Source of the DNA: Spirulina subsalsa PCC 9445
GTDB lineage: Bacteria > Cyanobacteriota > Cyanobacteriia > Cyanobacteriales > Spirulinaceae
Assembly (NCBI RefSeq): GCF_000314005.1
Contig: NZ_JH980292.1
Span: 2,187,725-2,251,724, forward strand
Reading direction: 5' to 3'
DNA length: 64,000 nucleotides
Notes under the pieces: generated by a model
The model's database searches: none
Told to the model about the DNA's origin: nothing
What the model saw: the letters and a program-made list of their open reading frames with translations, nothing else
Shown: piece by piece, positions 1 to 64,000 of the stretch
How the letters are laid out: every line of letters starts with the position of its first letter
Numbering within the stretch: position 1 is the stretch's first letter
Translations under genes and position numbers: made by a program

Positions 1-553
1 CTTGGCAAAACTGGATTAAATCCAAGGGAGTTACGGAATCCGGGGAGAGGTGCGCCGTGGAAACCACCGTCGCCTGAATAAACAATAAATCGGCCTGAGC
101 TTGAGCCACCACAGAGCCATACTGAGCGGCCCCAGCCGGAGTTAAACTGACGGCGGCAATACCCCCTTGTGCCTTAATGTCCTGAATCCGTTGTTGAATC
201 AGTTCCGGTTTAATCGGTTCTGCATACAGTTCCTGCATTAACCCCACAAACTCCTCTTTTCCCACCGAAGCGATGCGGTCTAGAATGGGGTTGGGGTCGG
301 TGTAACGAGTTTGAATCCCTTCGAGGTTCAAAACTCCCATTGCTCCCAACTCTGTCAAGAGGGCTGCCATTTTCACGTCCACCACCCCATCCATCGCACT
401 GGCCAGAATTGGAATTTCTCGCTCAATTCCGCCAATGGTGACACGAGTATCCGCCAAAATCGGATCTAGGGTGCGTTGCCCCGGTACTAGGGCAATTTCA
501 TCAATACCATAAGCACGTCGAGCCGTTTTTCCTCGACCAATTTGAATATCCAC
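1..553 (-). CDS. guaB3: GuaB3 family IMP dehydrogenase-related protein (partial, 3' end off window)
   Basis: Reading the minus strand from a GTG at 553 gives MDIQIGRGKTARRAYGIDEI followed by ALVPG, and then the TIM-barrel start of the IMP dehydrogenase/GMP reductase family with the ILASAMDGV strand. The N-terminus is the usual start of cyanobacterial GuaB3 proteins, and a GGGAGCGG purine run lies just upstream of the GTG. About 184 codons are visible and the frame stays open to the left edge; the catalytic Cys loop should lie beyond it. Family members bind purine nucleotides; their exact reaction differs between lineages and cannot be fixed from this fragment. The gene is divergent from the peptidase gene at 646. 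Confidence 0.88.
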   Translation of the reverse strand, partial: MDIQIGRGKTARRAYGIDEIALVPGQRTLDPILADTRVTIGGIEREIPILASAMDGVVDVKMAALLTELGAMGVLNLEGIQTRYTDPNPILDRIASVGKEEFVGLMQELYAEPIKPELIQQRIQDIKAQGGIAAVSLTPAGAAQYGSVVAQAQADLLFIQATVVSTAHLSPDSVTPLDLIQFCQ

Positions 554-645
554 TCTATTTTTCCGCTCCCAAAGCTATTTATCTAGGCTATCAAATTTTG
601 GGGGGCAATTTTCGAGAATCAATTATCATCTCCCCTTCCCCGGTC

Positions 646-1170
646 ATGGCGCGTAAAATTTTGCTGACATCCTTTCAAACTTGGTTGCCTCATCAGGTGT
701 CTAACTCCTCGGATGATTTATTGCAGAAAATCCAAGGGCATCCTCCCCAAAACCTAGAGTTGATCTATCTCCGACATCTCCCTGTTGATACCCACCGAGC
801 CAGTCAACAAGTCCAGCAGGCGATCGCACAATATCAACCCCATTGTGTAGTCTGTTGTGGGATGGCGGAGTCTCGGGAGAATCTCACCCTAGAATCTCAT
901 GCCTGTTGGGGAACCGAACAATTTTTCACGACCCTCCCCTTAGAGTCTCTAATTGCCCCACTGACGGCTACAACGATTAGTCATGATGCGGGAAAATTTG
1001 TCTGTGAAGGGTTATATTTTCACGTTTTAGAGTATTTACACCGCACCCAGTCCTCTTGTGGGGGGGTGTTTGTTCATGTTCCCCGGCTCGCCCCTAAAAA
1101 TGAAGCCAAAATAGTCCGAGATTTCCAGCACTTGTTAATGGGTTTATCGGGCTTGCTGAGTACAATTTGA
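646..1170 (+). CDS. Pyroglutamyl-peptidase I family protein (peptidase C15)
   Basis: This 174-residue protein starts MARKILLTSFQTW, like the N-terminal strand of pyrrolidone-carboxylate peptidases, which remove N-terminal pyroglutamate. The three expected catalytic residues are present: Glu75 in CCGMAESREN, Cys120 in GKFVCEGLYFH, and His144 in VFVHVPRL. It is shorter than the typical 200-215 residues, mostly between the Glu and Cys motifs. An in-frame TTG at 598 would add 16 residues with no family similarity, so the ATG at 646 is preferred. Substrate in this organism is unknown. Confidence 0.85.
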   Translation: MARKILLTSFQTWLPHQVSNSSDDLLQKIQGHPPQNLELIYLRHLPVDTHRASQQVQQAIAQYQPHCVVCCGMAESRENLTLESHACWGTEQFFTTLPLESLIAPLTATTISHDAGKFVCEGLYFHVLEYLHRTQSSCGGVFVHVPRLAPKNEAKIVRDFQHLLMGLSGLLSTI

Positions 1171-1204
1171 TACTAGAGGCAACAGGCTGTCATACTCTAT
1201 CTCT

Positions 1205-1723
1205 TTAATAATCCATTTTTTCGATATCCTCACGAATATCATTTAAGTCAATATAACAATCCGTTGCATTGCGTAGTTCTCGGGCAATCATTCCCTCGGT
1301 AGAAACGACGGTAATATGAGTATTTTTCGATCTTAATAACTCAATTGCTCGCTCAAAATCACCATCTCCACTAAATAAGACAACCCGATTATACTGTTCG
1401 CAGGTGTTAAACATATCAACCACAATTTCTATATCTAAATTCGCTTTTTGAGAATAACGACCGGAGACATCATCATAATATTCCTTTAAAATTTTGGTGC
1501 GGACGGTATAGCCCAGGCTAATTAGGGCATCCCGAAAGCCTCGCTGATCTTGGGGATCTTTTAATCCGGTGTACCAAAACGCATTTACTAATGTCACATT
1601 ATTGCGGTTTTTGAAATATTCTAAAACTCGTCTGGGGTCAAAGAACCAACCATTCTTTTGTTGAGCATAGAACATATTATTCCCGTCTACAAAAATAGAC
1701 AGACGATTTTCTGTTAAACGCAT
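1205..1723 (-). CDS. NYN domain protein, LabA/DUF88 family
   Basis: A 172-residue single-domain protein of the NYN (PIN-like nuclease) fold. The first strand LSIFVDGNNMFYA carries the conserved Asp13, and VVLFSGDGDFERAIELL carries the second acidic cluster, followed by VVSTEG. These are the metal-binding acids of the fold. Relatives include LabA of Synechococcus elongatus, linked to circadian output, so an RNA-processing or clock-output role is possible but unproven. The gene is monocistronic, with about 200 bp of AT-rich leader upstream. Confidence 0.85.
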   Translation of the reverse strand: MRLTENRLSIFVDGNNMFYAQQKNGWFFDPRRVLEYFKNRNNVTLVNAFWYTGLKDPQDQRGFRDALISLGYTVRTKILKEYYDDVSGRYSQKANLDIEIVVDMFNTCEQYNRVVLFSGDGDFERAIELLRSKNTHITVVSTEGMIARELRNATDCYIDLNDIREDIEKMDY

Positions 1724-1926
1724 AAAAATAAGACCTAATAAAAGGATTAGGAGATTAGAGTTTAGATTTTAGGGATAAGATAAACATTATACAGGAGAAC
1801 TCTACCTGTGAAAAAAAACAGGAGAACCCTTCCCTAAAATGTTCCATCATAACGGACTGAATAAGGTCGATCTTAAGGGGATCGGGAAAGGGTTTAGTTG
1901 AGCGAATCTAATAAGAAGTTAAGAGG

Positions 1927-2748
1927 TTAGGGCAAGAGGTGATAAGAACACCAATCACTCCAGCCACCGACATAAAGTTTGGCGTTGGGAATACCCGCTA
2001 ATTCTAACGATAAGAGATTCACACAAGCGGTAACTCCAGAACCACAGTAGACGATGATCTCCTGTTCAGTCCCGATAGTTTGCCAGCGTTGTTCTTGTTC
2101 TGCGAGGGGACGGAGATAGCCGTCCGTTGTACAAACATCTCGCCAAGGGAAGTTCATCGCACCAGGAATGTGACCCGCTTGGGGGTCAATGGGCTCCCGT
2201 TCTCCTCGATAGCGATCGCCTTCTCGTGAGTCAATTAAGGTGACAGTAGGCTGATCCTTGCGCTTGAGAAGCTCTTGATAGTCCACCACCCAATGGGGTT
2301 GAACTTGGGGGATAAACTCTCCGGTTTTGGCGGCCGGACCATCGGTCGTGACAGGATAGGACTGATTAACCCAACCCGACCATCCCCCATCAAGAATGGC
2401 GACTTGCTCATGACCAAAGTAGCGTAAAAGCCACCACAGACGGGCTGCAAAAGCCATTGCAGAATCGTCATAGGCAATGACCCACGTTTTCCCCCATTCG
2501 ACCCCCATCGCGGCCATTTTGGCGGCAAAGGAGGCGGCATCAGGCAGGGGATGACGACCCCCATTTTCCCCGACTGGGGCTGATAAATCTAGATTTAGAT
2601 CGAGATAATAAGCGCCAAGAATATGACTTTCTTGATATTGATTCCGCCCCAATTGGGGGTTTGCCAATTGGAATCGACAATCCGCGATCGCGATTTGTGG
2701 ATTGTCCAATTGGTTCACCAACCACTCAGCAGAAACCACTGGATTCAT
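1927..2748 (-). CDS. sseA: Sulfurtransferase, 3-mercaptopyruvate/thiosulfate type (tandem rhodanese)
   Basis: A 273-residue protein with two rhodanese domains: an inactive N-terminal one (residues 1-130) and a catalytic C-terminal one (150-273). The active-site loop is C235-G-S-G-V-T, the version found in 3-mercaptopyruvate sulfurtransferases, rather than the CRKGVT loop of classical thiosulfate rhodanese. The CxxGVTA-type loop and the conserved DSRE/YRGE segment before it are intact. It probably moves sulfane sulfur to cyanide, thioredoxin or other acceptors in the cytosol. It lies 20 bp upstream of the anti-sigma-like gene on the same strand. Confidence 0.87.
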   Translation of the reverse strand: MNPVVSAEWLVNQLDNPQIAIADCRFQLANPQLGRNQYQESHILGAYYLDLNLDLSAPVGENGGRHPLPDAASFAAKMAAMGVEWGKTWVIAYDDSAMAFAARLWWLLRYFGHEQVAILDGGWSGWVNQSYPVTTDGPAAKTGEFIPQVQPHWVVDYQELLKRKDQPTVTLIDSREGDRYRGEREPIDPQAGHIPGAMNFPWRDVCTTDGYLRPLAEQEQRWQTIGTEQEIIVYCGSGVTACVNLLSLELAGIPNAKLYVGGWSDWCSYHLLP

Positions 2749-2768
2749 AACGTATAACTCATAACAGT

Positions 2769-3251
2769 TTAACAGGTTTCCTCATCACAGGTTTCATTCG
2801 CCCTTGAATATTCTTTCACAATCAACAAGCAATTGCGCTGGTCTTCTGTGCGATTATATTCCAACACATCGGCGATTTTTTGTAAAATCGCCAAACCCCG
2901 CCCGCCTCCAGCATGGGTATTCATGGGGTCTGCTTGTTGCTGGAGATACTGCTGGAGAGAAAAGGGCGCGCCAGCATCCCAAATCCGTAGAATAATCTGT
3001 TGCTCATCAACCCTGACTTCAAGATCAATGGGGGTTTCTGGGGGTTTGTCCCGATGAGCATGACGAATAGCATTGGTCAGGCCTTCCGCTAAGGCGAGTT
3101 CGCACTGCAACCAATCTTTTTGCTCAATTTCAGGGAGATAAAGGGAGTTAAACCAGGCCAGAGTCCGCTTGAGGATTCTGAGTTCCGTGGGGACTTGACG
3201 ATAAGCTTGTTTGAGAATAGTCAAGGGAAGCCTTTGGGTAAGCAGAAGCAT
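2769..3251 (-). CDS. ATP-binding anti-sigma factor-like serine kinase (RsbW/SpoIIAB type)
   Basis: This 160-residue protein is a lone GHKL ATPase (HATPase_c_2). Visible boxes are the N box with Glu56 and Asn60 (ELALAEGLTNAIRHAH), the G1 Asp92 in RIWDAGAPF, and the glycine-rich lid GGGRGLAI at 115-122. No histidine phosphorylation domain is present, so it resembles the partner-switching kinases that phosphorylate a STAS antagonist. A STAS gene (4544) and a PP2C phosphatase gene (3411) lie next door, which supports that reading. Its target, a sigma factor or another regulator, is not encoded nearby. Confidence 0.83.
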   Translation of the reverse strand: MLLLTQRLPLTILKQAYRQVPTELRILKRTLAWFNSLYLPEIEQKDWLQCELALAEGLTNAIRHAHRDKPPETPIDLEVRVDEQQIILRIWDAGAPFSLQQYLQQQADPMNTHAGGGRGLAILQKIADVLEYNRTEDQRNCLLIVKEYSRANETCDEETC

Positions 3252-3410
3252 TTCTAGTGTAGCTCAATACCTTCGTCCTTGTTCTGTTCCTTATACCCGT
3301 TAGGGTTGCTGGGAGAGTCTGTCAATTTCCTTGGTCAAGTCGCCAAAACTAACATAGGATTGCTATAAGAACCTGCTGTCGTCTAACGTTCCTGAACTGA
3401 TCACCGTGCC

Positions 3411-4547
3411 ATGACGCATATTCTAATCGTTGATGATGATCCTGCGATTCAACTCCTCCTCAAACGTACCTTAACGCGCCAAGGGTATGAAGTGACCGTA
3501 GCAGGAAACGGAGTCGAGGGACTGGCCAAAGCTCAAGAACTTTGTCCGGCGATGGTAATTTGTGATTGGGTCATGCCTCAGATGAATGGCCTTGAGGTTT
3601 GTCGTCATATTAAAGCCACGCCCCAACTTTCGACGACTTTTTTTATTTTGCTCACGTCTAAGGGATCTGTGGAAGACCGGGTAGAAGGTCTAGATGCTGG
3701 GGCTGATGATTTTCTTTGTAAACCGATTGAAATGTTTGAACTCAAGGCGCGCATTCGCTCTGGTTTGCGTCTCCATCAGTTAAGTAGTGATCTCCAACAT
3801 CAAAAGCGCATTCTAGAGGCTGAATTAGCGGAAGCTGCTGAGTATGTATGTTCTATTCTGCCAGAACCTTTTTCCGATGGGGGTTTAGCGGTGGATGTGC
3901 GGTTTATTCCGTCCAGCCAGTTGGGGGGGGATAGTTTTGATTATTTTTGGCTGGATGAGGATCATTTAGCGGTGTATTTGTTGGATGTGTCAGGGCATGG
4001 TTTGCGGGCGGCCTTGCCCTCACTGGCCGTAATTAATTTACTGCGTTCTAAGGGGTTGATTCAGGTGAATTATCATCAGCCTAGTGAAGTTTTGCGTGGC
4101 CTGAATGATACCTTTCAAATGACCGCTCGCAATGATAAATACTTCACCATTTGGTATGGAGTTTATAATCGGCGATCGCAGCAGTTAATCTATGCCAGTG
4201 CCGGACATCCCCCAGCCCTTTTGCTCAGTGGCACAGCCCAAGGGGAAATTCTCGTACAAAAGCTCAAAACCCCCGGTTTTCCGGCCGGAATGTTCCCCGA
4301 TGCGGAATACACCGATGCCACCTGTCCAATTGAACCAGACTCCTGTCTCTACATATTTAGCGACGGCATTTATGAGATTAACGCCCCCGATGGGACTTTG
4401 TGGGGCATCGACCACTTCATTGAGCAGTTGCAGTCTTACTTTACCCAGCCTGACCGGAATTTAGATTGGCTGATCGAAAAAATCAAACGGATGAATGCCC
4501 TCACCTATTTTGAGGATGATTTATCCTTGATGGAAATTAAATTCTAA
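3411..4547 (+). CDS. Response regulator with SpoIIE-type PP2C phosphatase domain
   Basis: A 378-residue protein. Residues 1-120 form a receiver with Asp8/9/10, phospho-acceptor Asp52 (VICDWVMPQMNG), Thr82 and Lys104. A short coiled coil (125-145) leads into a PP2C-like SpoIIE domain with the metal motifs DVSGHGLRAA and FSDGIYEI, and ASAGHPPALLL between them. The expected role is to dephosphorylate a STAS antagonist when the receiver is phosphorylated by a histidine kinase, not seen here. It is divergent from the HATPase gene and converges on the STAS gene, their stop codons overlapping by 4 bp. Confidence 0.9.
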   Translation: MTHILIVDDDPAIQLLLKRTLTRQGYEVTVAGNGVEGLAKAQELCPAMVICDWVMPQMNGLEVCRHIKATPQLSTTFFILLTSKGSVEDRVEGLDAGADDFLCKPIEMFELKARIRSGLRLHQLSSDLQHQKRILEAELAEAAEYVCSILPEPFSDGGLAVDVRFIPSSQLGGDSFDYFWLDEDHLAVYLLDVSGHGLRAALPSLAVINLLRSKGLIQVNYHQPSEVLRGLNDTFQMTARNDKYFTIWYGVYNRRSQQLIYASAGHPPALLLSGTAQGEILVQKLKTPGFPAGMFPDAEYTDATCPIEPDSCLYIFSDGIYEINAPDGTLWGIDHFIEQLQSYFTQPDRNLDWLIEKIKRMNALTYFEDDLSLMEIKF

Positions 4548-4906
4548 GATAAAGAGCTTTCCTCTGAAGACGTAGCCGTGACCTGAGAATCCGCAATATC
4601 CTCATGGAAAGCGTCCCGATCCCCATAAATATGAAACACCCGATCCATACTGGTTAGCTCAAACAGCATCTTAATCTGTTCATTAATCGAACAGATAAAT
4701 AGCTTTCGATTTTCAGCCCGCACGGTTTTCAACGCCAGAACGAGAGCCCCTAAGCCAGAGCTATCCATAAACGTAACATCCTTAAAATCAATCAAAATAA
4801 TTTGAGCGCCATTTCTGACACTCTCATTGATTTCTTGGCGAAACTCGGCCACTTTGGTGCTATCCAAAATTCCAGACGGTTGAACAATTTTAATATTGGG
4901 ACTCAT
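4544..4906 (-). CDS. STAS domain anti-sigma factor antagonist
   Basis: A 120-residue STAS protein of the SpoIIAA/RsbV type. The phosphorylation loop FMDSSGLGAL has serines 49 and 50 after Asp48, matching the site phosphorylated in SpoIIAA. It would bind the HATPase partner when unphosphorylated and be reset by the phosphatase at 3411. The acidic, Ser-rich tail after residue 100 is not part of the fold. The gene overlaps the phosphatase gene tail-to-tail, so transcription of either could affect the other. Confidence 0.88.
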   Translation of the reverse strand: MSPNIKIVQPSGILDSTKVAEFRQEINESVRNGAQIILIDFKDVTFMDSSGLGALVLALKTVRAENRKLFICSINEQIKMLFELTSMDRVFHIYGDRDAFHEDIADSQVTATSSEESSLS

Positions 4907-5025
4907 AACTCCAGGGCAAATGGAAATTAGATCAGTTCTGATAGTATAGCCTGATCGTCTCTTTCCATCATCTCTGACCCCCCGAGGAATCCCCGATCCT
5001 CAAATCTTCCTGCTTCCATGATTTA

Positions 5026-6741
5026 ATGAAAAGCGCAACCGTAGCGGGAAGTCAGGTCATGGAAACCTACGATGTGGTGATTATTGGGGCGGGTCATAAT
5101 GGGCTAGTTTGTGCGGCCTATTTACTAAAAGCCGGGTATCGGGTGGTCTTGTTAGAAAAACGCCCGGTTCCAGGAGGGGCAGCCACTACCGAGGAAATCA
5201 TGCCCAAAGAAGCACCGGGCTTTCAATTTAACCTTTGTGCTATTGACCATGAATTTATTCACCTAGGTCCGGTGGTGCAAGAATTAGAACTGACGAAGTA
5301 CGGTTTAGAATACCTGCCCTGTGATCCCGTCGTCTTCTGTCCTCAAGCCAATGGGGATTATTTTCTCGCCCATCAGTCCGTCGAGGCCACCTGTCGAGAA
5401 ATTGCGCGCTATAGTCACCATGACGCGGAACAGTACGCCGAGTTTACCCGCTATTGGCAACAACTAGCCCGGGCGATCGCACCCCTCTTTAACGCCCCCC
5501 CAATGGCCTTGTTAGAAATCGCCGGAAACTTCGACTCCGATAACTTTAAAGACCTGCGCGCCCTCCTCGGCTCCAAAAACAAAGTTCTTGACTTCATCCG
5601 TACCATGATCACCTCCCCCACTGACCTCCTCAACGAGTGGTTTGATCATGAAGTGGTGAAGGCCCCCCTTGCCCGTCTCGCCGCCGAAATCGGCGCGCCC
5701 CCCTCCCAGAAAGGCATCGCCGTAGGATCCATGATGATGGCCATGCGCCACGCCCCCGGAATGTCTCGCCCCAAAGGAGGAACAGGCGCACTGACGACCG
5801 CCCTCGTTAAGTTAGTCCTAGCCCTCGGGGGGAAAATCTACACAGACCAAGCGGTGGAGCGCCTACTCATCGACAACGGAAAGGCCGTCGGAGTCGCCGT
5901 GGCCACAGGCCAAGAATACCGCGCCACCCAGGGCGTTATTTCCAACATTGACGCCCAACGCCTCTTTCTCCAACTGATTGACCCACAAGACACGGACCCC
6001 CAACTGCGCCAACGCATCGCCCGCCGTATTGTAAATAATAATGAAACCATCCTCAAAATTGACTGCGCCCTCTCAGAAGCCCCCCGTTTTGAGGGCTATG
6101 GTCATCAAGACGACTACCTCATTGGTTCCATCCTGATTGCTGATTCTGTGGATCATGTAGAACAGGCGCACTCGCTCTGTTTATTCGGGGAAATTCCTGA
6201 CCAAGACCCCTCCTTGTATGTGGTCTGTCCGACAGTTCTTGACCCCACTATGGCACCGGAAGGCCATCACACCCTCTGGATTGAATTCTTCGCCCCTTAC
6301 CAGATTAGAAACGCGGCGGGGACGGGTTTAAATGGTACAGGCTGGACGGATAGCCTGAAAAACCAAGTGGCTGATCGGGTAATTGATAAACTGGCCACCT
6401 ATGCCCCTAATTTAAAATCCTCTATCCTCGCCCGTCGGGTAGAGAGTCCGGCTGAACTCGGAGAACGTTTGGGGGCTTATAAGGGCAATTATTACCATTT
6501 GGACATGACGCTAGATCAGATGGTATTTTTACGACCTTTACCGGAGTTAGCAGACTATAAAACCCCCATTGAGGGCTTATATTTAACCGGAGCCGGCACC
6601 CATCCGGGAGGGTCTATTTCGGGGATGCCCGGCCGCAACTGCGCCCGCGTTTTCTTGGCACGTCAACAACCTTGGGGTCAAAAATTAGGAGATGTGCGGA
6701 ATTCCTTACAGTCTTTTGTGCGAGCCACTTTGGGAATTTAA
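5026..6741 (+). CDS. crtO: Beta-carotene ketolase, CrtO type (phytoene desaturase-like)
   Basis: A 571-residue FAD enzyme of the phytoene-desaturase superfamily. Residues 13-45 hold the dinucleotide-binding motif DVVIIGAGHNGL and the EKRPVPGGAATTE segment. The C-terminal FAD signature GLYLTGAGTHPGGSISGMPG is intact near residue 530. From memory, the sequence runs colinear with Synechocystis CrtO, which adds a 4-keto group to beta-carotene to make echinenone. Echinenone is a chromophore of orange carotenoid protein. The ATG at 5026 adds 11 residues; ATG at 5059 (METYDVV) is an equally good start. No other carotenoid gene is adjacent. Confidence 0.85.
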   Translation: MKSATVAGSQVMETYDVVIIGAGHNGLVCAAYLLKAGYRVVLLEKRPVPGGAATTEEIMPKEAPGFQFNLCAIDHEFIHLGPVVQELELTKYGLEYLPCDPVVFCPQANGDYFLAHQSVEATCREIARYSHHDAEQYAEFTRYWQQLARAIAPLFNAPPMALLEIAGNFDSDNFKDLRALLGSKNKVLDFIRTMITSPTDLLNEWFDHEVVKAPLARLAAEIGAPPSQKGIAVGSMMMAMRHAPGMSRPKGGTGALTTALVKLVLALGGKIYTDQAVERLLIDNGKAVGVAVATGQEYRATQGVISNIDAQRLFLQLIDPQDTDPQLRQRIARRIVNNNETILKIDCALSEAPRFEGYGHQDDYLIGSILIADSVDHVEQAHSLCLFGEIPDQDPSLYVVCPTVLDPTMAPEGHHTLWIEFFAPYQIRNAAGTGLNGTGWTDSLKNQVADRVIDKLATYAPNLKSSILARRVESPAELGERLGAYKGNYYHLDMTLDQMVFLRPLPELADYKTPIEGLYLTGAGTHPGGSISGMPGRNCARVFLARQQPWGQKLGDVRNSLQSFVRATLGI

Positions 6742-6825
6742 AAGTTAAAGGTTAAGCCCTTATCGAGGATTTTTTAATGATTTTGTGTGATCAAGAAACA
6801 CCTCACCGTTCAATGCCAGTGTATC

Positions 6826-7782
6826 TCATTCCATGGTTAATAATACTTTTAAAGCCCCTTTTTGTTGGGCAGCATCAAAGGCGGCTAATCCCTCACTGAG
6901 AGGATAGCAGGTTTGGATTAAAGGCGTTGGATCAATAGCGGCTTTATCTAATAAATCAATGGCTTTAGCAAAAGGGCCACAACGAGAACCAATCAGGGTA
7001 ATTTCATCCACCACTAACGCCGAAGCATTTATAGATAAATTACCCGCGTAGGTACTTTTTAAAACTAGCGTGCCTCTGGGTCTTAATCCCTTGAGTGCTA
7101 ACTCAAAACCGCTCGGATTTCCCGTACATTCTACGGCAATATCAAAGCTTCTCTCTTGGACAATATCGGCAAAGCCTGTATGAATGCCTTGTTTCTCTAA
7201 ATTTGCTAACTTAGACCGATGACGACCTACGACCGATAAATCACATCCCGTTAAAGCTAAGGTTTGACCAATCAATTGACCAAGCTTACCATCGCCAATC
7301 ACTAACACTTTTTGACCGGGATGAATCGGAATTTGTTCTTGAATTTCTAAGGCCGCCGCGAGGGGTTCTATAAAGGTTGCAGCATCGGTTGAAATATGAT
7401 CGGGGAGGGGATAGAGATTTTTATTTGGCAGGGTTAAATATTCGGCAAATGCCCCATTTCTGTTGACAATTCCTAACACGGTTCGCTTCTCGCAATGAGT
7501 AGGTTTGCCTTTTTGACAATATAAACATTCCCCACAGGAGGCGTTAATTTCGCCTACTACTCGTTTATGTTTTAAATGACCAAGGCCTTGTTCCACAATC
7601 CCTACAAATTCATGACCTAACACCCCCCGATAGGGATAATAACCCCGCAAGAGTTCTAAGTCTGTATTACAAATTCCGGCGCGTAAAACCCTTACTAGGG
7701 CTTCATCTCTACTGGGTTCGGGAAGGGGTAAATTAGATTTCAGTTCCAGTGTTTGGTTTTCTAGCCAAATGCCTTGCATCAT
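6826..7782 (-). CDS. Zinc-dependent MDR alcohol dehydrogenase family protein
   Basis: A 318-residue medium-chain dehydrogenase. The GroES-like half carries the catalytic zinc ligands Cys38 (GICNTD), His57 and Glu58 (LGHEFVG). The structural zinc lobe has Cys83, Cys86, Cys89 and Cys97. A Rossmann half with VLVIGDGKLGQL follows. It is shorter than the usual 340-360 residues. The substrate cannot be read from sequence. It is last in a minus-strand run (dacB, SDR, MDR), 64 bp after the SDR gene, so cotranscription is possible. Confidence 0.85.
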   Translation of the reverse strand: MMQGIWLENQTLELKSNLPLPEPSRDEALVRVLRAGICNTDLELLRGYYPYRGVLGHEFVGIVEQGLGHLKHKRVVGEINASCGECLYCQKGKPTHCEKRTVLGIVNRNGAFAEYLTLPNKNLYPLPDHISTDAATFIEPLAAALEIQEQIPIHPGQKVLVIGDGKLGQLIGQTLALTGCDLSVVGRHRSKLANLEKQGIHTGFADIVQERSFDIAVECTGNPSGFELALKGLRPRGTLVLKSTYAGNLSINASALVVDEITLIGSRCGPFAKAIDLLDKAAIDPTPLIQTCYPLSEGLAAFDAAQQKGALKVLLTME

Positions 7783-7846
7783 TTTGGATCATCCTGTTTT
7801 TTGACACTCTCACCGCCCAGCTATGCTGTGGTGAGAGATTCTTGTT

Positions 7847-8830
7847 TCATTGAGCGCTGCTTTCTCGCCGTGAGGATGGCAGAAATTCTAGCAAGACATC
7901 CTCAACGGGGCGAGGTTGCCAGTTGAGGGCTTTTCTGGCTTTGCTGCTATCTACACGCACACAACGTTCATAAACGTAGTGTAATCGCTCCCGACCGATG
8001 GGGGGATTCCAGTTAAAAAGCTGTCCGAGGACTTCTAGAATAGAAGCAACGACCACAACGAGGGGTTTGGGGGCTTCTTGGGGGGTGGGGATGCCTGTAG
8101 CTTTACTCAAAAGGCGGAACATTTCCCGACTGGGGAGTTCTCCGGCGGAAATGATGTAATGTTCTCCTGTGGGGGCTTTTTCGGCGGCTAGAATCATGGC
8201 GGTGACGAGATCATCTACATGAACAATGCCTGTAATGCGATCGCCCCCTAACCAGAATTTTAACCGCTTTTTCAGGAACAGGTGAATCACTGGCCCAAAA
8301 TGGGGATCGTCGGGGCCGAAAATCCCGGACGGCATGACACTAACGACGGGAAACCCTTGGCGGGCGGCTTCGTCTACCAGTTGCTGGGCGAGGTATTTGG
8401 TGCGGTCATAAGCGGAGGAAAAGCCCTCTTGTTGTCGTTGGAAGGTTTCGTTAATAATCTGACCTCGGGTGTCCCCATAGATGCCGATGGTGCTGCAATA
8501 AACCATTTTAGACACTCCGGCGGCTTGGGCGGCGGCCAACAGGGTGCGGGTGCCTTCTACGTTGACTCGTTCCATTTTCGCCCCGTCTACAATGCCCAGT
8601 TCAACATAGGCGGCGGTGTGGAAGACGGTATCGACTCCTTGCAGGGCGCGGTCAAGGGCGAGGCGATCGCCAATATCCCCATAAACCCACTCTACCTCAA
8701 CTCCGGCCAAGCGTTCGAGGTTACTGGAAGCCCGCACATAGGCCACCACCTCCACCCCTCGCCCCACTAAGGCCTTGACGAGGTGAGAACCAGTAAATCC
8801 GTTTGCCCCTGTGACCAATGCTCGTTTCAT
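7847..8830 (-). CDS. NAD-dependent epimerase/dehydratase (extended SDR, HpnA-like)
   Basis: A 327-residue extended short-chain dehydrogenase. Residues 7-14 hold the NAD motif TGANGFTG and Tyr141-x3-Lys145 is the catalytic pair (SAYDRTKYLA), with the upstream Ser in YCSTIGIYG. The layout, including GIVHVDDLV and a helical C-terminus, resembles hopanoid-associated sugar epimerase HpnA and plant dihydroflavonol reductase-like enzymes. No hopanoid genes are visible next to it, so the HpnA role is only a possibility. It starts 18 bp after the end of dacB on the same strand. Confidence 0.8.
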   Translation of the reverse strand: MKRALVTGANGFTGSHLVKALVGRGVEVVAYVRASSNLERLAGVEVEWVYGDIGDRLALDRALQGVDTVFHTAAYVELGIVDGAKMERVNVEGTRTLLAAAQAAGVSKMVYCSTIGIYGDTRGQIINETFQRQQEGFSSAYDRTKYLAQQLVDEAARQGFPVVSVMPSGIFGPDDPHFGPVIHLFLKKRLKFWLGGDRITGIVHVDDLVTAMILAAEKAPTGEHYIISAGELPSREMFRLLSKATGIPTPQEAPKPLVVVVASILEVLGQLFNWNPPIGRERLHYVYERCVRVDSSKARKALNWQPRPVEDVLLEFLPSSRRESSAQ

Positions 8831-8848
8831 GGTTGTTTTTGAGTCCCC

Positions 8849-10261
8849 CTAACAATCTTGTAAATCCCACAATAACAAGACGATCTCATCAATGGCGGCT
8901 CGTTGGCGACTAATCCCTTGTTCGGATTGATTCACCATGATACTAAAAACCACCGTTGAGCCATCGGGTTGATCCAAATACCCCGCGAGGGTAGAAACCC
9001 CGGTCATTGTCCCCGTTTTTGCCAAGAGAACCCCCGCTAAGGGCGTATCCTGAAAACGGCCCTGTAGGGTGCCACTCACCCCGGCCACAGGTAAGGATGC
9101 CCGAAAAACCTCACGGTGGGGCGTGGTTTCCATCCCTTGCAGGGTTTGGACTAGCCCCAAGGGACTCAGGAGATTGTGGCGAGATAACCCGGAACCATCC
9201 CGGAGTTGGTGGGTGTCTGCTTCTACCCCTAACTGACTTAGGGTGGTTGTTAAAGCCGCTAGACTGGACTCCTGACCCACCCCTAGACCCAAGGTATGAA
9301 GGAGGACTTCGGCATATAAATTATTGCTGGCTTGGTTCGTCTCTTGGATTAACTGAGATAAAGGGGGAGATTGCAATAAAAAGGTTTCTTTGCCTTTGTG
9401 TCGTTGGGGAGTCCGGTCAATCTCAGCCCGTTGGACGGTAATCCCTTCGGCCTGCAAACGTTGCTCAAACTGGGCGAGGAAATAGGCCCCAGGATCTCGT
9501 AGCGCCATCCGCCACTGTCGGGGGGCTGCATCCACCGGAAACCGCCCGCGAAAGGCTAAAACGGGTTCCCCTACCCGTCCGGTCATTTGCAGGCTGTAGG
9601 GAGTCTCTGGGGGGGCGCTGCGGGCTTGATTGTCAATCTCCCACTGGGCGAGGGCTAAAGCATCCTCGCTGGTAATGGCGACAGGTTGACCGGGTTGTTG
9701 GGGGGTGATGGTCAGGGGGAAGCTATTCTCATTGAGAATCAAGCTATTAACCACCGTGCCATAGTAAAAATAGAGGTCGGAAAATTCCCAAGTGGGATGG
9801 GTGGCTGGGGCGGGTAAATAGCCATCTTCAACAATCAGGTGGTCAATCTCTGTCACCCCACGTTCTCGCAAATATTGGGCGAAGGTTTGCAGGTCTTGGG
9901 GGGTGAGGGTGGGATCTCCTTTCCCCACGAGGCGTAAGGTTTGCAGACGGGGCGGCCGCCCGGTGATTTGGATGGGGGTGAGGATGGGATAGTCGGGGCC
10001 AAAATGGTGGAGGGCGGCGGCGGTGGTGAGGAGTTTGGCGCTGGAGGCGGGGTTAAAGTAGGCGGTTCCGTGGTGGTTGTAGAGGGGGGTGTTCTCGTTG
10101 AGGGCTTGAATGAGCAGCCCCCAGCGCGATCGCTCCCACTCAGGACGGTTGAGAATTGACCGAATGGCGGCGGGGAGTTCTGCACGGCACAGAGGGGCGG
10201 CTACAGTGGGCAGGGGGGCAAGAATGCTCAGGGTTGCGATTGCCGATAAAATCCATTTCAT
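8849..10261 (-). CDS. dacB: D-alanyl-D-alanine carboxypeptidase/endopeptidase (PBP4, peptidase S13)
   Basis: A 470-residue class C penicillin-binding protein. Residues 1-22 form a signal peptide ending TVAAP. The three active-site motifs are Ser73-x-x-Lys76 (NPASSAKLL), Ser312-Asn-Asn314 (ASNNLYAE) and Lys415-Thr-Gly (LAKTGTMTG). The long insert between the first two motifs is typical of PBP4/DacB. It would trim or cleave D-Ala-linked peptide cross-bridges in the periplasm. It heads a possible operon with the SDR and MDR genes. Upstream lies low-complexity DNA and a MITE-like element. Confidence 0.9.
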   Translation of the reverse strand: MKWILSAIATLSILAPLPTVAAPLCRAELPAAIRSILNRPEWERSRWGLLIQALNENTPLYNHHGTAYFNPASSAKLLTTAAALHHFGPDYPILTPIQITGRPPRLQTLRLVGKGDPTLTPQDLQTFAQYLRERGVTEIDHLIVEDGYLPAPATHPTWEFSDLYFYYGTVVNSLILNENSFPLTITPQQPGQPVAITSEDALALAQWEIDNQARSAPPETPYSLQMTGRVGEPVLAFRGRFPVDAAPRQWRMALRDPGAYFLAQFEQRLQAEGITVQRAEIDRTPQRHKGKETFLLQSPPLSQLIQETNQASNNLYAEVLLHTLGLGVGQESSLAALTTTLSQLGVEADTHQLRDGSGLSRHNLLSPLGLVQTLQGMETTPHREVFRASLPVAGVSGTLQGRFQDTPLAGVLLAKTGTMTGVSTLAGYLDQPDGSTVVFSIMVNQSEQGISRQRAAIDEIVLLLWDLQDC

Positions 10262-10359
10262 AACAGGGAACAGGGAACGGGGAACGGGGAACGGGGAACG
10301 GGGAGTTGGGAGAGGGGGAGAGGGGGGGAGGGGGAGACGAGGAATTAAGACCTATTACC

Positions 10360-10516
10360 TAGGGTCTGCTGAATAACACCAGATGCTAGGCTCAACAAGG
10401 GAACAGGGAACTCTTAACAGGGAACAGATCATCTAAAACTGGCACGATTGCCTATTCCCGACTCCCGACTCCCGACTCCCGATTCCCCAACTCTCGGACT
10501 TATTCAGCAAGCCCTA
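10360..10516. mobile_element. MITE-like element, copy A (157 bp)
   Basis: The element is bounded by 17-bp imperfect inverted ends: TAGGGTCTGCTGAATAA on the left and TTATTCAGCAAGCCCTA on the right. It is flanked on both sides by CCTATTACC (10351-10359 and 10517-10525), which looks like a 9-bp target duplication, although the flank is itself low-complexity. It encodes nothing. The interior is almost identical to 63459-63623, and both copies hold a short CCCGACT heptad array. The right flank touches the stop codon of tsaB. Confidence 0.75.
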
Positions 10517-10524
10517 CCTATTAC

Positions 10525-11187
10525 CTATTCCCTGCCCTCAACAGGATGCTGTCCATAAAAAGGCAGGGTTTCTGACCAGTGGGGGCGCTTCCCTTGGTTA
10601 TAGGCTAATCGGGCTAGGTTAAACACACTGATCACACTCTTTCCCGAGGGCTCCGCGATTTCGAGGAGGTGGTGAGGGTGGGGCAGTTGGGCGCGGGTTT
10701 CCTGCCATTGGGGGTGAGTCATGGCGACATCAGCCAGAAGGGTTTCTAAACCGGAGAGTAGGGGCTGATACACCGCTACAAAATACTGCTCTCGTCGGGC
10801 GACTTGTTGAACCGCGATGGGAGTATGGGGGGGAACTTCGCCCCGAATATCCCAAGCACTGGCTGCTAAACTAGAGACGGGGAACAGAGGGAGGTTTAAC
10901 TGCTGGGCTAAGGTGCGCGCTGTTACCACCCCAATCCGAGTGCTAGTGAAACTGCCCGGCCCAATGGCCACCGCCAAAAAGGTTAAATCTGACCAAGTTT
11001 GAGGGGGGAGAAAGGATTGTAGAAACTCGTGGAGATGACTGGATAACTCCCGCCCCAAATCCCAGACCTGAAACCGGATTGGGGCCTGATGATCTAAAGA
11101 TGCGATCGCCAATCCCAATTCCGACCCACAAGTATGGAGCGCCAAACCATACCCCACCTCAGAGGAAATACCCGACATTCTCAACAT
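10525..11187 (-). CDS. tsaB: tRNA threonylcarbamoyladenosine biosynthesis protein TsaB
   Basis: About 220 residues with an ASKHA-type fold. The N-terminal strand YGLALHTCGSELGLAI and the TsaB hallmark AVAIGPGSFTSTRIGV followed by AKTLA-like TARTLAQQL are clear. TsaB partners TsaD and TsaE to put the threonylcarbamoyl group on A37 of ANN-decoding tRNAs. Start choice is uncertain: TTG at 11193, ATG at 11187 and ATG at 11178 are all in frame. The 3' end abuts the target duplication of MITE copy A. Confidence 0.87.
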   Translation of the reverse strand: MLRMSGISSEVGYGLALHTCGSELGLAIASLDHQAPIRFQVWDLGRELSSHLHEFLQSFLPPQTWSDLTFLAVAIGPGSFTSTRIGVVTARTLAQQLNLPLFPVSSLAASAWDIRGEVPPHTPIAVQQVARREQYFVAVYQPLLSGLETLLADVAMTHPQWQETRAQLPHPHHLLEIAEPSGKSVISVFNLARLAYNQGKRPHWSETLPFYGQHPVEGRE

Positions 11188-11407
11188 CCCCAATTCACCG
11201 CCCCCATTGTCGCAGATTCTCCCCCCGCCTTTGTTAACTTTTCTCTACAGTTTGGAGAGTCTGACCCCGCGTAGGATAATGAAAAAGTATCTGAACCGAG
11301 ACATGGCGGATCTCAACGTTGGACAGAAGACCCCCTTTCCCAACTCAACCGAGGAATTTATCCCCGCCATGTCCCGTTTGACTGTTTGACTATGCAAGGA
11401 GAAAGTT

Positions 11408-12709
11408 TTGGTCGCAACTACACCATTGAAAACTACTAAATCAGAAGAAATTTTTGCCGCCGCTCAAAAACTCATGCCGGGGGGTGTGAGTTCCCCTGTT
11501 CGGGCTTTTAAATCCGTTGGAGGACAACCCATTGTTTTTGATCGGGTCAACGGGGCCTATGTTTGGGACGTGGACGGCAATCAATACATTGATTATGTCG
11601 GCACTTGGGGCCCCGCCATTTGTGGTCATGCCCACCCAGAAGTTTTAAGCGCCCTACAGGAGGCCTTAGTCAAAGGAACCAGCTTTGGCGCTCCCTGTGT
11701 CTTAGAAAATGTCCTCGCAGAAATGGTAATTGATGCCGTTCCCAGCATTGAAATGGTGCGTTTTGTCAATTCTGGCACCGAGGCCTGTATGTCCGTTCTG
11801 CGCTTAATGCGAGCCTTTACAGGACGGGAAAAAATCATCAAATTTGAGGGCTGTTATCACGGCCACGCGGATATGTTCTTAGTCAAGGCCGGATCCGGTG
11901 TCGCGACTTTGGGTTTACCCGACTCCCCCGGTGTCCCCAAAAGCACCACCAGCAGCACCCTAACGGCTCCCTACAATGACTTAGAAGCGGTGAAAGCCCT
12001 CTTTGCCGAAAACCCAGATCAAATTGCTGGGGTGATTTTAGAGCCTGTGGTGGGGAATTCGGGCTTTATTCCCCCGGATGCGGGCTTTTTGGAAGGATTG
12101 CGCCTAATTACCCAAGAAAATGGGGCGTTATTGGTCTTTGATGAGGTGATGACCGGGTTCCGCATTGCTTACGGGGGCGCACAGGAAAAATTCGGCGTAA
12201 CTCCGGACTTAACGACGTTGGGTAAAGTGATTGGGGGCGGTTTACCTGTGGGGGCCTACGGTGGCCGCAAGGATATTATGTCTATGGTGGCTCCGGCGGG
12301 TCCGATGTACCAAGCGGGAACCCTTTCCGGGAATCCTTTAGCCATGACGGCCGGGATTAAAACCCTAGAGTTGCTGCAAAAACCGGGGGTTTATGAGCAG
12401 TTGGAACAGGTGACAAAAGGGTTGAGTGATGGATTAATGGCGATCGCGCAGGAAACCGGACACCCCGTTTATGGGGGCAGTATTAGCGCCATGTTTGGGT
12501 TATTCTTCACCGGAGATCCCGTCCACAATTATGAAGACGCGAAGAAATCCGATCTCAACAAATTTGCCCGTTTCCATCGGGGAATGTTAGAACAAGGGGT
12601 GTACCTTGCCCCCTCCCAATTTGAGGCCGGATTCACCTCTTTAGCCCACACTGAGGCCGACATTACCAAGACCTTAGAAGCGGCCAAGGTGGTGTTATCT
12701 AATCTGTAG
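11408..12709 (+). CDS. hemL: Glutamate-1-semialdehyde 2,1-aminomutase
   Basis: A 433-residue PLP enzyme that converts glutamate-1-semialdehyde to 5-aminolevulinate, the precursor of heme, chlorophyll and bilins. It begins [20 protein letters not shown] after a short leader, has the [18 protein letters not shown] loop, FDEVMTGFR, and the PLP lysine in [13 protein letters not shown] near residue 270. The start is TTG at 11408, preceded by AAGGAG at 11396-11401; no ATG or GTG fits the conserved N-terminus. A hairpin with a T-run follows the stop codon. Confidence 0.95.
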
Positions 12710-12731
12710 CGCCCTAGGTGAATGGTTAGGC

Positions 12732-12770
12732 AACCCGGTTTCTGACCTCAAGCTAGAAACCGGGTTTTTA
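12732..12770 (+). terminator. Probable terminator of hemL built from the AACCCGGTTTCT repeat
   Basis: A perfect 12-bp inverted repeat, AACCCGGTTTCT (12732-12743) and AGAAACCGGGTT (12755-12766), with an 11-nt loop is followed directly by TTTTAAT. It sits 22 bp after the hemL stop. The same arms occur in the repeat family at 13.7-16.2 kb, so this is a dispersed repeat that may serve as a terminator. Confidence 0.6.
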
Positions 12771-12788
12771 ATCAGGGTTGGAGATACT

Positions 12789-12990
12789 TAGGGTCTGCTT
12801 AATATCCCTCTAAGCACTGTTAATAGGGTTTTCCGTTGGGAGCGAGAAACTGTAAAGTTTTAGGGATAAATAATAAAAAAGGCTCGCCTTTTTTTGACTC
12901 CCCTTCTTCCTCTTCCCTGTTCCCTGTTCCCTACCCCCACGAGTGGTCACTGAGCGTTAGTCGAAGTGTAGAGTTATTCAGCACGCCCTA
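12789..12990. mobile_element. MITE-like element, divergent copy B (202 bp)
   Basis: Ends are TAGGGTCTGCTTAATA on the left and TTATTCAGCACGCCCTA (12974-12990) on the right, the same termini as copies A and C. The interior is different and includes an A/T-rich stretch with the complementary pair AAAAAAGGC/GCCTTTTTTT (12879-12895) and a TTCCCTG run. It interrupts a copy of the GGTTGGAGATACTTATG repeat seen intact at 13755. The right end stops 3 bp before the antitoxin start codon. Confidence 0.6.
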
Positions 12991-12993
12991 ATT

Positions 12994-13257
12994 ATGCAAA
13001 TCACGATTGAACTTCCCGACAACATCGCCAATCAATTACAATCGGTCAATATTTCCCGACGAGTTTTAGAACTTATCGCGGCGGATCACTATCGTCAGGG
13101 TCGTATTGGAGCCGCCGAAGTGCGACAAATCCTTAATTTTTCCTCTCGTTGGGAAACCTACGAATTTCTTAAGCAGGAAAAAGCCTATTTGCCCTATACT
13201 GAGGACGATTTAGAGCAGGATGTCCAAGCCATTCGCAATGTTTTGTCGAGGGAATGA
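12994..13257 (+). CDS. UPF0175 family antitoxin
   Basis: An 87-residue protein, MQITIELPDNIANQLQ, with the helix-turn-helix-like GRIGAAEVRQILNFSSRWETYEFL typical of UPF0175. Proteins of this family are antitoxins paired with DUF3368 PIN-type toxins. The stop codon overlaps the next start (ATGA, 13254-13257), the usual translational coupling of such pairs. The ATG lies 3 bp after a MITE-like element, so promoter and ribosome-binding sequence must come from that element. No Shine-Dalgarno motif is evident. Confidence 0.85.
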   Translation: MQITIELPDNIANQLQSVNISRRVLELIAADHYRQGRIGAAEVRQILNFSSRWETYEFLKQEKAYLPYTEDDLEQDVQAIRNVLSRE

Positions 13258-13733
13258 TTATTATCTCCAATACCTCCCCTATCAACTACCTAATTCTGAT
13301 TGGGCAGATCGACTTACTGCTTAAATTGTTCCGGCAGATCATTATTCCCCAAGTCGTTTATAGCGAACTATCTGATCCGGAAGCCCCTAACCTTGTCCGA
13401 ACTTGGATAACAACCCCACCCAGTTGGCTCAAAATTCAACCTCAATCTGTCAGCGAAGCTTCGGATACAATCATTAATTTGCTTGATCCCGGAGAACGTG
13501 CAGCTATCCTTTTAGCCCAAGAACTGAAAGCTAACTTGCTTTTACTGGACGACATGAAAGCGCGACGCACTGCGATAGACAGGGGTTTGAGGATTACGGG
13601 TATCCTCGGGATTTTGGATCAGGCAGCAACCCTAAAACTCATCGACCTACCTGTTGCCGTCCAAAACCTTCAAGCGACATCTTTTTGGGCATCTGACAGT
13701 TTGTTTCAAAAGTTATTAGACAAGCACAGTTAA
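13254..13733 (+). CDS. DUF3368 / VapC-like PIN domain toxin
   Basis: A 159-residue PIN-fold protein, probably a ribonuclease toxin neutralised by the upstream UPF0175 protein. Visible elements are IIISNTSPINYLILIG at the first strand, Glu in VYSELSDPE, Glu in DPGERAAILLAQEL, and Asp in LLLLDDMKARRTA. In many PIN proteins the first motif has Asp where Asn is seen here (SNTSP). Asn also occurs in DUF3368 relatives, so loss of activity should not be assumed. It overlaps the antitoxin gene by 4 bp. Confidence 0.85.
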   Translation: MIIISNTSPINYLILIGQIDLLLKLFRQIIIPQVVYSELSDPEAPNLVRTWITTPPSWLKIQPQSVSEASDTIINLLDPGERAAILLAQELKANLLLLDDMKARRTAIDRGLRITGILGILDQAATLKLIDLPVAVQNLQATSFWASDSLFQKLLDKHS

Positions 13734-13754
13734 CCCCTCAATTGCGCACCCAGA

Positions 13755-13826
13755 GGTTGGAGATACTTATGAGAGGATGAACGCAACCCGGTTTCTTTTT
13801 CTTCACCCCAGAAACCCGGTTTCTTG
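13755..13826. repeat. Intergenic repeat of the GGTTGGAGATACT / AACCCGGTTTCT family
   Basis: GGTTGGAGATACTTATGAGA is followed by AACCCGGTTTCTT and a second GAAACCCGGTTTCTT arm. The same modules appear at 12731-12788, 15514-15724 and 16021-16231. It lies between the toxin gene and the TPR gene and could fold into a hairpin. Confidence 0.7.
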
Positions 13827-13872
13827 GTGAACCAGCTGTAACACATTAATCAAGTCTGGCGGGACAAATCGC

Positions 13873-15396
13873 TCAGGGCAAGAGATCAGCAAGATTGGGG
13901 TCGAGTTGGATAGCCCGTTGGAAAGCAGCACTCGCTTCTTCTACTTTCCCTTGCTCTCTCAGGACAAGACCAAGATAGTAGTGAGCAACAGCGAAATTGG
14001 GGTCGAGTTGGATGGCTTGTTGGTAGGAGGCGATCGCGTCTTCTAGTTGTCCTTGGTAATACAGGATACCACCGAGACCGTAGTGAGCAAGAGCATAATT
14101 GGGGTCGAGTTGGATGGCTTGTTGTAAGGAGGCGATGGCTTCTTCTAGTTGTCCTTGACCAGATAGGGCACCACCGAGACCAATGTGAGCAGCAGCATTA
14201 TTAGGGTCGAGTTGGATGGCTTGTTGGAAGGAGGCGATGGCCTCTGCTACTTCCCCTTGACCATATAGGGCATTACCGAGACCGATGTGAGCAGCAGCAT
14301 TATTGGGGTCGAGTTGGATGGCTTGTTGGAAGGAGGCGATGGCCTCTGCTACTTTCCGTTGGTCATACAGGGCAAGACCGAGATTGTTGTGAGCAGCAGC
14401 ATTATTGGGGTCAAGTTGGATGGCCTGTTGGTAGGAAACGATGGCTTTTGTTAGTCTCCCTTGACTATATAGGGCAAGACCAAGATTGTTGTGAGCCGCA
14501 GCATTATTGGGGTCGAGTTGGATGACCTGTTGGAAGGAGGCGATGGCTTCTTCTACTTTCCCTTGACCATATAGGGCAAGACCGAGATTGTTGTGAGCCG
14601 CAGCATTATTGGGGTTAAGTTGGATGACCTGTTGGAAGGAGGCGATGGCTTCTTCTACTTTCCCTTGGTCACTCAGGGCAAGACCGAGACCGATGTGAGC
14701 CGCAGCATTATTGAGGTCGAGTTGGATGACCCGTTGGAAGGAGGCGATCGCTTCGGCTACTTTCCCTTGGTCACTCAGGGCAAGACCGAGAAGGACGTGA
14801 GCAGGAGCATAATTAGGTGTTAGTTGGATAGACCGTTGGAAGGAGGCGATCGCTTCTTCTAGTTGTCCTTGCTCTCTCAGGGCAAGACCGAGAATGTAGT
14901 GAACAGGAGCATAATTGGGTTCAAGTTGGATAGCCCGTTGGAAGGAGGCGATCGCTTCTTTTACTTCCCCTTGTTCTCTCAGGGCAAGACCAAGAAGGAC
15001 GTGAGCAGTAGCATAATTGGGTTCGAGTTGGATAGCCCGTTGGTAGGAGGCGATCGCTTCTGCTAGTTTCCCTTGGTCTCTCAGGGCATTACCGAGATTG
15101 CCGTGAGCCGCAGCTAAATTGGGGTCGAGTTGGATGGTCCGTTGGTAGGAGGCGATGGCTTCTGCTACTTTCCCTTGGTTATACAGAGCAAAACCGAGAC
15201 TGTGGTGACCAAGAGCATTATTGGGGTCGAGTTGGATGGCTCTCCGGAAAATCCTTTCTGCTTCCGCATATCGCCCGTCCTCCCAAGCCACACGCCCCTG
15301 CTCAAAAAGTTGATCAAACGTCTGAGCGCTCACCCCTTGGGGGGCAACAAGTAAGGACACACTTAAAACCAGCGCGAGTAACTTGCGATTGACCAT
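13873..15396 (-). CDS. Secreted TPR repeat protein (about 14 repeats)
   Basis: A 507-residue protein with a signal peptide (residues 1-24, MVNRKLLALVLSVSLLVAPQ then GVSA). The rest consists of about 14 tetratricopeptide repeats of 34 residues, most reading AIQLDPNNAAAH then a LGLALYxQGKVEEAIASFQ helix pair. It is a protein-interaction scaffold, probably periplasmic or exported. Neighbouring repeats are almost identical at the DNA level with a 102-bp period, which points to recent unit duplication or gene conversion. Nothing in the context reveals a partner. Confidence 0.88.
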   Translation of the reverse strand: MVNRKLLALVLSVSLLVAPQGVSAQTFDQLFEQGRVAWEDGRYAEAERIFRRAIQLDPNNALGHHSLGFALYNQGKVAEAIASYQRTIQLDPNLAAAHGNLGNALRDQGKLAEAIASYQRAIQLEPNYATAHVLLGLALREQGEVKEAIASFQRAIQLEPNYAPVHYILGLALREQGQLEEAIASFQRSIQLTPNYAPAHVLLGLALSDQGKVAEAIASFQRVIQLDLNNAAAHIGLGLALSDQGKVEEAIASFQQVIQLNPNNAAAHNNLGLALYGQGKVEEAIASFQQVIQLDPNNAAAHNNLGLALYSQGRLTKAIVSYQQAIQLDPNNAAAHNNLGLALYDQRKVAEAIASFQQAIQLDPNNAAAHIGLGNALYGQGEVAEAIASFQQAIQLDPNNAAAHIGLGGALSGQGQLEEAIASLQQAIQLDPNYALAHYGLGGILYYQGQLEDAIASYQQAIQLDPNFAVAHYYLGLVLREQGKVEEASAAFQRAIQLDPNLADLLP

Positions 15397-15744
15397 AGCA
15401 GGTTTCCTTTAGACCATCTTCTCCAGTTTAACCCACCTTTCCGGGGGTGGGATTAGGGATGGGTTGGTCTTAACGTCACCTTAAGCAACCGGGTTTTTTC
15501 TTCCTCACAATCCAGAAACCGGGTTTCTTCCATCCCCTCGTTTTTGGAGGTACTCATGAGAGGATGAAAGCAAGGTTTCTTTTTGAGGTCAGAAACCGGG
15601 TTTTTAATCGGGGGTGGAGATACTGATGAGAGGATGAACGCAACCCGGTTTCTTTTTGAGGGGTTGACGGTTTATCTCCTAATGGGGGTGTTGGATTGCG
15701 CCTTTCCTATGCCTAACCGACGAAACCGCCTCAATCGAGCCAAT
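15397..15744. other. Intergenic region made largely of dispersed repeats
   Basis: This 348-bp gap contains the upstream region of the TPR gene, two AACCGGGTTT(T/C) hairpin arms at 15487-15530, and the first 211-bp duplication copy (15514-15724). No coding sequence with family support was seen. Confidence 0.6.
15514..15724 (+). repeat. 211-bp direct repeat, copy 1
   Basis: Begins AGAAACCGGGTTTCTTC and ends in TAACCGACGAA. It aligns end to end, without gaps, to 16021-16231 at roughly 93 percent identity by eye. Inside each copy are two related halves, each with a GAGAGGATGAA motif followed by a GGTTTCTTTTTGAGG-type segment. The two copies bracket the small gene at 15745-15975. Confidence 0.8.
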
Positions 15745-15975
15745 CTATTCAGCAATGGAGAAAAACGCTACTTTATCTCCATTGCGCACCCAGTCGGTCA
15801 TATTTACCGTTTCCTCTGTTTGGTAGTCTGTAGGTGTACCAAACTCAGTTTCAATGGCTTTCATTTCCCGATGACTGACGCGAGGCAGGAGGGCTAACCA
15901 GAGGGTTAAGCGTTCTTCTCTTAAAACGGTGCGAATGGTATCACGAATCAGTTCTTTAAGGTCTTGTGTTTCCAT
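15745..15975 (-). CDS. Small conserved-looking protein of unknown function
   Basis: A 76-residue protein beginning METQDLKELIRDTIRTVLRE followed by ERLTLWLALLP, with a charged amphipathic first helix. It ends with an acidic segment and VRNGDKVAFFSIAE. It resembles small cyanobacterial proteins that sit next to toxin-like genes, but I cannot place it in a family. An antitoxin-like role is only a guess and no toxin gene is adjacent. The gene lies inside the space framed by the 211-bp direct repeats, suggesting that gene and repeats have a shared history. Confidence 0.5.
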   Translation of the reverse strand: METQDLKELIRDTIRTVLREERLTLWLALLPRVSHREMKAIETEFGTPTDYQTEETVNMTDWVRNGDKVAFFSIAE

Positions 15976-16020
15976 TGTTTTGACTCGGTTTTAATAGTGC
16001 CATCATAACCCTAGCACCCT

Positions 16021-16231
16021 AGAAACCGGGTTTCTTCTATCCCCTCGTTTTTGGAGGTACTCATGAGAGGATGAAAGCAAGGTTTATTTTTGAGGTCAGA
16101 AACCGGGTTTTTAATCGGGGTTGGAGGTAATCATGAGAGGATGAACGCAACCCGGTTTCTTTTTGAGGGGTTGAGGGTTTACCTCCTGATGGGGGTGTTG
16201 GGGTGCGCCTTTCCTCTGCCTAACCTACGAA
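16021..16231 (+). repeat. 211-bp direct repeat, copy 2
   Basis: Second copy of the 15514-15724 repeat, same orientation and same length, differing by about 14 substitutions. Its last 7 bp supply the stop codon of the methyltransferase gene on the minus strand. Confidence 0.8.
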
Positions 16232-16893
16232 TTGGGGGGTTTGGGTTTTGTTCCTTCAAGACAAATGCCATCTAGAAAACTTTCGGGATGTTCGACTTGC
16301 GCAAAACGATTGTCTGACCATTCCCCATACTGACGAATCTGCACATTTTTAAAGCCATGTTTCTCAAAAGCTGCACTTAATGAATCCCCGTCCCACATCC
16401 ACTGATGGCGATAATTAGAAAAGATTTCTCGACAACGCACTAACAAACTTTTCCGAGTGCCTGTATGTCCCATTAATGAATCCTGCATCAGGTTAAATGA
16501 CGCTTGGGCGGCTAAGTTGGGGTCTTTTTTTTGTTCAATATAAATCTTGACAAAATGCTCAATATTTGGTACAATAGCGCGAAATATTCCACCCGGTTTA
16601 AGATAGGAATAAATATGCTCCATTGCCACCGCAAAATCTAATAAAGCGAGGTGTTCTAAGACATGGGAAGCGTAGATTAAATCACAACTATTTTCAGGAA
16701 TATTTAGACCTTGAATAATGTTGCCATACATCACTTCATCGGGCCACTGAGGGGCTTTGAGTAACTTGGCTAAAGGTTGACCAATGAGGGGGAGTTGTTT
16801 AATTCTCAGACTCGGAGAAGCGTCGAGATTTTGCCAACCTTGGGCTACCACCAAACCACAACCAACATTAAGACAAACCCCAGTATTTTCCAT
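16225..16893 (-). CDS. Class I SAM-dependent methyltransferase
   Basis: About 222 residues with the SAM motif I LNVGCGLVVAQGWQNLD, an acidic motif II, and CDLIYASHVLEHL as motif IV with YSYLKPGGIFRAIVPN after it. This pattern is common in methyltransferases of sugar or surface-polymer clusters (the predicted-SAM-dependent-methyltransferase group). The substrate is unknown. ATG at 16893 (MENTGVCLNVGCG) is preferred; a longer frame to 16956 runs into repeat DNA. The stop codon lies in a 211-bp repeat copy, so the last residues may be a replaced C-terminus. Confidence 0.8.
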   Translation of the reverse strand: MENTGVCLNVGCGLVVAQGWQNLDASPSLRIKQLPLIGQPLAKLLKAPQWPDEVMYGNIIQGLNIPENSCDLIYASHVLEHLALLDFAVAMEHIYSYLKPGGIFRAIVPNIEHFVKIYIEQKKDPNLAAQASFNLMQDSLMGHTGTRKSLLVRCREIFSNYRHQWMWDGDSLSAAFEKHGFKNVQIRQYGEWSDNRFAQVEHPESFLDGICLEGTKPKPPNS

Positions 16894-16965
16894 CTCAATT
16901 TTTCCCCTCAAATAATCCATAGTCCATAGTCCGTAGGTTCGGCACAGGAAGCGCAACCCAACAAA

Positions 16966-17060
16966 GTCGGGAGTCGGGAATCGGGAGTCGGGAGTCGGGA
17001 GTCGGGAGTCCGGGAACTCTCCCCCCTCTCCCCTGCTCCCCTGCTCCCCTGCTCCCCCTC
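16966..17060. repeat. STRR: GGGAGTC heptads and CCCCTGCTC units
   Basis: Positions 16966-17013 hold at least six GGGAGTC/GGGAATC heptads, followed by repeats of CCCCTGCTC and pyrimidine-rich CCCCTCTCC. Such short tandemly repeated repetitive sequences are typical of filamentous cyanobacteria. No gene is encoded here. Confidence 0.8.
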
Positions 17061-17102
17061 TCCCCCTCCCCCCTTCCCGTTCCCCGTTCCCTCTTCCCTA
17101 AA

Positions 17103-18098
17103 TCAACGCACAAACTGAGGCATGAGATCCGCTGCCGTCAATAAACCATAGAAACCCCGACGATGGAAATTCACCCCGGCCTTCAGATAGCCAAAAGCGG
17201 GACCGCAGACATTGGCCGCCATGCTGGTTTCATCCCCCAGCGTAAAGGTATGGGTGGAAATTTTGCCCTCAAAGGTGCGTCCTGTGACCTGAACATTGGT
17301 ACTTAATGGCTTTTTGGGGTTGCGGGTATCCACCACACCGCCGACTGTGACTTGATGGCGATCGCAAATTCCCGCCAACTCCAACATAATGTCATCGGCG
17401 TGTTCCATATTCTCCAAGGCCAGAATCCCATTGGTTTCGTCCAACAACGCCGCCACCTCTTCATCACTCATCGCCTGGGCCTTGTCCACACTATAGCCCG
17501 GTAAATGGGCAATATCTTCCCGAATCGTAGCCCGGTAGGCCTCCCAGTTGGCAATCCCCACCCCAAAGGTAATTTTAACCCTGTGGATTTCGCTATAACT
17601 TTGAGCCGCTAACGTGGCCGCCGCCGTTAATAAGCCCGGAGTCGCCCCACAGCCCGTTAAATAGGTGATTCGGGCCCCTGCTAAGTCCTCCCGTAGCGTC
17701 AGGAGTTGTTCTACCGCGCTGGTGCGTTTAAGCGCATCCACCAACACCCCACGCCACCCCGACTGAATAAACTGTTGGGCGACTGAAGCCATAAAGGTAT
17801 TGGGCAAATTCGGCAACGCCAGAAAATAACCATCCACTTGGGCATTTTCCAGTAAATCCTGAATACTTTGCTGGCTGAGGGTGCCATGAGGTTCTAAATA
17901 GCCTACAGTCCCTTGGGTTTGATAGACCGCACGACAGGCCTGGGGGTCCAACCCTGCCGGATTGTAAGCATAGCCTTTATGGTCGGCAACCGCCACCCAT
18001 TCCATTTCTTGTTTCTGGGCTAAGATTGTAGCGGCTGCTTGCCCTAATCCTCCAAATCCTAAAACACCAACTCGGATTTTCCCTTGCACTGGGTTCAT
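17103..18098 (-). CDS. NAD(P)-binding oxidoreductase, saccharopine-dehydrogenase-like
   Basis: About 331 residues. The N-terminus has the Rossmann motif [19 protein letters not shown], then ADHKG at the end of strand 2. A conserved [13 protein letters not shown] loop lies near the middle, and the C-terminal half carries [11 protein letters not shown] and [15 protein letters not shown]. It looks like the saccharopine dehydrogenase/homoserine dehydrogenase-like oxidoreductases conserved in cyanobacteria, whose substrate is unknown. ATG at 18098 is preferred because GGAG lies about 9 nt upstream of it, inside the longer frame starting at 18113. Confidence 0.7.
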
Positions 18099-18177
18099 GC
18101 TGACTTTCTCCATCTCAACAGATTTCTATTATCTGCCTTTCTGGGTCGCGTCTTAACCCAAAAATGAATATTAACCC

Positions 18178-18603
18178 TCACGTGACATTATTCCAGAGTT
18201 CCAAAACCTGACGGCAAAACTGTTTCAGCTTATCGGCCACATCGGGAGAAGGGAGTGCCTGACCCACAAATTGCCAATTGTCCACTGTTGACAAACGCCA
18301 CGCTTGACCTTGATGATTAAAGGCCGCCGTTTCCACACCAATCAAACGGTAACAGTCCTCAATGGGGTCTTGATGAAAGCGAATTTGGACTAAGATACTA
18401 CGACCCTGAAAGCGGGGACTCCATCCGGGGAGGTGGAAGCCAATATCAATGGAGTCTGGGTCTACCCATTCTTGGGTGTCTGGGTCACTGTGCCAAGGTT
18501 TAAGATCGGCTTTAGCATCGGGAAATTGACTTTTAAACAGGTTGACAATGGCCGCGATTTTGCTGGCAACGGTTAAGCTAGTCGCTTGTTCAGATGCGTT
18601 CAC
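18178..18603 (-). CDS. Conserved hypothetical protein (cyanobacterial type)
   Basis: About 141 residues: a helical N-terminus (ASKIAAIVNLFKSQFPDAK) followed by an alpha/beta domain with DIGFHLPGWSPRF and ILVQIRFHQDP. No enzyme motif or membrane segment is visible. The GTG at 18603, with AAGGAAGG about 6 nt upstream, is the likely start; an upstream ATG at 18684 adds 27 residues without obvious constraint. I cannot name the family. The gene is a single unit upstream of the oxidoreductase gene, same strand, 80 bp apart. Confidence 0.65.
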   Translation of the reverse strand: MNASEQATSLTVASKIAAIVNLFKSQFPDAKADLKPWHSDPDTQEWVDPDSIDIGFHLPGWSPRFQGRSILVQIRFHQDPIEDCYRLIGVETAAFNHQGQAWRLSTVDNWQFVGQALPSPDVADKLKQFCRQVLELWNNVT

Positions 18604-18976
18604 TTTCACCTTCCTTGTGTTCGAGTTTCTCAGGAGTTTTTTGGTTTCTCTAGTTGTAGCGCAATGTTGCCAGAAGTCTCCCACTCTTTTAGGGGATAGG
18701 GAACGGGGAACGGGAGTCGGGAGTCGGGAGTCGGGAGTCGGGAGTCGGGAGTCGGGAGTCGGGGAGAGGGGAGCAGGGGAGCAGCGGTTCGACTTCGCTC
18801 ACCGACCGGGGAGCAGGGGAGAATTTATAATTATTCCCTATCACCTATTCCCTATTCCCTAGGGCTTGCTGAATAAGTCCGAGAGTTGGGGAATCGGGAG
18901 TCGGGAAACGGAACGCTACGCTGTGAGGAAAGCGTAGCGTCTCGAAACAAGAATAGCGCGACTCGTCGGGAGGATG
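18604..18976. other. Intergenic repeat cluster: STRR, MITE end, palindrome, IS605 tail
   Basis: The region holds GGGAGTC heptads (18714-18762), GGGGAGCA units around a TTCGACTTCGCTCACC insert, a MITE-type end TAGGGCTTGCTGAATAA (18860-18876) with 30 bp of copy A interior in inverse orientation, and a perfect palindrome. The palindrome arms are ACGCTACGCT (18913-18922) and AGCGTAGCGT (18931-18940). No gene is seen. Confidence 0.7.
18860..18906. mobile_element. Truncated MITE-like end (copy D)
   Basis: TAGGGCTTGCTGAATAA is followed by GTCCGAGAGTTGGGGAATCG, the reverse complement of the right part of copies A and C. No second terminus is present downstream; the match stops where a palindromic GCTACGC repeat begins, so this is a broken copy. 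Confidence 0.65.
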
Positions 18977-18980
18977 TCAA
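18963..18980 (+). mobile_element. IS200/IS605-type right-end tail (remnant)
   Basis: CGTCGGGAGGATGTCAA closely matches the last bases of the right ends at 26385 and 57520 (TGTCGGGAGGATGTCAC). Only the tail is present. It overlaps the stop codon of the Uma2 gene on the opposite strand. Confidence 0.45.
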
Positions 18981-19699
18981 GACAATGTATTAGGATCAAT
19001 GCCTAATTCTTGCAATTTTGCCATAGCACGCTCTAGTTTCTGTTGGGTTTGTTCTTCCCTTTCTCTGGCCTGCTCACGTTCAAGCCTTGCTTGATCTCGT
19101 TCAAGCCTTGCCTGCTCACGTTCTAGAATAAATTCCCCCGGCTCTTTAAAAGATTCGCCATCGGGATAGAATAGGCTTAACCCATCCTCAAATAACTCAA
19201 AGCGAATCTGTAATAGGGGAGAAGTCCAGGGCAAATGCAGAGGACTCACTAAGATAAAACCTTCCTCGGTGGTTTCGCGAGTATAGCCCCAAAAATCATA
19301 AGTTTCTGGGTCATAAAAATACATCTCTAGTACCCCATATTTTTCGTAAAACATCTGCTTGGCGACCATTTCTTTCATGGTGTTACTGGGGGAAAGAATT
19401 TCAAAAACAACTTGAGGGGCTATGTTGTCTTCTTCCCACTGTTTATAACTTCCTCGATCTCCCGGTGGACGACCGAATGCAACCATCGCATCGGGGGCTT
19501 GAGCGGGTGCTGGAGGTGTTTTCACCTGCACTGGATACCACAGTAAATCCCCCGCCACAAAAGCGACTTGCTCCCTTAATAAGTGCTTAAGATTGGTCAC
19601 TAAACGCACAATCCAGCGATATTGTAGGGTATTTTCTGCCATAGGTTTACCGTCGGAATCAGGATAAAGAATTTCGGAGCGAATGGGTGCTTGAACCAT
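18977..19699 (-). CDS. Uma2 family endonuclease-like protein (DUF820)
   Basis: A 240-residue protein. The DUF820/Uma2 core, a PD-(D/E)XK-type fold, spans residues 20-175 and shows PQVVFEILSPSNTMKEMVAK and the KYGVLEMYFYDPE segment that carry the putative active site. A C-terminal coiled coil made of near-repeated LEREQARLERDQ units follows (residues 185-225). Such proteins are abundant in cyanobacteria, often tied to mobile DNA, and their function is unproven. The stop codon falls within an IS605-type right-end tail. Confidence 0.85.
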   Translation of the reverse strand: MVQAPIRSEILYPDSDGKPMAENTLQYRWIVRLVTNLKHLLREQVAFVAGDLLWYPVQVKTPPAPAQAPDAMVAFGRPPGDRGSYKQWEEDNIAPQVVFEILSPSNTMKEMVAKQMFYEKYGVLEMYFYDPETYDFWGYTRETTEEGFILVSPLHLPWTSPLLQIRFELFEDGLSLFYPDGESFKEPGEFILEREQARLERDQARLEREQAREREEQTQQKLERAMAKLQELGIDPNTLS

Positions 19700-19804
19700 G
19701 ATTTTTAGGAGAATTTATAAGAATTCCGATAGATAAATTATAGCGAGGTTTGAATCTCTCACCATCTGCGAGGGCGCGAGGGGGAATCGTCGCCCTATTT
19801 CCTC

Positions 19805-21241
19805 CTACTGTTTAAACCACCAGATTTTAATAGTATGATCGGCGCTGCCACTGACAATGGTTCGACCTTCTGGATTAAACCCTACGGACAGAACCGAATC
19901 CTCATGACCTTCTAAAGTGTCCAATAATTGCCCCGTCTGACTATTCCAGACGCGAATGGTTCGATCTAAACTGCCACTGACAAGGCGCTTTTCGTCCTCA
20001 CTCCAAGCTACTGCACAGACTTGATTCTCATGACCTCGCAGGAGTTGACGTTCTTGAGCGCGATCGCATCCCCACACCCGCAAGAGATCATCGGAGTCTG
20101 CCGTCACGAAATAACGCCCCGTTGGACTAAAGGCCACCGCTAAACTTTTAAATTCCTTACGCACTGCCCGCAATAAACGACCATTCATCAGGTAACGCAA
20201 CTTGACTATCTTTTCCTGTCCCACCGTTGCTATAATTTGCCCATCGGGACTCACATCAACCCCTGTCACCACATTGGAATAGGCATCAATTTTGTACAAT
20301 TCCCGCCCCGATTGGAGATGCCACAAGCGCACGGTTTGATCTGCCCCCCCACTCACTAAACGCTTGCCATCGGGATGGAAGGCCAGGGATAACACTGTGT
20401 CTCGGTGTCCCTTCCTCAGCCACCGTCCAAAGGCCTGTACTTCTCGCCCGGTGTGTAAATCCCACAGGCGAATGGTTGTATCTTCCCCCCCACTGGCAAT
20501 ATACCGCCCATCGGGACTCACGGCTACACAATAGACCCGACCACAACGGCTATCAATGCGGCGCAATTGTTGCCCTGTGCTTAATTGCCACAAACGCAGG
20601 GTTTCGTCGAAACTGCCACTGACAAATGTATAACCATCGGGACTTAAGGCGATCGCACTCACCACATCATCATGAAGGCGCAATGTCCCCGCACAGACCC
20701 ACTGGGCTTGTTCATCCCTAGGAGTTACAGAACCCGCCTGATTCGCCCGAGGAGTGGCAGAATAGGCGGAAGATTGACCCGTTTTTTGCCGCAACTGGGC
20801 AACCTTGCGCAAATCCGCGTTCGCTTCCTGATCCCGTCCCAAAATAGAATAAACAAAACCCCGATATTTATAAGCCTCTATATAGTCAGCATCCAAAAAA
20901 ATAGCCTGCTTAAAATCCACTAAGGCCTCTCGATACTGCTCATGTTTGGCTTTTTCTACCCCCTGTTGATAATAAAGGCGAGAGAGGGCTAGGTTCTGCT
21001 GTTTTTGATCCGATGCCGAAGGAGAGGGGGGGCCCGAAGTTTGGGAGCGAGCCTTAAGATATTCGTAGGCCTCATTAATCCGTTTAATCTGCTCTTCTGC
21101 CTGTTCTTGCTTTTCGGGAAAACCTGCAAACTGGTCAGGATGCCATTGTTTTACTAATTTCCGATAAGCGCGTTTCACCTCTTCCGGTGATGCCCCGGCC
21201 GGGATTTCTAAAATCTCATAGTAGGTGTGCAGATTAGTCAT
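19805..21241 (-). CDS. J-domain / TPR / WD40 fusion protein
   Basis: A 478-residue protein with three parts. Residues 4-70 are a DnaJ J domain with the HPD tripeptide (KQWHPDQFAG). Residues 90-160 form about two TPRs. Residues 185-478 contain seven WD40 repeats, enough for one closed beta-propeller, most with the GH...LWDL signature. The J domain should stimulate a DnaK partner and the propeller should bind clients or a complex. No signal peptide is seen, so it is probably cytosolic. It is downstream of the antiporter gene on the same strand. Confidence 0.9.
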   Translation of the reverse strand: MTNLHTYYEILEIPAGASPEEVKRAYRKLVKQWHPDQFAGFPEKQEQAEEQIKRINEAYEYLKARSQTSGPPSPSASDQKQQNLALSRLYYQQGVEKAKHEQYREALVDFKQAIFLDADYIEAYKYRGFVYSILGRDQEANADLRKVAQLRQKTGQSSAYSATPRANQAGSVTPRDEQAQWVCAGTLRLHDDVVSAIALSPDGYTFVSGSFDETLRLWQLSTGQQLRRIDSRCGRVYCVAVSPDGRYIASGGEDTTIRLWDLHTGREVQAFGRWLRKGHRDTVLSLAFHPDGKRLVSGGADQTVRLWHLQSGRELYKIDAYSNVVTGVDVSPDGQIIATVGQEKIVKLRYLMNGRLLRAVRKEFKSLAVAFSPTGRYFVTADSDDLLRVWGCDRAQERQLLRGHENQVCAVAWSEDEKRLVSGSLDRTIRVWNSQTGQLLDTLEGHEDSVLSVGFNPEGRTIVSGSADHTIKIWWFKQ

Positions 21242-21294
21242 TCAATGAGCATGAAGCAAAAGTTGATACCTTATTAGTGTTCCTCATTCCCCCC

Positions 21295-23406
21295 CTAAGA
21301 ATGAGGCTCTCCGAACATGACTAGAGAACAGGTTAATTCCTTAACCACCCGCGTTGCTACATTGCTGACGGTTAATCCCCCCGCCGTGCGACGACGAAAT
21401 GACCGTAAAACAACCATATCAAAGGATTGCGCCATGCGTAGAATCACCTCGGCCGGATCTTCAGCAATCACCGTCTGAATATCAAACCCAACTGTCGGTC
21501 CGGCTTGGGATAAAATCTCAGACAGTTGCTGCTCAAATTGTTGGATTTGTTGCGCATCAGGGCCTTGAGTTAAGCCAAACACTTCCTGAACAAAAATATG
21601 TAGTAAGGTGACAGAGGCTTGATTTGCATTGGCAAAAAGTTGAGCAAAACGAATGGTTTGAATGGTCAGAGGGGTGATGCTCTTGACCGGAACTAGAATT
21701 CTATAGATATTACTTGGCTCTGTGAGAAGACGCATCGCCGCAACGGGACAGTGGGAAGACCAAAACACTTGATCTAATATTGTGCCGAATAATCTGGCTC
21801 GAATGCCTTGATTTTGACTCCACCCCATGACGACTAAATTGGCGTTCACTTCCCGGGCTGTGCGAGTAATGCCTTGGGCAACATCATCATCTATGCGCAA
21901 TTGGGGGTAAGCGGTCACTCCCAAAATTTGAGCGGTGTTGGTGGCTTGATTCAGCATTTTCTGGGCTTTTTGTATGCCCACTTCTAACTGGGGATCATCC
22001 ATGTGAACATGAGCAAGGGCGATGGAGAGGGGGACTAAATGCCCTGACTCATGACCCGCTAAAAAGGCTCCCATTTCCATTAAATATTTTTCGGTCAAGG
22101 GGTTATAAATGGGAACGACAATGGTAAAGGTTGAAGCGGATATAGCTTTGCTGGGATTAGCTGCTCCTAAGCCCCAATCGGCAAGACTTTCAGGGGTTAA
22201 AGTGGGTTGGGGAGGGCGAATTTTGGGGGCGAATTGGGCGGTGAGAATAGGACCGAAGAGGGATGTCACCAACATCAGGACAATCACGCTGTTGAGGACA
22301 TTTTCTGTGATGAGGCGATCGCCTACTCCATTTATAGCCTGATAAGCGGCGAGGGCGGCCGCTAAGGTAGCCGCTACCTGTGGCATGGAGAGGGACCACA
22401 TAGTAAAAAGTTCGGCTTTACTATAACCGTATCTTAATTTAGTCACCAAGGCCGCTAAAAATTTACTCCCGAGTAGAGCGAAAACAATACTCGCTGTTAA
22501 TGCTAACCCTGAAGTTAAGGTAGAAACAAACGCCGGAACATTAATTAATAACCCCATTCCCACAAAGAAAAAGGGAATAAACATCGTACTGCCCAAAAAT
22601 TCAACTTTCTCCTTAACCGGGCCCCGTCCCACCACATCATTCACCGCCAGTCCGGCTAAAAATGCCCCCACAATTTGCTCAACATTGACCAATTCTGCCC
22701 CCACACTCGCCAGAAATACTGCACTGAGTACAAAGAGAAACTGATTCCCTTCTGCATCACCTGTGCGGCGAAAATATTCTTTCCCTAACCAATCAAAGCC
22801 GAATAAGACAAACGCTGCATAAAGAGCTAAATTAACCAGTTGTAAAATTAACGTTTCTGCCGAGAAATCTCCCCCGTGAATGGACACACAAATAGCCAAA
22901 ACTAATAAAGCGGAAATATCGGTGAAAATAGTCGCCCCAATTGTAATCGTTACCGCTTCATTTCTTACCACTCCTAGACGGTCTACAATGGGATAGCCTA
23001 ACAGGGTATGAGAGGCTAATAATGAGCCGATTAACACCGAGCTATTCCAGCCAAAACCAAAGGCTCTACCTACTATTAGTCCTACTATTAAGGGAAACAA
23101 AAATGTAGCTAGCCCAAAGCTTAACGAACGGTTTCTCTTTTGACGAAAATCCTTGAGATCAATTTCTAAGCCAGCCACAAACATTAAATAAATTTTGCCA
23201 ATATCTGATAGTAATTTAATCGTTTCATCACTGGGATTTAGAACCTGTAACCCATTTTGTCCTAATACAACCCCAGCCACTAATAACCCCACTAATCCGG
23301 GTAGGCGTATCCGCTCAAAAATGGGCGGAATCAGTAATACTACTAATACAAGGATGGTAAAAGAGACTAAAGGAGTGTCGGGGATTAAACTGAAAATGGA
23401 TTCCAT
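21295..23406 (-). CDS. CPA2 cation:proton antiporter with C-terminal universal stress domains
   Basis: About 703 residues. Residues 15-400 form roughly 12 membrane segments of the NapA/KefB antiporter family, with GLVGLLVAGVVLGQNGLQ near the start and GSLLASHTLLGYPIV further on. Residues 425-703 are two tandem universal-stress-protein domains, the last ending in a CSLVMFGEP strand. It probably exchanges Na+ or K+ for protons, with the USP tail sensing nucleotide. ATG at 23406 is preferred over TTG at 23415. Confidence 0.88.
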   Translation of the reverse strand: MESIFSLIPDTPLVSFTILVLVVLLIPPIFERIRLPGLVGLLVAGVVLGQNGLQVLNPSDETIKLLSDIGKIYLMFVAGLEIDLKDFRQKRNRSLSFGLATFLFPLIVGLIVGRAFGFGWNSSVLIGSLLASHTLLGYPIVDRLGVVRNEAVTITIGATIFTDISALLVLAICVSIHGGDFSAETLILQLVNLALYAAFVLFGFDWLGKEYFRRTGDAEGNQFLFVLSAVFLASVGAELVNVEQIVGAFLAGLAVNDVVGRGPVKEKVEFLGSTMFIPFFFVGMGLLINVPAFVSTLTSGLALTASIVFALLGSKFLAALVTKLRYGYSKAELFTMWSLSMPQVAATLAAALAAYQAINGVGDRLITENVLNSVIVLMLVTSLFGPILTAQFAPKIRPPQPTLTPESLADWGLGAANPSKAISASTFTIVVPIYNPLTEKYLMEMGAFLAGHESGHLVPLSIALAHVHMDDPQLEVGIQKAQKMLNQATNTAQILGVTAYPQLRIDDDVAQGITRTAREVNANLVVMGWSQNQGIRARLFGTILDQVFWSSHCPVAAMRLLTEPSNIYRILVPVKSITPLTIQTIRFAQLFANANQASVTLLHIFVQEVFGLTQGPDAQQIQQFEQQLSEILSQAGPTVGFDIQTVIAEDPAEVILRMAQSFDMVVLRSFRRRTAGGLTVSNVATRVVKELTCSLVMFGEPHS

Positions 23407-23555
23407 TGGATTCAAGTAGAAGCGGAGGATCTATAAAAAAATAGCTTGCTATTGGCAACCGTAATTTTGAGAGATTTATTGGGGGTTGCTGTCCCTCCAC
23501 ACAGCCTACAGACCGCCCTCTTTTTTTATTCTATCTAATCTCAGCATACAATCAA

Positions 23556-25646
23556 TTAAGCTTCTTGTTTCAAAACTAATAGGGTGATATCATCAAAAAT
23601 TTGCTGTTTGCCAATATGTCGCCGCACATCCTCAATCACAGCCTCCTTAATATCATGGGCTGAAGCTTGCCAATGTTGGGATATTATAGCACAAAGTTGG
23701 TCAAGTCCGTATTGCTTTTTATTAATATCTTTTGCTTCGGTAATGCCATCCGTATATAGCACAATACTATCCCCCGGTTCTAACTCGACAACGGTATGCT
23801 TGATAAAATCGGCAATATCATCATCTAAGCCTAACGGTAGCCCTAATTCTGTGGTATCAATTCGTTCAATTTCTCCCCCGTTTCTGATCACTAGGGTTTC
23901 TTCATGTTGACCGCTAATGCTGACGGTTTTATCACTATAATTCAATAAAACAAGGGTTAAGTTTTTGTCGGACTGCATCCGTTGTAAATTTTTGTATAAG
24001 GTGCGATTTAAAATATCTAAAAAACGCACATGATCCTGTTCTCGAATTTCTTTTAAAGTGCGGACAGCCGTCTGAGTCATTAACATTAAAATACCACTTT
24101 CTAACCCATGTCCGGTCACATCTCCCATACTAATGGTGACAACGCCATCAATTTCTAGAACATCGTAATAATCGCCGCCTACTTCATCGGCAGGTTCCAT
24201 AAATCCGGCAATATCTAACCCATCAATGTTTAATTCTTCTGGTCGTGGTAGAATCATTTTTTGCATTTGTTGCAGCAGGTCTAATTCAGCGACCATGCGG
24301 AGATTTTCCGTTTTTAATTTTTCATTAAGTAGGTTAATTTCGGCGTTGGCTTGGACTAAATCAGCCGTGCGTTCTTCGACTTTCTTTTCTAGGGTATTAA
24401 AGGCTGTTTCTAACTGTCCGGCCATTGTATTAAAAGCTTTTGCTAAGGTAGCTAATTCCAAAATCCGTCGAGGTCGAATGGATTGTTTTAATTTTCCGGC
24501 CGCCATTTGTGCGGAGGCGGCGGTAATTTCTTCGATGGGTTGACTAATGCGACGGGCGGTAAGAAAACCGACGATTAAAGCGAGGAGAAAGGTGAGAAAA
24601 CAAAGGAGAATTGTGTTGCGGTTGCTGGCGTGAATGTCCTCCATAAAATCGGCTTCTGGGATGATAACAACGACGAGCCAATCTAAACCTAGTTTATCTT
24701 GCCAGGGGGTGACGGAAACAAAGGCGGGTTCTTTACTGAGTTGGAGGAGGAAGTGCTGGGGGGTGTCAATGTTGGGGAAGTCTCCGAGGCGATCGCGTAC
24801 TTTCATCGCTGTATCCCGCATCAGCCTATCTGGACTCTCTAAAATACTCAGCCGTTGTACTTCCCCGTCTACTTCCTTATAAGCGGCTTCTGGACTAGAA
24901 CTGCCCACAATCATCCCATCTCGTTCAATAATAAAAATTCGACTGGAGGGACTCACGTTTAATTCCCCCAAAAAGTCGCTAATTTGAGATAAAATAAAAT
25001 CGACTCCCACCACCCCGATTAACTCTTGCTCTTCGTTATAAACGGGGTAACTAGCGGCAATGGAAATAATATCCGGTCGATCTTCCCAAGCATAGATAGA
25101 ACTCCAGAGGGGCTTTTCTGCTAACACAACGCTTTGATACCATTCATCCTCCTGAAAAGGGTATTCTTCACGGGCTAAAAATTCAGCCCGATTTCCTTGC
25201 TCATCAAGGGCATAGCGTTGATAAATAAAGTCATCCGCTTCTGTCATTTGTTCCGTATAAAGGGAGCCATTATCTTCTCGACCCACCCCAATAAATAATC
25301 CGGCTTCGTTACCGAAATTGATATAACTGAGATTGTCAAAAACCTTCATTTGTCGCCAAAAAAAGCGGGTGGTAATCTCAAGATCCTCGGGATTCAAAAT
25401 CCCTAAGTCAATGGCCTGTAAGTTCATCTCATTGACTTGTCGTGGGATGTCTAAATAACTACTTAACTGTTCACTCACGCGATCGCTGGCTTGGGTACTC
25501 AATTCCGAGGCCAATTCTGTCACCGCTTTTTGTCCATTGCGGAAGGAAAGATAGCCGACAAGTCCCACGGTGGTGACGATTTGCAAAACAAAGGGGACAA
25601 TCAATGTAGTCCGCAGGCGGAAGGTCGTCCGGTTGAGAAAGGTCAT
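23556..25646 (-). CDS. Membrane sensor with dCache, HAMP and SpoIIE-type PP2C phosphatase
   Basis: A 696-residue protein. A first membrane helix (about 12-34) is followed by an extracytoplasmic double-Cache domain (40-340) containing ISIAASYPVYNEEQELIGVVGVDFI. A second membrane helix (about 350-370), a HAMP segment and a coiled coil (to 455) lead to a PP2C domain with MGDVTGHGLESGILMLM and LYTDGITEAKD. It likely senses a small molecule outside the membrane and dephosphorylates a STAS-type antagonist. It is the second SpoIIE-type phosphatase here, 20 kb from the STAS/kinase pair. Confidence 0.9.
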   Translation of the reverse strand: MTFLNRTTFRLRTTLIVPFVLQIVTTVGLVGYLSFRNGQKAVTELASELSTQASDRVSEQLSSYLDIPRQVNEMNLQAIDLGILNPEDLEITTRFFWRQMKVFDNLSYINFGNEAGLFIGVGREDNGSLYTEQMTEADDFIYQRYALDEQGNRAEFLAREEYPFQEDEWYQSVVLAEKPLWSSIYAWEDRPDIISIAASYPVYNEEQELIGVVGVDFILSQISDFLGELNVSPSSRIFIIERDGMIVGSSSPEAAYKEVDGEVQRLSILESPDRLMRDTAMKVRDRLGDFPNIDTPQHFLLQLSKEPAFVSVTPWQDKLGLDWLVVVIIPEADFMEDIHASNRNTILLCFLTFLLALIVGFLTARRISQPIEEITAASAQMAAGKLKQSIRPRRILELATLAKAFNTMAGQLETAFNTLEKKVEERTADLVQANAEINLLNEKLKTENLRMVAELDLLQQMQKMILPRPEELNIDGLDIAGFMEPADEVGGDYYDVLEIDGVVTISMGDVTGHGLESGILMLMTQTAVRTLKEIREQDHVRFLDILNRTLYKNLQRMQSDKNLTLVLLNYSDKTVSISGQHEETLVIRNGGEIERIDTTELGLPLGLDDDIADFIKHTVVELEPGDSIVLYTDGITEAKDINKKQYGLDQLCAIISQHWQASAHDIKEAVIEDVRRHIGKQQIFDDITLLVLKQEA

Positions 25647-25738
25647 AATATAAGGGAGAACAGTAATCTTTTGTTTGCTTGTCTATACAGATGCACAGTC
25701 TTCCTGACAGCAATATAACCCGATGTTTTAGGATCTTT

Positions 25739-26266
25739 ATGAATATTTTTCCCCTTTCCCCCCTAATTCGCCTAACCTTGCTCACGTTCTATGTGGCGCT
25801 GACGCTTCCTCTCCCCTTTCTGGCCGAAGCAACAGACGCACCTGTTCCCTCTTCTTGGCTGTGGGTGGCTTTAGGTCTGGGTTTCGTGGTGGTTTATGGG
25901 TTTTTGAGTGAACGGGTTATCGTGGATGAGGAGCAAATTCAAGTCACTTATCCCCGTTGGGTGCGGGGGGTGTGGCGTCGGGGGTGGATGTTGCGCTGGT
26001 CGGAGATTCAGGACTTAAAAATGCGCACGACTGGACAAGGGGGACTGGTGTATTATTTCACAACCCATCACCAAGAAAGGGCTTATTTATTACCAATGCG
26101 GGTGTTAGGATTTGCGCGGTTGGTGCGTATCGTGCAGGAGAAAACGGGGATTGATACCCAAGATATACGGCCTCTGGCTCAACCTTGGATGTATTTGATG
26201 CTGTTGGGTTGTGCGGTATTGTTGTTGGTGATGGATGGTTTGACGATTTTAACGGCTTTGGGTTAG
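25739..26266 (+). CDS. Membrane protein with PH-like domain, function unknown
   Basis: About 175 residues. Two hydrophobic helices (roughly 8-27 and 35-52) precede a PH-like beta domain (55-130) with VIVDEEQIQVTYPRW and LRWSEIQDLKMRTTG. A third helix closes the protein (MYLMLLGCAVLLLVMDGL). ATG at 25739 with AGGA about 6 nt upstream is preferred to an upstream TTG at 25679. It is divergent from the dCache phosphatase gene and may share its promoter region. The stop codon is directly followed by the solo IS605 right-end remnant. Confidence 0.7.
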   Translation: MNIFPLSPLIRLTLLTFYVALTLPLPFLAEATDAPVPSSWLWVALGLGFVVVYGFLSERVIVDEEQIQVTYPRWVRGVWRRGWMLRWSEIQDLKMRTTGQGGLVYYFTTHHQERAYLLPMRVLGFARLVRIVQEKTGIDTQDIRPLAQPWMYLMLLGCAVLLLVMDGLTILTALG

Positions 26267-26283
26267 CTCATCGTCGGGAGGCC

Positions 26284-26385
26284 CCTAAAAAGACATCTAG
26301 AGCCTCCCGTAGAAACAGGAAAGCCTCATAGTAATATGGGGAAGCCCGCACCGTACCCCTAGGGTCGGTGTCGGGAGGATGTCAC
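26284..26385 (+). mobile_element. Solo IS200/IS605 right end with the last 15 codons of tnpB
   Basis: Positions 26284-26331 encode PKKTSRASRRNRKAS and stop, the same C-terminus as the TnpB at 57574 with one visible change (Asn for Ser). The following 54 bp (26332-26385) match the sequence after that tnpB gene nearly base for base and end in TGTCGGGAGGATGTCAC. There is no transposase. A 23-bp stretch just upstream (26263-26285) also resembles 59022-59043. In related elements this region is the scaffold of the TnpB guide RNA, with the guide taken from the flanking DNA. Confidence 0.75.
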
Positions 26386-26400
26386 AGAGCGGCCTCAGTG

Positions 26401-27393
26401 ATGATACATTACCAAGTCTATGGTCTAGAATTATGTTCCGATGCCCCCATTCCGGGGGTTGCCCCTGTTACTTCAGTCCTTCTTCCTGAGAATTTAATTC
26501 CAGTGTCTTGGGGTCAACCTCTCCCCCAGGTGCTGAATCATCTTGCTCCGTGGTATGTGAGTCCTACTCAGGATTTAGCTGGCTTTCCCCTGTTAATGGT
26601 TTGGCGTTCCTCTCTCAAGGAATCGACCTCCTACCCCCCTGATTTTTTCCATTTCCGCTACAGTGAGGGGGTGGATTTTCTGGTGCAATGTCGCCCCAGT
26701 TGGCGGATTTGGACGACTTGGCAACCTCCCCTAACCCTAGAAGACGCAGCCACCTACTTATTGGGCCCTATTTTGGGTTTTATTTTGCGCCTCAAAGGGG
26801 TGATTTGTTTGCACGCCAGCGCTGTGGCTATTGGGAATCAGGCGATCGCATTTTTGGGCAGTAGTGGAGCGGGTAAGTCCACTACTGCCGCCGCTTTTGC
26901 CCAACAAGGTTATGGCATTTTGTCTGATGATGTCGTTGTCCTTACCCCCCAATTTTTAGTAGAACCTGCCTATCCCCGACTGCGTTTATGGTCGGAATCT
27001 GTTCAACACCTCTACGGTTCACCGGAACACTTACCCCGGATTGTACCCAGTCATCCTACTTGGCATAAACAATATTTAGACCTTACCCAACCCGGTTATC
27101 AATTTCAACCCAACCCTTTACCCTTAAAAGGTATTTATCACCTACAACCTCGAAGTGAAGAAGATCATGCACCTTACTTAACTACAGCTTCTTTGCGTAG
27201 TCATTTAATTTCCCTAGTTACAAATACTTATACCAACTATTTGTTAGATAAACCCCAACGGCAACAAGAATTTATTCTGCTCAATCGGCTATTAAAAACA
27301 ACACCAGTGAAAAAAATCACTCCTCACCAACACCCTGAACGTCTTCCTCAACTCTTAGAGTTAATTCTGAGCGATTTAGCTGATCCCACTTAG
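26401..27393 (+). CDS. HPr kinase-like P-loop protein
   Basis: About 330 residues. The C-terminal half has the HprK-like core: LHASAVAIG, Walker A GSSGAGKST at 153-161, and ILSDDVVVL near 173-181. The N-terminal 120 residues form an unassigned domain. Such proteins are annotated as HPr serine kinase-like or as partners in peptide-modification clusters. No PTS or lasso-peptide gene is visible here, so the substrate is unknown. ATG at 26401 (MIHYQVYG) is the probable start; a longer frame from 26368 would begin inside the IS605 remnant. Confidence 0.75.
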   Translation: MIHYQVYGLELCSDAPIPGVAPVTSVLLPENLIPVSWGQPLPQVLNHLAPWYVSPTQDLAGFPLLMVWRSSLKESTSYPPDFFHFRYSEGVDFLVQCRPSWRIWTTWQPPLTLEDAATYLLGPILGFILRLKGVICLHASAVAIGNQAIAFLGSSGAGKSTTAAAFAQQGYGILSDDVVVLTPQFLVEPAYPRLRLWSESVQHLYGSPEHLPRIVPSHPTWHKQYLDLTQPGYQFQPNPLPLKGIYHLQPRSEEDHAPYLTTASLRSHLISLVTNTYTNYLLDKPQRQQEFILLNRLLKTTPVKKITPHQHPERLPQLLELILSDLADPT

Positions 27394-27400
27394 AAAACCA

Positions 27401-27826
27401 TTAATGGACCCGTTGGGCGAGTAATTGTTCTTCTAGTGCTGCAATCCGATGATAGGCTGCCGTTACTTGAGCCGTTAAACGCCGAATCTGCAACTCTGGC
27501 GCTAAATCTTGATCCGACAGATTATAGTCAGGTGGGATATCCCATCCTTCCTCATCTTTAAGAATATCTTTGTGCATCATTTCTAGGTTTTCTGACTCTT
27601 GAGGATTGGAGGGATAAACAGGCAGATCATTCCATGACCAAGGGGGAGATAATGCGTCAAAATCCCCGGAAAGCCGTTCATGGGGGGAGGTCACAGAACG
27701 AGGATTCACATGAGGATTCACATATTGATGCAATTGATGTAGTTGACGGGTTAATTGTTCTACCATTTGATAAAGGGCATCCACTTTATAGTTGAGTGTT
27801 AGCAGTTGTTGCTGTAGACCGTCCAT
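27401..27826 (-). CDS. Hypothetical coiled-coil protein
   Basis: About 141 residues starting MDGLQQQLLTLNYKVDALYQ. Two heptad-rich helices, residues 1-35 and 110-138 (RRLTAQVTAAYHRIAALEEQ), flank a polar linker rich in Asp, Pro and Trp. No catalytic motif or signal peptide is present. An in-frame start at 27871 would add 15 basic residues but matches no obvious pattern. It converges on the HprK-like gene with an 7-bp gap. Function unknown. Confidence 0.6.
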   Translation of the reverse strand: MDGLQQQLLTLNYKVDALYQMVEQLTRQLHQLHQYVNPHVNPRSVTSPHERLSGDFDALSPPWSWNDLPVYPSNPQESENLEMMHKDILKDEEGWDIPPDYNLSDQDLAPELQIRRLTAQVTAAYHRIAALEEQLLAQRVH

Positions 27827-28088
27827 AAATATTTTCTCTCTTAATTTCAGTCCTCTTGCTATAAAGTCCATCCTAGGTCTTGTCTGAGCCGTCGCTAAAC
27901 TATATCCTGATTCATTTAAGAATTGTTGTAATTCTTGTTATGACTCCTTTTGGAGATAAATGTATTAAAAAATACATTGAAAAAATCCGTAAATAATGAC
28001 CGAGAGGGAAAAATGCTATATTAGCTTTTGATCCCTGGGCTTTAACTCCGGTCTTTGCCTGCTTTTCCCGTTTTTTGAGCTATTCTTT

Positions 28089-29777
28089 ATGAAAATTGCG
28101 ATCGCCCAACTAAACCCCACCATTGGAGATTTATCCGGCAATGCCCAAACTATCCTACAAATGGCTCAAGTCGCAGCAAATCAAGGTGTTCGTCTCTTAT
28201 TAACCCCAGAATTATCCCTCTGTGGCTATCCCCCCCGTGATTTACTCCTACGGCCCCAATTTATCACCGCTCTTGCGCAAAAACTGCTCGATCTAGCCTC
28301 AGAATTACCTCCCCAATTAGCGGTATTAGTTGGCACGGTGGAGGCGAATCCCTACGCTACCGAAAAGGGAGAAAAAAGTCTATTCAACAGTATGGCTCTC
28401 TTACAACATGGAAAAATAGAACGGGTGTTTCACAAGCGATTACTTCCCACCTATGATGTTTTTGACGAACACCGTTATTTTGCCTCCGGGGAAGAGGCCA
28501 ATCTCTTTGTCCTGTATGGACACCGTACCCCGGAAACTCATCTCAAAATTGGGGTAACGATTTGTGAGGATCTCTGGAATGATGAGCAGTTTTGGGGAAA
28601 GCGCACCTATCAGGTTAATCCCCTTGAAGATCTAGCCAATGCACAAGTTGATCTCATTGTCAACCTTTCCGCATCTCCTTATACCCTCGGAAAACAAGGC
28701 TTGCGGGAGTCGATGTTAAAACATTGTGCCACTCGTTACGCCATTCCGATTATTTATGCCAATCAAGTGGGCGGTAATGACGATTTATTGTTTGATGGGT
28801 GTAGTGTAGCCATCAATCGTCAGGGTGAGGTAGTAACTCGGGCAGAGGCGTTTAGGACAGAGTTAGCGATCGCCGAATATGACTTAGAAACCCAAGATTT
28901 AACCCCCAGCACCATCCAGGCCTTTCCTTCCTGCACCGAGGCCGAAATTTGGGCAGCCTTAGTCCTTGGAGTCCGCGATTATGCCCGTAAATGTGGGTTT
29001 TCCAAAGCCGTGTTAGGGTTAAGTGGTGGCATTGACTCCGCCCTAGTCGCGGCGATCGCCGTCGAAGCCTTGGGAGCAGAAAACGTCCTCGGTGTTTTAA
29101 TGCCCTCCCCCTACAGTTCCGATCACTCCATCAGCGATGCAGAACAATTAGTCCAGAACCTAGGCATTGAGAGCCAAACCCTCCCCATTGAACCCGCCAT
29201 GAGTGCCTATGATCAACTCCTAGATCCCCTCTTTGCCGGAACAGAATTTGGCATTGCCGAGGAAAATATTCAATCTCGAATTCGGGGCAACTTATTAATG
29301 GCGATCGCCAACAAATTTGGCTATCTTCTCCTCTCCACAGGCAACAAATCAGAAATGGCCGTCGGCTATTGCACGCTCTACGGTGACATGAACGGCGGTT
29401 TAGCCGTCATCGCCGATGTCCCCAAAACCCGAGTCTATGCTCTGTGTCAATGGCTCAACCGCGAACAAATCTTGATCCCCCCCACCATCCTCACCAAAGC
29501 CCCCAGCGCCGAACTCAAACCCGGACAAACCGATCAAGACTCCCTCCCCCCCTACGAAATCCTAGATGATATCCTCGCCCGTCTCATCCATCATCACCAA
29601 TCCCCTCAAGATATTATTGCCGCCGGACATTCCCCCCAAATCGTCCAAAAAGTCAGCCGTCTCGTCAATCGTGCCGAATTCAAACGCCGCCAAGCCCCCC
29701 CCGGACTAAAAATAACCGATCGCGCCTTTGGGACAGGTTGGAGAATGCCTATTGCCGTTGTTATCGGCAACTGGTGA
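28089..29777 (+). CDS. nadE: Glutamine-dependent NAD+ synthase
   Basis: A 562-residue two-domain enzyme. The N-terminal nitrilase-like glutaminase has the catalytic triad Glu in LLTPELSLCGYP, Lys in FHKRLLPTYDVFDE, and Cys in GVTICEDLWND. The C-terminal synthetase has the PP-loop GLSGGIDSALVAAI and STGNKSEMAVGYCTLYGDMNGG. It amidates deamido-NAD to NAD+ with ammonia from glutamine. The permease gene follows after 47 bp, same strand, so the two may be cotranscribed. nadB, acting earlier in the same pathway, lies 19 kb away. Confidence 0.95.
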   Translation: MKIAIAQLNPTIGDLSGNAQTILQMAQVAANQGVRLLLTPELSLCGYPPRDLLLRPQFITALAQKLLDLASELPPQLAVLVGTVEANPYATEKGEKSLFNSMALLQHGKIERVFHKRLLPTYDVFDEHRYFASGEEANLFVLYGHRTPETHLKIGVTICEDLWNDEQFWGKRTYQVNPLEDLANAQVDLIVNLSASPYTLGKQGLRESMLKHCATRYAIPIIYANQVGGNDDLLFDGCSVAINRQGEVVTRAEAFRTELAIAEYDLETQDLTPSTIQAFPSCTEAEIWAALVLGVRDYARKCGFSKAVLGLSGGIDSALVAAIAVEALGAENVLGVLMPSPYSSDHSISDAEQLVQNLGIESQTLPIEPAMSAYDQLLDPLFAGTEFGIAEENIQSRIRGNLLMAIANKFGYLLLSTGNKSEMAVGYCTLYGDMNGGLAVIADVPKTRVYALCQWLNREQILIPPTILTKAPSAELKPGQTDQDSLPPYEILDDILARLIHHHQSPQDIIAAGHSPQIVQKVSRLVNRAEFKRRQAPPGLKITDRAFGTGWRMPIAVVIGNW

Positions 29778-29824
29778 ACAACTCTGCCCACAACAAAACT
29801 GTCAATAATTGTTATTTGGAGATC

Positions 29825-31996
29825 ATGACAAAATCATCTGGTTTGGGAACATTTGGCGGCGTTTACACCCCGTCGATTTTGACCATTTTGGGGGTGATTA
29901 TGTACCTCCGCTTTGGTTGGGTGGTAGGGAATGTGGGCTTATTGGGAACCTTAGCCATTGTCACCCTCGCCACCTCTATCACCTTTTTAACCAGCCTGTC
30001 TGTGAGTGCGATCGCCACCGATCGAGTAGTGCGGGTAGGCGGAGCCTACTACATGATTAGTCGCTCCTTGGGGCTAGAAACCGGGGGAGCCGTGGGAATT
30101 CCCCTCTACTTCGCTCAAGCCCTCTCCGTTGCCCTCTATACCTTGGGGTTTGCCGAAAGTCTCACCCAAACCTTCCCCCACCTCAATCAAGTTTATATTG
30201 CCCTCATCACCACGATTGGGGTCGCCATCTTAGCCATCACCTCCGCCAATATCGCCATCCGAGCGCAATATTTCATTATGGCGGCGATCGCCCTTTCCCT
30301 GATTTCCTTCCTCTTCGGAAAGCCCATCGAACCCACCCACATTGAACTCTGGACCAACAAAGGAGAACCCTTCTGGGCTGTGTTTGCCGTCTTTTTCCCC
30401 GCCGTCACCGGAATCATGGCCGGAGTCAATATGTCCGGCGACCTACGAGAACCCACCAAAGCCATCCCCATCGGCACCCTCGCCGCCGTTGGCACCGGAT
30501 ACGCCATCTATATGATACTGCCCATCATCCTCGCCCTCCGTGCCGATGCCAGCACCCTACGGCAATATCCCCTAATTATGGAACAAATGGCACTCTGGGG
30601 CCCCGCCATCTTATTGGGAGTGTGGGGAGCCACCCTCAGCAGCGCCATCGGCAGTATTTTAGGCGCGCCCCGAGTCTTACAAGCCCTCGCCCGGGATGGA
30701 GTCCTCCCCCAGTGGATGGGGTTTCTGGGTCAAGGCAGCGGTCCAACCGATGAACCTAAAATCGGAACCGCCGTCACCTTAGTTGTTGCGATCGCCGCCG
30801 TCTCCATTGGCGACCTCAACCTCATCGCCCCCGTCCTCACCATGTTCTTCCTCACCACCTACCTCGTCCTCAACATCTCCGCCGCCATCGAAGGATTCCT
30901 TGATAGTCCCTCCTTCCGCCCCACCTTCCCCGTCCACTGGCTCTTCTCCCTCCTCGGCGCCCTAGGCTGTTTAATCGTCATGTTTTTGATTAACCCCATC
31001 GCCACCACCGTCGCCGCCATCATCGTCCTCGCCATCTACCTCTGGCTACAACAACGAGAACTCATCACCACCTGGGGCGACGTGCGACGAGGTTTATGGA
31101 TGAACCTCCTCCGCGTCGGCCTCCTACAAGTAGGCCACACCGAAGACACCAAAAACTGGCGACCTCATATCCTCGTCCTCTCCGGCATCCCCCGCAAACG
31201 CTGGCCCCTCGTAGAACTCGCCGATGCCCTCACCCACAACCGAGGCCTCATCACCATCGCCAGCATCCTCCCCCCCGGCTCCCGGGACATGGGTCAACAA
31301 ACCGACCTCGAATTAACCCTGCGCGACTACATCGAAAAACGCGGCGTTCAAGCCCTCGTGCGCATCATCACCGCCGACAATCCCTTTGCCGGGGCAGAAC
31401 AATTAGTCGAAACCTACGGCCTCGGTGCCATCGTCCCCAACACCATTCTCCTCGGAGATAGCGAAGACCCCAACCGCCGAGCGCAATATTGCCAGATGAT
31501 TCAAACCATCTACCGCGCCAAACGCAGCCTAATCATTTTCCGCGAAAATCCAGAACAGGGATTCGGACAACGAAAACGCCTTGATTTATGGTGGGGGGGG
31601 ATGCAAGCTAACGGGAGCTTAATGTTGCTCTTAGGCTATCTTCTGCGCAGTCAAATTGACTGGCGCAACGCAGAAATCTACCTCAAATTAGTCGTCGGAG
31701 ACACCCAAGCCGCCCAAGCCGCTCAAATCAACCTTACCCAAATGATTAAAGACCTGCGGATTCGAGCCATCCCCAAAGTGTTAGTCTCCAATGGTCGTTC
31801 TTTTGAGGAAATCCTACATCAATCCTCCGCCCAAGCCGATTTAGTCTTTCTCGGTATGGCCAAACCCAGAGACAACTTCGATTTTAAAACCTACTATGAA
31901 ACCCTCCAACAGCGAGTTACCGGACTACCCACCACCCTCTTAGTGTTAGCCGCCCCCGATTTTCCCTTTGCCGAAGTTCTCACCGAAGGAAGTTAA
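29825..31996 (+). CDS. Cation-chloride cotransporter-like APC-superfamily permease
   Basis: About 723 residues. Residues 1-430 form roughly 12 membrane segments, starting GTFGGVYTPSILTILGVIMY, with PAVTGIMAGVNMSGDL and GSILGAPRVLQALARDG, signatures of the SLC12/CCC branch of the APC superfamily. The C-terminal 280 residues are a soluble regulatory domain as in eukaryotic CCC proteins. Transported ions in bacterial members are not settled. ATG at 29825 (MTKSSGLGTFGG) with GGAG just upstream is the likely start. Confidence 0.85.
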   Translation: MTKSSGLGTFGGVYTPSILTILGVIMYLRFGWVVGNVGLLGTLAIVTLATSITFLTSLSVSAIATDRVVRVGGAYYMISRSLGLETGGAVGIPLYFAQALSVALYTLGFAESLTQTFPHLNQVYIALITTIGVAILAITSANIAIRAQYFIMAAIALSLISFLFGKPIEPTHIELWTNKGEPFWAVFAVFFPAVTGIMAGVNMSGDLREPTKAIPIGTLAAVGTGYAIYMILPIILALRADASTLRQYPLIMEQMALWGPAILLGVWGATLSSAIGSILGAPRVLQALARDGVLPQWMGFLGQGSGPTDEPKIGTAVTLVVAIAAVSIGDLNLIAPVLTMFFLTTYLVLNISAAIEGFLDSPSFRPTFPVHWLFSLLGALGCLIVMFLINPIATTVAAIIVLAIYLWLQQRELITTWGDVRRGLWMNLLRVGLLQVGHTEDTKNWRPHILVLSGIPRKRWPLVELADALTHNRGLITIASILPPGSRDMGQQTDLELTLRDYIEKRGVQALVRIITADNPFAGAEQLVETYGLGAIVPNTILLGDSEDPNRRAQYCQMIQTIYRAKRSLIIFRENPEQGFGQRKRLDLWWGGMQANGSLMLLLGYLLRSQIDWRNAEIYLKLVVGDTQAAQAAQINLTQMIKDLRIRAIPKVLVSNGRSFEEILHQSSAQADLVFLGMAKPRDNFDFKTYYETLQQRVTGLPTTLLVLAAPDFPFAEVLTEGS

Positions 31997-32850
31997 CATC
32001 CCTGAACCTCTCAAAAGTGAACTGAACAACTGGGGAAAGTCTGAAACATTTTTTAATTCTTTCCCCCAGATTTATGCCTTACAATTAAAATCTGGAAGGT
32101 GTTTTGAACCATTACTTCAATCCTTTGCTCACCCCCAAACGGTAAACACCGTGCAAACTGTAAACACCGCAATTTTAGGGCTTCTATCTGAATCACCTCG
32201 CTTCAGATCCCTTGTTTATGGTGCTTTTCTGAAGAAAAGATTAACTTTACTCGAAAAGACTTTTAAAACTTAGAAAAATTTGGTAGCCTAATTAACAAAT
32301 GCACCGAGAGGTACCCAAGCAAGGTTGCCCAAGGAGAACTGACCTGAGTTAGTGCTAATGAGTTAAACTTCTTGAACTCATTTCCTAAAGTAGGTTTTCT
32401 GAACTTGAGTTTTCTGAACTAGGTTTCTGTAACTAGGTTTCCTAGAATCAATTCCCTAAATTTTCGTTTTTTTACGAAAGATTGCAGGATAATATTGCAG
32501 GGTAGATATTCCAGAATAAAGGTTATACCCACTTTTTCAGTCTATTGTCAAGTAACCCAAGCGTGGTTTAATACCCAAGTCTTAACCCTTGATTTTTGCC
32601 CTATCTTGTAATTCTATCTTGATAGATGGGGATCAAGTAAACGGATTAATCAAACAGCAAACTCAACGAAAAAGCCTGTTGACTCACACGCTAAATTCAA
32701 AGCCTCACTATTGGGTAGTGTTGGGGATTTTCAAAATGCAAGGTTTCAAGCATAAGCGGCAATAGCCAAACCGAAAAGGCAAAAGCTACAAGCGTAAATG
32801 CTACAAGCAATTGGTAGGGCAAAGCTCATTTATTGACTGGAGTGTTCATT
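31997..32850. other. Long non-coding gap upstream of pckA with short degenerate repeats
   Basis: This 854-bp stretch is AT-rich. It contains CGGTAAACACCGTGCAAAC followed by a second TGTAAACACCGC (32141-32171), three or four degenerate TTTTCTGAACT(A/T)GGTTT units (32393-32450), and GCTACAAGCGTAAATGCTACAAGCAATT-like duplications just before pckA (32788-32813). No credible gene was found. The last part is likely the promoter and leader of pckA. Confidence 0.55.
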
Positions 32851-34542
32851 ATGACTCAACAAAGCAGTGCTTATCAAGACAAAAATGACTATCAAGAACT
32901 CGTGGTTGACAAATTGCTAGATAAGGATCTTGACGACACTGAATCTCTCAGCAATGAAGCAACCCCAACCTATGGTTTAGAGTCTTTAGGCATTAAAAAC
33001 GTTCGCCACATCTACCGCAACCTTTCCATTCCTAAACTAATTGAACATACTTTAGCCCGAGGTCAAGGGGTTTTAGCCAGTAATGGCGCATTATGTGTTC
33101 AAACTGGGAAATATACAGGGCGTTCCCCTAACGACAAATTTATTGTAGAAGAACCGACTTCCAAAGAAGAAGTTCACTGGAATAAATTAAACGTGCCGAT
33201 TTCAGAAGCTAACTTTGATCTGTTATATCGGCACGCTTTATCCTATGTACAAGGTCGGGATCTGTATATTTTTGATGGATTTGTGGGGGGAGATCCGAAA
33301 CATCGCATGGGTGTGCGGATTATCAATGAATTACCTTCCCAAAACTTATTCTCCCATCAACTGTTCATTCGTCCGAGTGAAGAAGAATTAGCGCACCACA
33401 AAGCGGATTTCACCGTTTTGGCTGTTCCCGGATTAAAAGGCGATCCAGAAAATGATGGCGGGATTAACTCAGAAGCCTTTATTGTGGCACATTTGGGTAA
33501 AAAACTGATCATTGTGGGGGGGTCTTACTACGCTGGAGAAATCAAAAAATCCGTCTTCTCCTTAATGAACTACTTTATGACCAAGCAGGATGTATTACCG
33601 ATGCACTGTTCCGCTAACATGGATGCAGAGGGCAATACAGCCTTATTCTTTGGTCTGTCGGGTACTGGGAAAACTACCCTATCGGCCGACCCGGAACGCC
33701 GCTTAATTGGGGATGATGAACATGGTTGGTCAAAAGATGGCATCTTCAACTTTGAAGGGGGATGTTACGCCAAAACCATTCGGTTATCCAAAGAAAATGA
33801 ACCCCAAATTTGGGAAGCCATTCGCTTTGGGTCATTAATGGAAAACGTGGTGCTAGATTGGGCGGAACGGATGCCTGATTATGATGATGATAGCATCACA
33901 GAAAACGGACGGGTGGCTTATCCGATTGATTACATCCCCAATGCTGTAGTTCCCAGTGTGGGACAACATCCCAACACGGTTATTTTCTTAACGGCGGATG
34001 CGTTTGGTGTGCTGCCTCCGATTTCCCTGTTAACGAAAGAACAGGCGATGTATCATTTCATGTCTGGTTATACTAGCAAATTAGCCGGAACAGAACGGGG
34101 CATCACGGAACCCGAGGCTACTTTCTCCGCTTGTTTTGGTAAACCGTTCTTACCTCTTTCTGCCACAGTTTACGCTGAAATGTTGGGCGAACGTTTAGAC
34201 CGTCACGGCACGAAAGTTTATCTGGTGAATACAGGTTGGTCTGGTGGGCCTTATGGTGTGGGTCAACGGTTTGCTATCAAACACACACGGGCAATGGTTT
34301 CTGCGGCGTTAAAAGGTCAATTAGACGATGTGAAGTTCAAACCGCACCCCATTTTCAAAGTGTTGATTCCTGAGTCTGTTCCGGGTGTACCTGCTGAGGT
34401 GTTAGATCCTAAGAGTACGTGGAATAATCCGGCGGCTTATGACCAACAAGCTAAGGATTTAGCCCGTCGGTTTGTGCAGAACTTCAAGCGCTTTGAAACA
34501 GCGCGGGAAGAAGTGATTGCGGCGGGGCCTTGTGCCGATTGA
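32851..34542 (+). CDS. pckA: Phosphoenolpyruvate carboxykinase (ATP)
   Basis: A 563-residue ATP-type PEP carboxykinase, which interconverts oxaloacetate and PEP. Landmarks are GRSPNDKFIVEEP near residue 90, the Walker A-type loop FGLSGTGKTTLSADP, the kinase-2 LIGDDEHGW, and the C-terminal TGWSGGPYGVG. ATG at 32851 is preferred (GGAGTG lies 9-14 nt upstream); an upstream TTG at 32833 is less likely. The first 35 residues are acidic and unlike the usual N-terminus. Cyanobacteria mostly rely on PEP carboxylase, so ATP-PCK is a lineage-limited gene. A strong terminator follows. Confidence 0.93.
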   Translation: MTQQSSAYQDKNDYQELVVDKLLDKDLDDTESLSNEATPTYGLESLGIKNVRHIYRNLSIPKLIEHTLARGQGVLASNGALCVQTGKYTGRSPNDKFIVEEPTSKEEVHWNKLNVPISEANFDLLYRHALSYVQGRDLYIFDGFVGGDPKHRMGVRIINELPSQNLFSHQLFIRPSEEELAHHKADFTVLAVPGLKGDPENDGGINSEAFIVAHLGKKLIIVGGSYYAGEIKKSVFSLMNYFMTKQDVLPMHCSANMDAEGNTALFFGLSGTGKTTLSADPERRLIGDDEHGWSKDGIFNFEGGCYAKTIRLSKENEPQIWEAIRFGSLMENVVLDWAERMPDYDDDSITENGRVAYPIDYIPNAVVPSVGQHPNTVIFLTADAFGVLPPISLLTKEQAMYHFMSGYTSKLAGTERGITEPEATFSACFGKPFLPLSATVYAEMLGERLDRHGTKVYLVNTGWSGGPYGVGQRFAIKHTRAMVSAALKGQLDDVKFKPHPIFKVLIPESVPGVPAEVLDPKSTWNNPAAYDQQAKDLARRFVQNFKRFETAREEVIAAGPCAD

Positions 34543-34594
34543 GCATCACCTTTGTGAGTGAGTGCGACCATGATTGATAATTAAGTGAAAGACT

Positions 34595-34625
34595 GAGTTA
34601 CAGTATTTTCTGTAACTCGGTTTTT
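34595..34625 (+). terminator. Rho-independent terminator of pckA
   Basis: Perfect 9-bp stem GAGTTACAG (34595-34603) and CTGTAACTC (34610-34618) with the loop TATTTT, followed by GG and TTTTTG. It begins 53 bp after the pckA stop. Confidence 0.85.
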
Positions 34626-34648
34626 GTCATGGTTTTGGGTTTTTTATA

Positions 34649-34665
34649 TAGGGTTTGCTGAATAA
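34649..34665. mobile_element. Solo MITE-like terminus (copy E)
   Basis: TAGGGTTTGCTGAATAA matches the 17-bp terminus of the MITE-like family. No partner end lies nearby and the DNA that follows does not match other copies, so this is a relic or a chance hit to the terminus. Confidence 0.45.
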
Positions 34666-34691
34666 AACCAGTTTAAAGACTCGGGCTAAAA

Positions 34692-35477
34692 TCATGAGGT
34701 CATTTCCGCCAACTCTTTGAAATATTTCACGGTTTTAACTTTCAATTCTAGCGTCGCATCTTCATCACAAACAATTAAGGCTTTGGGATGAATTTGCAAG
34801 GCAGAAATCGTCCACATATGATTCACACAGCCCTCTATGGCGTGTTGTAATGCCACCGCTTTATGATAGCCTTTGACTAAAACCATCACTTCTCGCGCCT
34901 CTAAGATTGTCCCTACCCCTACCGTTAACGCCCGTTTCGGTACTTGCTGGGGATCATCGCCAAAAAAGCGAGAATTGGCTAACAATGTACTATAGGTTAG
35001 TATCTTAACCCGGGTGCGAGACTCTAAAGAAGATCCCGGCTCATTAAAGGCAATATGACCGTCTTCTCCCACTCCACCGACAAATAATTCAATTCCTCCA
35101 AGGGCCTTAATTTTTTCCTCATAGTGGGTGCATTCTAGTTCTAAATCCTCCGCATTGCCGTTTAGAATATTGATTTGCGCTTGGGGAATGTCAATATGAT
35201 TAAAAAAGTTTTGATACATATAAGAGTGATAACTTTGGGGATGATCTTCTGGTAAGCCTACATACTCATCCATATTAAACGTGATGACGTGGCGAAAACT
35301 GATCACGCCTTTTTGATACCATTTAATCAAGTTTTGATAGGTGCTGATGGGTGTTCCTCCTGTGGGTAAACCAAGGACAAAGGGACGTTCTGAACTAGGA
35401 GAAAACGCTAACATCTTTTTTTTAATATAATTAGCCGCCCAGATGCCGATATCTTGTTCACAAATCACCAGTTGCAT
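34692..35477 (-). CDS. nagB: Glucosamine-6-phosphate deaminase
   Basis: A 261-residue isomerase/deaminase that converts glucosamine-6-phosphate to fructose-6-phosphate and ammonia. Typical segments are [27 protein letters not shown] with the catalytic Asp, [17 protein letters not shown], and [25 protein letters not shown] run lies just upstream of the start. No nagA or nag regulator is present. The DppB-like permease gene is 29 bp upstream on the same strand, suggesting cotranscription, which might mean scavenging of cell-wall sugars or peptides. Confidence 0.93.
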
Positions 35478-35506
35478 TGTCCCCCCTTGATCTCTTGCTC
35501 CCAGAG

Positions 35507-36463
35507 TTAATAACGCACTCTTGGATCTAAGATACCATAGGTAAGATCGGCGATTAAATTAAAAATAACAATCAGAATGGCGTAAATAAATGTAATGGCC
35601 ATAATGACTGGGGTATCACTGCGATAGATGGATTCAATCAATAAGGCTCCAATGCCGGGGACGCGAAACACTCGTTCTGTAATTAATGCTCCGGTGAAAA
35701 CGGTGGGAATGTCTAGGGCGACTAAGGTAATAACAGGAATTAAGGCGTTGCGTAAAATGTGACGGTTTAAAATGATCCATTGTTGCAGTCCTTTGGCTTG
35801 GGCTGTACGGACATAATCTTGAGGTAATTGTTCTAAAATAGAAGCCCGTACAAAGCGCATTAATACGGCGGATTGATAGAGGGCAAGGACGGTTACAGGC
35901 ATAATAGACTGTCTAATTTGCTCGATGAAGGTTGCCCAACTATTGACTTGTAATGTGCTGTTGTAGATGAAGGGAAACCATTTGAGATTAACACTAAAGA
36001 TGATGATAAAGAGTAACCCGGTGAAAAAGGTGGGTAGGGAGAAGCCTAAAAACGAAAAGGTGGTGACAAGTTGATCTAAAAAGGAATAGCGTTTGAGGGC
36101 GGAAATAATGCCTAATGGCAGGGCTAATAGGACACTAATAATATAAGCGCTGCCGACGACCCACAGGGTTGTGGGCAGGCGTTGTAAGATGAGGTCTATG
36201 ACGGGGCTGCGACTGGTGAAGGAATAGCCGAGGTCGCCTCTGAGAAACGCCCAAATCCATTTGAAATAACGGATGTAGATGGGTTGATCTAAACCAAGCG
36301 ATCGCCTGATATTTTCCCGCACCTCTGCACTAATGGAAGGATTGGAGGCAAACTCTCCCATAGGATTCCCGGGGGCTAAAGCAAGAATCAAAAACACTAC
36401 GGCACTAATAGCAATCAGTGTGGGAATTGAGAGGAGTAGGCGATTAATGAGATAGCGTGTCAT
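35507..36463 (-). CDS. ABC transporter permease, DppB/OppB family
   Basis: About 318 residues with six membrane segments, beginning [20 protein letters not shown]. It carries the periplasmic loop typical of DppB/OppB and the EAA-type loop [28 protein letters not shown]. These permeases act with DppC, two ATPases and a binding protein to import peptides or nickel. None of those partners is in this window, so it is an orphan subunit here. ATG at 36463 is preferred to a frame start at 36487. Confidence 0.87.
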
Positions 36464-36826
36464 GGGGTATAAGGTCACTCTGTCCACGCACTATATCACA
36501 GGGCATCTCAAGGCGGGCTGCACTATGGGAATTCTTTGACCGGGGGCAATTTCTGGGATCTGTCGCTTGGGTGCAGCAACAGGGCAATCTAACGCCTCAC
36601 GCTATGCTTTTTATTCAAAACACTACAGCTTTCAATAAGTTTTATTGCTTTATTTTTGATATTGATAGAATTTTTATTAGAATTAGTAATCATTGCTTAA
36701 TGCACATTAAAAGTTAAAGCTTCTCAGTTATGTTATCTCCCCAGACTGCCCCGAAAGTGTTCTGCCCTTGGTTGAGCGTCTCTGCACCCATTCCTCCCAC
36801 CGGACACAGTGAATTTAAGTTGGTGG
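36464..36826. other. Divergent intergenic region
   Basis: A 363-bp gap between the DppB-like gene (minus) and the frameshifted zinc-ribbon gene (plus). It is AT-rich in 36600-36720. No gene or repeat with other support was seen; it probably holds promoters for both sides. Confidence 0.5.
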
Positions 36827-37653
36827 ATGAGTGCGATCGCCCTTCATATTATTGGCTGCAATTCTTCCTATTTACTCTACTCTAGTCCAGCATTGGGCTG
36901 ATCCTCTATTGGGGCAAGCTAATAATCGACCCAGATTTAACCTTTGGCTTCATCTGGATAGGAATCCTATGGATTGTCTACAAAAGGATTTTCTGGCCAC
37001 TATTTCTCATCGCTTGCGGTATACCTTGGCATTGGCTTTGGAAGAGATCTCCTGCAAAAGCAAACATATACGCCTTTTCCGTTAACTTCAAAAGGCTGAT
37101 CCTCTTCTTATGTCTCTTCGTGGCAGCGATAATCTTTGTCGCTGCAAACTATCGTTTTGATTTCCTGTGGTCAATTCTACAATGGTTAGTGAATCGTGAC
37201 TGGATCCTGTGGTTAATTGCCGCAGAATTGGCTGATGTCACCTCTGTTCCTATGTGTAATTGGATTTGGCAGAAACAACAATCTCAGCGCAGCAAAAACA
37301 AAAGAGGGGGTAATATATCTCGTTTCCACTGTGCTGTTTGTGAAGAACCGATGCAAAAGGTCTTTGAACCGCAATTAATGCCCTTGCTCACCAATATTGA
37401 ACGGGCGACTCATGGCCTTAACTCAGTGGTTTATGAGGGGTGGTGGTGTCCTCATTGTTATCCTCAACGTCGTCGGGACAGCATTCACTTGCGCGGTTAT
37501 GCCCTGAAGCGACCTCGCAACGTGGAGAAATGTCCCAATAGTTATGGCGGTGGTGCTGGCGTGGGAGGTGGTAGTGGTAGTAGCGGCGGCGGGGGTGCGG
37601 GCGCAGGTTTTGGGGGGGGTGGTTGTAGTGGTGGCGGTTGTGGGGGGTGTTAA
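36827..37653 (+). pseudogene. Frameshifted membrane protein with zinc-ribbon and Gly-rich tail
   Basis: ATG at 36827 opens MSAIALHIIGCNSSYLLYSS then PALG and a TGA at 36899. One frame over, the reading continues from 36898 with LILYWGKLIIDPDLTFGFIW and stays open to 37653. The join LG-LILYWGKL looks natural, so one base appears to be missing near 36897. The whole would be about 275 residues: three or four membrane helices, a Cys4 unit (HCAVCEEP and WWCPHC, like the tail of TPM-domain proteins), then a Gly/Ser run ending in GGGCGGC. A GTG at 37120 could restart a 177-residue product. Confidence 0.65.
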
Positions 37654-37723
37654 ACCCAGAAGAGGGGTTAAACAACTGGGTTTAACCCATTAGACATCTC
37701 CCATCATTGGGCTGACTCGATGC

Positions 37724-39745
37724 TCAATTCAAGGCACAACGCTGTAAACAACGACTTAGAACGATATCCTCGGGACAGTGGGCGAGGAGTTGCTGTAAGA
37801 TGGCATGGGCTTGAGTGTAATCCCCTTGATCAAACAATGCGATCGCCTGTTCAAATTCTGCCTTAGTCGCCGTCTTTTGCACCTGCAAGGATTCAGGATC
37901 ACAATTGTACACCTCATAAATCCGAACAGCGTTTTTCTTGCCCTTGACGGTAATCTGCCCCAAATAACGAGTTAAGTAGCGATCGCACTCCTGCAACCCC
38001 AATAATGTACTCTCACTGACAATCACTTTCGCCCCAAACTGTTTCGTAGATTCTTCCAACCGAGAGGCTAAATTGACTGCATCAGCAATCACCGTCGTTT
38101 GTAAGCGTTCCTGTTCCCCAATCGTCCCTAACATCAAATTCCCCCGATGCAAACCAATGCCAATATTCACCCTCGGATACCCTTCCCCATGACCCATTTT
38201 ATTAAATTCTTCCACTTGAAACTGCATCGCAATAGCCGCATTCAAGGCATTATTTGCATGATGGGGAAATAATGCCATCACCGCATCCCCAATGTATTTA
38301 TCAATAAACCCCCCATTGTGCCGAATCACCGGACTCACATAACTGAGATAAGCATTTAAAAATTCAATATTTTTCTGAGGGGACATACTTTCAGAAATAC
38401 TGGTAAAGGAGCGAATATCGGCGAATAAAACCGTCATATCTTCCTGAACTTGATCCCCCAAACCGACATAAATAATACTCTCTCGTTGGAGGAAATTCAG
38501 AAACTCATGGGGGACAAACCGTTTTAAGGCTAAATTGTAAGCTTTTAAGCGTTTTTGGGCTTCCACAAAACGCCATTCTAATAAGTAGGCAATGCAGCCA
38601 ATAAAAAAGAGCATTCCCCAATAATAGAGTTGAAATTGTGCGCTCAAGGGCTTAAAGAAAACATAGGTGATAATGTCATAAATCATAGTCACCATTAAGA
38701 CCATAAAACCTAGGGCAAAGATTCTCGCTTCTTGATTACCTTTGATAGCCGTTCTCAGGACGAGAAAGAGCAAAATTACGGCACTTGTCACTCCTAACAG
38801 TTGGGTGGGGTGGGAGGCGAGTTCCCAGAATCCTAGGAAGCCAAAAATCAAGGCAATGGGGGCATAACTTAGATGAATTTGCCATAAACGCCGAACAATG
38901 CCATAACGCCGTTGACCAAAAATATGTTCAAAAAATAGGCACAAACTGGGCGCGATAAGATGAAAAGCCGTGTGATGAATATAAGTCCAAAAAATACTAT
39001 AATTTAAAAGTAAGCGAATAATTTGGGTTGGAGTAATCGTGTATACTCCAATAAGCAAGACAAACCAGCCGAAGGAAATATAATAGCTTTTAGTTGAGGT
39101 AAAAAGGGCAAAAAGAAGCGGCACTAAACCGCAAAAAATAAAAAGCAGACCTAGGGTAAATTGAACACTATCTTTTAAAATTAACGCCTTAAATAATTGG
39201 TCAGAGTTGCCAATTTTAATTAACGGATCATAGCCTAATGTAATACTTTTACCCGGAACATAAACTTGCAAATAAAGGATTTTTTGGGCAAAATCTGGGG
39301 GTAAAAACACTAGGGGAAATTTGCCCTCATTGGGGATTAACTCTCCCGTGGGGCTTAACTCGTCATAACTATAAATTAATTGACCGTTTAAATAGGCATT
39401 GAGGAGATGGGGGATAGTTTGAAAAGATAGGCTGGGGAACGACCAATCTCCGGGGGGAAGGGACACCGCTAACCATAGGATTTGGGTGTGGGGGGGAGGT
39501 TCTAAACGTTGGGGGAGGGTGAGGGGAGTCCAATTCCCTGGGGGAGATTCTAGCACCCAGAGGGGGAGATTTTCTGGGGTGTAGGGGGAGTTTCCCCAAC
39601 GATAAAGCCAGTTTGTACTGAGGGGGGTGGGGGTGGGGGCGGCCTTCTCAAGGTGGTTGGTTTGGCTGAAACTGAGAAAGATGAACAATACTGCGAGGAG
39701 GGGCAAGAGGAATCGCAGGAAAGTCATCGGGGGCAGTAATTTCAT
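37724..39745 (-). CDS. Adenylate cyclase with 7TM (7TMR-DISM-like) sensor
   Basis: A 673-residue protein. Residues 1-185 are a signal anchor plus an extracytoplasmic beta-rich domain, and residues 190-390 form about seven membrane helices in the 7TMR-DISM arrangement. The class III cyclase domain (about 415-600) has VLFADIRSFTSIS, FIDKYIGDAVMALFP and VIADAVNLASRLEES. It therefore has both metal Asps, the adenine-selecting Lys/Asp pair and the transition-state Arg. The last 45 residues resemble one TPR. The expected product is cAMP in response to an external signal. Confidence 0.9.
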   Translation of the reverse strand: MKLLPPMTFLRFLLPLLAVLFIFLSFSQTNHLEKAAPTPTPLSTNWLYRWGNSPYTPENLPLWVLESPPGNWTPLTLPQRLEPPPHTQILWLAVSLPPGDWSFPSLSFQTIPHLLNAYLNGQLIYSYDELSPTGELIPNEGKFPLVFLPPDFAQKILYLQVYVPGKSITLGYDPLIKIGNSDQLFKALILKDSVQFTLGLLFIFCGLVPLLFALFTSTKSYYISFGWFVLLIGVYTITPTQIIRLLLNYSIFWTYIHHTAFHLIAPSLCLFFEHIFGQRRYGIVRRLWQIHLSYAPIALIFGFLGFWELASHPTQLLGVTSAVILLFLVLRTAIKGNQEARIFALGFMVLMVTMIYDIITYVFFKPLSAQFQLYYWGMLFFIGCIAYLLEWRFVEAQKRLKAYNLALKRFVPHEFLNFLQRESIIYVGLGDQVQEDMTVLFADIRSFTSISESMSPQKNIEFLNAYLSYVSPVIRHNGGFIDKYIGDAVMALFPHHANNALNAAIAMQFQVEEFNKMGHGEGYPRVNIGIGLHRGNLMLGTIGEQERLQTTVIADAVNLASRLEESTKQFGAKVIVSESTLLGLQECDRYLTRYLGQITVKGKKNAVRIYEVYNCDPESLQVQKTATKAEFEQAIALFDQGDYTQAHAILQQLLAHCPEDIVLSRCLQRCALN

Positions 39746-40035
39746 AAATTAAGGCCGTCCCTTGTTGCGGGTGGAGTGTTAAACAAGATTGAGCCAGACA
39801 CAAGGCAAAACTTGGGTGAGTGCTAGGTTATTATGGCACAACTCCTGATGCTACAGGAGTGATCTGGAGTGGGGACTGAGGACTTTTCTCCTCTTTTGTG
39901 GAGTGGGGAGGGGAGGGAACTTAAGGGGCTAACCTGAAGGGGTGCGCTAAAATTCTTGCAAAGATCCGTGGATAACCGACAAACTCCCATTAAACTTGTA
40001 GGAATATGGCTGAGGCACAATAAAGTTAAAGTCTG

Positions 40036-41418
40036 ATGAGTAAGCCCACTCGGTTGACTTCCCGTTCAACGCTGGGGGATCTACCCTTACATTTTTTCCA
40101 GGTGAGTCCCAATACTCTTGGGCAATTTGTCGCGCAACAATTTCATCAGGAGCCTTGGCTACCGGGGGTGATTATTGCCGAGGAGGGGAGACTGTTGGGG
40201 ATGATTTCCCGACGAAAGTTTAATGAGTGGATGAGTTCCCCCTATGGGCCTGATATTTTTTTAGAACGCCCCATTGAGGTGTTTTTAAGTATTAGTCAGC
40301 CCCAGAAGAGTTTTTTGTTGTTCCCGGAGGAGGAAAAGATTACTCGGGCGCTGGTGAAAGCCCTGGAACGGACGGCGGATAATGTTTATGAACCGTTAAT
40401 TATTACTTCGCGGGATGCGGTGAATCCGGAGTTGGGGAATCATTTTTTGCTGGAATTTCAAACGCTGGTGCGCGCCCATTCGGAGATTACCCAGAATTCT
40501 ATCCATGAGGCGAGTCAGCACCGTTTAGCGTTAAAACGTTCCTCGGAAAAGTTGGAACAACAGGAACAGAAGGTCAAAAAAATTAGCCAACTGCTGGAAA
40601 GTCAACAGGGTGCGATCGCAGAACATCAACAACTGGCGGCGAAACAGGCGGAATTAGAACAAGCTTTACAAGATGTCTCCCATCTGAATCAGCATTTACT
40701 CCAAATGAGCGCGACGGCAACACAGGAAGGAAAGGCGGCCTTTGGGGGGACTTTTGCCGGAATTAATCTGATTGTGGAAAATACCAATGATATTGTCGAG
40801 ATTGGGCGCTTATTGAGTGAGGAACTTGATAAGATTTACACGACCTCTCACTTGATTAAGCGCATTAGTGAGCAGGTGTGGTATTTGTCGGTACAGGCGG
40901 CGATTGTGGCGAATCAGTCGGATACGGAAATTTCCCGCTTCAGTCAGATTACTAATGAGATTGGCAATATGGTTAATCATAGCCTAGAAGCCAGTCGGGA
41001 AATGAACCGGGTGGCCAGTGCCTTTACCGAAAAGTTAGCCAGTTTGACCACTTCAGCCCAAACCGGGTTAAAATCAGCGCGATCGCTCATTAAAAAAATT
41101 CAACGAGCGCAACAAGCCTTAGAAGACTTAGAAATGCTGATTGTCGAGGCCGGAGTGGATCTCACGAACTTTATACCCGATGACTTAGCCACGGAGATTT
41201 CCGATTTACCCGATTCAGGAGAAATGTTACTCGCCAGTTATACCGAAGGCGCCCAAACCTTAGCACAAAAAATCGCCCATACTGAAATCAGCCTTTCAGA
41301 TTTAGGAACAATTCCCCAACACCCTGATTCTACCTTCCTCATCCAGAAAATCCAGCGCACCCTCAAGCGTCATCGGGATGCCATTTTGGAAGGGGATAGT
41401 TTTGATGATGGTGAATAA
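40036..41418 (+). CDS. Soluble MCP-like coiled-coil signalling protein
   Basis: A 460-residue protein. Residues 1-150 hold a domain with LPGVIIAEEGRLLGMISRRKF, the phrasing of a CBS-type repeat. A long coiled coil (155-225) precedes a region (235-350) that resembles the cytoplasmic hairpin of chemoreceptors, with SEQVWYLSVQAAIVANQSD where MCPs have an NLLALNAAIEAAR tip. No membrane segment is visible. The tip is altered, so CheA coupling is doubtful. The gene is single and divergent from the cyclase at 37724, and it may report on a ligand or nucleotide. Confidence 0.6.
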   Translation: MSKPTRLTSRSTLGDLPLHFFQVSPNTLGQFVAQQFHQEPWLPGVIIAEEGRLLGMISRRKFNEWMSSPYGPDIFLERPIEVFLSISQPQKSFLLFPEEEKITRALVKALERTADNVYEPLIITSRDAVNPELGNHFLLEFQTLVRAHSEITQNSIHEASQHRLALKRSSEKLEQQEQKVKKISQLLESQQGAIAEHQQLAAKQAELEQALQDVSHLNQHLLQMSATATQEGKAAFGGTFAGINLIVENTNDIVEIGRLLSEELDKIYTTSHLIKRISEQVWYLSVQAAIVANQSDTEISRFSQITNEIGNMVNHSLEASREMNRVASAFTEKLASLTTSAQTGLKSARSLIKKIQRAQQALEDLEMLIVEAGVDLTNFIPDDLATEISDLPDSGEMLLASYTEGAQTLAQKIAHTEISLSDLGTIPQHPDSTFLIQKIQRTLKRHRDAILEGDSFDDGE

Positions 41419-41526
41419 TCTTCTTCTCTCACTCTCGAAGATTTTCACGAATCTTCGCCATCACAGCCCACGAGAGAATCTGGGTTTGAACCTGATCTGA
41501 CAGAAGAGGGATAATCTGGGTTAGGG

Positions 41527-43125
41527 TTAATAGGCGATCGCACACCCATCCGCCCGAGGCTCAGAACCTGCAATCAGCGCGTCATTATGCCGTAAAATCA
41601 TCTGACCTTTGCCGAAATGATCAAACCCTGTCACCGCCACCTGATGCCCCCGCTTTTGTAGGCCGCTGGCAATCTCCCCACTCACCCCTGACTCAATCAC
41701 AATATGATTATCCCGCAAAAACCGCCAGCGTGGGGCATTTAACGCCGTCTGAGGATTCATCCCATAATCCCGCAGGTTCACCACCAGTTGTACATGACCT
41801 TGAGGCTGCATTTGCGCCCCCATCACCCCAAATGGCCCCAGCGCTTGCCCCCCTTCGGTCAAAAAGCCCGGAATAATCGTATGAAAGGGGCGTTTTTGCG
41901 GCGCTACTTGGTTAGGATGTCCCGAGGTGAGGGTAAACGCTGATCCTCGGTTATGCAGTGCAATTCCCGTGTCTGGAATTAAAATCCCACTGCCAAAGCC
42001 ATTAAAATTAGATTGGATCATGGAGATCATCAGTTCTCCATCCGCCGCGCAGAGATACACGGTTCCCCCTTTGGGCAAACCGGGATTCGCTAAGGGGATG
42101 GCATGATCTTGGATCAATTGACGGCGACTCTCGGCATAGGATTTAGAGAGTAATTCCCCCACCGTCACCGACATATAGCGCGGGTCCCCAACGTGGCGGT
42201 AAACATCGGCAAAGGCCAGCTTCATGGCTTCGATTTGCAAGTGATAACTCTCCACCGACTCCCGAGGATACTGGGCTAAATCAAAGCCTTCGAGGATATT
42301 CAGGGCGAGTAAAGCGGCGATGCCTTGGGTATTGGGGGGCAATTCCCACACCGAGAGGCCGTGATAATCACTGTGGATGGGATTCACCCATTCCGAATGG
42401 TGTTCCGCCAAGTCATCAAAACTCAGAAGTCCCCCGGTATCATTGGCATAGTGAGCAATTTGTTCCCCGGTTTCCCCGCGATAGAAGTTTTCGCCCCCAT
42501 GTTTCGCAATCCCTTTTAGACTGTAGGCATGGGCTTCACTGCCCCAAATTTCCCCCGCTTTGGGCGCACGATTTTGAGGGAAAAAGATCTGTTTAAAGGG
42601 TTGAAATTCTCGACCTTGGAGGGGGAGATATTGCTTTTCGGCTCGTTGCCACGCTTGGGCGGTAATGGGAGAGACGGGAAACCCTTCCTCGGCGTACCGG
42701 ATAGCAGGTTCAAACAGATGAGCAAAGGCGAGGGTTCCCCAACGGTGCCAGATATCGTACCAAGCGGCCACGGCACCGGGAACCGTAACCGAAAGCCACC
42801 CCAATTCAGGAATTTTGCCCAATGGGTCAAAATGGTTGAGGTCTAAGGCTTTGGGACTTTTGCCAGAACCGTTAATGCCGTGTAATTGACCGTCCCAAAC
42901 AAGGGCGAAAGCATCGGAGCCAATACCGTTTGAGGTAGGTTCAACGACGGTGAGGGCGATCGCCATAGCTAAGGCGGCATCTACCGCATTGCCCCCAGCG
43001 AGCAGCATTTCCACCCCCGCTAAACTTGCTAAATGCTGACTGGTAGCTACTGCGCCCCGTTTCCCCATCATCACATAACGGGCGGCAGAGTAGGGAGAAT
43101 GGGACAAGTCCAAGGAATTGATCAT
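41527..43125 (-). CDS. ggt: Gamma-glutamyltransferase
   Basis: A 532-residue Ntn-hydrolase that splits glutathione and other gamma-glutamyl compounds. The N-terminal domain has GMAIALTVVEPTSNGIGSDA-like AMAIALTVVEPTSNGIGSDA. The expected autoprocessing site is the Thr in KGGTVYLCAADGEL, followed by MISMIQSNFNGFGSG. No signal peptide is seen, so it may be cytosolic rather than periplasmic. The gene stands alone. No partner for glutathione breakdown lies close by. Confidence 0.9.
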   Translation of the reverse strand: MINSLDLSHSPYSAARYVMMGKRGAVATSQHLASLAGVEMLLAGGNAVDAALAMAIALTVVEPTSNGIGSDAFALVWDGQLHGINGSGKSPKALDLNHFDPLGKIPELGWLSVTVPGAVAAWYDIWHRWGTLAFAHLFEPAIRYAEEGFPVSPITAQAWQRAEKQYLPLQGREFQPFKQIFFPQNRAPKAGEIWGSEAHAYSLKGIAKHGGENFYRGETGEQIAHYANDTGGLLSFDDLAEHHSEWVNPIHSDYHGLSVWELPPNTQGIAALLALNILEGFDLAQYPRESVESYHLQIEAMKLAFADVYRHVGDPRYMSVTVGELLSKSYAESRRQLIQDHAIPLANPGLPKGGTVYLCAADGELMISMIQSNFNGFGSGILIPDTGIALHNRGSAFTLTSGHPNQVAPQKRPFHTIIPGFLTEGGQALGPFGVMGAQMQPQGHVQLVVNLRDYGMNPQTALNAPRWRFLRDNHIVIESGVSGEIASGLQKRGHQVAVTGFDHFGKGQMILRHNDALIAGSEPRADGCAIAY

Positions 43126-43563
43126 GCTATCTAGGGCGTTTTGTCCTGTCGATGGACTTCTCCGGAGAACAAGACAAGGAAATTCTGAATTTAAAAGGTT
43201 GGTTGCTGATGCTTACCCCCTCTTGTTGATAATAGCAAAGGTTGTCTAGTTTTAACTTTTGAGGGGTTTGGGGAGCTATAAGTCCCGCGCTGTACCTGCT
43301 CATGTCAGCCAACAAACCGTTAAACTGGTGTATGGATATCGGGCAAAGAGAGAGAGCAGTTTGTAAGCTTACCCCGCTCTAAAGAGACGGGGCTTTCGCC
43401 CTAGTTTCCGAAGTCCGGCAACAACCCAAGTTGCCCCTCTAATTGACAAACGAAAACCGAGCGTTCGGGACAGCTTACAGATGTTCACGGCGGTTAAAAC
43501 CGCCGAGTCGATTTTCCTCTGCCATTTGAAAATGGCAGTTTCCCATCTCCCGGAGGATTTTAC
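43126..43563. other. Leader region of the WD40 gene with three hairpins
   Basis: The 438-bp gap holds three inverted repeats: CCCCG-(11 nt)-CGGGG at 43374-43394, CGGCGGTT-AA-AACCGCCG at 43488-43505, and CTGCCATTT-GA-AAATGGCAG at 43519-43538. A Shine-Dalgarno GGAGG (43552-43556) follows the last one. The 69-codon open frame on the opposite strand (43369-43578) looks non-coding. The hairpins may form a structured 5' leader or may derive from an old insertion-sequence end. Confidence 0.5.
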
Positions 43564-45825
43564 ATGAGTAAACGTCACTGGCTAGAAATTACCGAGTATG
43601 TCGGCATCGTCGCTTCCCTGTCGGGGACTGTGGCGGCGGTGGCGACACAACAGGCCATCTATGCGGCGGCTCCTTTAACGGTGACGTTGGGGCTAAATAC
43701 CCTGAATCGTCAACGTCTCGCCGCACAAGTGGCGCGCCTTTTACCCCTTGAAACCCAGTTGGTGGAATTGACGCAACAACAAGGCCAACTGGTGGAATCG
43801 ACGGCACAAATTGAACCCCGCATTACGGGACAATTGGAGGAGTTACAGCAGTTATTACTCGCCATACAAGCCAAGTTTGAACCGATTACGACGCAATATC
43901 ATCAACTGGAAACCCAATATCAGGCACTGGAAACCCAAGCGCAAGGGTTTTCCCAATCCAGTGAGGAAAAATGGGGGGTGATACAACAGGTTTTAGATGG
44001 CGTGGTGGGAGAATTACCCGCCCTGCGGGAGCAGTTTAACTCGGTGTGGGATGAGTTACGCCCTCTGCGGGAACAGTTGCCCTCGTTACAAGAAAAACAA
44101 CGGGAATTAGCTATGACTTTAACGGAGGTGAGTCAGCAAACCTCCCAACGGGTGGCGGCGATACAAGGGGAACTCTCCCCCCTACAAGGGGAAGTAAAGA
44201 CCCTGGCACAGCAGCAAATTTCCAGTCAATTTGTGCGGGACCAATTGACTCCAATTCAGGAGAAATTAACCCAACTAAACGACCAATGGGAGGCCATAAC
44301 TCACCGTCAAGGTCTGTTGAATGGTCTGCAAGAACGCCTAGAGATGATCACTGGGGAAATTGGCCACCTGCATCAACAGTTGAATAGTCTCTCGGTGTCT
44401 GCTTTGGGAACCGATGAGGCTCAAGCTAATGCAATTTTGACTCAATTAGAGGCTTTAGACCGTCAATTTAAGGAATGGCAAGGGCAAGCCCTTCCTGCGC
44501 CTTCTCCGGTGGATTTAAGCCCCTTGGAGCGCGAAATTAGCGACCTCAGAGGGGCGTTGCAAGGGGTACAAGCTCAAATAGAACCTCTGTTTAATCCTCC
44601 GGTGGTGGAAGAGTTGGCGAGTTTACGGGAGGCGATTCTCTTCCGCGAGGCTGAACAGGACGCTGGGTTACAATCTCCCCCGACTCCTCCCGTCGTGGAG
44701 GAGGAGGCTGAGGCCGCGCCAGAAGCCCCCCCGATGGCGGAGGAAGACCCCCCAGTTGAACCGGAGGTTGAATCAGAACCAACTCCCCCAGAACTTCCCG
44801 ATTTGGAGGAATTGGGGCGAGATTTGACGGAAGGGGTGCGCGGTCTGGGGGATAATTTAGCGGGGTTGGGCAGTACCTTACGGGATGCTTTTGGCCGTTT
44901 TGCCGCTTCTCGTCTCAATCCGGAGAAAGAGGCCGCTTTGTTGAAGGTTTGGCATTGTGTGGAGACGTTGCCTAGTGAGTTGGAACAGGTGCGCACGGTG
45001 GCGCTGAGTGGGCTGTTTATCGCCTGTCCTGACGCGGATTATGGGATTAAATTATGGGATAGGGAGAGTTTGAATCCCCGACGGATGTTTATGGGACACC
45101 GGGATGAGGTGTTTTGTCTGGCGTTTAGTCCTGATGGCCACCGTTTAGTAAGTGGCAGTGCGGATAATTCTCTGAAACTCTGGGATGTGAATACGGGGCA
45201 ACTCCTGCACACTTTTGAGGGACATTTTCATGGGGTGAGTCAGGTTCTGTTTAGTCCTCACGGTCAAACGATTGCTAGCTGTAGTTATGATAAGACGGTG
45301 AAACTTTGGGATGTGGGGACGGGGCGAGAGTTACGGACGCTCAAGGGTCATTGGGATCGGGTTTATGCGATCGCCTTTAGTCCCGATGGTAAAACGTTAG
45401 TCAGTGGCAGCAGTGACGGCACCCTAAAAAGTTGGGACGTGCAAACGGGGGAAAAATTAAGGAGTCAAGCGGTGGGGGGAACTTTACATAGTCTGGTGTT
45501 TAGTCCCGATGGTCAGACGTTAGCTAGTGGGGGAAGCGATCGCAAAATCCGCCTCTGGACGGTTCCCTCTCAACAGGAGTTAAACAGTCTTCGCTTACTC
45601 AATCAAGTCTACAGTCTCGCCTGGCACCCCTCCCAGCCTATTCTCGCTAGCGCCACAACCTACAAAACCATCACGTTCTGGGATACCACCACGGGGGAGA
45701 AGGTGGCACTGTTGGCGGGTCATGAAAATCGGGTCAATGCGATCGCCTTTTCTCCAGATGGTCAGCAGTTGGTGAGTGCCAGTCAAGATGGCACCGTTAA
45801 GCTATGGGAAAAACGGGAGGAATAG
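43564..45825 (+). CDS. Membrane-anchored coiled-coil WD40 protein
   Basis: A 753-residue protein. Residues 8-45 are hydrophobic (VGIVASLSGTVAAVATQQAI then APLTVTLGL) and may be a membrane hairpin. Residues 50-350 form a long Gln/Glu-rich coiled coil. Residues 370-415 are an acidic Pro-rich linker, and 470-753 carry seven WD40 repeats, a full propeller. The function is unknown, but the layout suggests a tethered scaffold. It has a good Shine-Dalgarno and a hairpin-rich leader. Confidence 0.85.
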   Translation: MSKRHWLEITEYVGIVASLSGTVAAVATQQAIYAAAPLTVTLGLNTLNRQRLAAQVARLLPLETQLVELTQQQGQLVESTAQIEPRITGQLEELQQLLLAIQAKFEPITTQYHQLETQYQALETQAQGFSQSSEEKWGVIQQVLDGVVGELPALREQFNSVWDELRPLREQLPSLQEKQRELAMTLTEVSQQTSQRVAAIQGELSPLQGEVKTLAQQQISSQFVRDQLTPIQEKLTQLNDQWEAITHRQGLLNGLQERLEMITGEIGHLHQQLNSLSVSALGTDEAQANAILTQLEALDRQFKEWQGQALPAPSPVDLSPLEREISDLRGALQGVQAQIEPLFNPPVVEELASLREAILFREAEQDAGLQSPPTPPVVEEEAEAAPEAPPMAEEDPPVEPEVESEPTPPELPDLEELGRDLTEGVRGLGDNLAGLGSTLRDAFGRFAASRLNPEKEAALLKVWHCVETLPSELEQVRTVALSGLFIACPDADYGIKLWDRESLNPRRMFMGHRDEVFCLAFSPDGHRLVSGSADNSLKLWDVNTGQLLHTFEGHFHGVSQVLFSPHGQTIASCSYDKTVKLWDVGTGRELRTLKGHWDRVYAIAFSPDGKTLVSGSSDGTLKSWDVQTGEKLRSQAVGGTLHSLVFSPDGQTLASGGSDRKIRLWTVPSQQELNSLRLLNQVYSLAWHPSQPILASATTYKTITFWDTTTGEKVALLAGHENRVNAIAFSPDGQQLVSASQDGTVKLWEKREE

Positions 45826-45905
45826 GGAGTCGGGAGTCGGGAGATTGCCTCTCCCCCTCTCCCTCTCTCTCTCCCTCTCTCCCCCTCTCCCTCTCTCCCC
45901 TGCTC
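45826..45905. repeat. STRR: GGGAGTC heptads plus CCCTCTCT runs
   Basis: Two to three GGGAGTC heptads (45826-45842) precede a pyrimidine stretch built from CCCTCTCT and CCCCTCTCC units. It is non-coding and lies between convergent genes. Confidence 0.75.
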
Positions 45906-45920
45906 CCCATCAAGACATCC

Positions 45921-46556
45921 CTAACGATTGGGTTGGGGAGTCATGCGTAAATAGGGTTTAATTTCATTGACCCCTTTGGGGAATTTTTGTTTGGCTTCTT
46001 CCGTGGGGATAGAAGGCACCACCACACAATCATCCCCATCTTTCCAGTTAACAGGAGTCGCCACCTGATAATTGTCGGTTAATTGTAACGAGTCAATCAC
46101 TCGCAGAATCTCATCAAAGTTGCGCCCGGTGCTGGGGGGATAGGTAATGGTGAGACGTAATTTCTTGCTGGAGTCAATGACAAAAACACTGCGCACCGTG
46201 ATATTAGAACTAATGCTGGGGTGAATCATCCCATACAGTTCAGACACTTTTTTATCGACATCCGCCAAAATCGGATAGTTAACGGTGGTGTTTTGGGTTT
46301 CGTTGATGTCTCCAATCCATCCCTGATGAGAGTCCGCATCATCAATGCTCAAAGCAATAACTTTAACGTTGCGTTTCTCAAATTCCGGTTTCAGTTTCGC
46401 CACTTCCCCTAATTCTGTGGTGCAAACGGGGGTATAGTCGGCCGGGTGGGAAAATAAAACAACCCAACTATCTCCAGCCCAATCATAAAAAGAAATCTCC
46501 CCTTCGCTGGAAGCTTGCGTAAAGTTGGGGACGGTATCGCCTAGTTGTAATGCCAT
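45921..46556 (-). CDS. 1-Cys peroxiredoxin (Prx6 type)
   Basis: A 211-residue peroxiredoxin that reduces peroxides. The peroxidatic Cys45 sits in HPADYTPVCTTELG, and the C-terminal arm has the Prx6-type NWKDGDDCVVVP with a second Cys. In most Prx6 proteins that position is not Cys, so it could be a resolving or accidental cysteine. ATG at 46556 (MALQLGDTVPNF) with AGGAG about 10 nt upstream is clear. A longer frame from 46646 runs through an IS605-like remnant. Confidence 0.92.
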   Translation of the reverse strand: MALQLGDTVPNFTQASSEGEISFYDWAGDSWVVLFSHPADYTPVCTTELGEVAKLKPEFEKRNVKVIALSIDDADSHQGWIGDINETQNTTVNYPILADVDKKVSELYGMIHPSISSNITVRSVFVIDSSKKLRLTITYPPSTGRNFDEILRVIDSLQLTDNYQVATPVNWKDGDDCVVVPSIPTEEAKQKFPKGVNEIKPYLRMTPQPNR

Positions 46557-46589
46557 ATTTACAAATTCTCCTGTATGAACACACTTGCT

Positions 46590-46946
46590 TTGACATCCTC
46601 TCCCTGCACTAGCGGGTATGCAGGGAGAGTCCTTGGGTCGCCCCAAAGATTTTCTGCTTCAACGGGTGCCAGCTAGACTGAGTGACCTCAGTCCCCGCCG
46701 CATCGCCTCCCCAGCCTGTTTCAACCACCCGTTGCCCACGGGCAGAGATAACATAGGGTGCAATTGAACATCATGCCATAAAACTACGGTATTCCGATCG
46801 GGTTTTTGTAAATTATTATTACCCATCCTGAGAATGGACACTCTCTCTCGGATGGGGAACAGGGAACGGGGAACGGGAAGGGGGAGGGGGAGAGGGGGAG
46901 CAGGGGAGCAGGGGAGCAGGGGAGCAGGGGAGCAGGGGAGAGGCAA
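46590..46946 (-). mobile_element. Possible IS200/IS605 remnant: decayed tnpB tail plus right-end hairpin
   Basis: On the minus strand, CTCCCTGCA-(10 nt)-TGCAGGGAG (about 46599-46626) is followed by AGGATGTCAA, the layout of IS605-type right ends. Upstream of it on that strand, 46659-46805 reads KPDRNTVVLWHDVQLHPML and LPVGNGWLKQAGEAMRRG, similar in style to TnpB C-termini but too degenerate to be sure. STRR sequence replaces everything beyond 46850. There is no intact gene. Confidence 0.4.
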
Positions 46947-46965
46947 TCTCCCGACTCCTGACTAG
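46860..46965. repeat. STRR: GGGAACG heptads and GGGGAGCA octads
   Basis: Starts GGAACAGGGAACGGGGAACG and changes into at least five GGGGAGCA units (about 46897-46938), then one CCCGACTC. Non-coding. Confidence 0.8.
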
Positions 46966-46986
46966 ATTGCTTCGTACCTTCCTTCG

Positions 46987-47068
46987 GAACGCTACGCGTT
47001 CACTTCGTGACGCTCCGCGTTCGCGAAGCGTTGCGTTGCAAACGCGTAGCGTTGCGCAGCAAACGCAA
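46987..47068. repeat. Palindrome-rich GCTACGC/GCGTAGC repeat
   Basis: Dense overlapping inverted repeats such as GAACGCTACGCG and CGCGTAGCG, plus GCGTTCACTTCGTGACGCT. The last 19-mer recurs exactly at 58978-58996, and the GCTACGC core recurs at 18913-18940. Confidence 0.75.
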
Positions 47069-47078
47069 TGACATTACT

Positions 47079-47170
47079 TCCGACTCCCGACTCCCGACTC
47101 CCGATTCCCGACTCCCGATTCCCGACTCCCGATTCCCGACTCCCGACTCCCGATTCCCGACTCCCGACTC
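47079..47170. repeat. STRR: long CCCGACT/CCCGATT heptad array
   Basis: About 12 consecutive heptads CCCGACT or CCCGATT, the longest array in the window, directly before the psbU upstream region. The mix of the two variants looks patterned, in blocks. Non-coding. Confidence 0.85.
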
Positions 47171-47337
47171 GACCCTCTTCCGGGGTTGCCCATCCCTGAT
47201 AGAATGAGAAAATCGGAAATAAAAGTTAACCAGATTAGATAATTCTGAGAACCTGACTCCTCAAGCTGGGGGGTGAGGATGACCGGAAAAAAGAAGTCCA
47301 TGGAAGCGGGGCAGTCAAAGGAGTGTGTCTAAACCTG

Positions 47338-47343
47338 TATAAT
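47338..47343 (+). promoter_or_regulatory. Candidate -10 box upstream of psbU
   Basis: TATAAT preceded by TG, about 180 bp before the psbU start. No good -35 box (TTGACA) is found at the expected distance. The surrounding 47172-47522 gap otherwise shows a hairpin TCCTCA-(10 nt)-TGAGGA near 47260-47280 and no gene. Confidence 0.35.
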
Positions 47344-47522
47344 TGCCCTGATCACTAGGCTTCTGTAGAACTGAGTATCCCCGAGCGTTCCCGTTGGGGA
47401 CAGTCAAAAAAATACAGTGCCTGATTGCACTGGTACTTTCCCATTCAATCTCAATCATGGGGGTGGGGTGGGATTTGATCCATAAATGATAATGAGCAAC
47501 GGTTTAGGAGGACTTTAATTCA

Positions 47523-47936
47523 ATGAAAAAATTGGTGAGTGTAATTGCTGTAATTGCTTTAGTATTAGGATTTTGCGGTTTTCTCGGACAACAACAGGCG
47601 ATCGCAGGAGGTTTAAACCTGAGTTCTCCGACGATGCTGTTGGCAGAATACCAAAACCCGGCCGATGCCATGCTACAAACTGAATTCGGCAAAAAAATTG
47701 ATCTCAATAACACCAACGTTCGGGCATTCCGTAAATTAAAAGGGTTTTACCCCTCCTTAGCCTCCAAAATTGTGGAAAATGCGCCCTACCAAAAGGTGGA
47801 AGATGTGCTGAATATTCCGGGTCTGTCTGAAGGGCAAAAAGAGCGTCTACAAGCGAATTTAGAGAACTTCACTGTGTTAGACCCGGTGGATGTATTCGTG
47901 GAAGGAGGCGATCGCTTTAATAACGGATACTACTAA
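47523..47936 (+). CDS. psbU: Photosystem II 12 kDa extrinsic protein PsbU
   Basis: A 137-residue lumenal protein. Residues 1-27 form a signal peptide (KKLVSVIAVIALVLGFCGF, cleavage after AIA). The mature part has IDLNNTNVRAFRKLKGFYPS and KVEDVLNIPGLSEGQKERL, the helix-hairpin-helix-like fold of PsbU. It stabilises the oxygen-evolving cluster with PsbO and PsbV. AGGAGG lies about 11 nt upstream. The gene is monocistronic; a hairpin and a decayed transposase gene follow. Confidence 0.97.
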   Translation: MKKLVSVIAVIALVLGFCGFLGQQQAIAGGLNLSSPTMLLAEYQNPADAMLQTEFGKKIDLNNTNVRAFRKLKGFYPSLASKIVENAPYQKVEDVLNIPGLSEGQKERLQANLENFTVLDPVDVFVEGGDRFNNGYY

Positions 47937-47992
47937 AATTCAGAGCGGGATTCAGCCCAGATTGACGCTGGATGCCCTTCCCTTGAGCCAGA

Positions 47993-48063
47993 TTTCTCTA
48001 ACCCACTCCCCAAGAAGTGGGTTAGAGAAAAATTCAGTCTAAAACCCCGTCCTTCTAGGACGG
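47993..48063. terminator. Two hairpins between psbU and tnpA
   Basis: A perfect 15-bp stem (47993-48007 with 48016-48030, core TCTAACCCACT/AGTGGGTTAGA) is followed on the + strand by AAAATTC. A second stem, CCGTCC-TTCTA-GGACGG (48047-48063), is followed by CTTTTCTTG. The second is typical of IS200/IS605 ends; either may terminate psbU transcription. Confidence 0.6.
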
Positions 48064-48456
48064 CTTTTCTTGTTCCTGAATATAGCGTTTAAGCACTTCG
48101 AGAGGTGCGCCTCCAACGGAACTCACAAAATAACTCGGACTCCATAGCGCATCTTTCCCATAGGGCTTAGGATATCCGGCTTGACCGTATTTCCTACTGG
48201 ACACACCTTTTAGAGTATTAACCATCTGAGACACTGAAAGCTTTGGTGGGTACTCAATTAAAGTGTGAATATAGTTCGCTTCACCGTTAAATTCTTTGAT
48301 TTCAAAATTCATTTTAGCCGCGACTTCTTTGAAGCTGATTTCAAGCACATCAAGGCTTTCAGTCGTCAGAATCTTAGATCTGTATTTGGTCACGCAGACC
48401 AAATGGATCAGAAGACTTGAGACACTATGCCTTTGCCTGCGTAAAGTGCTTGTCAT
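48055..48456 (-). CDS. tnpA: IS200/IS605 family transposase TnpA, probably inactive
   Basis: A 133-residue Y1 HUH transposase for single-strand transposition. It has HLVCVTKYRSKIL near the start, GVSSRKYGQ, and the nucleophile Tyr125 in LKRYIQEQ. The metal motif normally reads His-hydrophobic-His; here residues 62-64 are Tyr-Ile-His (NGEANYIHTLIEYPP). The change is a single C-to-T step in the first His codon and should harm metal binding. A stub of a divergent tnpB lies upstream, so the element was probably two-gene and has decayed. Confidence 0.85.
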   Translation of the reverse strand: MTSTLRRQRHSVSSLLIHLVCVTKYRSKILTTESLDVLEISFKEVAAKMNFEIKEFNGEANYIHTLIEYPPKLSVSQMVNTLKGVSSRKYGQAGYPKPYGKDALWSPSYFVSSVGGAPLEVLKRYIQEQEKPS

Positions 48457-48507
48457 TTGTTGTAAACCCAGCTAGAATGAAACAACAGACCTATCTTAAC
48501 ATAAGCC

Positions 48508-48561
48508 GTGAAATCTCGGTATAAGTATCGTTTGTATCCAACAGACCAACGGCAGCAAAGT
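48508..48561 (+). pseudogene. tnpB: tnpB fragment, first 18 codons
   Basis: From GTG at 48508 the reading is MKSRYKYRLYPTDQRQQS, the standard N-terminus of IS605 OrfB/TnpB. Homology ends after codon 18 and the DNA runs into the nadB leader. It is divergent from tnpA with a 51-bp gap, the usual IS605 layout, so about 95 percent of tnpB has been lost. Confidence 0.75.
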
Positions 48562-48613
48562 GTCAGCCCGGTGAGTATGTCCATCTATCCTGAAATTGAT
48601 TTTTTCTGCCAAC

Positions 48614-50281
48614 ATGACCCTATCTTCTGACCAGGCCTCCCTTCCCTCCCAGTTTGATGTATTAGTTGTCGGGAGTGGTGCGGCGGGTTTATATGCCGCC
48701 CTCTGTCTCCCCTCCCATTATCGGGTGGGTTTAATTACCAAATCGACGCTACAAGTCGGGGCGAGTGATTGGGCCCAGGGGGGCATTGCGGCGGCCATTG
48801 ATCCCCAAGACTCCGCCGCCCTCCATGTAGAAGATACCCTCAAGGCGGGGGCGGGATTGTGTGATGTTCCGGCGGTAGAATTTTTGGTGGAAAATGCAGC
48901 TGAGGCGATCGCCCGTTTAGTCGATTTAGGGGTAGCCTTTGACCGTAAAGGGGAAAAGTTGGCCATGACCTTGGAAGCCGCCCACTCCCGCCCCCGCGTC
49001 CTCCACGCCGCCGACACCACCGGACGCGCCATTGTCAGCACCCTAGGGGAAAAAGTCCTCGCCCGCCCCAATATCCAAGTTTTCGCCCAGGCCTTCGCCC
49101 TTAAACTGTGGCTGAATGATCAAGGCCATTGTGAGGGATTGGCCATGTGGTATCAAGGCCAACTGCACTGGTTAAAAGCCTCAGCCGTAGTCCTCGCCAC
49201 AGGTGGGGGGGGTCAAGTTTTCGCCCAAACCACGAACCCCACAGTTAGCACGGGGGATGGGGTCGCACTGGCTTGGCGGGTAGGGGCAAAATTGCGGGAT
49301 TTGGAGTTTTTCCAATTCCACCCCACCGCCCTCATGAAACCGGGCGCACCCCATTTTCTCATCAGTGAAGCGGTGCGGGGGGAGGGGGCGCATTTAATCG
49401 ACGAGGCCGGGCGGCGCTTTGCTTTTGATTATCACCCCCAAGGGGAATTAGCGCCCCGGGATGTGGTCAGTCGGGCGATTTTTAATCATTTAGCCCAAAC
49501 TAGCCCAGATCCCACTCAGGCTCACGTTTATCTGGATTTATCCCCCATTCCAGTAGACCGTTTACAGTACCGATTCCCCAATATTATCCGGGTCTGTCAA
49601 CGGTGGGGGATTGATTTATTTAAGGAACCCATTCCCGTGACTCCGGCCGCCCATTATTGGATGGGTGGGGTGGCGACGGATTTAATGAACCGCACAACCA
49701 TTCCGGGCCTCTATGCCATTGGGGAAACCGCCAGTACGGGAGTTCACGGGGCCAACCGTTTGGCGAGTAATTCCCTCTTAGAATGTTTGGTTTATGCGGG
49801 ACAGTTGGCCCGGTTGGAACTGACTCCCCCTAGCGCCCCCTTTGACCCTCCTAGGGAGTCTTTACCCCTCCCTGAGATGCCAGACTTGGAGGAATTACAG
49901 GCCTTACAAGGGGAGTTACAACGCTTGATGTGGCACAGTGCGGGCATTTCTCGCCGTCAAGAAGTGTTGGCAGAGGCGATCGCGCAAGTCCAAGTTTGGC
50001 GCTCCACACTCGCCCCAATCCCCCTAGCCCAAACCCTCCAACAACTCAATCCTCATCATTCCCTTAAGGATATCAGTGAAAAAACGGATATGGGTTTCCG
50101 TACTTTCACAGAAACCCTAAACCTGCTGGACTTAGCCTATTTAATTCTTCAAAGTGCTTTGTTTCGGACTGAAAGTAGAGGGGGACATTTCCGCAGCGAT
50201 TTCCCACATCCTTCAGCCGCTTGGCAAGTTCACACTACGATTTTGTTAGAAAACTGGCACACAGAACCCTGTGCAACCTGA
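48614..50281 (+). CDS. nadB: L-aspartate oxidase
   Basis: A 555-residue flavoprotein that oxidises aspartate to iminoaspartate, the first step of NAD synthesis. It has FDVLVVGSGAAGLYAAL, SDWAQGGIAAAI, the active-site EAAHSRPRVLHAADTTGRAI, and PAAHYWMGGVATD followed by GIYAIGE-like GLYAIGETASTGVHGANRLASNS. ATG at 48614 is preferred; an upstream ATT-frame start at 48596 adds six residues. The promoter region carries the tnpB stub, so expression may depend on new upstream sequence. Confidence 0.94.
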   Translation: MTLSSDQASLPSQFDVLVVGSGAAGLYAALCLPSHYRVGLITKSTLQVGASDWAQGGIAAAIDPQDSAALHVEDTLKAGAGLCDVPAVEFLVENAAEAIARLVDLGVAFDRKGEKLAMTLEAAHSRPRVLHAADTTGRAIVSTLGEKVLARPNIQVFAQAFALKLWLNDQGHCEGLAMWYQGQLHWLKASAVVLATGGGGQVFAQTTNPTVSTGDGVALAWRVGAKLRDLEFFQFHPTALMKPGAPHFLISEAVRGEGAHLIDEAGRRFAFDYHPQGELAPRDVVSRAIFNHLAQTSPDPTQAHVYLDLSPIPVDRLQYRFPNIIRVCQRWGIDLFKEPIPVTPAAHYWMGGVATDLMNRTTIPGLYAIGETASTGVHGANRLASNSLLECLVYAGQLARLELTPPSAPFDPPRESLPLPEMPDLEELQALQGELQRLMWHSAGISRRQEVLAEAIAQVQVWRSTLAPIPLAQTLQQLNPHHSLKDISEKTDMGFRTFTETLNLLDLAYLILQSALFRTESRGGHFRSDFPHPSAAWQVHTTILLENWHTEPCAT

Positions 50282-50470
50282 TGGGCGAGTGAAAATTCAA
50301 ATTGTCATGAAGTAATTGTCATGAATTCTTGAAAACTAGCGTTGATTTAAAAGTAACGCTTATCAATCTTATAGTTTCAGCTTAAGTCTTAGCTTACATC
50401 CTAATATTTGGGTCATAAATGCCCCAAATCTGATCCCCATTCTCAATGTTTTAATCCCACGCTTGAACCC

Positions 50471-50806
50471 TTAAGAATCCATTCGGTAGCGCGTTCCAGA
50501 CCCTTCTGAATTATCGGGGCCTCCTCGGTCTGGGGGTTCAAAACCACCCGGTTTCTGTTCAGGGAAATTAGACCCAGAAACCAATAGACTCGAATCACTT
50601 AGGCCATTTTCAGAGACTGGATGAGAGAACAAGACCTCTGAATTAAGCCCTTTTGAATTGACCGATCCGAGAGTGATTTTGTTTTCCACCCCCAAGGTTT
50701 CAGGAGAAACCCCTAAATACAAACTCCCTAGGAATGGCATTCCTAGAGCGACTGTTACAATACCAATAGAACAAAGACCTCTAAACATGACCTTAGCCAG
50801 CAACAC
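50471..50806 (-). CDS. Small secreted protein with DUF928-like motif
   Basis: About 105-111 residues. A hydrophobic N-terminus (MFRGLCSIGIVTVALGMPFL) looks like a signal peptide. The C-terminus reads FEPPDRGGPDNSEGSGTRYR, close to the PPDRGxPGxxxGxGTR motif near the mature N-terminus of cyanobacterial DUF928 proteins. The rest of a DUF928 domain is absent, so this may be a short relative or a remnant. DUF928 genes often neighbour CHASE2 cyclase genes, as here. Start is GTG at 50806 or ATG at 50788. Confidence 0.55.
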   Translation of the reverse strand: MLLAKVMFRGLCSIGIVTVALGMPFLGSLYLGVSPETLGVENKITLGSVNSKGLNSEVLFSHPVSENGLSDSSLLVSGSNFPEQKPGGFEPPDRGGPDNSEGSGTRYRMDS

Positions 50807-51165
50807 CTTTCTGCGATTGTTTACTCTCTGAAATTCGATTTCTGCGACCTTCTATCTTGAGTATATTCACGGAAGGATCATTTGGTCAAAAAACTTAATG
50901 ATTGTTTTTTCCGCGTCTTTATGTTACTCACAGGAAAGAACAGAGGCTAAATCGAAGTTAGTTGGGGGATAAAACACGCTAAAACTCTGTTATACAGAGG
51001 GTTGCCGCCGTTGATTTAACAAAAATCAGGACGATTAGACTGGAGATTTTCTTTATACGTCTTAACAATGTACAACTTAGGCGTACTTTTGACAACGGTT
51101 ATGTTACAATTATTGATTTTGCTTCTGTTCGCCCTCCAATGCTCATTTCAACCTGATGTTATCTC
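50807..51165. other. Divergent intergenic region before the CHASE2 cyclase
   Basis: 359 bp, AT-rich, with TTTTGACAACGGTTATGTTA and TTACAATTATTG near 51090-51115 that could be promoter parts. No gene, IS or repeat is seen. It probably serves both divergent genes. Confidence 0.45.
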
Positions 51166-53094
51166 ATGTCTTTAGCTTTTCCCACCCCTGAGCGCCCCTT
51201 CCGTTGGACTCATCTGTTACAGTCGCCGCGATTGCGCTGGAGTTTGATTGTTTTGTGGGCTGTGGGGGCGGGATTGCTCACGGCCGGGGATGACCGGGTG
51301 ACACAAAGCCTAGAACGCAATACCCAGAGTTTATTTTTTCAAACCCGGCTTGTTTTAGATCCCCCCGATGTGCCAGAGGAGATTGTGATTCTGACCTTAG
51401 ATGATGCCTCTCTCTCGGTCGCTCAACGGTTTGAGGGAGATCCCCAACGGGTCGAGATTACCGAATTACTACAAAGCTATCCCTGGCCTCGTCGTACCTA
51501 TGGTTTAGTGGTTGAGCGCTTGCTGGAGGCCGGGGCGAAAACCGTAACCATTGACTTACTGTTTGACCTCCCTAGTGGCTACGGAGAGGAGGATGATCTG
51601 GCGTTTCAGGAGGTTTTAGAACGCTACACGGGGAAAGTGACCTTGGGGGCGGCCTACTTGGAAACCATGACGGAGGAGGGGTCAGAGGTGCAACTGTTTG
51701 AACCTTTCGGCACACTGAACAGCCCAAACTTATCTTTGGGGTCGGTGAACTTTCTGACGGAGGCCAATGAGCGGATTTATCGTTTGGGGGCAGTTTATCA
51801 AGAACAGATTGCCAGTTTCCTCAACTTGCCTATTATTCCCTCTCTTGCTGAGGCTAGTTTAGAGAGTGCGGGAATAGATGTTCCTCCAGCGAGGGGGGAG
51901 GGGATCTTTTATTGGGGTCTGCCTCATCGGACGTTTCCCCATGTTTCCTTTTGGCGGATTTTGGATCCCGAAGAGTGGCCGCGACTGGCAGAGGCGGGGG
52001 TTTTTCGAGACAAAATTGTTTTGATTGGCACCACTTCGGCCACCTTTACGGATTTCCAACGGACTCCGGTTTCTGAACGGATGCCGGGGGTAGAGGTTCA
52101 TGGCCATGCGATCGCCACGTTATTGGAGAATAAGGCGATGGCTACTCTCATCCCGCACTTTGGGCTAAAGGGTTTTCTGGTTACTCTAGCGGTTCTTAGT
52201 TTAGGCTGGGCGGTGGATCGTTTGGTTCAACGGCCGGGGCGACAATTACTCTGGGGTTTAGGGTTTACGGTTTTGTGGGTGGGGGGGAGTTATATCCTCT
52301 TCAGTTATGGTCAATGGATTATTCCGACAGCGCTCCCGGCGATCGCACTTTTCCTGAGTAGTTTCTCCAGTTTCGCCGTCGCTGCCATGAACAACCAACT
52401 GGAAAAACTGCGCTTGCGTCACACTCTAGAACGTTATGTGGCCGAACCTGTGGTTAAAGAAATCCTCAAACACCCGGATAGTTTTTACACCATGTTACCC
52501 GGCCACAAACTCAACGTCGCTGTCCTGTTTTCTGACGTGCGGGGATTTACCACCCTCTCCTTTCAACTCCCCCCCGAGGAATTAGTTGCCCAACTGAACA
52601 CCTATTTTCACACTATGGTTGAGGCCATCGTGCAGAATAACGGCACCCTCGACAAATTTATTGGGGATGCTGTGATGGCTGAATTTGGCTTTCCCCTCTC
52701 CCAAGGCCCCGAAGAAGATGCCCTCAACGCCATTCGGGCCGCCCTCACCATGCGCCAAGACCTCGCCCTCCTGCGCACCTATTGGCAAGCAGAAAACCGT
52801 CAACCCCTATTTAACGGTATTGGCATCAGTTACGGGGAAGTGATTGCCGGAGATATTGGTTCATGGCGACGACGAGAATATGCGGTCATGGGGGACACGG
52901 TAAACATTGCCAGTCGGGTGGAAGGATTAACCAAGGAGTTGGGGACGGATATTGTAATCACGGAGTCTCTCTATGAACTGGTGAAAGATAAGGTAGAGGT
53001 GACGGACTTGGGAGAACATCAACTGAAAGGTCGAGCGCTGCCTGTGCGGTTGTATGGTTTAGTGGGGTTAAGAGAAAAGGCCAAGAAACCCTAA
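51166..53094 (+). CDS. CHASE2-domain adenylate cyclase
   Basis: A 642-residue protein. One N-terminal membrane helix (25-42) leads into an extracytoplasmic CHASE2 domain (50-320), which includes DPPDVPEEIVILTLDDASL and FRDKIVLIGTTSATFTD. Three membrane helices (about 325-400) precede a class III cyclase domain (440-635). The cyclase has VLFSDVRGFTTLS, LDKFIGDAVMAEFGFP and VMGDTVNIASRVEGL, with both metal Asps, the Lys/Asp adenine pair and the Arg. It ends 3 bp before the convergent murT gene. Confidence 0.92.
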   Translation: MSLAFPTPERPFRWTHLLQSPRLRWSLIVLWAVGAGLLTAGDDRVTQSLERNTQSLFFQTRLVLDPPDVPEEIVILTLDDASLSVAQRFEGDPQRVEITELLQSYPWPRRTYGLVVERLLEAGAKTVTIDLLFDLPSGYGEEDDLAFQEVLERYTGKVTLGAAYLETMTEEGSEVQLFEPFGTLNSPNLSLGSVNFLTEANERIYRLGAVYQEQIASFLNLPIIPSLAEASLESAGIDVPPARGEGIFYWGLPHRTFPHVSFWRILDPEEWPRLAEAGVFRDKIVLIGTTSATFTDFQRTPVSERMPGVEVHGHAIATLLENKAMATLIPHFGLKGFLVTLAVLSLGWAVDRLVQRPGRQLLWGLGFTVLWVGGSYILFSYGQWIIPTALPAIALFLSSFSSFAVAAMNNQLEKLRLRHTLERYVAEPVVKEILKHPDSFYTMLPGHKLNVAVLFSDVRGFTTLSFQLPPEELVAQLNTYFHTMVEAIVQNNGTLDKFIGDAVMAEFGFPLSQGPEEDALNAIRAALTMRQDLALLRTYWQAENRQPLFNGIGISYGEVIAGDIGSWRRREYAVMGDTVNIASRVEGLTKELGTDIVITESLYELVKDKVEVTDLGEHQLKGRALPVRLYGLVGLREKAKKP

Positions 53095-53097
53095 CGC

Positions 53098-54444
53098 TTA
53101 CAGGATTTTGCGCCCGGTGAGGAATTGCCGCACTTCTAACATGGCGGAATAGGTGGGTAGAATGTGTAAGGTTTCTTGGGGGGGGGTGTGGGTGAGGGCG
53201 GTGGCAATGGCCTGTTCTAGGTTCTCTTGGATGATTAAATTGAGGGGTTTTGCGGCTTCAGAAAGCTTGTCCTGACTGTATTGGAGACGTAACGCCATAT
53301 CATAAACGCGATCGCCACTCACTACAATAGTTCCCCCATTGGCGACTAACTTCTCCGTATCAACATCCCAAATCCAAGAAACATCCGTGCCATCGGGAAT
53401 CCGATCATTTAAGACAATTAAACTCACGGAAGATTGACCTTGGGCTTGAATATCATTCACCGCCCGGATGGTTTCATTCATTCCCACAGGATTTTTAGAG
53501 AGTAAAATCCTAACGTGCTTGCCTTCTACGGTTAATTCTTCCGCCCGTCCAAAGGCTGCCCGGAAGTGTTTAATTGTGTCATCAATGGCACTCCGTTCTA
53601 TACCAATTTGTTGGGCTAATGTCGCGGCCGCCAGCGTGTTGTACTTATTATAAACTCCGATTAAAATTTGTCCCCATTCTTGACTTTCTAACAGTGGGGG
53701 ACTTTTTTCAAAGCCACAACTCGGACAGTGATAATCCCCTAAATGGGACAGGTAAACGCCTTGATAGTCTAATAAATGACCACAACTGGGGCAATAAATA
53801 GAGTCTACCGCGTGGGGAATTTCTCCTAAGTATAAGTCCGGTTCATTTAAGCCAAAAAATAGCACGTTTTGGGGTAAGTTCTGCCCAAGATAAGCCAAGG
53901 TAGGATCATCAGCGTTTAAGACTACAACGGTATCCGTCGGGAGAGGAGAAATGGCTTTTTGCCACCGGAAGCTAATCGTATCGACTTCCCCATACCGATC
54001 TAGTTGATCTCGAAATAAGTTTAAGCCTAAAATGTATCGGGGGCGGCAGTCTTTTAAAATAAGGGGTAAAATGTTTTCGTCAACTTCTAAAATGGCGTAA
54101 TCTCGGTTGAGTTGTCCGATCAGGTTTGTATCGGCTAACAAGGCCGTAATTAACCCATTAATTAAGTTCGCCCCTGTAGCATTGTGGGTCACACGATAAC
54201 CTTGATTTTCTAGAATAGTTCGTAGGAGGAGGGAGGTGGTGGTTTTCCCGTTAGTGCCAACAATAAGAATTACCCCAGATTTCACTTGTTCAAATAAGAG
54301 AGGCAGTAAGCGGGGGTGAATCCGTCGAGAAATTTCACCGGGTAAGACGCTAGCTGCACCCAATTTAAGGGTTTTAACTAATGCCGTGACACTTTTGGCA
54401 ATTCCGACGGCTAATCCTAGGCGAATTTGGTCAAATAGGTTCAT
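53098..54444 (-). CDS. murT: Lipid II isoglutaminyl synthase subunit MurT
   Basis: A 448-residue Mur-ligase relative. Residues 55-75 carry VILIVGTNGKTTTSLLLR, the central domain has LNADDPTLAYL, a Cys4 zinc ribbon (YCPSCGHLL...YHCPSCGFEK) lies near 215-240, and the C-terminal DUF1727 domain contains NDRIPDGTDVSWIWDVD. With GatD it amidates the D-Glu of lipid II. GatD is normally the next gene, but here the DNA downstream holds the oppositely oriented cyclase, so GatD must be elsewhere or absent. Cysteine spacing supports metal binding. Confidence 0.9.
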   Translation of the reverse strand: MNLFDQIRLGLAVGIAKSVTALVKTLKLGAASVLPGEISRRIHPRLLPLLFEQVKSGVILIVGTNGKTTTSLLLRTILENQGYRVTHNATGANLINGLITALLADTNLIGQLNRDYAILEVDENILPLILKDCRPRYILGLNLFRDQLDRYGEVDTISFRWQKAISPLPTDTVVVLNADDPTLAYLGQNLPQNVLFFGLNEPDLYLGEIPHAVDSIYCPSCGHLLDYQGVYLSHLGDYHCPSCGFEKSPPLLESQEWGQILIGVYNKYNTLAAATLAQQIGIERSAIDDTIKHFRAAFGRAEELTVEGKHVRILLSKNPVGMNETIRAVNDIQAQGQSSVSLIVLNDRIPDGTDVSWIWDVDTEKLVANGGTIVVSGDRVYDMALRLQYSQDKLSEAAKPLNLIIQENLEQAIATALTHTPPQETLHILPTYSAMLEVRQFLTGRKIL

Positions 54445-54525
54445 GTTTGGTTAGGGAAAATAGGGGTAGTCTTGCCGATATTTTAGGGAGTTTGGAAGGA
54501 GATTAAGTGTTATGATTTTCCGTTG

Positions 54526-54625
54526 TTTGTTGGGTTTTACTTTCCCTCCACCCAACCCACAGGACTACTATTCAGGGTTTACTGTTTGGTTGGGTTTCAC
54601 TTGCGTTCCACCCAACCCACAAGAG
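54526..54625. repeat. Paired GTTGGGTTT(T/C)ACTT...CCACCCAACCCACA repeats
   Basis: Two related units (54526-54564 and 54587-54625) each start TTGGGTTT and end CCACCCAACCCACA, with internal self-complementarity (GTTGGGTTT/ACCCAAC). The family is common in cyanobacterial intergenic DNA. They separate the murT and metF genes. Confidence 0.75.
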
Positions 54626-54641
54626 GGAAGTTTAAGGGGAT

Positions 54642-55529
54642 TTAATCGATAGGGGAAACTCCGGCTAGGTCTAAAATTTGGGGGATTAAGTCCTCTCGTT
54701 TGACGGCCATCATGTGGACCCCTTGACATAATTCTCGGGCTAATTTGACTTGTTCGGCGGCAATTTTAACCCCTTCGGCTAGAGGATTTTCGGCTTTAGC
54801 CAATCGATCAATGGTGGCTTGTTCAATGTGAACACCGGGGACACAACGGTTAATAAACTCGGCATTTTTGGCGGATTTCAGCAGAAAAATTCCGGCTAAA
54901 ATGGGTTTATTATAGTGGGATGCGACATTGTGCATAAATTTATCTAAGCGTTCAAAGTCGCTGACTAATTGACTTTGAAAAAATTGCGCTCCGGCTTCGA
55001 TTTTGTATTCAAAACGACGTTTAACACTCGACCAACTTTTAATTTGAGGATCGACGGCACCTCCAGCAAATAAATCTAAATGACCATCAACGAGGGGTTT
55101 ATTATTAAAGTCCTGGCCTTGGTTGAGTTTATCAATCAGTTTTAATAAGCGGACAGATTCGAGGTCAAAAACGCCTCGCGCTTGTTTGTGATCTCCGGCG
55201 CTGACGGGATCTCCGGTTAGGGCAAGAATGTTATTGAGTCCGAGGGCATGGGCGCCCATTAAATCCGCTTGTAGTCCGATAACGTTGCGATCGCGGCAAG
55301 CAATTTGATAAATCGGTTCTACCCCATTTTGCAGCAGAATGGCAGAGGCCGCCAGAGAGGACATCCGCAACACCGCCCGACTGCCATCAGTGACGTTAAC
55401 GGCGTGAACTCGACCTTTCAGCAGTTGAGCCATTTTAATCATGTGGCTGGGATCTCCTCCTTTGGGGGGCATTACTTCAGCCGTTACTAAAAATTCTTTA
55501 TTGTGAACAGCACGACGAAAACGAGTCAT
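54642..55529 (-). CDS. metF: Methylenetetrahydrofolate reductase
   Basis: A 295-residue TIM-barrel flavoenzyme that reduces 5,10-methylene-THF to 5-methyl-THF for methionine synthesis. Landmarks are the N-terminal FLVTAEVMPPKGGDPSH with the catalytic Glu, NVTDGSRAVLRMS, NILALTGDPVSAGDH, and GAQFFQSQLVSDFER. It matches the short single-domain bacterial form. Upstream on its strand lies a pair of 30-bp GGGGGGCTAGGGGGG repeats. Confidence 0.9.
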   Translation of the reverse strand: MTRFRRAVHNKEFLVTAEVMPPKGGDPSHMIKMAQLLKGRVHAVNVTDGSRAVLRMSSLAASAILLQNGVEPIYQIACRDRNVIGLQADLMGAHALGLNNILALTGDPVSAGDHKQARGVFDLESVRLLKLIDKLNQGQDFNNKPLVDGHLDLFAGGAVDPQIKSWSSVKRRFEYKIEAGAQFFQSQLVSDFERLDKFMHNVASHYNKPILAGIFLLKSAKNAEFINRCVPGVHIEQATIDRLAKAENPLAEGVKIAAEQVKLARELCQGVHMMAVKREDLIPQILDLAGVSPID

Positions 55530-55618
55530 TTTAGTTAAAAAAGGTAAAGGAATTAGCGGTTTTAAAGGTTATTTTTAGCCTCAAGTATGCTGCCCCTCCC
55601 CTTGTTCCCCCACATTTT

Positions 55619-55708
55619 CCCCCCTTCCAAAGGGGGGCTAGGGGGGATATTGAATAGGGGGGCTAGGGGGATAATATTCCCCCCTTCCAAAGGGGGGCTA
55701 GGGGGGAT
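55619..55708. repeat. Two identical 30-bp hairpin repeats, 60 bp apart
   Basis: CCCCCCTTCCAAAGGGGGGC followed by TAGGGGGGAT occurs at 55619-55648 and again at 55679-55708. A half copy, TAGGGGGGCTAGGGGGAT, lies between them. The CCCCCC/GGGGGG arms make a strong hairpin. This is a common cyanobacterial intergenic repeat. Confidence 0.85.
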
Positions 55709-55734
55709 AGTCCCTTGCTTATTATCAATGACTA

Positions 55735-57327
55735 TTAGCGCCGACGGAACAATTTTTGCGTAATTCGGGCTAACAGGATATTTAATTCTGGGAGTTTGAG
55801 CAAACTAGCCAATCCCAGAAACACCCCAAAGGCAATTCCTGTCCCCAGAATAACCTCTCCGGCCAACAGGAAAAGATTGTCACTCCCGAAATGCTGTATC
55901 CAAAGGGTACTAAAGCCCCAACTCACTCCAGAGGCGATCGCACTACACCCCATCAATCCTAACAAAATCCCCCCCCATTCCCACAGGGGCAGGCCATTGA
56001 GACGACGATGCAGCAGCCACAAAAACACCCCCATTGAGATGACATTCACCCCCACCGTCGCCAAAACTAACCCCGGAGTCTCAAACTGTTGGACTAACCA
56101 ATAATCCAACAGGGCGTTTAAAAAAATATTGGCAATACTCACCCGAAAGGGCGTTTCCCCATCCCCTAACGCATAGAACACTCGCACTAATACATCTCGC
56201 CCCAAATAGAAAAACATCCCGAAACCGTAGGCCATTAACACCGGGGCCACTAAGAGGGCGGCCTCTTCTTCAAAGGCGAAGCGTTTATAAATTAAATCAA
56301 TAATCGGTTTCGCCAACGCGACAAAAACGGCCGTCAGGGGGAGCATCGAAAGGGCGCTGAGAAGCAATCCTTGGCGAATCCGTGCTTTTAATTCCAGATG
56401 GTGTTCCGGTGCGGCCAAGCGCGAGAAAACGGGCAGCATGGGAACTAGAATCGTGTTGGAGAGAATGCCCAAGGGGGTGAGGACGACAAAATTGGCGTAA
56501 CGCATGGCCGCCGCCGCCCCTTCAATAAAGGAGGCAAAATATAAATCGGTGTAAACGTTAATATGGAGCATTCCCGAGGAGAGAGTGGCGGGGATCATCA
56601 CCCGCATAACCTCTTTTACCCCCGGTAACTGCCAAGCAAAGCGCAGACGCATTCCCCCCAAACCTGAACGCCATTGGGCGACTTGTTGGGCAATCCATTG
56701 TAAGATCCCTCCGGCTAAGGTTCCCCCAGCGAGGACTAAACTCCCCAGGGTAAAATAGGCGGGGGCGTTGATTTGCTCGCCTAAATACCAGAACAGAAAA
56801 CCAATTCCTGCGATCGCCGTTAAACTGGAAAACAGGGGGCTAATACTGGGCAACCAATACTGATCCGCCGCGTTCAAGGTGCCAAAACCAATCCCAATTA
56901 ACCCCGCAAACACCGCCAAAGGGGCCATAATTTGCAACTGCAACACCGCCAGACGATGATCGACTGGGTTTAAACCGGGGGCAAGTACATCAATACAGAG
57001 GTTTGCCCCTAACGCCACAACCACGGCCACCACCAGCAAGATTAGGCTAACTAAGGTCGTCACTGTCTCCACAATAGGAGCCGACTCTGATTTATCCCGC
57101 TTGGCCAACACACTCACGAGGGCGCTGTGAAAAGGGCCATTGATACCCCCTAACAGGATTAAAAGAAACCCCGGGATCACGTAGGCGTAAGCGTAGGCAT
57201 TGACCACCGGACCCACGCCAAAGGCCGCCGCGATCGCCTGTTCCCGAAATAAGCCAAAAATCTTACTAATCAGCGTCGCCAGGGCTACAATTCCCGCAAT
57301 TCCCGCTAGTGAACGTTGTTTGGTCAT
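55735..57327 (-). CDS. murJ: Lipid II flippase MurJ
   Basis: A 530-residue MATE-like (MOP superfamily) membrane protein with about 14 helices. The N-terminus, SLAGIAGIVALATLISKIFGL followed by REQAIAAAFG, is the MurJ/MviN signature, and ILGGINGPFHSALVSVL and LGIGFGTLNAADQY follow. It moves lipid II across the inner membrane for peptidoglycan synthesis. It is followed on its strand by metF after a 200-bp gap. Confidence 0.92.
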   Translation of the reverse strand: MTKQRSLAGIAGIVALATLISKIFGLFREQAIAAAFGVGPVVNAYAYAYVIPGFLLILLGGINGPFHSALVSVLAKRDKSESAPIVETVTTLVSLILLVVAVVVALGANLCIDVLAPGLNPVDHRLAVLQLQIMAPLAVFAGLIGIGFGTLNAADQYWLPSISPLFSSLTAIAGIGFLFWYLGEQINAPAYFTLGSLVLAGGTLAGGILQWIAQQVAQWRSGLGGMRLRFAWQLPGVKEVMRVMIPATLSSGMLHINVYTDLYFASFIEGAAAAMRYANFVVLTPLGILSNTILVPMLPVFSRLAAPEHHLELKARIRQGLLLSALSMLPLTAVFVALAKPIIDLIYKRFAFEEEAALLVAPVLMAYGFGMFFYLGRDVLVRVFYALGDGETPFRVSIANIFLNALLDYWLVQQFETPGLVLATVGVNVISMGVFLWLLHRRLNGLPLWEWGGILLGLMGCSAIASGVSWGFSTLWIQHFGSDNLFLLAGEVILGTGIAFGVFLGLASLLKLPELNILLARITQKLFRRR

Positions 57328-57519
57328 GAAACCATCCTAAAAAACAGGGTAGGGCAAAGAACGCGCAACACGCGCAATGATCTTAGCCCAGAAAGCCACG
57401 TTCTAGGCGTGCAAAGGGGGTTTCTTCGCTCAGAAGTCCCCAGCGCGGCCGTAGGTTTGTGAAGCGTCCCCTAGGAATGACCACGGGGCTAACCCCGAGC
57501 TAATATGAATTGATTGGTA

Positions 57520-57650
57520 GTGACATCCTCCCGACACCGACCCTAGGGGTACGGTGCGGGCTTCCCCATATCACTATGAGGCTTTCCTGCTTCTACGGGA
57601 GGCTCTAGATGTCTTTTTAGGGACATCCCTGATAACCTCTTCCTCTACAG
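57520..57650 (-). ncRNA. Candidate omegaRNA / right end of the IS605 tnpB element
   Basis: The 54 bp after the tnpB stop (57573 down to 57520) end in TGTCGGGAGGATGTCAC and contain the hairpin GGTACGG/CCGTACC-type pairs in GCCCGCACCGTACCCCTAGG. In studied IS605 elements an RNA covering the tnpB 3' end and this right end is the guide RNA. The guide would then be TACCAATCAATTCATATTAG, minus strand, just past 57520. No RNA evidence exists here; this is by analogy. Confidence 0.5.
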
Positions 57651-58810
57651 GCAGCTTGACCCCCAGTCCAAGGGCTGCAAGTCCACGCTGCTCGACTATC
57701 ATCGCCGCCGCAACGTCCCTATCCGTTACAAACCCACAATGAGAACATTTATGCACTCGTTGAGACAAGTCTTTCTTACCAGTCACTACACCACAATTCG
57801 GACAAATTTGGCTAGTGAAATTAGCATCAACTTTCTCAAAATAAACATCTCGTTTCCAAGCCACGTGCTTTAATACCTCTAGAAAACCCCCAAAGCCAGC
57901 ATCAAGGGTAGGTTTACACAACATTCCCCTAGACATGGCTTTGACGTTTAAATCTTCGGCAAAAATGATATCGGCTTGGTCACAAAGATGATGAGCGACT
58001 TGATAATGAAAGTTTTTGCGAGTGTTGTAAATATGTTCATGAAGTTTAGCTACTTTTTCCCGGGCTTTATGCCAGTTTTTTGACCCTTTCTGTTTCTTTG
58101 ATAATCTTCTTTGTAGCCATTTAAGCTGACTTTGAAGTTCCAAGAAAAACTTAGGTCTAGCTATTAATTCCCCCTGAGATGTTGCTATAAACTTCTCAAG
58201 TCCCAAATCAATCCCTAGAGATTTTCCTTGAGGTTTTGGAGAAGGAATATTAACATCCGACTGAATATAAAGGACAGCATACCAACCCGAAGCTTTTTTA
58301 ACGATCTGAACTTGTTTAACTACAAATCCATCGGGGATGGGTCTGTGTAGATTAATGACCACAGAGCCTAGCTTAGGGAGTCTCAATTGATATCCAGTTA
58401 CAGGGTTTTCCCTGAATTGAGGAAAGTTAATCGACCGAAACTGACCATATTTCTTAAACCTAGGGAAAACCAAAACTTTTTTTCCAGAAAAAGTTAAACG
58501 CCTTGTCTAAACGCCCCATAACCTCTTGCAAGACCTGAGACTGAACTCGTTTTAGTTCTGGGTATTGCTGTTTGGCTTGAGTTAAAGCTTTTTTCTGTTT
58601 ATAATAGTCGGGAAAAGGTTGATCCGCAGGTATAATGTACTCAGAATGAAGGCTACAAGCGTTAACCTGACACTTGCGAGAATTTATCCACTCTTTTCGT
58701 TCTGCCAAGGCATAATTATATACACCTCGACAGATTTCTAGCCAGTCAAGTAATTCTTTTTCTTGACTGGCATCTGGATAAATTCTGTAGCAATAGTTGA
58801 GGTTTAACAC
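57574..58810 (-). pseudogene. tnpB: TnpB (IS605 OrfB) broken by a one-base frameshift
   Basis: The minus strand reads MLNLNYCYRIYPDASQEKEL from GTG 58810 to the TAG shortly after GFP (58460). A second frame then begins VFPRFKKYGQFRS and runs to 57574. The joint lies at an A7 tract; with six A the reading KKVLVFPRFK is continuous. The RuvC acids are all present: Asp in GIDLGLEKF, Glu in FAEDLNV and Asp in TDRDVAAA. The zinc finger CPNCG...CSHCG is present too. It totals about 415 residues, normal for TnpB. No tnpA is adjacent. Confidence 0.85.
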
Positions 58811-58924
58811 GAATAGTAGCTGATTGACCTGAACCGATTATACAATATCTAGGGATAAATCGTCACTCCCTAGTAAATGATTGTTGGTTAATTTTCGGGG
58901 CATCGAACCCCTCAATTAACCGTC

Positions 58925-59043
58925 TTTCATCCCGACACTGACATTTGCTACGCAACGCTTTGCTACGCAACGCTTTGCGTTCACTTCGTGACGCTTCGTG
59001 AACGCGAACGTACAGTGCGGGGCTTCCCGACGATGAGCTAAAA
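58925..59043 (-). mobile_element. Second, interrupted IS605 right-end-like sequence
   Basis: On the minus strand CGTCGGGAAGCCCCGCACTGTACG (first 20: CGTCGGGAAGCCCCGCACTG) aligns with the scaffold of the tnpB right end (GGGAAGCCCGCACCGTAC). After an insert of palindromic GCGTTGCGTAGC DNA (about 58945-59010) the match resumes with TGTCAGTGTCGGGATGAAAG. It lies upstream of tnpB in the same orientation and looks like the scar of an earlier element. The surrounding gap, 58811-59195, has no other gene. Confidence 0.55.
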
Positions 59044-59195
59044 AATCTAAACTTCCCATCCAGATTAGATCACGAACGAAGCCTAGGGCAACACGCTTCC
59101 AAATACAGATATGGGAAGACTATCCGGTTGGTGTCAACCGAAAAAACAGGTCAAGAGTCTAAACCACCTTGCCGTTAACCTTATACTCCCCAAGC

Positions 59196-59651
59196 TTAGG
59201 AATTATTAGTAGTTTGAGCCGCTAACATTTCTTTTAACTTAGCGAGATCATCCGCCCAACGGGGATCCGGTTGTACTCCTCCTGTATCCGCCGTTTTGGT
59301 TGTACCATTGCGACGAGAAGCATTGTTAGGACTCCGTTTCCGACCACTAGGAGTCGGAGCAGGAGCCGCTTCACGGGGTTCTTTTTCTGACTTACCCTTA
59401 CTACGGGGTAAAGCCTTCTCAATTTTTAACGGACTCTCCATAAAGGTTTCGCCGTTGTGCTTCTCAATCAGTTGATCGGCTACTTCATCATTGGGAACTG
59501 TAACGAAGGCAAACCCCCGACATTTCCCGGTTTTACGGTCTTTAATCACCTTGGTTGATACATCCTGCCCTACGTCGGCAAACACCGCTTGTAAAGCTTC
59601 ACGATCCACAGGTTCTTTGGGCAAATTACCCACATAAAGACGAATAGGCAT
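59196..59651 (-). CDS. RRM-type RNA-binding protein
   Basis: A 151-residue protein with one RNA recognition motif (residues 1-82): RNP2 is RLYVGNLP and RNP1 is KCRGFAFVTV. The tail (85-151) is basic, rich in Lys, Ser and Pro, and ends in a short helix, DPRWADDLAKLKEMLA. Cyanobacterial Rbp proteins bind mRNA and are often cold-induced; the glycine-rich tail of RbpA is absent, so this is the other, Rbp3-like subtype in layout. A long structured leader lies upstream. Confidence 0.9.
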   Translation of the reverse strand: MPIRLYVGNLPKEPVDREALQAVFADVGQDVSTKVIKDRKTGKCRGFAFVTVPNDEVADQLIEKHNGETFMESPLKIEKALPRSKGKSEKEPREAAPAPTPSGRKRSPNNASRRNGTTKTADTGGVQPDPRWADDLAKLKEMLAAQTTNNS

Positions 59652-59738
59652 ACTACTCTTCTCCCGACTTTTGTAACTCTAATCGTTGACGAGGGATCTT
59701 CAGCCCAGTATCCTGCATCTTCCCCTAAAATCAATGAT

Positions 59739-59804
59739 CCGCACCAACAAATAAAGGAGGGGAATCGGACAATCTCCAATTTCCTCCGGCTGTGGTGCGG
59801 TTTT
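59739..59804. promoter_or_regulatory. Large hairpin in the rbp leader
   Basis: CCGCACCA (59739-59746) pairs with TGGTGCGG (59793-59800), and inside it GGAGG pairs with CCTCC. On the + strand it is followed by TTTTCG, so it may terminate rightward transcription. On the minus strand it lies about 90-150 nt upstream of the rbp start and could form part of a 5' UTR. Confidence 0.5.
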
Positions 59805-60346
59805 CGTTCATGGGGCCTTGCACAATTCAAATAGGTTTCCCGTTTCGGTTTAATCCTAAGACTGTAATCCCAAGACTGTTATTGTTAGGGCTAACTCGCG
59901 TTTTTCGACAACGAGCGAGATGGTGGAAAGTTCCCTCAATCCTAATTATTACAGAATGTTTACACGATTCGTCAAACTATTGCTTTTTTATTGTCGCACA
60001 TCACGGACTCTAAAAAAATTCAGAATGTCTCTACACTAGACCCGGTGAGGCTTTGAGTATATTTACTCAAGTTTTTGTTCATTTTGAGCATTTTTTAGAG
60101 AGCATACTTGGTAGAAGTATTACAAGCATAAGTCACAAAACTTAATGTTTTGTTTACGGATCAGCCATAAGTCAGGCTGAAGACTAGCTCAAAGACTGGC
60201 GATTTTGTCAAACAATTGTTATATTCTGTAATATATAGCAAGTCAACCTTGTTTAGACAAAGCCATCTAAGCTTCCGCTCTCGTCTGGCGAGAAAACCGT
60301 TAGAGTTTGAATCTCACCGTCGTTCGTAGTTTGGAGTTTATTCATT
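59805..60346. other. Upstream region of nblA
   Basis: A 542-bp gap without a supported gene. A weak terminator-like stem TTGAGTA-TATT-TACTCAA followed by GTTTTTG lies at 60053-60077. A possible promoter is TTGTCA (60205-60210), 18 bp, then TAATAT (60229-60234). Between them sits the perfect palindrome AACAATTGTT (60211-60220), a candidate operator. I did not find a proper NtcA site (GTAN8TAC). Confidence 0.45.
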
Positions 60347-60541
60347 ATGTCTCAACCCATTGAATTGTCCTTGGAACAGCAGTTCAGCATCCGCTCCTTC
60401 GAGGATCAAGTGAAAAAGATGAGTCGCGAACAAGCGCAGGATTTTCTGGTCAAGATGTATGAACAGATGCTGGCTCGTGAAAATATGTATAAAGAATTCC
60501 TCAAACATGAATGGGGAATTGACTCTATGGTGTCTGAGTAG
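60347..60541 (+). CDS. nblA: Phycobilisome degradation protein NblA
   Basis: A 64-residue protein, MSQPIELSLEQQFSIRSFED and so on, with the conserved LSLEQQFxIRSF segment and the VKKMSREQAQDFLVKMYEQM helix. NblA forms a four-helix dimer that binds phycobiliproteins and brings them to Clp protease during nitrogen or sulfur starvation. Size and motif match the family exactly. A long upstream gap suggests a regulated promoter. Confidence 0.96.
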   Translation: MSQPIELSLEQQFSIRSFEDQVKKMSREQAQDFLVKMYEQMLARENMYKEFLKHEWGIDSMVSE

Positions 60542-60892
60542 AGAATCTCCTTGAAAGGCGACCTCTTTCTCTTGCTTTCTCCCCCTCAGCAGATGCGGAA
60601 AAAGCTGGGGATCGCGGGACGCAATCTTTTCCCTTAACCTTTAGTGCTTACCCCAAAATCCACAGGTTCAGTTGTAGCGTGAAACACTTCAGAGTCCAAC
60701 ACAATCAACAGGACAAGAGATCCTCCCACTCCATTTTCTAGGACACTATCCTCTTTCTTCATCCTCTGTGGGACACCTCACGCTCATGACAGCCTTGTCT
60801 GGTTTTCCCTTCAATTCGTTGTTACCTGACCGTCTGTCAAGTCTTCCTGAAACGATACAATAAGCGGAAGTTTAGAGAAATCGGCCGAATCA
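60542..60892. other. Intergenic region between nblA and the USP gene
   Basis: 351 bp with no gene. The first 60 bp hold pyrimidine-rich DNA but no clear terminator. The end, CAATAAGCGGAAGTTTAGAG, leads into the USP start at 60893. Nothing else was identified. Confidence 0.45.
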
Positions 60893-61771
60893 ATGTTTGA
60901 AACCAGTCTAATCTGCACGGACTTTTCCGACGGTCTACACCGCCTCATGGATTTTATTCCCCATTTAGCGGCAGGTGGCCTGAAAAATATTGTTTTTGTT
61001 CATAGTGTCCCCCTCTGGGAAGAGGGGAATGTTCCCCGAGTGAATGAAAAGGGAATTGAGAAGGGTAAAAAGCGTTTAGCGCAGGCTTTAGAGAATATCC
61101 CGGCGGGGGTCAATGTTCAGGTGGAAGTGCCGTCGGGTAAACCAGCCGATACGATCCCTAAGTTGGTGCAGCAGTATCAGGCCGAGGTGGTTTTTACGGG
61201 AACTCCGACCCGGAGTTTAATGCAGGAGCAAATCTTTGGCAGTACGACGGCGGGTTTAACCCGTAATATGAATGTGCCGTTGATGATTTTGCGACCCCAA
61301 CTGATTTCAACTTATACGCGGGAAGAATTAGAACTACGCTGTCAGCATTTATGGCGTTATTTGCTGATTCCCTATAATGATGGGCCGTCGGCACGGTATT
61401 TGATTGAACAGATTAAGGAATTGGCTCAAAAGCAACGGGAGAATTTTCCCCGTCAGTGTATGTTGGTGTGGGTCTTGGGAGATGTGGGACGGAAGGAATT
61501 ATTACAGGATTATAAGTTCCAAGCGGCTCAGGAGCGTCTGGCCGAAGTGAAGGCGGAGTTAGAGGGGGTAGGTTTGGAAGTGAATACGGCGTTGCGGTCT
61601 GGTAATCCGCTACAGGAAATTTTAGAGGCGGCGCTGACGTTTGATATTACGGCGATCGCCACTTCTACCCGCAACCGGAACGCGCTGTTAGAATTCACGG
61701 CTCCGAGTTTCTCTAATGAAGTCCTCCGACGCTGTTGGTTTCCGGTGTTGTTCTTCTCGCCGAAACGGTGA
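60893..61771 (+). CDS. Universal stress protein, two tandem domains
   Basis: A 292-residue protein. The first USP domain (1-137) has TSLICTDFSDGLHRLMDFIP and ends with GSTTAGLTRNMNVPLMILRP. Its ATP motif, Gly-x2-Gly-x9-Gly-(Ser/Thr), is altered (GTPTRSLMQEQIFGST). The second domain (140-292) begins RYLLIPYNDGPSARYL and ends VLRRCWFPVLFFSP. Such proteins bind nucleotides and act in stress responses. It is a single gene downstream of nblA. Confidence 0.85.
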   Translation: MFETSLICTDFSDGLHRLMDFIPHLAAGGLKNIVFVHSVPLWEEGNVPRVNEKGIEKGKKRLAQALENIPAGVNVQVEVPSGKPADTIPKLVQQYQAEVVFTGTPTRSLMQEQIFGSTTAGLTRNMNVPLMILRPQLISTYTREELELRCQHLWRYLLIPYNDGPSARYLIEQIKELAQKQRENFPRQCMLVWVLGDVGRKELLQDYKFQAAQERLAEVKAELEGVGLEVNTALRSGNPLQEILEAALTFDITAIATSTRNRNALLEFTAPSFSNEVLRRCWFPVLFFSPKR

Positions 61772-61900
61772 GAAGATGGGGGAGTTTCGGGTATGGGGAA
61801 TCAATTAATTGGCCTAGGGGAGCATTGTTAGGTTCCCCTTAGTCGTGAACAATGAGTGATGAGTCCCTGAAAATTGAGAATTGATAGTTGATCCTGAAGC

Positions 61901-63220
61901 ATGACCACTCAACCGAAAATAATTGTTCTAGATGATGACCCCACCGGATCCCAAACGGTGCATAGTTGCTTGTTGTTGATGCGTTGGGATGTGGAAACCC
62001 TGAAACTGGGTTTAACCGATGCCTCACCGATCTTTTTTGTCCTGACGAATACCCGCGCTTTAACCCCAGAGAAGGTGGCATCTGTGACCCGCGAAGTCTG
62101 TCAGAATTTAAAAATTGCGATCGCCCAAACCCAAACCCAAGAATTTTTAGTCGTCAGTCGTTCCGACTCCACCCTCCGCGGCCACTACCCCATTGAAACC
62201 GATGTCATCGCCGAGGAACTAGGCGGTTTTGATGCTCACTTCCTCACCCCCGCCTTTTTTGAAGGAGGCCGCATCACCCAAGACAGTGTACATTACCTGT
62301 TCATTGACGGCGTAAAAACCCCCGTCCACGAAACCGAATTTGCTCGCGACTCCGTATTTGGCTACAGTACCAGCTACCTCCCCGATTATGTCGCCGAAAA
62401 AACCCAAGGTCGCATCCCCTCGGAGCAAGTGGAGCGCTTTCTCCTCGCCGATATTCGCGCCGGAAGTCAAGAACGATTAAAAATCTTGACAAATAACCAA
62501 TGTTGTGCAGTAGACGCAGAAACCCAAGGGGATTTAGATCAATTTGCCCAAGATATTCTAACCTGCGCCGCCCAAGGGAAGCGCTTCCTCTTCCGCAGTG
62601 CCGCCAGTTTGCTCACCTCCCTAGCACAGTTAGGCCCCCAACCTGTTCCCCCGGAAGACATGGCACAGTATGAACGAACCCATCAACCGGGGGTAGTATT
62701 AGTGGGTTCTCATGTGCAGAAAACCACCCAACAACTCAGCCAATTATTGCAAGAACCCGGGGTTGCTCCTTTGGAAGTTGATGTTAAACGATTGCGGGAT
62801 AATTTAGGGGAAAAAGCGGCGTTAAAAGAGGAGATTTTGCAAGAGGTTCAAAGGGTTTATCAAGAGGGCAAAAATCCAGTTATTTATACCAGTCGGGAAG
62901 AGTTACAATTTGCCGATATTCAACAACGGCTTGATTTTGGGATTGCGGTGTCAAGTTTGTTAATGGAAATTGTCCAAGGGTTGCCGAGGGATATTAGCTT
63001 TTTGATTAGTAAGGGGGGGATTACCTCTAATGACGTTCTCAGCACAGGATTAGGGTTAAGATCCGCCCGTTTATTGGGTCAAATTTTACCCGGTTGTTCT
63101 ATGGTGATTACCTCAGAAGATCATCCCCACTTTCCCAAGTTACCTGTGGTTTTATTCCCCGGCAATGTGGGAGACGCTCAAGGATTAGCGACGGTTTATC
63201 AGCGTTTAACTGCTAACTAG
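61901..63220 (+). CDS. Four-carbon acid sugar kinase family protein (DUF1537/OtnK-like)
   Basis: A 439-residue two-domain kinase. The N-terminus has IIVLDDDPTGSQTVHSCLLL and VVSRSDSTLRGHYPIE, the sugar-binding signatures of this family. The C-terminal nucleotide domain has GVVLVGSHVQKTTQQL and LISKGGITSNDVL. Members phosphorylate erythronate, threonate or denatonic-type four-carbon acids; the substrate here is unknown. None of the usual partner dehydrogenase or aldolase genes is next to it. Confidence 0.85.
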   Translation: MTTQPKIIVLDDDPTGSQTVHSCLLLMRWDVETLKLGLTDASPIFFVLTNTRALTPEKVASVTREVCQNLKIAIAQTQTQEFLVVSRSDSTLRGHYPIETDVIAEELGGFDAHFLTPAFFEGGRITQDSVHYLFIDGVKTPVHETEFARDSVFGYSTSYLPDYVAEKTQGRIPSEQVERFLLADIRAGSQERLKILTNNQCCAVDAETQGDLDQFAQDILTCAAQGKRFLFRSAASLLTSLAQLGPQPVPPEDMAQYERTHQPGVVLVGSHVQKTTQQLSQLLQEPGVAPLEVDVKRLRDNLGEKAALKEEILQEVQRVYQEGKNPVIYTSREELQFADIQQRLDFGIAVSSLLMEIVQGLPRDISFLISKGGITSNDVLSTGLGLRSARLLGQILPGCSMVITSEDHPHFPKLPVVLFPGNVGDAQGLATVYQRLTAN

Positions 63221-63458
63221 GGAACAGGGAACAGGGAGTCGGGTGTCGGTATAGGGGCGCAATGCTTGCGCCCTAGGGAATCGGGAATCGGGTGTCGGGT
63301 GTCGGGAATCGGGTGTCGGGAATTGGGAATCGGGTGTCGGTGTAGGAGCGCAATGCTTGCGCCCTAGGGAGTCAGGAATAGTCAAGAGTTTCGGCTATTC
63401 ACTACCCACTATTCCCCTGCTCCCCCTCTCCCCCTCTCCCCGTTCCCCGTTCCCTATT
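63221..63458. repeat. STRR-like heptads and paired GGCGCAATGCTTGCGCC hairpins
   Basis: GGGTGTC and GGGAATC heptads alternate with two copies of a hairpin repeat, GGGGCGCAATGCTTGCGCCC (63254-63273) and the variant GAGCGCAATGCTTGCGCCC (63348-63366). Both are followed by TAGGGA(A/G)TC. A pyrimidine tail of CCCCTCTCC units precedes MITE copy C. No gene. Confidence 0.8.
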
Positions 63459-63623
63459 TAGGGTCTGCTGAATAACACGCCTATGCTAGGCTCAACAAGG
63501 GAACAGGGAACTCTTAACAGGGAACAGATCATCTAAAACTGGCACGATTGCCTATTCCCGACTCCCGACTCCCGACTCCCGACTCCCGATTCCCCAACTC
63601 TCGGACTTATTCAGCAAGCCCTA
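63459..63623. mobile_element. MITE-like element, copy C (165 bp)
   Basis: Ends TAGGGTCTGCTGAATAA (63459-63475) and TTATTCAGCAAGCCCTA (63607-63623). The interior matches copy A at 10360-10516 almost perfectly; one extra CCCGACT heptad and one more base explain the 8-bp length difference. No clean target duplication is seen on either side. The last three bases supply the TAG stop of the gene to its right. Confidence 0.78.
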
Positions 63624-64000
63624 TTTATTGTTACTCACCACCGATAAACTATCCACAATCAGGGAGGGAGTATAACAAAAACCTTGCCATTGGGCATCTC
63701 CTCCGAGTGCGATGACTTGTTTGAGTGCGGTGTAAACATTTCCGGCCACCATTGTATCTTTAACCCGTCCCACAATTTGCCCATCCCGTACCCGATAGCC
63801 TAATTCCACATTAATCGAAAAGTCCCCAGAAATATCGGCTCCTTCTCCTAACATTTGATCCACAATCAAACCGTCATCTAAATGACTGACCAATTCATTA
63901 AATGTGCTTTCTCCCGGTTCAATGATTAGGTTGATTAAGTCCGGGGTGGGGTAGCGGCCTAAACTGGGGCGGAATCCATTTCCGGTGCTGGGGATGCTCA
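63621..64000 (-). CDS. TldD/PmbA family protein (partial, 5' end off window)
   Basis: The open frame runs from the right edge to a TAG at 63621-63623. It reads NGFRPSLGRYPTPDLINLII then EPGESTFNELVSHLDDGLIV, the C-terminal domain of TldD/PmbA proteins, followed by GDFSINVELGYRVRDGQIVG and MVAGNVYTALKQVIALG. The metal-binding HExxxH region, if any, would be off the window, so TldD and PmbA types cannot be told apart. Members process microcin and help degrade peptides. The stop codon comes from MITE copy C, so the last residues may have been replaced. Confidence 0.85.
   Translation of the reverse strand, partial: SIPSTGNGFRPSLGRYPTPDLINLIIEPGESTFNELVSHLDDGLIVDQMLGEGADISGDFSINVELGYRVRDGQIVGRVKDTMVAGNVYTALKQVIALGGDAQWQGFCYTPSLIVDSLSVVSNNK

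What the first reader, a model, noticed from the sequence alone, without database searches (positions are those of the whole stretch)
26263..26400. Stand-alone IS605 right end that could encode a guide RNA for TnpB
The last 15 codons of tnpB plus the 54-bp right end are preserved with no transposase. In known systems this is the omegaRNA scaffold, and the guide is the DNA next to it, here AGAGCGGCCTCAGTGATGAT, which leads into the HprK-like start codon. If transcribed, it could guide a TnpB made elsewhere (for example from 57574) in trans.
Basis: partly seen in the sequence, partly recalled or inferred. Interest (0 to 1): 0.62.

Follow-up and report, generated by a model that had tools for sequence, protein, structure and literature searches.

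The report
Transposon remnant with intact guide-RNA scaffold
A 119-base leftover of a jumping gene in a cyanobacterium has lost its nuclease gene but keeps both tips and a complete guide-RNA scaffold, one of dozens of such leftovers in this genome; it could be loaded by nucleases made elsewhere, but nothing shows that it is.

Summary
The sequence is real but is not a right end alone. Window 26267-26385 is a 119-bp internally deleted copy of a tnpB-only (IS1341-type) IS200/IS605 element: target TTAG (26263-26266, also the upstream gene's stop codon), left tip, then, fused at CCC, the last 15 tnpB codons and the 54-bp right end. I counted 65 copies in this genome: 8 full length (6 with an open tnpB) and 57 deleted, of which 34 keep at least 95 nt of scaffold. 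The solo scaffold equals that of an intact element over 99 nt and keeps stems that covary across 25 right ends of the order, so loading by TnpB in trans is plausible. Use is not shown: conservation fits youth, with at best a borderline sparing of one stem; TTAG plus the guide was not found at 0-1 mismatches in this or the sister genome; and the flanks belong to different loci in the sister genome, so the copy sits on a rearrangement joint and its TAM and guide probably do not belong together. The tnpB at 57574 is frameshifted. Verdict: a PATE-like relic, new member of a known kind.

The parts
26263..26266 (+). TTAG target, expected TAM; its TAG is the stop codon of the upstream ORF
   Evidence: TAG at this place in 45 of 45 copies with a left end; empty sites of other copies join here
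26267..26285 (+). left-end tip (CTCATCGTCGGGA..CCCC, one difference from the family); the predicted left-end hairpin of full copies is lost
26283..26285 (+). CCC microhomology where left tip and right end are fused
   Evidence: inspection against the consensus
26284..26331 (+). last 15 codons of tnpB and stop; 5' part of the scaffold
26324..26341 (+). stem A (CCTCATA/TATGGGG) with GNRA-type loop
   Evidence: 5 of 7 pairs with changes on both sides, 92% of cells paired
26332..26385 (+). 54-bp right end
26346..26374 (+). stem B, subterminal 3' hairpin
   Evidence: 7 of 9 core pairs with changes on both sides; three further pairs at its foot
26386..26405 (+). flank that would be the guide; runs into the start of the HprK-like gene
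   Evidence: position inferred from the empty sites of 15 other copies
25679..26266 (+). upstream ORF that ends at the target (25739-26263 scanned, no Pfam family); its FACHB-351 orthologue is followed by a ribD-like gene
26398..27393 (+). HprK-like gene (start taken from the FACHB-351 orthologue, which follows lasso-type precursor genes)
57520..59037 (-). full-length element of the same family with frameshifted tnpB (ORF 57574-58473)
48055..48456 (-). Y1 (IS200-like) transposase; whether it moves this family is unknown

Best explanation
It is a tnpB-less, internally deleted copy (PATE-type derivative) of a tnpB-only IS200/IS605 element. Shown: TTAG, left tip and right end fused with the core missing; one of 57 deleted copies counted beside 8 full-length ones; a structurally complete scaffold; flanks from two loci. 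Inferred: the core was lost by microhomology-mediated deletion, and recombination between copies made it a joint between two loci. It is most likely an inert young relic whose right end any read-through transcript would fold into a normal scaffold; one of the six intact TnpBs could load it, with no known target to act on.
For: Left and right tips both present. Census: 65 copies after dropping 9 of 74. For 15 other copies the joined flanks align across an empty site in FACHB-351, without duplication. Scaffold identical over the last 99 nt to intact copy L052; stems A and B covary across 25 right ends. Flanks on two separate FACHB-351 contigs. No TTAG-plus-guide site at 0-1 mismatches. Repeat-mediated core deletion in IS605-type elements is described for Haloquadratum (PMC3119063, passages seen).
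Against: In deleted copies the scaffold differs from consensus less than the rest (2.1% against 5.0%, Fisher test; 3.4% for the rest without one badly aligned copy), and stem A is intact in 35 of 35 deleted copies, with 1 event in 14 sites against 18 events in the 42 other sites of that stretch; this could mean constraint on the RNA. The order of the rearrangement is unknown, and there are no transcript data to show inertness.
Confidence: 0.72

Rival explanations
1. A working trans-acting omegaRNA gene: read-through from the upstream gene is cut by a family TnpB at the scaffold's 5' side, and the loaded complex cuts DNA that carries TTAG plus the guide, i.e. chromosome copies that lack the element.
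For: Scaffold identical to that of an intact element; six intact TnpBs, one of which (L095) was scanned and has PF01385, PF07282 and PF12323 and matches the solved TnpB endonuclease 8bf8/8ex9 at E 2.4e-31; stems A and B have mean pair probability 0.97 in a read-through context; the element follows the upstream stop codon on the same strand. TnpB processes the 5' but not the 3' side in vitro, and processed species range from 79 to 466 nt (PMC10278001, sections seen).
Against: No target at 0-1 mismatches in two genomes; the nearest site with TTAG has 2 guide mismatches, and matches at 2-3 mismatches are fewer than for the reversed control pattern. The sister genome's site has 5 more bases after TTAG and further changes. 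TAM and guide probably come from different loci. No promoter-like site.
Confidence: 0.18
2. A recombination scar: two copies, one at the upstream gene's TTAG stop and one at the TTAG before the HprK-like gene, recombined and joined two loci; the scar's only effect is the new gene order.
For: The left flank matches FACHB-351 up to TTAG and one base more, the right flank from about the element end, on two contigs, both matches inside their contigs. FACHB-351 has TTAG 5 bases before the base that corresponds to the first guide base. Own ribD and lasso-type genes lie elsewhere in the genome. At least 18 of 44 other copies have both flanks on contiguous FACHB-351 DNA.
Against: No reciprocal product was seen: the stretches around the own ribD (L120) and the own precursor gene (L126) hold no end of this family at up to 3 mismatches; L124 holds a copy, but between the folK-like and synthase genes. 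The ancestral order is unknown. Not exclusive of the best explanation.
Confidence: 0.45
3. A cis-acting element: the right end supplies a ribosome-binding-like GGGAGGA, an alternative start or an mRNA structure for the HprK-like gene.
For: An in-frame GTG at 26368 inside the right end would extend the ORF; the purine run 26373-26379 lies upstream of the start.
Against: The run ends 18 bases before the native start at 26398; the start region is shared with FACHB-351, which lacks the element there; no terminator-like site by a simple scan.
Confidence: 0.05

Closest known systems
PATEs (palindrome-associated transposable elements) of Haloquadratum walsbyi, PMC3119063 (passages seen)
   Same: Transposase-free derivatives of IS605-type elements, some apparently formed by repeat-mediated core deletion, short target sequence at one end, no target duplication, a terminal-only version of 52 bp.
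   Different: Cyanobacterial host; this copy has lost the predicted left hairpin and sits on a rearrangement joint; the paper is from 2011, before omegaRNA was described.
IS200/IS605 TnpB omegaRNA (reRNA), ISDra2 and others: PMC8612924 (passages), PMC10278001 (sections)
   Same: Scaffold made of the 3' end of tnpB and the right end, subterminal hairpin close to the guide, guide from the flank, TAM equal to the target at the left end.
   Different: Here tnpB is absent in cis; no transcript or cleavage is shown; the TAM would be TTAG.
Stand-alone omegaRNAs reported for IscB, and PATEs beside TnpB elements in Geobacillus (recalled; both papers were looked up by DOI and are not held)
   Same: Guide scaffolds without the nuclease gene, possibly served in trans.
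   Different: Recalled only; not compared here.
MITEs and IS1341-subgroup elements of Anabaena sp. 90, PMC3542288 (passages)
   Same: A cyanobacterium with many short mobile repeats and several IS1341-subgroup elements.
   Different: Those MITEs were said to have no evident similarity to the inverted repeats of ISs in that genome.

Membership tests
PATE / deleted derivative of an IS200/IS605 (IS1341-type) element | no transposase or complete tnpB inside | tested here: met
   119 bp, 15 codons of tnpB
PATE / deleted derivative of an IS200/IS605 (IS1341-type) element | both ends of the parent element at the two termini | tested here: met
   left tip and right end match full copies
PATE / deleted derivative of an IS200/IS605 (IS1341-type) element | near-terminal palindromes at both ends | tested here: inconclusive
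   right hairpin intact; the left hairpin predicted in full copy L095 is lost, a new 8-bp stem is predicted near the left tip
PATE / deleted derivative of an IS200/IS605 (IS1341-type) element | short target at the left end and no target duplication | tested here: met
   TTAG before this copy, TAG at the same place in 45 of 45; 15 empty sites of other copies without duplication; this copy itself has no contiguous empty site in FACHB-351
PATE / deleted derivative of an IS200/IS605 (IS1341-type) element | mobilised in trans by a Y1 transposase | tested here: inconclusive
   deleted copies of like structure at different sites, such as L096/L100 and L064/L066, though repeated deletion could give the same; 5 Y1 matches in the genome, none with an end of this family at 3 or fewer mismatches in the 1.5-kb flanks held
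TnpB omegaRNA | conserved scaffold structure with subterminal 3' hairpin | tested here: met
   (hairpin ends 11 nt before the guide as predicted); no Rfam match on this scaffold
TnpB omegaRNA | cognate TnpB with open frame in the same genome | tested here: met
   six open copies, 97-100% identical to the L095 query; scaffold identity 99 of 99 with one of them, L052
TnpB omegaRNA | TAM-flanked target that matches the guide | tested here: inconclusive
   none at 0-1 mismatches in own or FACHB-351 genome; absence is also expected at an occupied site
TnpB omegaRNA | transcribed and bound by TnpB | not testable with these tools
   no expression data

The most novel reading that the evidence does not exclude
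A few intact TnpBs in this genome are shared by a pool of some 35 tnpB-less scaffold loci with different guides, at least four of them (L056, L065, L105, L109) placed directly after the stop codon of a host ORF and so open to read-through; this copy, at a rearrangement joint, would direct cutting of chromosome copies that still have the parental order and so help to fix the rearranged order in a polyploid cell.
Probability: 0.07. Interest if true: 0.65.

Novelty: new member of a known kind. Interest (0 to 1): 0.32.

Why it matters
In one nearly closed genome (two contigs), loss of tnpB has often left complete guide scaffolds behind (34 of 57 deleted copies keep at least 95 nt) while intact TnpBs of the same family remain. 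That makes a direct test possible: whether TnpB uses guides from copies other than its own. If it does, transposon relics would be a distributed guide array; if not, TnpB must strongly prefer the RNA it is made from.

Tried and rejected
Right end alone: rejected, the left tip and the target are present.

Partner at 57574: rejected as an example, its frame is split.

Conservation as proof of function: rejected. Deleted copies with at least 95 nt of scaffold differ from consensus at 81 of 3789 scaffold sites and 235 of 4738 other sites (Fisher p 2.5e-12; full copies 11 of 896 and 181 of 10230). But 83 of the 235 come from one copy, L084, whose upstream stretch aligns at only 67% and may be another element; without it the other rate is 152 of 4428 (my arithmetic). 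Changes shared by descent count many times. As distinct events: 10 in 38 stem sites, 27 in 62 other sites; stem A 1 in 14; stem B is not spared, and 7 of 35 deleted copies have a broken pair there.

Stem C (CTCCCG/CGGGAG): only 66% of cells paired and not predicted by RNAalifold; not claimed. A competing helix from the left tip appears in the fold of the 119-nt element but has probability near 0 in a read-through context.

Rfam: no match in the window at gathering score; with E up to 0.1 on five loci, one match only, a HEARO hit below its gathering score in another genome's locus.

Transposase ends: none of five Y1 loci carries an end of this family at 3 or fewer mismatches in the flanks held.

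Papers: ten searches listed, among the rows shown, no paper whose title or abstract start is about tnpB-less scaffolds in cyanobacteria. Opened: those named in Closest known systems, PMC11870625 (abstract; discussion), PMC9956272 (abstract), and PMC12558985 (six terms sought, no hits).

Full report
What is there. The finding lies in a 5.32-Mb genome of two contigs. Reading the window gives TTAG at 26263-26266, then CTCATCGTCGGGAGGCCCC (26267-26285), then the last 15 codons of tnpB with the stop at 26329-26331, then 54 bp ending in TCAC at 26385. The first part is the left tip of the same family: the full-length element at 57520-59037 (minus strand) has TTAG and CTCATCGTCGGGAAGCCCC at its left end and the same kind of right end. 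So the object is a left tip fused to a right end at CCC, with the core missing.

Family census. The right-end pattern has 74 sites at up to 2 mismatches and the left-end pattern 49 at up to 1 mismatch; the reversed controls have 0. I fetched all 74 right-end sites. I dropped 9 before counting: one chance match without homology and eight of other or diverged subfamilies. Of the 65 left, 8 are full length (1.45-1.59 kb) and 57 are deleted, some of them down to the tips; 37 of the 57 have a left end (found at up to 2 mismatches), 34 keep at least 95 nt of scaffold, 23 have both. Six of the 8 have an open frame of 420-441 codons; one has 368; the window copy is split into 125 and 310. The census is not complete: a covariance model later found a further strong scaffold at C2:1744700 (91 bits). 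With that model 13 of 13 genomes searched have matches at E up to 1e-4: 75 in the own genome, 17 in G001, 2 to 13 in the other eleven.

Ends and target. For 15 copies the joined flanks align across an empty site in FACHB-351, in L052 and L109 with insertions or gaps close by. The join falls at TTAG followed at once by the right flank, without duplication; FACHB-351 itself reads TTAG in 8 of 15 and something else in 7 of 15. Thus the flank after TCAC is the former downstream neighbour of TTAG, as expected for a TnpB guide and TAM (PMC8612924, passages). All 45 copies with a left end have TAG there.

Scaffold. I aligned the last 90 nt of the solo copy, one full copy and 23 right ends next to related tnpB genes of the order (25 rows; 6 of the 30 loci gave no clear right end and were left out). 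For a three-helix structure drawn on the solo copy, 82.8% of cells pair (67.6% in shuffles, 36-47% when slid, a control that favours a structure drawn on one row), 89 cells have changes on both sides (shuffles 32.8, none of 500 as high) and the covariation score is 0.474 (shuffles 0.198, none as high). Two measures do not clearly exceed the shuffles: pairs with a change on both sides (15; 65 of 500 as high) and further pair types (37; 285 of 500). The support is in stem A (92% paired) and stem B (87%); the third helix is weak (66%). RNAalifold finds A and B on its own. The solo copy keeps these pairs and is identical over the last 99 nt to intact copy L052. In a read-through context its stems A and B have mean pair probability 0.97.

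Is it used? Nothing shows it. TTAG plus the first 13 guide bases has no match at 0-1 mismatches in either genome. At 2-3 mismatches there are 7 in the own genome, one of them the locus itself, and 8 in FACHB-351, fewer than for the reversed pattern (27 and 16); the nearest with an intact TTAG has 2 guide mismatches and occurs once in each genome. A simple consensus scan found no promoter-like or terminator-like site in 25550-26500 (shuffles 1.2 and 1.4), so transcription would probably have to come from the upstream gene, which ends exactly at the target. Constraint on the scaffold cannot be separated from youth: see Tried and rejected.

A joint, not a simple insertion. In FACHB-351 the upstream gene is followed by a ribD-like gene, and the HprK-like gene is preceded by an asparagine-synthase-like gene and two short precursor-like genes, as in lasso-peptide clusters (gene names and the lasso reading are from recall, no family search was run on them). 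The two are on different contigs. In the present genome the matches to the folK-like, synthase and first precursor genes lie at C2:2073589-2076808 and to ribD at C2:2775161, far from the window locus at C2:2213987. The left homology ends at TTAG plus one base, the right homology begins about at the element end; in FACHB-351 a TTAG lies 5 bases before the base that corresponds to the first guide base. At least 18 of 44 other copies have both flanks on contiguous sister DNA (my count). Recombination between two copies is the simplest account, but no reciprocal product was seen and the order of events is open.

Stop codons. In 9 of 45 copies with a left end, the TAG of the target is the stop of an ORF of at least 60 codons, against 6 of 242 TTAG sites in the same upstream DNA and 11 of 514 in the window, this one included. 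Selection against insertion inside genes can explain this. Such copies, this one among them, lie on the strand of the gene before them. Four of the nine keep at least 95 nt of scaffold (L056, L065, L105, L109).

Verdict. What it works like, if it works, is a TnpB guide RNA supplied in trans; what it is, by the tests made, is a deleted IS1341-type derivative of the PATE kind (PMC3119063, passages). The individual copy is ordinary; the surplus of scaffolds over nuclease genes in this genome is the part worth a test.

Noticed in passing
window 26263-26266 and 44 other copies: Elements sit on the TAG stop codon of an ORF of at least 60 codons in 9 of 45 cases, against 11 of 514 TTAG sites in the window, so these are co-directional with the gene upstream.
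   Followed up: partly
window 26398-27393; L041: The HprK-like gene appears orphaned from a lasso-peptide-type cluster that lies about 137 kb away in this genome and next to it in FACHB-351.
   Followed up: partly
own genome: 79 matches to the TnpB C-terminal family PF07282 in one 5.3-Mb genome, but only 5 Y1 transposase matches.
   Followed up: no
full copies such as L095 near the 3' end of tnpB; left ends of many copies: Short G+C-rich microrepeats sit both near the left end and near the tnpB 3' end; several deletions have a border there (position 1363 of the consensus), which may explain why about 112 nt of right end is often kept.
   Followed up: partly
L044:2057-2110 and many sites of the own genome: A dispersed repeat (GTAGGTTGGGTGAAGCGCC..) follows the unoccupied TTAG in FACHB-351 and has dozens of matches in the own genome.
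   Followed up: no
L058, L062, L070, L091, L093, L105, L108: Seven deleted copies share a one-base-longer variant (GCACCG for GCAGG) absent from the 8 full copies, as if a subfamily had spread without tnpB.
   Followed up: no
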